A model generated the notes under the pieces. It saw nothing but the letters and a program-made list of their open reading frames with translations, was not told where the DNA came from and searched no databases. DNA of 26,338 bases. It comes from a virus. Both the position numbers and the translations under genes were made by a program. How positions within the stretch are numbered: position 1 is the stretch's first letter; each line of letters begins with the position of its first letter. Positions 1 to 26,338 of the stretch are shown in pieces. The stretch is taken from positions 1 to 26,338 of IMG/VR virus record IMGVR_UViG_3300025652_000456, one strand, 5' to 3'.

Positions 1-209
1 CGGGTTCCGGGGATATAAAGGAAATAGTTTGGAACTTCAACTTGGATTTGGCAGCGGGCGAGTACGTTGAGATGCAGTTAGCAGCGGACAGTACAAACGT
101 TACTTTAGAGGCCGTAGCCCCCGCAACTCCACATCCGGGCGTAACATCTGCTGTAGTAACAATTAACTTTATTTCCGCACTCCCCGAAGTGCGACCAACA
201 CCTCCGTAG
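1..209 (+). CDS. C-terminal part of a probable virion protein (5' end outside window)
   Basis: An open frame enters from the left edge (first full codon at base 3) and stops at TAG 207-209, giving about 68 residues. The reading alternates hydrophobic and polar residues in short beta-strand-like runs, such as GEYVEMQLAADS followed by VTINFISALPEV. This is the pattern of the last strands of C1q/TNF-like jelly-roll domains that often close phage tail or decoration proteins; that match is from memory of the family, not a search. The next gene starts 7 bp downstream on the same strand, so it belongs to the virion operon. The true start, full length and role cannot be seen. It could equally be another beta-rich adhesin or spike tail. 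Confidence 0.6.
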   Translation, partial: GSGDIKEIVWNFNLDLAAGEYVEMQLAADSTNVTLEAVAPATPHPGVTSAVVTINFISALPEVRPTPP

Positions 210-216
210 GTGAGAT

Positions 217-447
217 ATGGATTTAGAGGCCCGACTAGCAGAGTTCAAAGAGCTTAGCCAGTTAGATCAGGCAGGGTGCCTCAACGCTATACCCGACCGT
301 AAGACTAGAGAATTAGTAACAGAGCGTATTTTTGGGGTAGATGGGTGGACTGGTGAAGTGACTCCCGGTGGTATCCTGATAACAAACTCCGTAGCTAACG
401 CAATTAAAGCGCATACAAAAGCCCCTGTGGGCAGTAGGAAGGATTAA
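217..447 (+). CDS. Small hypothetical phage protein, 76 aa
   Basis: An ATG-started frame of 76 codons fits tightly between the upstream partial gene (7-bp gap) and the 1003-aa gene (3-bp gap). The N-terminal half is helical and charged (MDLEARLAEFKELSQLDQAG). The C-terminal half is mixed (GWTGEVTPGGILITNSVANA) and ends in a basic tail. There are no membrane segments, cysteine clusters or catalytic motifs that I recognise. The start is supported by an AGGTGAG-like site just upstream, although the spacing is short. Its position among virion genes suggests a small structural or assembly protein, but that is inference from location only. Confidence 0.7.
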   Translation: MDLEARLAEFKELSQLDQAGCLNAIPDRKTRELVTERIFGVDGWTGEVTPGGILITNSVANAIKAHTKAPVGSRKD

Positions 448-450
448 GAT

Positions 451-3400
451 ATGTCTACCTCATATAACCGCGACGCCTTTAGCGATTTGATGGAACAACT
501 ACGCATGCAAGGTACGCCTATGGGTGAGACAAACGCCCGAGGCAAATCTTCAATAGGTACCGTGGCTACCCCGACGAAGGGTGGGGGTTCTGCTACTAAT
601 GCTAGCGGAGCTGCCGGAGGCGATGACTTCTTTACGAACCTTGTAAATGCGGTTCAAACAAATCAGGCTTTAACTGCCGCTGCTCAAACTCCCGGTTCTT
701 CTTACCCCGGTTTTAGTGTTGGTGATATAGACTCTACAGCTTACATGCCCGCTACAGGGATGGAGGGCACAACAGGTCAAACGGGCATAACCACAGGGTT
801 TTCTAGCGATGTTTTTGGGAATAGCCAGTTTCAACAACCCGTTAACTTCGCTGGGGCTAGTAATGCCTTAGACACCGTATATATGAGTGACGTGTTTGGC
901 GCCGATTCACCTTTGGTTACCGATTTGTCTGGGGGTGTGGGTTCTTTTTACGGTCCCGACAAGCTGTATCCGGGAGATGTAGGGGCGGGGTACGACCCGG
1001 ATGCCTACTGGGCTTCGCAAGGTGTAAGTAAGAACCCAATTACTGGAAAAATTATAGACATTAGTAAGTACAATGTAACCGGTGGTGAACCCACTTCAAG
1101 CACCGCTGGGCAAGCAGCCGCCCCTACTGGAACGGATCAAGTTACTGTTACAGGGCAACGTGGAACTGGAATATCAGGGGTGCTTCCTTCTGCGGGCGTA
1201 ACTGCTATAGATGTAACTGGAAAACGCACTGACGACGAAACAGTAGTGGGTGGCGGACCGACCGTAAGCACCTTACCTGCGGGAGATGATATAACCGCTA
1301 TAGATGTAATCGGCCAACGCACTGATGACAAAGAGGAAGAAACTACGTTTTTTAACACTGCGCTTAATACTATAAGTACTGTTTCTGGTGTACCCCTAGA
1401 TAAGGTATACGAAGTAGTTACTACAGCAGAAAAACCGAAAGACTTAATCCTTAATGCCCTTGATTCCTTGGGCATAACCTTACCTGAATTTAACCTTGAC
1501 TTGGGCACTACTGGAGAAACATTTGAAGTTCTACCTGAAAACTTATTGCCGGGGTATTTTGATCCCGCAGTAACCGACGGCTCGGGCATGAACGACAACA
1601 CTACAGCAGGCACAGGCGGAGGAGATGGTCGCTCTATACCCCAACGTACGGCTATACGCAGCGTAGTACCGGGAACTTATGATCCTAATCGACGTGCAGG
1701 TAGTGGGGGGCAGAGGTACTTTAGCGATGTGCAGTACGTCCCCAATGTAGCTGACCCTGCGGCTCAAAGAACGGCTAACCTTGCAGCACAAGCACAGAGA
1801 AACACACAAGCTATGGATTTGGCGTTAGCTAATGCACGTAACCCTGCTCGTCAAGCAGCTCCGGGGGCTACGGACGTTTCTTTGGAAAATCGTGTTGCGG
1901 CATTACTGGGTCAGACACCGACTAGTCAAGTGGGTGCAGGTTTAGCTCCTACTGCGCAGACTACAGGTACAGCAGTTAACCCCAACGCAGCTTTAGAAGA
2001 GCTAGTACAAACGCTTATAGCTGGGCCTGCGGCTACAGGTACAACTACCGGAACAACGGGTGCAACTACCGGAACAACGGGTGCAACTACCGGAACAACG
2101 GGTGCAACTACCGGAACAACGGGTGCAACTACCGGCACAACAGGTACAGCAACTACGGGCAGCACGTCGCCATACACCTACACTTCAGAGTCTTTATTCC
2201 AAGGTATCGACCCTAGTGACGGGTTTGACGAAACAGAAATAGGTCGCGTTGCAGCTCTTATGAACCAAAACTACACCGATGCGGGTCAGGTTAGTGAGTT
2301 TTTCAACATGAGTCCGGAAGATGTAAACCGATACCTTGGTGACTACAATAAGCGTACTGAGCTAATAAAAGACCTAGGTTTAACCGAAGGACAACAAGGG
2401 TTTACTTTTGACCAGCTAAGTAAGATTGGCGCTAGTGGGTTAGAGAACCAATACCTAGCGGATACTTTTGGGGTAGACGCTGATGCTCTACAACGTGCGG
2501 TTGGCGGGGCTAGTACTATTACTGGCTTGGATTCTGCTAACGGTTTGAGCTTAGATCAGCAGGGTACAATAGCAGGCTTGTTAGAGTCCGGCGACGTTTC
2601 AGTAAACAATGTTGCCAAGTTGTACGGCATATCTCCCGACGAAGTCCAATCTGGATACAGCACCTACAAGAACACTGTGGCGCAGAACGCAGTTAACGAA
2701 ACAATTGACAGTGGAGACTTTGACGCCATTGCAGAGTTAGTTACTTCGAATAAAGCCGGTATTAGTGATGTAGCGAGCAGGCAGGGTACTGAAGGTATGG
2801 ACGTTGTAGAACAGCTACTACGTGGGGGCTATGAAACTCCAGCGCAAATGGCAGCACGCCTAGCCCCTGCGAACGAGGGACTTACTGAAGTTGACCTAGT
2901 TGCTAACCTGTTAAATACAGGCCGGGCAAAGCCGGAAGAAGTAGCCTCATACTACAGAAACACAGACCCTGAGCAGTTTGCGGACTTAACAGCGCAAGGC
3001 GTAGAACAATACTTAGCTGACATAAACAAACAAAATACTACCGATTACCTTAAGGGGCTATCTGATGAAGAAGTAGGAGCGTTGATAAACTCAGGTGAGC
3101 TAGATATAGGGGAAGCAGTAAAGTTTTATCAAGACAGATACCCCGGTCTTACCTTAGCCGACGCGCAAGCGTCCATGAAAGCTATGGGGTATGCCCAAGG
3201 CGGCAACGTTCAAGGCTACTACTTAGGTGGTCCAACAGATGGTATGGCGGACCAAATTCCTGCTACAATCAACAACATGCAGCCAGCAGCGCTAAGTGAC
3301 GGGGAGTTTGTAATTCCTGCCGATGTAGTAAGCCACTTAGGCAACGGCAACTCCGAGTCTGGAGCAAAAGAATTATACGGAATGATGGACCGGATACGTG

Positions 3401-3462
3401 AAGACCGTACCGGCACTACCAAACAAGGGCGTCAAATTGACCCCAACAAATACTTAGCGTGA
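451..3462 (+). CDS. Repeat-rich putative virion protein, 1003 aa
   Basis: This long protein sits in the virion block, with an AGGAAGGA ribosome site 7-8 bp before its ATG. Residues 1-400 are Gly/Ser/Thr-rich and carry a twice-repeated AIDVxGxRTDD unit at about 250-290. Residues 531-565 are a Thr/Gly tandem repeat encoded by 21-bp DNA units. From about 597 to 905 there is a run of degenerate helical units of roughly 50-60 residues. They share a pattern of 'I..LL.SG..s..eVA.fY.isp.eV...l', clearest near 597, 700, 810 and 870. The C-terminus has a Gly-rich stretch (YAQGGNVQGYYLGG) followed by LSDGEFVIPADVVSHLGNG, a closing segment I recognise from many phage structural proteins. No catalytic motif is seen. 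Tail, internal or ejected protein are all possible. Confidence 0.8.
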   Translation: MSTSYNRDAFSDLMEQLRMQGTPMGETNARGKSSIGTVATPTKGGGSATNASGAAGGDDFFTNLVNAVQTNQALTAAAQTPGSSYPGFSVGDIDSTAYMPATGMEGTTGQTGITTGFSSDVFGNSQFQQPVNFAGASNALDTVYMSDVFGADSPLVTDLSGGVGSFYGPDKLYPGDVGAGYDPDAYWASQGVSKNPITGKIIDISKYNVTGGEPTSSTAGQAAAPTGTDQVTVTGQRGTGISGVLPSAGVTAIDVTGKRTDDETVVGGGPTVSTLPAGDDITAIDVIGQRTDDKEEETTFFNTALNTISTVSGVPLDKVYEVVTTAEKPKDLILNALDSLGITLPEFNLDLGTTGETFEVLPENLLPGYFDPAVTDGSGMNDNTTAGTGGGDGRSIPQRTAIRSVVPGTYDPNRRAGSGGQRYFSDVQYVPNVADPAAQRTANLAAQAQRNTQAMDLALANARNPARQAAPGATDVSLENRVAALLGQTPTSQVGAGLAPTAQTTGTAVNPNAALEELVQTLIAGPAATGTTTGTTGATTGTTGATTGTTGATTGTTGATTGTTGTATTGSTSPYTYTSESLFQGIDPSDGFDETEIGRVAALMNQNYTDAGQVSEFFNMSPEDVNRYLGDYNKRTELIKDLGLTEGQQGFTFDQLSKIGASGLENQYLADTFGVDADALQRAVGGASTITGLDSANGLSLDQQGTIAGLLESGDVSVNNVAKLYGISPDEVQSGYSTYKNTVAQNAVNETIDSGDFDAIAELVTSNKAGISDVASRQGTEGMDVVEQLLRGGYETPAQMAARLAPANEGLTEVDLVANLLNTGRAKPEEVASYYRNTDPEQFADLTAQGVEQYLADINKQNTTDYLKGLSDEEVGALINSGELDIGEAVKFYQDRYPGLTLADAQASMKAMGYAQGGNVQGYYLGGPTDGMADQIPATINNMQPAALSDGEFVIPADVVSHLGNGNSESGAKELYGMMDRIREDRTGTTKQGRQIDPNKYLA
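2042..2146 (+). repeat. 21-bp tandem repeat, five copies, in frame
   Basis: The core CAACTACCGG recurs at 2042, 2063, 2084, 2105 and 2126, an exact 21-bp period. The first four units are identical and the last is diverged. Each unit encodes seven residues (TTGTTGA), making a Thr/Gly linker between the disordered N-terminal half and the helical C-terminal half of the 1003-aa protein. Because the period is a multiple of three, copy-number change would alter linker length without a frameshift. Confidence 0.95.
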
Positions 3463-3472
3463 GGACACGACT

Positions 3473-4339
3473 ATGCCTGATCCTATAGGTCAACCGGCTA
3501 CTACCACAGAATCCCTATCTAGTTGGGCAGCGCCGTATGTAACGGATATGTTGGGTAAAGGGCAAGCGCTCTCCAACATGCCTTTCACTGCGTATACAGG
3601 GCCTTTAACTGCGGGGCAATCGCCGCTTCAAACTCAGGCGTTCCAAGGGCTGTCAGGGCTTAATATCCCAACTAAGCAGCAGATGACGTACAACCCGATG
3701 TCTTTTACAGGCGCAGGGTATGCTGCACCTACTGCACAACAGGCAGCGGCAGGTGAAATGGGGGCGTATACTCCGGCTTCGGGTAATGTCGTGCAACAGT
3801 ACATGACACCCTATTTAGAGGCTGCGTTACAACCTCAGTACGATGCGGCCACACGCCAAGCGCTAATAGCACAGCAAGCACTACAAAGTCAGTATGGTAA
3901 AGCCGGTGCTTATGGTGGTTCTCGTCAAGCCGTAGCAGATGCAGAGCTAGCTCGTGGTGCGTTAGATCGCATGGCAGGTATTACCGGTACTGGCTATCAA
4001 CAAGCGTTTACCCAAGCCCAGAATCAATTTAATACCGAGCAGCAACGTCAGATGGCGGCAGCAAATCAAGCTCAACAATTTGGGCTACAAGCACTAGGTG
4101 CGCAAGGTGCGGGTGGTGCGGCTCAGCGTGGTATTGAAGGCGAAGGAGTTGCAGCAGACTACGCGCAGTTTAGAGAAGAGCGAGACTACCCACAGCAGCA
4201 GACTTTATACCAACAGCAGTTGTTGCAGGGCTTACCCATCGGGCAGAAAGATACAAGTTACGTAGAGCCTAGTAGCGCCTCCGGTGCATTTGGCATTTTA
4301 GGAACACTTGCTGAAATATACAAAAAGTTTGCGGAGTAG
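3473..4339 (+). CDS. Putative virion-associated protein, Gln/Ala-rich, 288 aa
   Basis: The frame starts 10 bp after the 1003-aa gene. GAGGA overlaps the upstream stop codon and serves as ribosome site. The N-terminus (PYVTDMLGKGQALSNMPFT, then YTGPLTAGQSPLQTQAFQGL) matches a segment I recall from uncharacterised proteins in environmental phage structural modules. The middle and C-terminal parts are very rich in Gln and Ala, predicted long helices (about residues 85-250), including YGKAGAYGGSRQAVADAELARG. There is no signal peptide, membrane segment or enzyme motif. Position and composition suggest a helical internal or tail protein, but no function is established. Confidence 0.75.
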   Translation: MPDPIGQPATTTESLSSWAAPYVTDMLGKGQALSNMPFTAYTGPLTAGQSPLQTQAFQGLSGLNIPTKQQMTYNPMSFTGAGYAAPTAQQAAAGEMGAYTPASGNVVQQYMTPYLEAALQPQYDAATRQALIAQQALQSQYGKAGAYGGSRQAVADAELARGALDRMAGITGTGYQQAFTQAQNQFNTEQQRQMAAANQAQQFGLQALGAQGAGGAAQRGIEGEGVAADYAQFREERDYPQQQTLYQQQLLQGLPIGQKDTSYVEPSSASGAFGILGTLAEIYKKFAE

Positions 4340-4344
4340 CAAAA

Positions 4345-6546
4345 ATGAACTACGGAATTGGTAATAACATCATACCGCCTGAACTTCAGTATGCGTTTGA
4401 TTTGCAGGAACAGGCTAAGATGCAGGCCGCTATGGACCGTCAACAGGCTATGAACCCTCAACCGGCTGTGCCTGCTAATAATGTAGTGTCTCAGCTTGAG
4501 GCGGGTTTATCTTCAGCTCCGGCGCCTAACATGCAGTTCGCTAGTGGTGGCATCGTGGGTTATGCGCAAGGTGGTATGCCCCAACAGTCTGCACCTGTGT
4601 CTGCACCTGCCTCCCAGTTAGACCCAGAACTCATAGCCTTTATAAAAGCGCTAGCCGCAATACAAAAGGAAGAAGAAACTTCGTTCCCTGAAGAGCGAGA
4701 CTTAATCGAGCAAAAGCGTAATCTGTTGTTGCAGAATACCAGCCCTAGAATTAAGCAAATGTATTCTGATCTGGATACCGTCCCTACTTTTAAAAAGGGC
4801 GGTAGGGTAAGTCTCGAAGACGTTATGAGTGACCCAGAAAACAGTGCGGGTATCCGTGCCATAATGGCTTCGCTTGCTCAAGCAGGTCGAGACATAGCTG
4901 AGTTTACTGGTGACGAAATACTTGCAATGTTAGGTAGCCCTGTTGCCCGTGGACAAAATGATGTGATGCAACAGGTAGGCCGTGGCGTAATGGGTATGGC
5001 AGAAGATGCCTTCCCTAGTGATACTAGAAATGCGGCTAGAGATTTTAACCGAGAAGGTTTGCAGGCTCTTAATAATCGTGATCTAGGCCCTTCAGTTGTA
5101 GAAAGAATGGCTGAAGTTGGTAGGGCAATGCCGGGTAGTAACCTAGGCGACAGACCCGTTAGAGATGCTATGGCTGAAGGTATTGCCAGCATGGCCCCCG
5201 GAGGTACAGGCACCAATGTAAGCCCCGGTTTAGCCGCAGCACAACGCCGTCGTGATCTACGAAATGCTAATACGGGTACTGGTTCTGGATTACCCCAAGC
5301 TACTTCTATGTCTCAAGCAGATATGGACGCCCGTGAACTTGGTCTAGAATCTGGACGTGGGGGTTTGGGAGCGTTGCTCTCCAATATGTTTAAAGGTTCC
5401 CCGCAAGCACTGAGTAACAGAGAGACTTTTAATACTAGAGTTAACGAAGTAGAGCAAAGCCGAGCAGACGAGGACTACAACGCTGCAAGAGAAGAAGCCT
5501 TCAACAAAGTTAGAGAGTATTCAAACATACCTTCTACAGATGATGGCGCTTTGACCTCAGCAGAAGTTAGCAGAATAAATGAAAAACTTAATAGGAATAA
5601 CGCTCCTACTGACGGCAGATCACTTTATGAGCGAACTAAAGGATACATGCCAGACTTTGGTAATATTATTTCTAACATAACGGGTGGCGATTCCGAAGCG
5701 GCAGCGCAAGTAGCCCCTACTGCAACACCAAGACTAAACGATACAAGTGCTGAACTATACGAAAGCAGACGCGCAAGTGCGCCTAGTGTAAGAGGTGGAG
5801 ACTTAGACATCTCGCGTGAACAGGCTTTTGCTGATATGTTCCCTAATGCACAAGCGTCGGTAGATGACTTAGCCCGTAGAAAAGAAGGTATGCGTGCAGC
5901 ATTCCCCAACGCTCAAGCTGAAGCAGATAGGTACGGGGAGTACAGAAAGACTAACCCCCGCCAACAACCTAAGACCGGTATATCTGGTATTTTAGATAAA
6001 GTTGCGGACGTAGCGACTATTCTTGGTCGAGGAGCCGGTGCCTCTAAAGGGTACGAAGGTGCTAAAATTGTTCAAGAATCACAACGTGCACGCGAAGCGC
6101 AGGCTAAGTTGGACCAAGACAAGTTGCTTAAGTTGTTGCAGTTCGAGCAAGAAGACCGCAGAATAGCTAACGTGCGAAACACGGACCAAGAGCGCTATGT
6201 CCGAGACTATGTACAAAGCCAACGCGATTCAGGCGAAACAGCTAAGACAGATGCGCAGTTACGAGCAGAAGCTGTAAACTTGTTTAGAACTATGAGTCCT
6301 GCATACACGGCAGGGGCTAAAATCCCTCAGCTAATTGAAGAGGCGTATCAAGCTTCGATAGGGTTCGGAGGCGATTTCTTCCCAGACCTTATGCAAGCAA
6401 GAACGCCAGAAGAAAAAGAAGCCGTTCGTAGGAAGGCGCGAGCTGAGGCAGAGATGAAGTTTAGTAAACAAGCACCCGCAACTACTACTGCCTCTCCTGT
6501 GGCTACAGGACCACAAGCAGACCTCCAATCGTTTTATCTAAGTTAA
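4345..6546 (+). CDS. Putative virion/tail-region protein, 733 aa
   Basis: ATG is 8 bp after GGAG, which lies inside the end of the previous gene. Near residues 66-80 there is a Gly-rich FASGGIVGYAQGGMPQQ stretch, resembling the YAQGG segment near the C-terminus of the 1003-aa protein. It is followed by a helical charged region (PEERDLIEQKRNLLLQ), then KKGGRVSLEDVMSDPENSAG and a long mixed, probably disordered middle. The last third (about 560-700) is strongly helical and charged (coiled-coil-like, QESQRAREAQAKLDQDKL). No catalytic residues are recognisable. It is co-oriented and tightly spaced with virion genes on both sides, so a structural, chaperone-like or ejected role is likely but unproven. 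Confidence 0.75.
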   Translation: MNYGIGNNIIPPELQYAFDLQEQAKMQAAMDRQQAMNPQPAVPANNVVSQLEAGLSSAPAPNMQFASGGIVGYAQGGMPQQSAPVSAPASQLDPELIAFIKALAAIQKEEETSFPEERDLIEQKRNLLLQNTSPRIKQMYSDLDTVPTFKKGGRVSLEDVMSDPENSAGIRAIMASLAQAGRDIAEFTGDEILAMLGSPVARGQNDVMQQVGRGVMGMAEDAFPSDTRNAARDFNREGLQALNNRDLGPSVVERMAEVGRAMPGSNLGDRPVRDAMAEGIASMAPGGTGTNVSPGLAAAQRRRDLRNANTGTGSGLPQATSMSQADMDARELGLESGRGGLGALLSNMFKGSPQALSNRETFNTRVNEVEQSRADEDYNAAREEAFNKVREYSNIPSTDDGALTSAEVSRINEKLNRNNAPTDGRSLYERTKGYMPDFGNIISNITGGDSEAAAQVAPTATPRLNDTSAELYESRRASAPSVRGGDLDISREQAFADMFPNAQASVDDLARRKEGMRAAFPNAQAEADRYGEYRKTNPRQQPKTGISGILDKVADVATILGRGAGASKGYEGAKIVQESQRAREAQAKLDQDKLLKLLQFEQEDRRIANVRNTDQERYVRDYVQSQRDSGETAKTDAQLRAEAVNLFRTMSPAYTAGAKIPQLIEEAYQASIGFGGDFFPDLMQARTPEEKEAVRRKARAEAEMKFSKQAPATTTASPVATGPQADLQSFYLS

Positions 6547-6558
6547 CAGGATACCCTT

Positions 6559-9500
6559 ATGGCTTTTGATTATGCAGGTGCTAAGAGTGCAGGGTATTCC
6601 GACGAAGAGATAGCAGGGTTTCTAGCTAAGCAACATAACTTTGACTTAGCTGGTGCTATTTCTTCGGGCTATAGTTATGCCGATGTTGCGCCGTTTCTAA
6701 GCGGTAACCCCGCACCTGTAGAAGATCAATCATTCCTTCGTAGTGTAGCCGATGTACCTCTTCAAGCAGCTAAAGGTGCGACCTATGGCGTGCGCGCTAT
6801 TACTGAAGCTTTTGGTGCAGATAACGAGCTATCTCAAAGCCTCCGTGGCGTCGAAGATTATGTAGACAGCCTTCTTTCCGCGCAGTCTAAAGCGGATAGT
6901 GCCGAAATTGCTCGCATACAAAAAGAGGCGGAAGACGCCGGTGCTTGGGAACAAGTAAAAGCTGCGGTAAAAGGTATCTCTATAGCTCCTATTGATTTCA
7001 TGGCGAACGCGGTAGGCACCGTAATCCCTGCGGCTGCGGCTGGTTTGGCGGCTACACTTGCGGCCCCTGTAGTGGGTTTAGGTGCGGCTACTGCGGCTAC
7101 TGTAGCGGGTGTTGGTACTGGTGCTGTTATGGGCGCGGGTATTGGCAAAGGCGCTATTTACGACGCAGTTAAAGACGAAATGCTTAAGCAAGGTTTAACC
7201 GAAGAGCAGGCCGAGTCTGCCGCGGACGAAGCTCAAAGCTATAGCGGAGAAAACTTAGACCAGATAGCCCTATCTACAGCACTAGGTGCTTGGGCAGCAA
7301 AGTCAGGACTAGAACCCGCGTTAGCCCGCATGGTATCTACCAAGGCCGCTGAAGGCGTGGCTAAGAAAGGTATCCTCAAAGGTGCCGTTAGCGGTGCAGT
7401 TACTGAAGCAATTCCAGAAGCAGCGCAAGGCGGTCAAGAACAACTCGCTAGAAACATTGCCCTACAGCGTGAAGGTGTCGACGTGCCTACCATGCGGGGT
7501 GTAGTTGGTGCCGGTACGCTAGAAGGATTAGCCGGAGGTATGGCAGGTGCTGGTGTGGGTGGCGTTACTAACCGCGGAGTAACCGAAGAGGGCGCATTAA
7601 CTACAGCCGAGTTAGAGCAAGTAGCTCCTGCTGAAGCCGCACCAGTTTCAACCGTTGACGTGACTGCTGATGTGGGCGATAGAGACCTCACAGATGAAGA
7701 GCTAGCCGCCGTTCTTGACGCAGGTCCAGTAGACCTAGCCGATGAGGCAGAAGTTGAAGCAGCAGTTGCCCCAGAACAAGCCCAAGCCCAAGCCCAAGCC
7801 CAAGCCCAAGCCCAAGCCCAAGCCCAAGCCCAAGCCCCAGCACCAATGGACGAAGCTCCTGAACTTAGTGACGTTGAAGTGGAGCAAATGCTAGCTGCCG
7901 CGGCCGATGCAGAAGCAGCCGGAGAAGTAACCGAAGAAGTAACCGAAGAAGCATCGAAGGTAACCCCTACTACAGTGTCTTCTGCATTGTTCGATGCTTT
8001 GCGTGTACCGAAAAACGCAGGCGTAAGAAAGAACTCAAACCTAGAGGGTATGTCTTTAAGCGACCCTCAAGTAGTCACCGCGTTAGAAGCAGCGACGAAC
8101 GACCCAAAAATGCCTACGACGGCAACCAGAAATATAAACAACCTGCTAAAAGGCAATGTTCCTGTTGTTGGAGCCGCCCCTGAAACTGCACCTGTTGAGA
8201 GTCCTATAACCGTCGATGGAAGCGCGGCCACATTCAACACCCCTAGTGGAACAACCACCGTTAAAATGGATACCGCCGAGCAGGCGCTAGAAACCGCTGA
8301 AAAGTTGCAAGTAAAAGCCGCGCCCCCAGTAAAAGTTAAAACAAACGGACTAAAAGCGCAGGGTAAACAGGTAACTAAACCGCGGAAGCCTAGAGTTCAA
8401 TCTGGTAAAACAGACGAAGAGAAGAGGGCGACTAAGAACGAGCAGGCTAGGTCTAACAAAGAACAACGCACTGCGGCTACAAAAGCGCTTGGGGTTTTAA
8501 ACCTTACGCTCGATGAATGGTTTGCCGCTCTCGGAGCCACTACAGATGCAGAAAAGCAGGCTGCGGCTACTGTTATTCAAGGCGCACGAGACAATGCGCT
8601 AGCCAATGCTTACCGTGTACGCAACAACCCTGTAAACAAATCTCGTAAGAAAGTGCTCGAAGTTGCTGACGAAGCAATAAACAACGCGCAGATAGACCCC
8701 GAAGAACGTGCACGAGCGGAAACCACTGCTAAGAAGAGTACCGCTATTGTTAAGGCTGAGGGCGTGACAGATGAAGAAGCTGACGCCGAAGACCCCACGT
8801 TCATGGACTTCGAAACTGGACGTGATGCTGTTGAATATATAAAAGAAGCAGGTGATTCCTTCCAGAAGATACTTGCTACCCGCTTGGCCCCGTTACTACG
8901 CGGCGTTAAAGTGGTAGTTGTAGAAGACCCCGAACTAGACATAACTGACCCTGATGCACTTGCTGCGTTTGATGGCGCCCGTGGTTTATACGTAGACGCT
9001 ACCAAGACTATATACCTGTCTGCTGAAAGCGGTTTAAACAACACGGTAGTTCTGCACGAAGCATTGCACGCGGCGACAGTAGCCAAGATTGAAGCTTACC
9101 TGAACAACGCGGGTAAAGGCTTAACAGATAACGAGAAGAAAGCAATCGAAGAGATTATGGCCTTAATGGCTGCGGCTCAAGATCGTTACGCTCAAAGACA
9201 GCAAGCCGGTACGCTAACCCCTGCGTTAGAAAGATTGTTTGAAAACGGTGCCTTCGAAGACGCCCGTGAATTTGTGTCCTACGGTATAACACAGCCAGAA
9301 ATGCAAGAGTTTTTAGGCTCTACCCCCGGCACTAATATTGTTACTAGTATATTTACAGACTTTGTAAACGCCTTGCGTCGCATGTTCAATATACCCACTA
9401 GCATGAGCAATGCGTTCTTAGATTTGGTAGCCGTAACAGATGTCTTACTCGGTGAAGAAACTACCACTATTAGTAGTAGTGCTATTGTAGCTGCGAAAAA

Positions 9501-12500
9501 AGCGGCGAAAGAGAAAGCCAAGAAAGTTACTGCTGAAGAAAACAAGATAGAGAAGAGCAACAAAGCCTCTGAGATTAATGACGCCGCGGGCAAGCTTATG
9601 CTGCTGACGCGTAACTCTGATGAGAACATAGGTCTTTTACGTGCCGCCTTTAAGGCTATGGACGTAGCGGGGGTAAAGGCTCTTATGCCGGTCCTAACTA
9701 CTACAGACATTACACGTTGGATAGGCGAGAGGCTAAATAACGTCAAGGGCATAAACCGTCTAGTGCAGGATATGGCCGCTGCTCGTAACAAAGATATTCG
9801 TGAACTGGCTGAGAAAATACCCGAATGGGTCGCATTTAATAAGGCTAGTGAGGCAGGTGGAAAGCTATTAGGCGACGTAATGCACATAGCTACTCTACTA
9901 CAGGTAGACCCAAGCGCGCATCCAACCCTAGCTGCTGCCTTGCAACAGGACGAAGAACTCAACGACTTAAAGGCTAAGGCCGCCGAGATAGGGCTTTCAC
10001 CACGACAAAAGTCTGCCCGCCAAGGTAAGGTAACTCAGCGTACTAACCAGATAAAAGGCGTGTACCAAATGTGGAACAAGCTCGGTACCTACGAAAAAGG
10101 TAAAGGGTATAAAATCTACAGCATGGCTAAGAAAGCCTACGAGACTACGTTTGAGAGGCACCACAAAATACTGGTGGATAAGGTTACTAATGCTAACGTA
10201 CCTGCTGACGCAAAGAAAAAGCTGCTGGCCTCTATAACTTCTAACTACCAAGAAGCAAAGAAACTCAAAGTCTACTTCCCGTTGATGCGTTACGGAAACT
10301 TTTGGATGCGTGTGGGTAAGGGTAAGGCGGGTGAGTTCTACATGTTTGAGTCTGCTACGGCTCGAAACAACTTCCTGCGTATTAGAGCAGAAGAGCTACA
10401 GAAAGCAGGTGACCAACGCTCTATTACTACAATGCTAGAAGACGGCGACTTAGACATAGGCGACCAGTTAGACAAGGGCCGTAACCAGTTTGTCGATTCA
10501 AGCCAAATGCTGAAAGGTGTCTTTGACCTGCTAGATAACACCGGCATGCAAGACATAGAGGCAGTAAAAGATCAGGTATATCAGATGTACTTGATGACTC
10601 TGCCTGACAGAGATATACGCCGTCGCTTTACTAACAGACAAGGTAAGACCGGTTTCAGTGCCGATGTTATCCGTAACTTCATTACCTCGCAGCATACGTC
10701 TGCAAATCAACTCGCTAGGTTAGAGTTCTCCGAGCCGATACGTAGAGCAATCGAGCAGGCAGAGAAAGAACTTGAGGGTCTAGGTAAAGACGAAGGACAA
10801 GAGAAGCTAAAGCTAGCTGCTATGATTGAAGAAATTAAAAAGCGGGCTATGGCGGAAATGACTCCTTCTGTTCCCGGCGAATTTGATTTTGATAAGCTTG
10901 CTTCGGTCGGCAACCAAATAGTATTTATGTACATGTTGACCGCGCCTAAATCAGCGCTCGTCCAGTTAACGCAGTTGCCTATTGTGGGTACTTCTGTGCT
11001 TGTTGGTCGGGGTTATGGCAAAGCAAACGTATTTAAAACTATGGCGCGCTACTCTAATATATTTAGGTCTCTAGGCACGTCAAAAACTGATGCCGACGGT
11101 AACGTGACTACTAACTTCGGTGAGCCTTCTATTAACGACTCGGGTTATGTTAACAACCACCCAGACCCAGAGTACCGCAAAATACTTAAAGAGTTCTGGG
11201 AAGCAGGTCGTGACCGTGACGTATACATGGCAACCTACGCTGCCGACATGAACTCAAGGTCTAAAAGCCCTACTGCGGCATTTGATAACCCCGCTACTAA
11301 AGTTATGCGGGGGGTTATAGACTTTATGAGCGGTGCTTTCCACCATACCGAGCGTATGTCCCGTGAGATTATGTTTATGTCTACGGCAGAGCTTGAGTTC
11401 GCCAAACAGAAAAAAGCGGGGGCCACTGATGCAGAAGCCAAAGCTGCGGCTATTGAAGCTGGAGTAGATGTAACATACGAATCTTTGTTTAATTATACGC
11501 AATACGAAAAGCCGCGAATAATGAAGACTCCTGTAGGTAGAATATCTACACAGTTCTTAACCTTCCCATTGCAAATGACTTCGTTTTTAATCCGAAATGG
11601 CCTAGGTATGATAAAGGCACAGCCTACTGCCGGAGCGCGTAAGGAAGCAGCGACTAAGTTTTTTGGCACACTGGGTATGACCGCTATGTTTGCTGGTGTA
11701 GTTGGACTGCCGGGTTTTTCAGCCGTTATGGGTATGGCCGAGATGTTACGTGAAGCTATGCGTCCCGATATGGACGATGAAGATGCGGACGGTTGGTATG
11801 ACGTAGACGACAACGGAAACCCACTGGGTAAAAGAGACTTACACTTATGGTTCCGTGAAATTTTCTTGCCTAGCATCTTCGGTCCGGGTAGTTCTGTAGC
11901 TGACTTCCTAGGGTTAACTGATGCGCAGGCAAAACTACTACAACGTAGCGTAGAACTAGGACCAATCTCTGCTATTACCGATATGAACGTAGGCGCATCC
12001 ACCGCACTTGACAACATGTGGTTCCAAGATAGCGTGCCTTCAAAAGACCTAAAGAGTGGTTTCCAACAAATGGCGTTCAACGGTATTTTTGGTCCGTTAG
12101 GCAGTATGGGTGAGCAAGTAATGTCTGGTATAGACGACATAAACAAAGGTAACTTCAGTCGGGGCATGGAGAAATTTGCACCTGCGTTCTTCCGCGGTAG
12201 TCTTAAAGCTGCACGTTTGTCCGAAGAAGGGGAGTCTACTGCGGGAGGGTTTAAGCTCAAAGAAGCAGAGTGGTATACCACGGGTAAGATACTAGCCCAG
12301 ACTTTAAATTTCTCTAGTACTGAGGTTGCGGAAATACAGAAAGCTAACTTCTTAGCTAAGCAAGTAGCCGTGGGTATAGAAAAAGATCGTACGAAAGTGC
12401 TTGGTTTACTCGACACTGCAATCACTAAGTACAATACGAACCCGACGGATGCTAGGTGGGAGTCAGTGGAGGAAGCTTTACATGGAGTGCGGCAATACAA

Positions 12501-12654
12501 CTACGTTAATGGCTTCTATCCTATAGAGACGGACACGGTTAACAAGTCACTTAAGGGCAGGGCTGAAACTAGGGCGGGAGCATGGCAAGGTCTGTCAGTA
12601 TCCCCTACTATGGCACCGTTTATCTACCCACTAGTTCAAAGCAGTCGAGACTAA
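6559..12654 (+). CDS. Large polyvalent-type phage protein with HEALH metallopeptidase motif, 2031 aa
   Basis: This is the largest gene in the window, with an AGG ribosome site 8 bp upstream. Residues 1-50 contain two 'GYSxxxIAxFL'-like units. Residues about 147-198 form a long Ala/Gly/Val hydrophobic stretch that could insert in membranes. About 407-426 is a Gln-Ala run. H833-E834-A-L-H837 is a zincin zinc-binding motif, and E904 in REFVSYGITQPEM is a plausible third ligand, as in metallopeptidase domains of phage 'large polyvalent proteins'. Around 1740-1751, DEDADGWYDVDD matches a calcium-loop spacing. The C-terminal third contains helical and hydrophobic segments typical of such proteins. 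Phage proteins of this kind are generally thought to be packaged and ejected with the DNA. I infer that role here, and the peptidase activity is predicted only. The gene ends at the convergent junction. Confidence 0.8.
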   Translation: MAFDYAGAKSAGYSDEEIAGFLAKQHNFDLAGAISSGYSYADVAPFLSGNPAPVEDQSFLRSVADVPLQAAKGATYGVRAITEAFGADNELSQSLRGVEDYVDSLLSAQSKADSAEIARIQKEAEDAGAWEQVKAAVKGISIAPIDFMANAVGTVIPAAAAGLAATLAAPVVGLGAATAATVAGVGTGAVMGAGIGKGAIYDAVKDEMLKQGLTEEQAESAADEAQSYSGENLDQIALSTALGAWAAKSGLEPALARMVSTKAAEGVAKKGILKGAVSGAVTEAIPEAAQGGQEQLARNIALQREGVDVPTMRGVVGAGTLEGLAGGMAGAGVGGVTNRGVTEEGALTTAELEQVAPAEAAPVSTVDVTADVGDRDLTDEELAAVLDAGPVDLADEAEVEAAVAPEQAQAQAQAQAQAQAQAQAQAPAPMDEAPELSDVEVEQMLAAAADAEAAGEVTEEVTEEASKVTPTTVSSALFDALRVPKNAGVRKNSNLEGMSLSDPQVVTALEAATNDPKMPTTATRNINNLLKGNVPVVGAAPETAPVESPITVDGSAATFNTPSGTTTVKMDTAEQALETAEKLQVKAAPPVKVKTNGLKAQGKQVTKPRKPRVQSGKTDEEKRATKNEQARSNKEQRTAATKALGVLNLTLDEWFAALGATTDAEKQAAATVIQGARDNALANAYRVRNNPVNKSRKKVLEVADEAINNAQIDPEERARAETTAKKSTAIVKAEGVTDEEADAEDPTFMDFETGRDAVEYIKEAGDSFQKILATRLAPLLRGVKVVVVEDPELDITDPDALAAFDGARGLYVDATKTIYLSAESGLNNTVVLHEALHAATVAKIEAYLNNAGKGLTDNEKKAIEEIMALMAAAQDRYAQRQQAGTLTPALERLFENGAFEDAREFVSYGITQPEMQEFLGSTPGTNIVTSIFTDFVNALRRMFNIPTSMSNAFLDLVAVTDVLLGEETTTISSSAIVAAKKAAKEKAKKVTAEENKIEKSNKASEINDAAGKLMLLTRNSDENIGLLRAAFKAMDVAGVKALMPVLTTTDITRWIGERLNNVKGINRLVQDMAAARNKDIRELAEKIPEWVAFNKASEAGGKLLGDVMHIATLLQVDPSAHPTLAAALQQDEELNDLKAKAAEIGLSPRQKSARQGKVTQRTNQIKGVYQMWNKLGTYEKGKGYKIYSMAKKAYETTFERHHKILVDKVTNANVPADAKKKLLASITSNYQEAKKLKVYFPLMRYGNFWMRVGKGKAGEFYMFESATARNNFLRIRAEELQKAGDQRSITTMLEDGDLDIGDQLDKGRNQFVDSSQMLKGVFDLLDNTGMQDIEAVKDQVYQMYLMTLPDRDIRRRFTNRQGKTGFSADVIRNFITSQHTSANQLARLEFSEPIRRAIEQAEKELEGLGKDEGQEKLKLAAMIEEIKKRAMAEMTPSVPGEFDFDKLASVGNQIVFMYMLTAPKSALVQLTQLPIVGTSVLVGRGYGKANVFKTMARYSNIFRSLGTSKTDADGNVTTNFGEPSINDSGYVNNHPDPEYRKILKEFWEAGRDRDVYMATYAADMNSRSKSPTAAFDNPATKVMRGVIDFMSGAFHHTERMSREIMFMSTAELEFAKQKKAGATDAEAKAAAIEAGVDVTYESLFNYTQYEKPRIMKTPVGRISTQFLTFPLQMTSFLIRNGLGMIKAQPTAGARKEAATKFFGTLGMTAMFAGVVGLPGFSAVMGMAEMLREAMRPDMDDEDADGWYDVDDNGNPLGKRDLHLWFREIFLPSIFGPGSSVADFLGLTDAQAKLLQRSVELGPISAITDMNVGASTALDNMWFQDSVPSKDLKSGFQQMAFNGIFGPLGSMGEQVMSGIDDINKGNFSRGMEKFAPAFFRGSLKAARLSEEGESTAGGFKLKEAEWYTTGKILAQTLNFSSTEVAEIQKANFLAKQVAVGIEKDRTKVLGLLDTAITKYNTNPTDARWESVEEALHGVRQYNYVNGFYPIETDTVNKSLKGRAETRAGAWQGLSVSPTMAPFIYPLVQSSRD
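7777..7836 (+). repeat. Hexanucleotide (CAAGCC) repeat, 10 copies
   Basis: CAAGCC is repeated ten times without interruption, encoding ten Gln-Ala pairs within an acidic, low-complexity linker of the 2031-aa protein, upstream of the metallopeptidase region. A six-base unit keeps frame, so slippage would change linker length only. Perfect identity of the copies suggests recent expansion. Confidence 0.95.
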
Positions 12655-12676
12655 AAAAACCCCGCATTGCGCGGGG
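12653..12676 (-). terminator. Rho-independent terminator for the - strand operon
   Basis: CCCCGC (12660-12665) pairs with GCGGGG (12671-12676) around a 5-base loop. Read on the - strand the hairpin is followed directly by seven T residues (12659-12653), the classic intrinsic terminator layout. It lies just after the last - strand gene (stop at 12686). In the + direction there is no T-run after the stem, and the A-run instead forms the end of the TAA stop of the 2031-aa gene. The site therefore mainly stops leftward transcripts from running antisense into the virion genes. Confidence 0.85.
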
Positions 12677-12685
12677 TAAGCCGAG

Positions 12686-12880
12686 TTAAACACGCCAGAA
12701 GCGGATACCTCTGATGTTCTCTTCGATTACCACTTTCATGACTATGTTTAATCGTAGCCTGTTAGTGGTAGCCAAGATTTGTTCTTTTGCTACGTCGGGG
12801 TCTAAGCACGGAATAAAAATAGAAGTCCCCCGCTTAAACCCCCGCCAGTTAACATCGTAATCAACCCGCTCTACTATCAT
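12686..12880 (-). CDS. Small conserved phage protein, 64 aa
   Basis: This is the last gene of the - strand block. I place the start at ATG 12880, which lies inside the end of the primase-helicase gene (20-bp overlap) with GGAAG nine bases upstream. The frame could extend to a TTG at 12916, but that is a poor start. The protein (VDYDVNWRGFKRGTSIFIPC ... IRGIRFWRV) has the look of short phage proteins with a 'W-R-G-F-K-x-G-T-S' core and a basic, aromatic C-terminus. I recall such proteins but know no function for them. Translational coupling to the primase-helicase suggests use at the same stage. Confidence 0.7.
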   Translation of the reverse strand: MIVERVDYDVNWRGFKRGTSIFIPCLDPDVAKEQILATTNRLRLNIVMKVVIEENIRGIRFWRV

Positions 12881-15734
12881 CAGTTTCTTCTTCCGGCGGC
12901 AATATACTCTGAGCAATGCCTGAGAAGTCTGGGTGAGAGCAGTCGAACACTAAAGCGTGCACCCCGGGCGAAACAATCTTCATCCCTTTAGATAGCCGCT
13001 TAGTTACAGTACCCAAGAAAACTCCCTGCGCCTCTAGCTCTTTTAATGTTTCTTTGTAGCTGATCTGCGTTTCCACACAGTCTTTCTTAAACTTGCTAGC
13101 TACGATAAACATCTTGTTAGTATCAGGTTCAAAACGAATTAGCAGTTCACCCCTCGGCTCCATAGTAGGTAGCTTGGGCATAGTGTTGCGCTTGTCGATG
13201 TCGTCCTCTACTACGAGCACATTGTTTACATGCCTGTTGTAGAAGTCACCTATCACTGCGCTTGAGCTTTGCATTGGCGGCTCAGTTTCGTGTCGTAGTT
13301 CGTGTACCATACTAGTAGCCCAGTTATAAATTGCTGTCATGTCCCAGTCGATCAAACCTATACGCCGTGCGATAAGCCCGCCGGTGATGTTACATGCAAG
13401 GATGCCTGACCAGAAACGTTCTCGTTGCGTAAGCTTTAACTCCGTGTCTATCTTGCGCTGTATAGCTAGTAATGCTTCCACTACGCTCTCCAAATTGTTA
13501 ATTAGGTACTCTGCGTACAAAGGTCCTGCGTGCCCGTAGTTTTCAAGGAGCTGGTGGTCGAACATCCCCTTAGCTTCCTCCGTTGAGATTACGTTCACAT
13601 CGGTATACTCTATCTTATACTCTAGTAAGCGCATCATCTCACCGTCAGGGTTTGCTTTTAGCGAGGCTAGTTTCTCGTAAAAGGCAGCGTTAGAACTACA
13701 CAGCGACAGGTTCTGCCACATAGTATGGTTCTGACGTAGCTCGTTTGATGATGCTTTTACCCTGTGCTTACCCCGTCCCTGCGACATACTGTATGCCAAC
13801 TGTGAGAACTCAAGTGGGGGCGTGTTCGTCATCTCATCCACGGTGTAGCAGATGTTGTTCATAATACCCAACTGCATGATCTTGGCGTTCATAGTATCCG
13901 CGAAGCTTGCACATAACTTCTTGGGGTCACCCATTATGCTGTTAACCATGTAGAGAATAGTAGACTTACCTGTACCCGACTTGGGGTGGATCACGTTTAT
14001 TATCGCGCCGTTCTGACCTACGAACTTAAACAACAACGAACCAAACCCAGTAAGCGTGGCGAAGGCATGAGGTTCTAGCCCCGGCCTGCCGTACAGAGCG
14101 AACGCTTCTTTCCACTTCTCTAACGAACCTTTGGGAACCATAAGCTCTGCAAGGTCTGCTGTAGTAGATGAAGGGGGACTATGATACGTGCCATCTGTAG
14201 ATATTTCTCGGTCACCAATAATAAACTTGCTGTCTTTATCGGCCCAACCAAATTGCGTGCGCATTTGCTCAGCTTTCTTTGTCACTTGTAGCTCCTTAAT
14301 TGAAAGGAATATGTATAGATGTAATAGATCAAATTTCTTGGGGGTGCATATAACCCCGTAAGAGGCCAGTGCTTTACGCAGGTCTGACTTCTCTGAAACT
14401 TGAACATTAGTAAGTACGAACTCTTTAACTCCATCGCGGGGCAAGTGCAGCTTTAAAACCACTACATCCCCCCACTGTGGGTCGTTCATACGCTTGAGCA
14501 CATACAGATCATGCTCGTAGATCAAGACAGGTTCCGCTTCGTCCTCCCCCGGTGGTACATAATAGATACCCCCAGTCTTACCTCGAAAGAACGGTTGCGG
14601 ATACTCAGGTATCTTGTGCTTTGGGGAAGGCGCCTCTGTAAGCTCGTCTTCGAGCCGTATTTCAGAAACTATATTGTCTTCCGCAGTCGCTTGTAATACC
14701 TCTCGACCTAGTGCTATAGGCCCGCTTATCTTGCCCTTATGGGGGCAGCCTTCACAGCCTCCGGGATTATTGCGTTCAAATACTGCACAACTGTGCGGAC
14801 CTCCGGCGTTAGATGCCTTTGCGTCTGCATTGGAGAACGAATAATCAGGGTGCTTAGAAGACATCTTTACGATAGCTTCATCGCGGTCTACGCACTTGTT
14901 AGCAACAGATAACGCGTCAAACCATCGGGGTTCAGCTAGCACCGCTTGGTTCTTGTAGCAGTCTAGGAGTTGTTTACACCCCGTACCCTGCGCACTTCGA
15001 ATCATAATCTTGCTGAACTTCGTGATGTTGTTACCGCCCCCAGTTTGCAAGTACTGCCCTAGAGCTGTACCGCGTCTCGCGGGTTTCTCAAACGGTTTCT
15101 CCTTAACCCCTAAGAGGTCAGAGAATTCCTGTAGTGTTACAGGCTCAGCAGTGTTTATTACACTTACTGGTGTAGGTGGATCGTCTTTAAAATTGTACGT
15201 GCCCGGTATGCGTAATATGCGAGCGACTTCAAAGACAGAGCTGTCAATGTAGAACTTGTGAGTGGTACAGAGTTCGCGCAGTCTATCCGCAACTGGCTCC
15301 CACTGTTCTCTTGTGACTTCTTCCGTAAGCGCCCAGTATACGTGTAGGCCGCGTCCAGAGTTGACGATTATAGGTTGAGGCAGACCGATCAGTTTGCAGA
15401 ACCTTTTGAGTTCTTGTATTCCCGTTGCTTGGTCTATGTACCCCTCGGGGATGTTAGTCTCGGGGTTTACCTCTGCCTTACCTTCGCCGCAGTCTATGTC
15501 TAACCAGAAGGACTTAAGCCCCTGCACGTTATTCTTAGTGCGGTTATCGCCTGTCTTATATTTAGCTAACCCGTAGAAGACGTTTCTTTTTTGTTTTACG
15601 AACTGGTCTGCTAGTTCGTCTAGTTCTTCTCTAGTAGCTACAAGTTCTTGCCTGACATCTTTACCCTTTATACCCACTATAGCAAACCACCCATTGGCGG
15701 GATGTACTGTGTTTAAGAGGTCAAAATCAGTCAT
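12861..15734 (-). CDS. Primase-polymerase / helicase fusion, 957 aa
   Basis: This is a bifunctional replication protein. The N-terminal part has archaeo-eukaryotic-type primase motifs: FWLDIDCG with D79 and D81, then SGRGLHVYW with H131, then ARILRIPGTYNFK. Residues 314-330 (H314, C316, C327, C330) look like a zinc-binding site between the two halves. The C-terminal half carries a P-loop ATPase of the DUF927/SF3-like kind: Walker A ending G589-K-S-T, and Walker B with D633-E634. By family knowledge it should lay primers and unwind DNA at the phage fork. It shares the strand with the helicase, nuclease and polymerase genes. No strong ribosome site precedes the ATG, and a small hairpin lies just upstream. 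Confidence 0.9.
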   Translation of the reverse strand: MTDFDLLNTVHPANGWFAIVGIKGKDVRQELVATREELDELADQFVKQKRNVFYGLAKYKTGDNRTKNNVQGLKSFWLDIDCGEGKAEVNPETNIPEGYIDQATGIQELKRFCKLIGLPQPIIVNSGRGLHVYWALTEEVTREQWEPVADRLRELCTTHKFYIDSSVFEVARILRIPGTYNFKDDPPTPVSVINTAEPVTLQEFSDLLGVKEKPFEKPARRGTALGQYLQTGGGNNITKFSKIMIRSAQGTGCKQLLDCYKNQAVLAEPRWFDALSVANKCVDRDEAIVKMSSKHPDYSFSNADAKASNAGGPHSCAVFERNNPGGCEGCPHKGKISGPIALGREVLQATAEDNIVSEIRLEDELTEAPSPKHKIPEYPQPFFRGKTGGIYYVPPGEDEAEPVLIYEHDLYVLKRMNDPQWGDVVVLKLHLPRDGVKEFVLTNVQVSEKSDLRKALASYGVICTPKKFDLLHLYIFLSIKELQVTKKAEQMRTQFGWADKDSKFIIGDREISTDGTYHSPPSSTTADLAELMVPKGSLEKWKEAFALYGRPGLEPHAFATLTGFGSLLFKFVGQNGAIINVIHPKSGTGKSTILYMVNSIMGDPKKLCASFADTMNAKIMQLGIMNNICYTVDEMTNTPPLEFSQLAYSMSQGRGKHRVKASSNELRQNHTMWQNLSLCSSNAAFYEKLASLKANPDGEMMRLLEYKIEYTDVNVISTEEAKGMFDHQLLENYGHAGPLYAEYLINNLESVVEALLAIQRKIDTELKLTQRERFWSGILACNITGGLIARRIGLIDWDMTAIYNWATSMVHELRHETEPPMQSSSAVIGDFYNRHVNNVLVVEDDIDKRNTMPKLPTMEPRGELLIRFEPDTNKMFIVASKFKKDCVETQISYKETLKELEAQGVFLGTVTKRLSKGMKIVSPGVHALVFDCSHPDFSGIAQSILPPEEETDDSRAG

Positions 15735-15746
15735 TTGCTTTTTTCA

Positions 15747-15773
15747 GAGGGAATGATCCCCCCAAGATTCCTC
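15747..15773 (-). other. Small hairpin just upstream of the primase-helicase start
   Basis: In the 63-bp gap before the primase-helicase ATG (15734), bases 15747-15754 pair with 15767-15773. They form a 7-bp stem with one bulged base (15751) and a 12-base loop containing a C-run on the + strand. There is no T-run on either side, so it is not an intrinsic terminator. It could influence translation of the primase gene, whose ribosome site is weak, but chance occurrence is possible. Confidence 0.3.
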
Positions 15774-15797
15774 GGCTTTAAAATTGATTTGGTTTAT

Positions 15798-16028
15798 TTA
15801 GCTAAGTGACTCTATTAGTTTTTCGACAGCCGGTATGAAACTTTCTTGTGGAGACGTATCCCCGTAAAACCAGTTGTATACCGTCTGTCTGCTAACTCCG
15901 AGCCTATAGGCAACTTTCGACACAGGGAAGTCATTGCGTATGCAAGCTCTCCCAAGACGAACGCCTATAAGCTTTCGGTCTGCTTTCTTGTTGATGTCAA
16001 TCAGCCTTGCGCTGTATCCATACACCAT
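15798..16028 (-). CDS. Helix-turn-helix DNA-binding protein, 76 aa
   Basis: Residues about 35-55 (PVSKVAYRLGVSRQTVYNWF) form a clear helix-turn-helix: a short first helix, a Gly turn, then a recognition helix S-R-Q-T-V-Y-N-W. The rest is a small helical body without an enzymatic or ligand domain, so it is a Cro/C1-like or similar phage regulator. The ATG lies 3 bp after the stop of the four-Cys protein gene, indicating co-transcription. A plausible target is the palindrome that overlaps the promoter of its own operon at 17404-17423; this is inference. Whether it is an activator or repressor cannot be read from the sequence. Confidence 0.8.
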   Translation of the reverse strand: MVYGYSARLIDINKKADRKLIGVRLGRACIRNDFPVSKVAYRLGVSRQTVYNWFYGDTSPQESFIPAVEKLIESLS

Positions 16029-16031
16029 AGG

Positions 16032-16940
16032 TTACTCGTCATTAGTCCAGTCAGATAATACGTCAGCGATGTCGTCTTTGAGAGATACTGTATCCTTCTT
16101 AGACGCACGCTTAACCGGCTCTTGTATTTCTTCAGCTTCCGGCTCATCGTCCGGCTCGTCTGAACGAGTTACTACAGGCTTAGCTTCTGCCGCGGGAGGC
16201 AGCTTCTTTACGTTGTCAGCTTGCGCTACTGTTATTTGCGTGTAGCGTTTTGCTTCTGGGTTAGCTTGTGCAGCAAGTACCAACTCATACTCCGCATCAC
16301 TAACATTGCGTACTGGAGAGAACAACAGCTCCATAGAGTCTGCATTCAAGTCGTAGCTTATAGTAGTGACGATGTTATCCGGAGATTCTTTGTTTGCCGA
16401 CAAGAACCCTAAGTAGCTCTCGAACGGATGCACGTTACCTACGCCCTTACCAAACAATGACTTAGCCGGAATGTTAAACTGGTAGATGTCACCAGACTTA
16501 TCACCCTCAACCAACACAGAGATACGACGTTGGAAGCGGCATGCACGACCACCGTTCTCACCGGAACCCTTAATGTTTTGAGGGCAAGTAGCACAGCTCG
16601 CACCCTGCGGATCGAGCGCACTTTCTTCAGGCTTGTCGCCCATGTTCGACCAACAGTTTGGTAGCGTCGCGTCTTTTTTAGGGTCATATTTCTCCTTGTA
16701 AAAAACACGAGATACTGTGGGTAGTGCCCATACTATAATAACGTTAATCTCACCACGTATTGCGTCACCGATTTGCTCACCATTAACCAGACGCTTGAAC
16801 GTGCCATTGGTATTGGTTTGAATGCGGCGGCTTGTAATGCCGTTAGAAGACTTCGCTAACTCTTGAGACAACGCGCTAGGCGCACGGTTACTAGCTATTA
16901 CTTCTGACTGCTGCTTAAAAATAGATACATCATTACTCAT
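16032..16940 (-). CDS. Four-Cys, acidic-tailed protein; possible ssDNA-binding protein, 302 aa
   Basis: AAGGA lies 7-8 bp before the ATG. The central part has four cysteines in an ordered setting: C96 (NCWSNMGDKP), C116 and C119 (CATCPQN), and C134 (GRACRFQRR), a likely zinc site. This is followed by beta-strand-like sequence. The last 50 residues are charged and mainly acidic (DEPDDEPEAEE), and the protein ends DWTNDE, reminiscent of the acidic tail of SSB proteins. I recall similar proteins next to phage primase and polymerase genes, where they are usually unnamed. Given its place between the coiled-coil, HTH and primase genes, a single-stranded DNA-binding or replication-accessory role is my best inference. 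It is not a canonical OB-fold SSB by sequence. Confidence 0.7.
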   Translation of the reverse strand: MSNDVSIFKQQSEVIASNRAPSALSQELAKSSNGITSRRIQTNTNGTFKRLVNGEQIGDAIRGEINVIIVWALPTVSRVFYKEKYDPKKDATLPNCWSNMGDKPEESALDPQGASCATCPQNIKGSGENGGRACRFQRRISVLVEGDKSGDIYQFNIPAKSLFGKGVGNVHPFESYLGFLSANKESPDNIVTTISYDLNADSMELLFSPVRNVSDAEYELVLAAQANPEAKRYTQITVAQADNVKKLPPAAEAKPVVTRSDEPDDEPEAEEIQEPVKRASKKDTVSLKDDIADVLSDWTNDE

Positions 16941-16951
16941 GTTTGTCTTCC

Positions 16952-17359
16952 TTATTTTGTAGTTGGTTTTCTTACTTGTACTGTGTAGCGTTTGTCTGCC
17001 TGAAGCCCCATAGGTAATTCGTCGGGGTTGTCTTCAAGGAATTCTTGCATTGCACGGTTGTTGATTCTACGCTCTAACAAATGCGCAGCGTCATGCTGCT
17101 GTATAAAGTCGTACATTGAATCCCAATCGCTAGTCCAGTACCTAGAAGTGATGCGTCTAGATATAGTTCCGGCGGGGGTTTTTATGCTATCAGAGTTTAG
17201 TCCGTTGCAAAGTTTTAATAGCTTATCTCCTAGCAATTCATACTGCTCTTTGAGTTCTGCCATCTCTGCTTTGTGTTCGTCTTCTTTATCCCTGATAGCG
17301 GTGCGCACCTTGAGGTACACAGTCACTAGCTTCTCTACTTGAGAACTTTCTTCACTCAT
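16952..17359 (-). CDS. Conserved coiled-coil phage protein, 135 aa
   Basis: This is the first gene of the transcription unit starting near 17385, with GGGAG 7-8 bp before the ATG. Residues about 10-50 are a charged heptad-like helix (RDKEDEHKAEMAELKEQYEL). The second half carries TPAGTISRR, then SRYWTSDWDSMYDFI and FLEDNPDELPMGL, a segment I recall from short proteins in phage replication/recombination regions. The layout (coiled coil plus small alpha-beta domain) loosely resembles Mu Gam-type DNA-end-binding proteins, but I cannot support that assignment by motif. Function unknown, with a DNA-related role inferred from neighbours. Confidence 0.7.
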   Translation of the reverse strand: MSEESSQVEKLVTVYLKVRTAIRDKEDEHKAEMAELKEQYELLGDKLLKLCNGLNSDSIKTPAGTISRRITSRYWTSDWDSMYDFIQQHDAAHLLERRINNRAMQEFLEDNPDELPMGLQADKRYTVQVRKPTTK

Positions 17360-17392
17360 CGGTATCTCCCGTAAGTATTGTTGGGGGTAGTC

Positions 17393-17423
17393 ATAGTAAC
17401 ACTGTATTTGACAAAGTCAATAC
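17393..17423 (-). promoter_or_regulatory. Promoter with overlapping palindromic operator
   Basis: Read on the - strand, TTGACT (17420-17415) is a five-of-six match to the -35 box. After a 16-bp spacer comes TACTAT (17398-17393), a four-of-six -10 box. It precedes the 135-aa gene, leaving a short leader that holds its GGGAG site. The -35 box is embedded in a near-perfect dyad at 17404-17423 (TTGAC-TTT-GTCAA, with outer GTA/TAC arms separated by one extra base). That is the size and position of an operator able to block RNA polymerase. The operon encodes an HTH protein that could bind it. Confidence 0.6.
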
Positions 17424-18979
17424 TATTCCGATAACTCCTGTCTGTAAAGATCAATTATCTTTGTGTGGTTCGCAATGTTACCTTGGAGCATTTTATATAG
17501 CCGCGCTTCAACGTCACTACCCTGTATGTGCACGATAGTCATTGCGTTCTTCTGCCCCGGTCTGTTGATACGGGCGTTAGCTTGCAGGTAGGTTTCAACA
17601 CTGGTAACCGGGGCGTACCAAATAATGGTGTCTGCTGCTGTTAGCGTAAGACCATGAGATGCTGCTTGCGGTTGTATCAACAAGACCTTGGGTTCTACTT
17701 CGTTTTGGAACTTAGTAACTATTTCACTGCGTTTGTTTACTGGCACCTTACCGTTGATTACAGCGAAAGTTATCTTGTGTTTAGCTAAGAACTCCCCCAG
17801 TAATTCTATAGTGTGGGTGAAAGGAACAAACACAAGCACCTTGTTAGACGTCTCTTCGATAACTTCAAGGATTGAGTTCAAGCGGTTCTTAACGTCAAAC
17901 TCTAGCACCTGCCCATCGTCCGTATATACTGCACCACCAGATATTTGTAGTAGCTTGTTAAGCTGAGTAGCCGCATTAACTGCGCTGACTTCCTCACCCC
18001 CTGCTACGAGTAACATCTCTTTTTTTAACTGTTGGTAGTACTTAAGCTGTTGCGGAGTTAGGGGGGCATCACGTTGTGTATAGGTAACGGCGGGTAAATC
18101 CAGACACTGGTCTTTTTCGAAACGTATGGCAGGTTGAAGCACTGCGTGTACGCGCTTATCGGCATCTGGTTTTGGCGCCCACTTGTACTGAGTGACTTTG
18201 TACATGACCTCGTCACGGAACCTACCAAAGTAGTTGGGTGTGTTCTTGGGGTTAACTAGCTTAGCTAGACCGAAAGCATCTACCGGAGACTGAGAGGCGG
18301 GAGTACCTGTTAGCATCCACAGCCAATCGACCTTAGCTACTACGTCACGTAGTATCTTCCACCTGTTGGTTTGTGCATTCTTATAGGCGTTTGCTTCGTC
18401 TACTACAATAAGATCAAAGCCTCCGTCCATGATTGCATCTTTAACCACCGCCAACCCGTCAAAGTTTAAGATAACGAAGTCTGAATCCGCCTCTATTATT
18501 TTCTTACGAGTCTTAGCATCGCCGTAAGCAACGGAACAACTGCGGTGCATAGCGAACTTAAACAGGTCTTCTTGCCAAGCAGACTTCATAATAGACAGGG
18601 GGCACAGCACTAGCACGCGCTTTATAATGCCAAGGTTTAACAAGTAGTCCGCAGCCCATATAACAGACGCAGTCTTACCTGTACCCTGCTCGTTAAAGCA
18701 AAAGGCTTTTTTATTTAGCGTGAAAAACCCTGCGGTTATTTCTTGGTGTTGGAATGGCGTGAGCTTGCCGCTCCAGTTGTAGTCCCGTGTTATCGGGGAG
18801 GGTATGTCCTGAACGCCCAAGCGGTTTAGCTTCTGCGCTTCTTCTAACCCCCAGTAAACGGCAACGTCATACATGTCCCCGTTCTTAGCTATTACTTTAC
18901 TTTTTTCTATCCTCTCAGTTACGAGGTGCGGGCGTGTAGTTTTTATTATGAGCGCCTTCCTGCCATCTGCTATGTGCAT
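17423..18979 (-). CDS. SF2/SNF2-like DNA helicase, 518 aa
   Basis: The helicase motifs appear in order: LTPFQHQ (about 73-79), Walker A G99-T-G-K-T103, VVDEAN (D194-E195) in place of DEAH/DEAD, TGTP (224-227), and the C-terminal motif ANARINRPGQ with R470 and R473. This layout is that of phage-encoded Snf2-family or RecG/UvsW-like ATPases, which translocate on DNA and remodel forks or recombination intermediates. No nuclease or zinc domain is fused to it. A GAGGA site lies about ten bases before the ATG, 6 bp after the small basic protein gene. The stop codon overlaps the palindrome of the next promoter. Exact substrate and polarity are unknown. Confidence 0.88.
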   Translation of the reverse strand: MHIADGRKALIIKTTRPHLVTERIEKSKVIAKNGDMYDVAVYWGLEEAQKLNRLGVQDIPSPITRDYNWSGKLTPFQHQEITAGFFTLNKKAFCFNEQGTGKTASVIWAADYLLNLGIIKRVLVLCPLSIMKSAWQEDLFKFAMHRSCSVAYGDAKTRKKIIEADSDFVILNFDGLAVVKDAIMDGGFDLIVVDEANAYKNAQTNRWKILRDVVAKVDWLWMLTGTPASQSPVDAFGLAKLVNPKNTPNYFGRFRDEVMYKVTQYKWAPKPDADKRVHAVLQPAIRFEKDQCLDLPAVTYTQRDAPLTPQQLKYYQQLKKEMLLVAGGEEVSAVNAATQLNKLLQISGGAVYTDDGQVLEFDVKNRLNSILEVIEETSNKVLVFVPFTHTIELLGEFLAKHKITFAVINGKVPVNKRSEIVTKFQNEVEPKVLLIQPQAASHGLTLTAADTIIWYAPVTSVETYLQANARINRPGQKNAMTIVHIQGSDVEARLYKMLQGNIANHTKIIDLYRQELSE

Positions 18980-18985
18980 GTAAAT

Positions 18986-19285
18986 CTATCCTCTGGTTTT
19001 GTTCTTGCGCTCGCGCGTGCTTGTTTCAGATACAAGGTTGCCCTGTGAGTCACGCTTGAAAGAACGGTTGCGGCTTGCAGTTTCTACTCTAGTACCGTCA
19101 GAGTTCTTACCGCCCTTATCCATAGCCTTGACGTGCGCTACATCTTTACCGTCACCCTTGGATACTTTGCCTTCTTTCTCAGCCTTACGGCGTGCGGCAT
19201 TGCGTTTTGCACGGTTCTTCTTTTGTTCTTCAGTGCCTTGGTACTTAGCGTACTCGGCTTTGTAGTCTCGTTTACTCTTGGTCAT
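18986..19285 (-). CDS. Small basic HNH-like phage protein, about 99 aa
   Basis: A very basic protein that begins SKRDYKAEYAKYQGTEEQKKNRAKRNAARRK (residues written here in parts: SKRDYKAEYAK, then YQGTEEQKKNRAKRNAARRK) and continues GDGKDVAHVKAMDKGGKNSDGTRVETASRNRSF. The second part has the spacing of a small HNH-like beta-beta-alpha core (D-V-x-H, Asn, then R-N-x-S), as in short phage proteins I recall. The usual second His is not evident, so catalysis is uncertain and it may only bind DNA. I favour ATG 19285, which has GGTGA upstream. An ATG at 19297 would add four residues (MVKL). It overlaps the end of the 119-aa gene and lies 6 bp before the helicase gene. Confidence 0.6.
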   Translation of the reverse strand: MTKSKRDYKAEYAKYQGTEEQKKNRAKRNAARRKAEKEGKVSKGDGKDVAHVKAMDKGGKNSDGTRVETASRNRSFKRDSQGNLVSETSTRERKNKTRG

Positions 19286-19631
19286 AAGTTTCACCATCTA
19301 GTTTGTAACCCGCAAGCTTTAGAAATAAAGACAACCTAAGTATAGCTTGTATAAAGCAGTATTTTTCGTACGCTCCTTCTATACAAATAGTAGTCCTATC
19401 CATTTCTCTCATTACGGACTCATTTAGGAATCCGTCTCTCCCGTAAACATCAAAGGGATACCCCGAAAGGGAGCTTATCTCTATCCCAACTTTTGCTTTA
19501 GATTTAAACTCTCCTTTATTTATACGGACTTTCATTTCGAGACTCCCCTGAAAAGGAAACTCCCACGCAAATTCTAATTCGTCATCAGTTATGTACTTCT
19601 CTATGTCAGAATGGCTATCGTCCCCGTACAT
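19272..19631 (-). CDS. Hypothetical phage protein, 119 aa
   Basis: The ATG shares its first base with the stop of the PD-(D/E)XK nuclease gene (TAATG junction), so translation is probably coupled to it. The protein is acidic at the start (YGDDSHSDIEKYITDDELEF), has alternating beta-like segments in the middle (KVGIEISSLSGYPFDVYGRD), and ends with a helical region (CFIQAILRLSLFLKLAGYKL). I see no conserved catalytic pattern and do not recognise a family. Its coupling between a nuclease and a helicase hints at a DNA-metabolism accessory role, but nothing in the protein itself shows this. Base composition is somewhat more A/T-rich than its neighbours. Confidence 0.65.
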   Translation of the reverse strand: MYGDDSHSDIEKYITDDELEFAWEFPFQGSLEMKVRINKGEFKSKAKVGIEISSLSGYPFDVYGRDGFLNESVMREMDRTTICIEGAYEKYCFIQAILRLSLFLKLAGYKLDGETYDQE

Positions 19632-20296
19632 TATCTTTTCCTATGGTGTTCGCATGAAGTTACTGGGCACCAACCACACAGCGGCCCACTGACTGCGTTC
19701 CAAACCCCAGACTTCTCCGCACCTTCAAGCCGTTCTAGCTCGGGGGTAAAGGTAGCGAAATACGAATCCCGCATATCTGCGGTGTGTTCTTTCCTTATTA
19801 ACTCTTTACTAACTACAAATAGCAATGCAGATTTAATGCGTTTTAGCTGTGGATAGTGTGTGAATAGCGCGGCGGCTACCGCATCGAGCTGTTTAGTATC
19901 CGCATACTTTGCATTCTTGCTCGTCTTATAGTCGACGGAATAGGCAGTGTCACCGTTGATAATGACTAGGTCAGCAATGCCCCTCCACCATACGTCAGCA
20001 CCGAAGAACTCTGCGGGGGCGTAGCCCTCTGGGGTTTTAGCCACCCCAAGTTTTAACTCCGTCAGTTTCTCACCTTCTTTTTTTGCTAGTACTTCTAGCA
20101 TAGGTACAATGAACTTAAACTTAGCTGGTACCGGGGTGTTGTTTTTTATGTACTCTTCTGCGGCAGTGTGGACCTCCTGCCCGTATATAGTAGCAGTGCT
20201 TCCTTGGTCCTTTATGTCCTTCAATACTTTTAAGTGGTAGTACTTCTTAGGGCACTGCTCGAACGTCTTTAAGCTACTGTAAGACCATGTAGTCAT
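19631..20296 (-). CDS. PD-(D/E)XK exonuclease, Cas4/RecB-like, 221 aa
   Basis: The core follows the RecB/Cas4 nuclease order: FEQCPKKYYH near the start, H43 in GQEVHTAAEEY, D109 in GIADLVI, D122-Y-K124 in SVDYKTSK, then a helix with Q (TKQLDAVAAAL). Four cysteines, C15 plus C207, C210 and C215 in CGWCPVTSC, are placed as in Cas4/AddB-type enzymes that hold an iron-sulphur cluster. By family knowledge it would resect DNA ends for recombination or degrade host DNA; no CRISPR genes are nearby, so a Cas4 adaptation role is unlikely. It starts at a TAATG junction with the staphylococcal-type nuclease gene and ends at another with the 119-aa gene. Confidence 0.88.
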   Translation of the reverse strand: MTTWSYSSLKTFEQCPKKYYHLKVLKDIKDQGSTATIYGQEVHTAAEEYIKNNTPVPAKFKFIVPMLEVLAKKEGEKLTELKLGVAKTPEGYAPAEFFGADVWWRGIADLVIINGDTAYSVDYKTSKNAKYADTKQLDAVAAALFTHYPQLKRIKSALLFVVSKELIRKEHTADMRDSYFATFTPELERLEGAEKSGVWNAVSGPLCGWCPVTSCEHHRKR

Positions 20297-20703
20297 TATA
20301 CTAAACCCTTCTCTTCTAGAATCTCGTAGTTTGCTGCGTGAGCGTCTTCGATAGCTTGCTTGCTTTGCCCATAGTACGGTACGGCTAAGTGTTCGCTTAC
20401 TAACGCAGCGTTGATTGACGTTTTGTCGCTCAGCATTATAACACCTAAGTACCTACCGAACTTACCCTTCTCTCTGGTAGTTAGGGTGTACGTTCCTCCG
20501 ACGTGCAGTGAGTCTTCGACAAACTTCTTTGCCACGAGTCCGGCAGCTTTTTCCTCTGCATCTCGTGTGCGGCACTCTGGAGTATCAATACCATAAAGAC
20601 GTATGCGCTCACCGCACTTCCAAGTATCAAAGCCAAGGTCAATATCCACATCTACTGTGTCTCCATCAACGACTCTTACGATCTTGCAGTTATACTCGTA
20701 CAT
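20296..20703 (-). CDS. Staphylococcal nuclease-like (thermonuclease) protein, 135 aa
   Basis: The SNase fold motifs are complete: VVDGDTVDV (D13, D15), IRLYGIDTPE with R35, D40 and E43, and KGKFGRYLGVI with R84. These correspond to the calcium ligands and the two catalytic Arg plus Glu of the family. There is no signal peptide, so it should act inside the cell, cutting DNA or RNA with calcium. Phages use such enzymes for host DNA breakdown or repair, but the target here is unknown. The ATG is directly next to the stop of the 66-aa gene, and the stop overlaps the ATG of the PD-(D/E)XK nuclease gene. The two nucleases are probably made together. Confidence 0.88.
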   Translation of the reverse strand: MYEYNCKIVRVVDGDTVDVDIDLGFDTWKCGERIRLYGIDTPECRTRDAEEKAAGLVAKKFVEDSLHVGGTYTLTTREKGKFGRYLGVIMLSDKTSINAALVSEHLAVPYYGQSKQAIEDAHAANYEILEEKGLV

Positions 20704-20904
20704 CTAAACCTCAACCTCCATCCTACCCATAAAGCCATACTTCTCTAGGGCATGCACCTCTATGCTCCCGCCCGCTTCCTGTGTTGCCCAAAGCAACGCC
20801 ACTTCCATATCCTCGTGGAGGCTTATGCTGCCGCTTTTAGTAATCAAAACGTAAACTAACTTATGCGGGAACTTGTCCTTAACTATATCTTCATTAGTTA
20901 TCAT
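20704..20904 (-). CDS. Small hypothetical protein, 66 aa
   Basis: This is the first gene after the promoter/repeat region, with a strong AAGGAGA site (20917-20911) about 7 bases before the ATG. The protein reads as a small alpha-beta fold: KLVYVLITKSGSISLHED, then a helix EVALLWATQEAGG, then a strand SIEVHALEKYG. Many phage small proteins share this 'strand-helix-strand' look, but I do not recognise a named family. The stop codon touches the start of the nuclease gene. A good ribosome site and first position suggest high early expression. Function unknown. Confidence 0.7.
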   Translation of the reverse strand: MITNEDIVKDKFPHKLVYVLITKSGSISLHEDMEVALLWATQEAGGSIEVHALEKYGFMGRMEVEV

Positions 20905-20915
20905 TCAATTTCTCC

Positions 20916-21016
20916 TTTTTAATGCGCCTTATATGACGCTTTGTACATTATATGAGACATAAAACACTTTAATGCGCCATATACGCTGCTTTTTGCACAC
21001 TTTTATGCGCCATATA
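20916..21016. repeat. Three direct repeats of ATGCGCC(A/T)TATA
   Basis: On the + strand the 12-bp core occurs at 20922-20933, 20972-20983 and 21005-21016. The two right-hand copies are identical over 19 of 20 bases (20964-20983 and 20997-21016), spaced 33 bp apart. The left copy differs by one core base. The rightmost copy contains the stop codon and last codons of the 90-aa gene; the others lie in the non-coding gap. Their place around a promoter suggests binding sites for a regulator or a phage-specific transcription factor. Confidence 0.85.
20947..20975 (-). promoter_or_regulatory. Probable promoter of the nuclease/helicase operon
   Basis: On the - strand TATAAT (20952-20947) is an exact -10 consensus inside a 98-bp A/T-rich gap. 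It places transcription start near 20940 and leaves a leader of about 36 bases with the strong ribosome site of the 66-aa gene. At a 17-bp spacing the -35 position (20975-20970) reads GCATTA, a poor match. It lies within the middle ATGCGCC repeat, so activation through that repeat is plausible. Confidence 0.55.
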
Positions 21017-21275
21017 AGCCCAACTCTCTCGCCCTTTTCTCTGCGTACTCGTACATCTCTTTCATCTTGGCTATGAACCGCGTTGCGTCATCCTTGTGAA
21101 GCTCGGCTATTTTCCCGTAAAAAAGATATGTCTCCAGATGCTTGTCAATCAGCGACTCGTAAGAGTGCGTGACTTCTACTTGCGGGTCATCACCGTTGCC
21201 TAGGTACACAGTAATCTCCACCCCTTCGTCTGTCAGCCAACCATCCGCATCAACTTCTAAGTACTTTGTTTCCAT
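21003..21275 (-). CDS. Hypothetical acidic phage protein, 90 aa
   Basis: The ATG overlaps the TAA of the upstream gene by one base (TAATG). The first half is acidic with beta-like strands (KYLEVDADGWLTDEGVEITV, then PQVEVTHSYESLIDKHLETY). The second half is a long charged helix (HKDDATRFIAKMKEMYEYAEKR). No catalytic or metal-binding pattern is seen, and I do not recognise a family. Its final codons form part of the rightmost ATGCGCC repeat, so gene end and regulatory DNA are shared. A role among early phage genes is inferred from context only. Confidence 0.7.
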   Translation of the reverse strand: METKYLEVDADGWLTDEGVEITVYLGNGDDPQVEVTHSYESLIDKHLETYLFYGKIAELHKDDATRFIAKMKEMYEYAEKRARELGLYGA

Positions 21276-21523
21276 TACTCATTCCCGCCTTTGTTTTTTG
21301 TAGGGCGCATCGCACCTATGTCTCGGTTGGTTGGGTCGGTTAAAGAATCAAACCGGCTACCAGAAAATCTTTGCTTCGGCCCTTCGGTTGGCGTAAACGC
21401 ACGGGGCGGGCACTGTGTTACCTTACCCCCTTTAGCTAAGTACTCTTTTATTTGTTGCGCTAATTCTTCACGCTGTGCGTCTTTTTGTTCTTCGGTGTCT
21501 ATATCTATCTTAGTAGTGGTCAC
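21275..21523 (-). CDS. Small phage protein with 'YLAKGGKV' motif, 82 aa
   Basis: This starts with GTG overlapping the TAG of the hydrolase gene (TAGTG), in line with the one-base junctions of its neighbours. It has an acidic helical N-terminus (EEQKDAQREELAQQIKEYLA), then KGGKVTQCPPRAFTPTEG and a basic, probably disordered tail. The 'helix + (F/Y)LxxGGKV' element recurs in many small phage and proteobacterial proteins, some called regulators, but I cannot assign a function from it. A later ATG is not available before the motif, which supports the GTG start. Confidence 0.65.
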   Translation of the reverse strand: MTTTKIDIDTEEQKDAQREELAQQIKEYLAKGGKVTQCPPRAFTPTEGPKQRFSGSRFDSLTDPTNRDIGAMRPTKNKGGNE

Positions 21524-21930
21524 TAGTTAATACCCGTATAAAACACATGCCTGTGTATCTTAGTTGTAACTTCTCCGGTGTAAGCCCACTGCGGGAACAC
21601 CTTTGTACTATGGTAGTGGGTTGCACCTTCTGTAATATCCGGTACGAACCCACTTAAGTGCGCAATGTACAGCGAGTTAAACCATGCCTGTTTGTTCCTT
21701 GGCTCGTCTGACCTACCGTCACAATAAAAACTAAACTGGCACTTGTTTCTTATGGGTACACCGTTCCAGTAGTACCCCTGCTTAACCACGTCACACGCAT
21801 TGTCTGGGTAACGTGAGTCTTCAATTCTGTTTTGGATTACATGAGCTACAGCAATCTGTCCTGCTGTCGGCTCCCCCCTTGCTTCGAAGTACACTGCCAT
21901 AGCAACGCACATCATCGCAGGGGTAATCAT
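21523..21930 (-). CDS. SleB-type cell wall hydrolase (candidate endolysin), 135 aa
   Basis: The protein contains the Hydrolase_2/SleB signature: AVYFEARGEPTAGQIAVAHVIQNRI with the proposed catalytic E16, then CQFSFYCDG and GATHYHSTKVFPQWA. Family members cleave peptidoglycan glycan strands. I choose ATG 21930 because it forms an ATGA junction with the upstream gene's stop; a GTG at 21957 would add nine residues. The domain fills the whole protein, with no separate wall-binding domain and no clear secretion signal. No holin is identifiable nearby, and the gene lies among early genes rather than with virion genes. It may be the endolysin, or a hydrolase with another role. Confidence 0.82.
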   Translation of the reverse strand: MITPAMMCVAMAVYFEARGEPTAGQIAVAHVIQNRIEDSRYPDNACDVVKQGYYWNGVPIRNKCQFSFYCDGRSDEPRNKQAWFNSLYIAHLSGFVPDITEGATHYHSTKVFPQWAYTGEVTTKIHRHVFYTGIN

Positions 21931-22130
21931 CTGAAAAACCCTTTGGTCTTTAAACACCGTATTGTTTTTGCTGCTCGTATACGTGTTTCATAGTCGAAAG
22001 AATCCCATCTCGCTTCTAGCAACGCGATACTAAATGCTTTCCGCGTTACGGCGAATATCTTTGCTACGCTTACTACGTCATCTGGTGCCGTATAAAATTG
22101 TTCAGCTATCATTCGATCGTTAACAAACAT
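21927..22130 (-). CDS. Small hypothetical protein, 67 aa
   Basis: GAGGA is placed nine bases before the ATG, and the stop overlaps the hydrolase ATG by four bases. The protein is helical and ends basic (FDYETRIRAAKTIRCLKTK). The middle (DDVVSVAKIFAVTRKAFSIALLEARW) could be a helix-turn-helix, or simply an amphipathic helix. No membrane segment of holin length is clear, although the location directly before the hydrolase makes one worth considering. I do not recognise a family, and function is unknown. Confidence 0.65.
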   Translation of the reverse strand: MFVNDRMIAEQFYTAPDDVVSVAKIFAVTRKAFSIALLEARWDSFDYETRIRAAKTIRCLKTKGFFR

Positions 22131-22141
22131 AAGCTTTTCCT

Positions 22142-22339
22142 CTAGTCGTATATGTTATGGTTTTCCTCAAAGGGAACGCACGTTTCTAATATTATGCCAC
22201 CCAACTCTGCGGCGACTTTCTTTGGCACCACTACAACCATATTAGGCTCAACTTCTACCACGCACATAGTGCGCTTCTCTTCTTTTGCCGTGTACTCTGC
22301 CTCTTCTAGCGCAGCCATAGGGTCAGTGAAGTATGACAT
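22142..22339 (-). CDS. Small hypothetical protein, 65 aa
   Basis: The ATG lies 17 bp inside the end of the GNAT-like gene, with AGAAG upstream. The sequence is a helix (MAALEEAEYTAKEEKRT) followed by strands (MCVVEVEPNMVVVVPKKVAA). That compact alpha-beta arrangement is common to short phage proteins with 'VVVVP' cores, but I know no role for it. There are no membrane segments or cysteine clusters. Overlapping placement in the early-gene chain supports it being a real gene. Confidence 0.65.
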   Translation of the reverse strand: MSYFTDPMAALEEAEYTAKEEKRTMCVVEVEPNMVVVVPKKVAAELGGIILETCVPFEENHNIYD

Positions 22340-22832
22340 TTTCTTCTAACTCATATGAATAGTTAATAGTGTCTTCGTTAACCGCAAACATTTCAGCGCC
22401 GTTGCTAACATGGAACTTAAGTGCAGTATCTGATTTAGGTGACATCGTTACTACCGAACCCACCGATGGGAAAGACACCGCAACAAACTCTATTAACGAG
22501 TTAATCAGCCGCCTACCCGCACCTTTCTTGTAAGACCAGATAGAGTATGGGCAAGCGACAGTAGGTTCAGCGTTAGTCACATCTATACCATCTTCGGTTT
22601 CCATAAAAAACTCTCCGCTTGCTAACATCAGCAGGTCGTCTTCTTCGGTAACCACGAATGCAGTAAGTACCACGCAGACAACAGCCTGTATCTCTTTGCT
22701 CTCGTCGTCTACTTCAGCGAACACTCGGAAAGGGCCGTGGAACCTAGCATCGTCTGCACTAAACAAGTTGGGTCGCACGGGGTCATCTTTAATTAGATGC
22801 AGGTGCTCTTCTACGTTACACTCAATCAGCAT
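22323..22832 (-). CDS. GNAT-like acyltransferase-type protein, 169 aa
   Basis: I place the start at ATG 22832, which has AGGAG 7 bp upstream; a TTG six bases earlier is less likely. The second half resembles the acetyl-CoA-binding core of GNAT proteins. YSIWSYKKGAGRRLINSLIEF has the G-x-G/A loop followed by a helix. It is followed by a strand (VGSVVTMSPKSD), a helix with ALKFHVSNGAEMF, and a final strand NYSYEL. I recall closely similar segments in uncharacterised phage proteins. The first half is acidic beta-strand-rich. Substrate is unknown: phage GNATs may modify host proteins or small molecules. The fold call is moderate, and no catalytic residue can be named. Confidence 0.6.
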   Translation of the reverse strand: MLIECNVEEHLHLIKDDPVRPNLFSADDARFHGPFRVFAEVDDESKEIQAVVCVVLTAFVVTEEDDLLMLASGEFFMETEDGIDVTNAEPTVACPYSIWSYKKGAGRRLINSLIEFVAVSFPSVGSVVTMSPKSDTALKFHVSNGAEMFAVNEDTINYSYELEENVILH

Positions 22833-22944
22833 CTTCAAACTCCTGAAGTATAGCTTCTAGTTTTTCCACCGCTTCGGTTGCACGTTGCAGCATAGCCATA
22901 AGCTCTTCGGCATCAGCGCCATCTACTTCTATAGTTATTTTCAT
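22822..22944 (-). CDS. Very small phage protein, 40 aa
   Basis: I read this frame directly from the sequence: ATG 22944 to TGA 22822. It begins MKITIEVDGADAEELMAMLQ and continues as one charged helix ending LQEFEDAD. The ATG overlaps the TGA of the upstream gene (ATGA), and its end overlaps the start of the GNAT-like gene by 11 bp, the same close packing seen throughout this block. The single strand plus helix is too short to classify. Without it there would be a 108-bp hole in an otherwise continuous chain. Confidence 0.6.
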   Translation of the reverse strand: MKITIEVDGADAEELMAMLQRATEAVEKLEAILQEFEDAD

Positions 22945-23120
22945 TTGGCGTTCTTCTTATTTTTTACAAGCAGCAGACCGCCCAATAGCACTGCATTTGG
23001 CTCTACTAACTTAAACTTAGACTTAATCTCGCTAAAAGGTACAGGTTCCAAACCTTCGGGCAATTTTATTCTAGTCCATGTGTACTCAGTGCCGTCAATC
23101 TCCATATCATTCCACTCCAT
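22941..23120 (-). CDS. Small hypothetical protein, 59 aa
   Basis: I favour ATG 23120, within the end of the DUF3310 gene (14-bp overlap), over a TTG at 23129. The protein begins MEWNDMEIDGTEYTWTRIKL, continues with EPVPFSEIKSKFKL, and ends in a short hydrophobic run AVLLGGLLLV followed by KNKKNAK. The hydrophobic run is short for a membrane span but, with the basic tail, could sit at a membrane. I do not recognise a family. The junctions on both sides support translation. Confidence 0.6.
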   Translation of the reverse strand: MEWNDMEIDGTEYTWTRIKLPEGLEPVPFSEIKSKFKLVEPNAVLLGGLLLVKNKKNAK

Positions 23121-23364
23121 GTATCTCAATCAGTAGGTCTATGCAGTGCTTGGCTTTTTCTAAGTCCGACAAGGGTTGCCCCTTCAACTTCCACCTAGTT
23201 ATATACTTTACTACGTTACCCTCTAGTAGAGACAAGCCATTCTTCTCTGCGTACTCGGCAGGTTGGATAGCCATGTTCTTATAGTGCGTCCCGCCCGTCT
23301 GTTTCTGTAGCGGGCTGTCCTTCTTCGGTTCCATGTTCAAGTTCGGTATCTCTGCTGTTAACAT
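23107..23364 (-). CDS. DUF3310-domain phage protein, 85 aa
   Basis: The frame contains the DUF3310 pattern: GGTHYKNMAIQPAEYAEKNG, then GNVVKYITRWKLKG and DLEKAKHCIDLLIE. It is a small helical domain found widely in phages next to nucleotide-metabolism and replication genes, with no proven activity. The frame is open up to 23466, but I choose ATG 23364 because AAGGAG lies seven bases upstream; a further ATG at 23334 lacks such a site. With this start the gene overlaps the end of the 'MNGKGS' gene by 86 bp. Confidence 0.8.
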   Translation of the reverse strand: MLTAEIPNLNMEPKKDSPLQKQTGGTHYKNMAIQPAEYAEKNGLSLLEGNVVKYITRWKLKGQPLSDLEKAKHCIDLLIEIHGVE

Positions 23365-23470
23365 TCTCTTGCTCCTTCTGTTTTGGTTTCTCAAAGATTT
23401 TTGCCCAATTCTCCCCGAAGTCTTTAGCAGGGATAAGGGTTGGTCTACGTCTACTACCTTTGCCATTCAT
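23279..23470 (-). CDS. Small 'MNGKGSxxRP' phage protein, 63 aa
   Basis: The N-terminus (MNGKGSRRRPTLIPAKDFGE, then NWAKIFEKPK) is a signature I recognise from many tiny phage proteins of the form GKGS-x-x-RP ... F-x-x-NWDxIFGK, of unknown function. Only this first half looks conserved. The second half is hydrophilic (QENVNSRDTELEHGTEEGQP) and is encoded in DNA shared with the start of DUF3310 in another frame. The ATG overlaps the end of the 96-aa gene by 17 bp. Confidence 0.75.
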   Translation of the reverse strand: MNGKGSRRRPTLIPAKDFGENWAKIFEKPKQKEQENVNSRDTELEHGTEEGQPATETDGRDAL

Positions 23471-23744
23471 TTGTTTCCCTCACTTCTTCATACCTTCCTA
23501 TCCTATCTCCTGCGTCTAACCAAACCTTAAGAGCCTTGTTTATATTTTCTTTTCTAGTTTGTAGCTGTTTAATCTTTGCTTTGCGTGCTGCCTTTATCTT
23601 AGCTACCTCTGCTACCCAAGAGGATACTGTCTTTTGCGACAAAAAGAACCTTAACCGCTGCATAATCGTGGGGCGTTTCAACGCTACGAGTATGTCTAAT
23701 TCAATATCTTCTATAGTGCTAAGCAGTTCCATTTTAGTCGTCAT
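23454..23744 (-). CDS. Basic helical hypothetical protein, 96 aa
   Basis: GAGAGG is placed about seven bases before the ATG, which forms an ATGA junction with the upstream 31-aa gene. The protein is nearly all helix and strongly basic in the middle (AKIKAARKAKIKQLQTRKEN), with an acidic start (STIEDIELDILVALKR). It may be a coiled coil or nucleic-acid-binding protein. No named domain is recognised, and the family is unknown to me. Confidence 0.65.
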   Translation of the reverse strand: MTTKMELLSTIEDIELDILVALKRPTIMQRLRFFLSQKTVSSWVAEVAKIKAARKAKIKQLQTRKENINKALKVWLDAGDRIGRYEEVRETNEWQR

Positions 23745-23836
23745 TTGTGTGCCTCTCTAATCTGTTTAAGTTCCGCTGCTATCTCTAACTGGCGAGCAAA
23801 TAGTTTAAGCATCGCTCTAATTTCTTCGTTACTCAT
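23741..23836 (-). CDS. Very small helical protein, 31 aa
   Basis: I read this frame from the sequence: ATG 23836 with a strong AAGGAG six bases upstream, ending TGA 23741, which overlaps the next ATG (ATGA). It encodes MSNEEIRAMLKLFARQLEIA followed by AELKQIREAHK, a single amphipathic helix. The excellent ribosome site and the ATGA junction are the reasons for calling it. Coupling translation of the following gene could be part of its purpose. Function unknown. Confidence 0.6.
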   Translation of the reverse strand: MSNEEIRAMLKLFARQLEIAAELKQIREAHK

Positions 23837-23963
23837 CGTAGTCTCCTTGGTCTGCTAGGTACTCAGCACGATCGCGTGCAATATCTTCGGGACTTACGTA
23901 GTCCTCTTCTAGTGTGTTCAAGTACCTGTCTAGGTCTACCATTACTGGGTCTTTATCATTCAT
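23829..23963 (-). CDS. Small acidic protein, 44 aa
   Basis: ATG 23963 has AAGGGG upstream and overlaps the end of the 95-aa gene by 8 bp. The frame ends at TAA 23829, 8 bp into the 31-aa gene. The product is strongly acidic (MNDKDPVMVDLDRYLNTLEE, then YLADQGDYDE), compatible with a small inhibitor or DNA-mimic-like protein, but the length is too short for a firm call. Together with the 31-aa gene it fills an otherwise empty 210-bp interval. Confidence 0.6.
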   Translation of the reverse strand: MNDKDPVMVDLDRYLNTLEEDYVSPEDIARDRAEYLADQGDYDE

Positions 23964-24243
23964 TAGCGTGCCCCTTACTTTTTCGGTTGAGTTTATCTGC
24001 TAGGTAGTTGTTTTTCGATGTACCTACCGATGTTTTCCATTCTTCTTTAGCTCCATCTTCATCGGTCTCCAACTTCATGTACACAATAAACCTCGTTGGG
24101 TTCGATGCCGTCTCTACCGCATCAAAGAAGTAACCCTCGTGCGCTTTATCATTCAAGAAATCTTGCAGTCTGTTTACAGTCCCCTCTGCATCTTCTTTGT
24201 CCCAAACAATCTCTTCGACTAGCCACTTTTCTTTGTCTTCCAT
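23956..24243 (-). CDS. Hypothetical acidic protein, 95 aa
   Basis: The frame is open to a GTG at 24297, but I choose ATG 24243 because AGGAGA lies eight bases upstream. The sequence is MEDKEKWLVEEIVWDKEDAE with a helix (VNRLQDFLNDKAHEG), then strands (YFFDAVETASNPTRFIVYMK), and a basic C-terminal tail (NRKSKGHANE). This two-part alpha-beta layout is typical of short 'early' phage proteins. No motif allows a function. It is the first gene after the hairpin-rich non-coding region, so it may head a transcript starting within that region. Confidence 0.65.
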   Translation of the reverse strand: MEDKEKWLVEEIVWDKEDAEGTVNRLQDFLNDKAHEGYFFDAVETASNPTRFIVYMKLETDEDGAKEEWKTSVGTSKNNYLADKLNRKSKGHANE

Positions 24244-24300
24244 TGTCTTTCTCCTGTTTAAATTATGGTGCGTGTTTCCACTAACAAATATCCCCACCCA

Positions 24301-24490
24301 TTCAGTTCAACTTGCTCACTTAACACGACTAACCGTCTCGTGGCTTACTCGGCAACGCATCAGTTAAGGTGTGGCACTAGCCCCGTAAAGAAGCTAGATG
24401 CTTGGGACTGATCGTTAACTGTGGGTGTTTTTACAGACATGCCCACCGCCCACTGGGACACGGGTAGGTAACAACTAGAACCCTACCCAA
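24301..24490. other. Non-coding region with clustered inverted repeats
   Basis: Between the polymerase stop (24496) and the 95-aa gene start (24243) lie about 250 bp without a convincing gene. They hold several inverted repeats: CACGA/TCGTG (24324-24342); outer CAGTTAA/TTAACTG (24361-24367, 24415-24421); nested GCACTAGC with GCTAG-A-TGC (24374-24401, eight pairs, one bulge); GTGGG/CCCAC (24421-24446, with an inner TGT/ACA); and GGGTAGG/CCTACCC (24462-24488, seven perfect pairs). None is followed by a T-run, so they are not standard terminators. A structured RNA, or a DNA element such as a replication origin, would fit. Confidence 0.6.
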
Positions 24491-24495
24491 TCAAA

Positions 24496-26319
24496 TTAAC
24501 AATCTCCGTATGAAACACCGAACCCGCCTTCACAATCAAGCGGTAAATCCTGTGCCCATAGCGGTCGCACTTTCATCGTATCTTCCACATGCTTCATAGC
24601 TACTTCTACTTCGTCTTCTGGTACTACGCAGCCTATCGCATCATGCACAGTCATCGCTACTTTATAGGTCTTAGCAACGCGTAGTAGCTGCTCACCTATT
24701 ACGATTCTAGCTAGGGCTTGGCATAAATTCTCAATAGCCTTCCCTCCATATATCCTATTATCTATAGTAGTTCGCCCACGCTTGGTGTCGTAAACCATTT
24801 CGGTCCGACCCTCTTCGTTAGTTATTTTCCGCAGGTTCGGGTACCTCAAGTACAAACCATTGGGTAGCTTGATCCCGTTACTACCTTCCACAATAAGCAC
24901 GCCTTCTTTGCCTATTGGTGCGGAACAGTTATCAATCATACCCTCGAGAGCTTTGCTAGCAGCACGCCACAGTTCTGGTATTCTGTAGTATGTGGTGCGG
25001 TATATCTGAATGATGCGCTCACACTCTTCTTGCGGCAGGTCTACACCAAAGGTCTTAAGCTGAGCACGGAATTTATTAGCACCCATGCCGTAGCCACAAC
25101 CCAAGATTGTGGTCTTACCTATAAACCGTTCGTCTTTTGTTATCTCGCTCTCGGGTTTGCCGTATATAGAAGACGCCATGATTTTGTATACATCGTCACC
25201 TCGATCAAAGGCTAGCACCAAATCATCCTGCCCTGCGAGCCACGCTAGCATACGAGCCTCAATCTGCGATAAGTCACAGTCGATAAACCTATAGCCCTCC
25301 GGTGCACGCAACGCTTTCTTGAGGGTAGACCCACGAGGTAAGTTCTGCATGTTTATCTTGTCGTCCCCGCCCCACCTGCCCGTGTGTGCAGCATAGTAGC
25401 GTAAGGGTATGGGCAGTGGACCTCGATCTGCTATGTCTATGAAACGCTGCGTACGCGTCTCTTCTATCGTAGACTTAACGCCCATGCGTGCGGATACCAA
25501 TGCTTGAACGTACGGGTCTTCATGCTCTAGTAATGCCTTGAACCCCTCATCACTCTTGGCGAACGCATAGGTCTCCTTACCGGTAGTTAGGCTTATCTTA
25601 GTAGGGGCTACCACCCCCCGATCGGCTAGAAGTGCAGCGAACTTCGGGTTGCTCATCAGCTCGCTACGGTCTTGGGTAATCATAGCCATCAGCTCTGCCT
25701 TCTTAGCTTTCACACCTTCTAAGTGGTCAGCTAGTATGCGCTTGTCTAGCACTATGCAAGGCTCAGTAAACATGCGGATGGTTAGGTCTATTAGCTTAAG
25801 CTCAACGAGCGGGAAACCTCTACCGAGTACCTTAAAAAGTTTGTACGTAAGCTCAGTGTCGTTAACACAGTAACCCGCATACGCCTCCATCTCCTCGGGT
25901 GTAAAGTCTAGTCGCCGCTTGTCTAGCGCGTTGAGCACCTCGGTGCCTTTAGCTCCTAAGTTATAGTAGGTAACCAAAGCACTAAGGCTTCCACCTACCT
26001 CAATGGTGTGTAACGCGCGTGCCATAGATAATGTATCTACAATCCGTTTGGGTCGTATGTCGAAGTGCCAGTTGAGTATAGCCATGTCGAACGCAGCATT
26101 ATGTGCTACAGCTACGGCATCGTCCCAATCGAACTTATCTAAGAATTTCTTTGTGTCTTTCTTAGTGCCCGAGAACCATTCTGTTTCTCCATCGCCCACC
26201 TTTACACTTACTCCGATAACTTCAAAGCGTTCGTGGCGTATGTACTCTTCGGTCGTACACTTACGCAGCCCGTAGTCTTTAGCGTAGTAAGTTTCAAAGT
26301 CTAATGTGATTAGCTGCAT
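24496..26319 (-). CDS. polA: Family A DNA polymerase with 3'-5' exonuclease, 607 aa
   Basis: This is the replicative polymerase of the phage. The exonuclease motifs are DFETY (D7, E9), AHNAAFDM (N74, D78) and YCVND (Y150, D154). The polymerase motifs are TGRWGG (R315) with NMQNLP, motif A DLSQIE (D349, E354), motif B with R398, K402, L406 and Y410 (KTTILGCGYG), and motif C VHDA (H559, D560, A561). There is no 5' nuclease domain, as usual for phage enzymes. The residue matching E. coli Phe762 is Leu406, and motif C has Ala where most have Glu (HDE). The ATG is preceded by GAGG about seven bases upstream. A promoter would lie to the right of the window. Confidence 0.93.
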   Translation of the reverse strand: MQLITLDFETYYAKDYGLRKCTTEEYIRHERFEVIGVSVKVGDGETEWFSGTKKDTKKFLDKFDWDDAVAVAHNAAFDMAILNWHFDIRPKRIVDTLSMARALHTIEVGGSLSALVTYYNLGAKGTEVLNALDKRRLDFTPEEMEAYAGYCVNDTELTYKLFKVLGRGFPLVELKLIDLTIRMFTEPCIVLDKRILADHLEGVKAKKAELMAMITQDRSELMSNPKFAALLADRGVVAPTKISLTTGKETYAFAKSDEGFKALLEHEDPYVQALVSARMGVKSTIEETRTQRFIDIADRGPLPIPLRYYAAHTGRWGGDDKINMQNLPRGSTLKKALRAPEGYRFIDCDLSQIEARMLAWLAGQDDLVLAFDRGDDVYKIMASSIYGKPESEITKDERFIGKTTILGCGYGMGANKFRAQLKTFGVDLPQEECERIIQIYRTTYYRIPELWRAASKALEGMIDNCSAPIGKEGVLIVEGSNGIKLPNGLYLRYPNLRKITNEEGRTEMVYDTKRGRTTIDNRIYGGKAIENLCQALARIVIGEQLLRVAKTYKVAMTVHDAIGCVVPEDEVEVAMKHVEDTMKVRPLWAQDLPLDCEGGFGVSYGDC

Positions 26320-26338
26320 GTCTCCCCCTCTTGATGAT

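Follow-up and report, generated by a model that had tools for sequence, protein, structure and literature searches.

A conserved pseudoknotted RNA downstream of polA in aquatic phages and its relation to the Rfam family RF03044

The gap behind polA and its operon

The stretch of viral DNA considered here, called the window, comprises 26,338 nucleotides (IMG/VR record IMGVR_UViG_3300025652_000456). The initial annotation had pointed to a sizeable non-coding interval after the polymerase gene, and such an interval does exist, as a gap of 252 nt (24244-24495) bounded by the stop codon of polA and the ATG start codon (24243) of the next gene, both on the minus strand. The operon strand of the gap is non-coding, barring a possible GTG extension of the downstream 95-aa gene. 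The following features surround it:

24496..26319, minus strand: polA, family A DNA polymerase, 5' of the RNA (PHROG 17, E 3.9e-90)
23956..24243, minus strand: downstream gene of 95 aa, function unknown, without PHROG match; RBS at 24247-24255
12659..12677, minus strand: intrinsic terminator that closes the early operon, an 8-pair stem followed by TTTTTT

In the family to which the window belongs, the gap and the RNA described below occupy a mid-position in a same-strand early operon of about 20 kb, which contains polymerase, helicase, exonuclease and primase genes; in those contigs that reach far enough, the RNA lies approximately 8-14 kb into the operon. Within the window, neither a recognisable promoter close to the RNA on its upstream side nor a terminator nearby was found. 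Among the other genes of the window, an endolysin-type gene (PHROG 938) is located inside the early replication operon (21523-21957, minus strand), a 2031-aa protein containing a long QA repeat (6559-12654) matches the DarB-like antirestriction PHROG 10089 with its C-terminal half, and a 1003-aa protein (451-3462) with a Thr-Gly-rich repeat (ATTGTTG-type, ~2060-2180) has no PHROG match.

Judged by its repeats and its folding energy alone, the gap would have been dismissed. The inverted repeats named by the initial annotation are present, but their number remains close to chance: two exact 7-mer inverted repeats occur against 0.53 expected (35 of 400 shuffles reach two) and four exact 6-mer repeats against 1.9 expected (48 of 400 shuffles reach four), a weak excess. 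No excess of folding stability over shuffled sequence is apparent, with non-significant z-scores of -1.31 for the plus strand and -0.24 for the minus strand. No tRNA or tmRNA gene was detected by ARAGORN, and no Rfam family reached its gathering threshold when the window was scanned.

Covariation and anatomy of the RNA

A search of IMG/VR with the polymerase yielded 398 relatives, 80 of which were kept. The non-coding gap is conserved at the same place in these relatives, nearly all of which carry the same RNA directly after the polymerase stop codon and in the sense of the operon. The shared element opens with an optional GC-rich hairpin and the motif CCCCAGYGGGCGGTGGGY...AACACCCRCAG; next come a long helix of variable sequence and CCGRNTAA, followed by a hairpin whose loop reads ACGCTAC or ACGAGAC. 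This pattern is present in 78 sequences, the window included, and absent from five; one of the five, L054, has the element but differs from the pattern by one substitution, whereas a search of the complete records of L071, L074, L079 and L080 with the model gave no match. Between the window and L018 or L042, only 31% of the fourfold sites of the polymerase gene are identical, against 57% and 53% of the positions of the RNA cores.

Covariation among the homologues is very strong. Across 37 sequences, the 24 pairs examined show 95.2% pairing and 153 compensatory cells against 49 in shuffles, none of 500 shuffles reaching 153, and in 54 sequences that include the 5' flank, 25 pairs distributed over four helices are paired in 95.7% of 1340 cells with 273 compensatory cells against 92 +/- 12 in shuffles; such cells represent sequences and not independent events, so that these counts overstate independence, a weakness from which the controls with a slid partner are free. 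When the partner was slid by 1-3 columns in the 54-sequence set, pairing dropped to 27-54%. The helix P1 consists of five pairs that join the nucleotides just 5' of helix PA to nucleotides of the PA loop, which results in an H-type pseudoknot; taken alone, this pseudoknot is 94.8% paired, with 29 compensatory cells against 10 in shuffles, and its variants include UACCC/GGGUA and AACCC/GGGUU, besides UGUCC/GGGCA in the window. The paired columns also reveal the strand. A G-U pair of the sense strand corresponds to an A-C mismatch on the opposite strand, and the 95 G-U cells found against five A-C cells therefore indicate selection on an RNA of operon sense, i.e., of the minus strand of the window.

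The gap is thus predicted to encode a structured RNA of about 190-225 nt, transcribed with the early operon from the minus strand of the window. The structured RNA proposed at the outset is strongly supported by the compensatory changes, the covarying pseudoknot and the strand test, and we regard it as virtually certain that a genuine conserved structured RNA is present. Its parts are located as follows in the window:

24267..24492, minus strand: complete structured RNA made of P0, the pseudoknot P1/PA, P3/P4, P5 and P6 (alignments A3 and A4)
24462..24488, minus strand: P0, optional 5' hairpin GGGTAGG/CCTACCC; comparable GC-rich hairpins precede the core in many relatives
24456..24460, minus strand: P1 5' strand UGUCC of the pseudoknot, partner of 24440-24444 (A3 columns 7-11/23-27)
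24440..24444, minus strand: P1 3' strand GGGCA, partner of 24456-24460
24449..24453, minus strand: PA 5' strand GUGGG, partner of 24421-24425 (A3 columns 14-18/81-85)
24421..24425, minus strand: PA 3' strand CCCAC, preceded by a conserved AACA (A3)
24445..24448, minus strand: loop CGGU between PA and P1, with G20-G21-U22 as invariant columns
24408..24419, minus strand: P3 5' strand GUUAACG-A-UCAG; all 11 of the 11 P3 pairs covary
24352..24363, minus strand: P3 3' strand CUGA-UG-CGUUGC with a conserved UG bulge (covariation)
24374..24401, minus strand: P4, variable distal hairpin with several compensatory changes (A4 columns 109-118/134-142)
24331..24345, minus strand: P5 hairpin AGCC-ACGAGAC-GGUU; 4 pairs, 100% paired, three of the four changed on both sides
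24271..24327, minus strand: P6 hairpin CGUGUU...AACACG with a conserved apical CUGAAUGGGUGGGG (alignment A4)

About a dozen unpaired bases are invariant in the alignment. The ACGNNAC loop of P5 recurs in other subgroups. P6 is a plain hairpin in other relatives and is missing from the largest subgroup; its apical loop in the window (24292-24305, minus strand), CTGAATGGGTGGGG, shows strong conservation across the window clade, and a similar CTGAATAGGTGGGG occurs in L093 and L154. The covariance model R1 matches the window at 24458-24329, the window itself having belonged to the training set of R1.

The gap is accordingly structured, as had been claimed, with the minus strand as the functional one and only some of the listed stems conserved. 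The eight-pair stem at 24374-24401 corresponds to P4, which relatives keep with substitutions. The perfect seven-pair stem 24462-24468/24482-24488 also exists and is the optional P0. As for the nested repeat CAGTTAA/TTAACTG (24361-24367/24415-24421), it is present in the window but is not the conserved pairing: the relative L001 disrupts it (TTAACCG) yet retains ATCAG/CTGAT in the form ATCGG/CCGAT. Expression early in infection, another of the initial proposals, would fit the location of the RNA, which is surrounded by replication genes of a same-strand operon and has no terminator in its vicinity.

A phage RNA superfamily linked to RF03044

On comparative grounds, the window RNA belongs to a superfamily of phage RNAs which also includes compact RNAs from Pseudomonas phages and which is statistically linked to the orphan Rfam family RF03044 (Proteo-phage-1). 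Pattern scans and cmsearch recovered more aquatic members together with a compact form of 107-109 nt (E ~1e-7 to 1e-8), found in phages and prophages of Pseudomonas aeruginosa including PAJU2 and PMG1. At least five subgroups can be distinguished, most of them missed by Rfam. The absence of any match to a known RNA, noted at the outset, holds at standard thresholds, but a sub-threshold and in-register link to RF03044 exists. Against a gathering threshold of 42 bits, which neither of them reaches, RF03044 scores 29.8 bits (E 9e-4) with the Pseudomonas prophage form and an insignificant 14.9 bits (E 2.7) with the window, for which it is nonetheless the best same-strand Rfam match, in the same register as in the Pseudomonas form. 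In the reverse direction, R1, built exclusively from the window family, matches two RF03044-type loci, L359 (E 3e-4) and L331 (E 1e-3); the record of L331 scores 71.7 bits with RF03044, above the cut-off.

The RF03044 model covers 82 positions, corresponding to the 5' half of the RNA only, and the resemblance extends beyond them. Within the model, the 5' hairpin, the P1 strand pair and the AACA-CC(G/C)GC-AG motif are shared. P0 of the window (24462-24488) aligns to the 5' stem of RF03044 upstream of P1, as a hairpin that is optional in relatives; the P1 strands which flank the 5' strand of PA pair together, with covariation, in RF03044-type loci as well as in the window family; and the motif that combines AACAC with a GCAG-type element on the 3' side of the P1 hairpin loop, AACACCCACAG in the window, is aligned in register by cmscan. 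Past the 82 positions, RF03044-like cores display the same PA/P1 pseudoknot, with a covarying P1 (CACUG/CAGUG, CGUCG/CGACG, GGGG/CCCC, CGAGG/CCUCG), and a P3 with its UG bulge. Among 49 distinct P3 strands, 37 pair at six or more of seven positions with their own downstream sequence, compared to 13.5 (maximum 20) after an exchange of partners, and UG precedes the partner P3 strand in 22 of these 37 well-paired members. Both kinds of RNA occur in phage operons and sub-threshold matches run both ways. The two differ, however, in PA (GYGGG/CCCRC in the window, GCCGG/CCGGC in RF03044), in the linker between P1 and PA (2 nt in the window, mostly 3-4 in RF03044), in the longer P3-P4 and the extra P6 of the window, and in the phages concerned, which for the window are aquatic polA phages. 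Further compact subgroups mix these features, and two members, L465 and L467, possess the ACGAGAC P5 loop of the window type.

The window RNA is regarded as a divergent variant of the RF03044 kind, which is not a member by the Rfam criterion, with a better defined fold and a new range of phages. A single 252-nt gap thus leads to a large and well-defined RNA superfamily, some members of which occur in cultivable Pseudomonas phage isolates. With its pseudoknot, UG bulge and ACGNNAC hairpin, the full-length fold extends RF03044 past its modelled positions and offers concrete mutants together with a concrete hypothesis. The aquatic subgroup may already be listed in large surveys of viral structured RNAs.

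Natural variants are also encountered. In the Pseudomonas phage phita81A (L445, 6001-6168), the P1-PA pseudoknot is lost exactly between two GCGGCTTC repeats, and records 5371 and 5399 match at an identity and a length equal to those of phita81A; all three are probable natural deletion mutants. Elsewhere, INPHARED contained no match to the window region and plasmids no DNA match. Pattern matches in bacterial genomes look like chance, the best R1 score there being 20 bits. R1 had no match in 298 genomes of the Pseudomonas family and RF03044 a single sub-threshold match in 369 genomes, although a lack of matches in searches of this type is weak evidence. Upstream of the polymerase gene of L068 (2573-2646), a sub-threshold match to AaHKsRNA82, an Aggregatibacter sRNA, was noticed (37.2 bits, cut-off 51.4).

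Genomic contexts and possible modes of action

In all the contexts inspected, the RNA has the same orientation as the operon around it, with one convincing copy per record with hits. Its surroundings vary. In a sister group (L102, L108, L110, L120 and L147) it is located away from polA, and in Pseudomonas phages it belongs to the cI-proximal (PL-type) early operon, upstream of recombination genes, with a first downstream gene that differs among loci. A further location, seen in phiAH14a, Solano and prophages related to them, is behind early genes (with ninG and a gene in the Q position) and ahead of the late genes, for lysis or terminase. In this late-leader subgroup, 19 of 32 loci have an intrinsic terminator behind the RNA, its usual distance from PA being 127-130 nt, compared to none of 114 members of the three early-operon subgroups in the same interval; in Solano, terminators occur on both sides of the RNA. 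The late leader of phage lambda (PR'-tR', 6S RNA) offers a comparable layout with the Q gene, a leader, a terminator and the late genes. In contrast to lambda, the RNA itself is highly conserved in the late-leader phages, and the proteins in the Q position match only PHROGs of unknown function, 3412 and 3373. A phrog_3412 protein is encoded directly upstream of the RNA in L347 (7555-8100, minus strand), L361 (8834-9601) and L442 (5008-5694); AlphaFold yielded a low-confidence model of it for which Foldseek returned no significant match, and neither its family nor its fold ties it to antitermination.

That the RNA is co-oriented with its operon, lies inside it and, ahead of late genes, is coupled to a terminator favours a role in cis on elongation or termination. 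Another operon-internal RNA, the EAR (epsC) RNA of the Bacillus eps operons, is said to promote processive antitermination; EAR had no Rfam match on the window or the relatives scanned. Our preferred reading, a tentative one, is that a cis-acting RNA modifies the elongating RNA polymerase and favours read-through in long phage operons. The RNA would fold while emerging from the polymerase and, either unaided or together with factors of the host or the phage, would act in cis on the elongating enzyme, which could then read through the downstream pause and termination sites of the operon. The closest parallel in mode of action would be the put RNA of HK022, likewise a phage RNA within long transcription units, which needs no dedicated protein to suppress termination and remains effective over at least 10 kb; put measures about 70 nt, folds into two stem-loops that form a minor-groove triplex, and is present twice, just after the early promoters (PMC9378689). 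The fold is unrelated, however, with an H-type pseudoknot and further helices instead of two stem-loops, and a single copy per record lies many kilobases into the operon; the RNA would therefore act like put without being put. The RNA-only antitermination of put involves the beta' zinc-binding domain. If correct, the reading would add a second fold to the very few RNAs known to act directly on elongating polymerase. A bolder proposal, that phage RNAs with this second fold are widespread, turn RNA polymerase termination-resistant on their own, in the early operons of some phages and the late leaders of others, and explain Proteo-phage-1, is unlikely.

Several observations speak against the cis-elongation reading. 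The single copy in mid-operon of the window family is unlike put, early-operon members lack a close downstream terminator and the operon of the window still ends in a strong one. The deletion in phita81A means that the pseudoknot is not indispensable there, and the missing tie of phrog_3412 to antitermination counts in the same direction. The terminator right behind the RNA, which favours a cis role in the late-leader subgroup, also suits a stand-alone small RNA. A trans-acting phage small RNA, excised from the operon transcript or terminated within it, would bind a protein or RNA of the host or the phage and might thereby disable, for instance, a host factor. This is a close rival, possible if somewhat unlikely in itself, which the single copy per record and the terminator behind it fit almost as well. 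The changing loci, the terminators on both sides of the RNA in Solano, the invariant unpaired bases and the classification of the related Proteo-phage-1 as an sRNA by Rfam all agree with it. In the early-operon groups, however, such an RNA has no terminator of its own, nor a recognisable close upstream promoter in the window; with a stop codon directly before it and an RBS directly behind it, it would have to be processed at both ends, and in some phages P1 begins within or beside the polymerase stop codon.

The same site between stop codon and RBS, together with the conserved unpaired bases, could suit an mRNA element that controls the stability or processing of the polymerase mRNA, or the translation of the next gene in a riboswitch-like manner, including pairing of a GUUCUCC loop with the Shine-Dalgarno sequence. 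In L015 (1897-2046) and L039 (3572-3713), the P3 loop contains a GUUCUCC that could pair without mismatch with the Shine-Dalgarno sequence GGAGAAC of the gene downstream, but neither the window clade nor the compact forms have this motif, and the genes on both sides of the RNA change between phages, which argues against the control of a single gene and renders this explanation quite unlikely. A self-cleaving ribozyme that cuts the operon transcript would account for the pseudoknot, the many invariant unpaired bases and the mid-operon site; since the window and the relatives scanned matched no Rfam ribozyme family and no comparative sign of a cleavage site is seen, it is considered very improbable. 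Weaker still is the case for a replication origin or another DNA-level signal, one of the two readings initially put forward. The element adjoins the polymerase gene and contains inverted repeats, but G-U pairs are retained on one strand only, cumulative GC skew declines steadily through 24 kb with no inflection at the element, and homologues reside in unrelated places such as PL-type operons and late leaders, so that a role of this kind is extremely improbable.

Three narrower proposals were discarded. The complementarity of GGGCGGTG to the decoding region of 16S rRNA is broken in relatives such as L056. Pseudoknot-driven read-through of the polymerase stop codon conflicts with in-frame stops that vary and with an RNA that is not always beside the polymerase gene. 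Anti-Shine-Dalgarno pairing via GUUCUCC as a general role is contradicted by the occurrence of the motif in some subgroups only.

Finally, annotated hypothetical CDSs overlap the RNA, one of them antisense, in L319 (7941-8078, ORF050 of PAJU2) and in L442 (5763-6293, AH14a_p55); both are possibly spurious annotations over a non-coding element.
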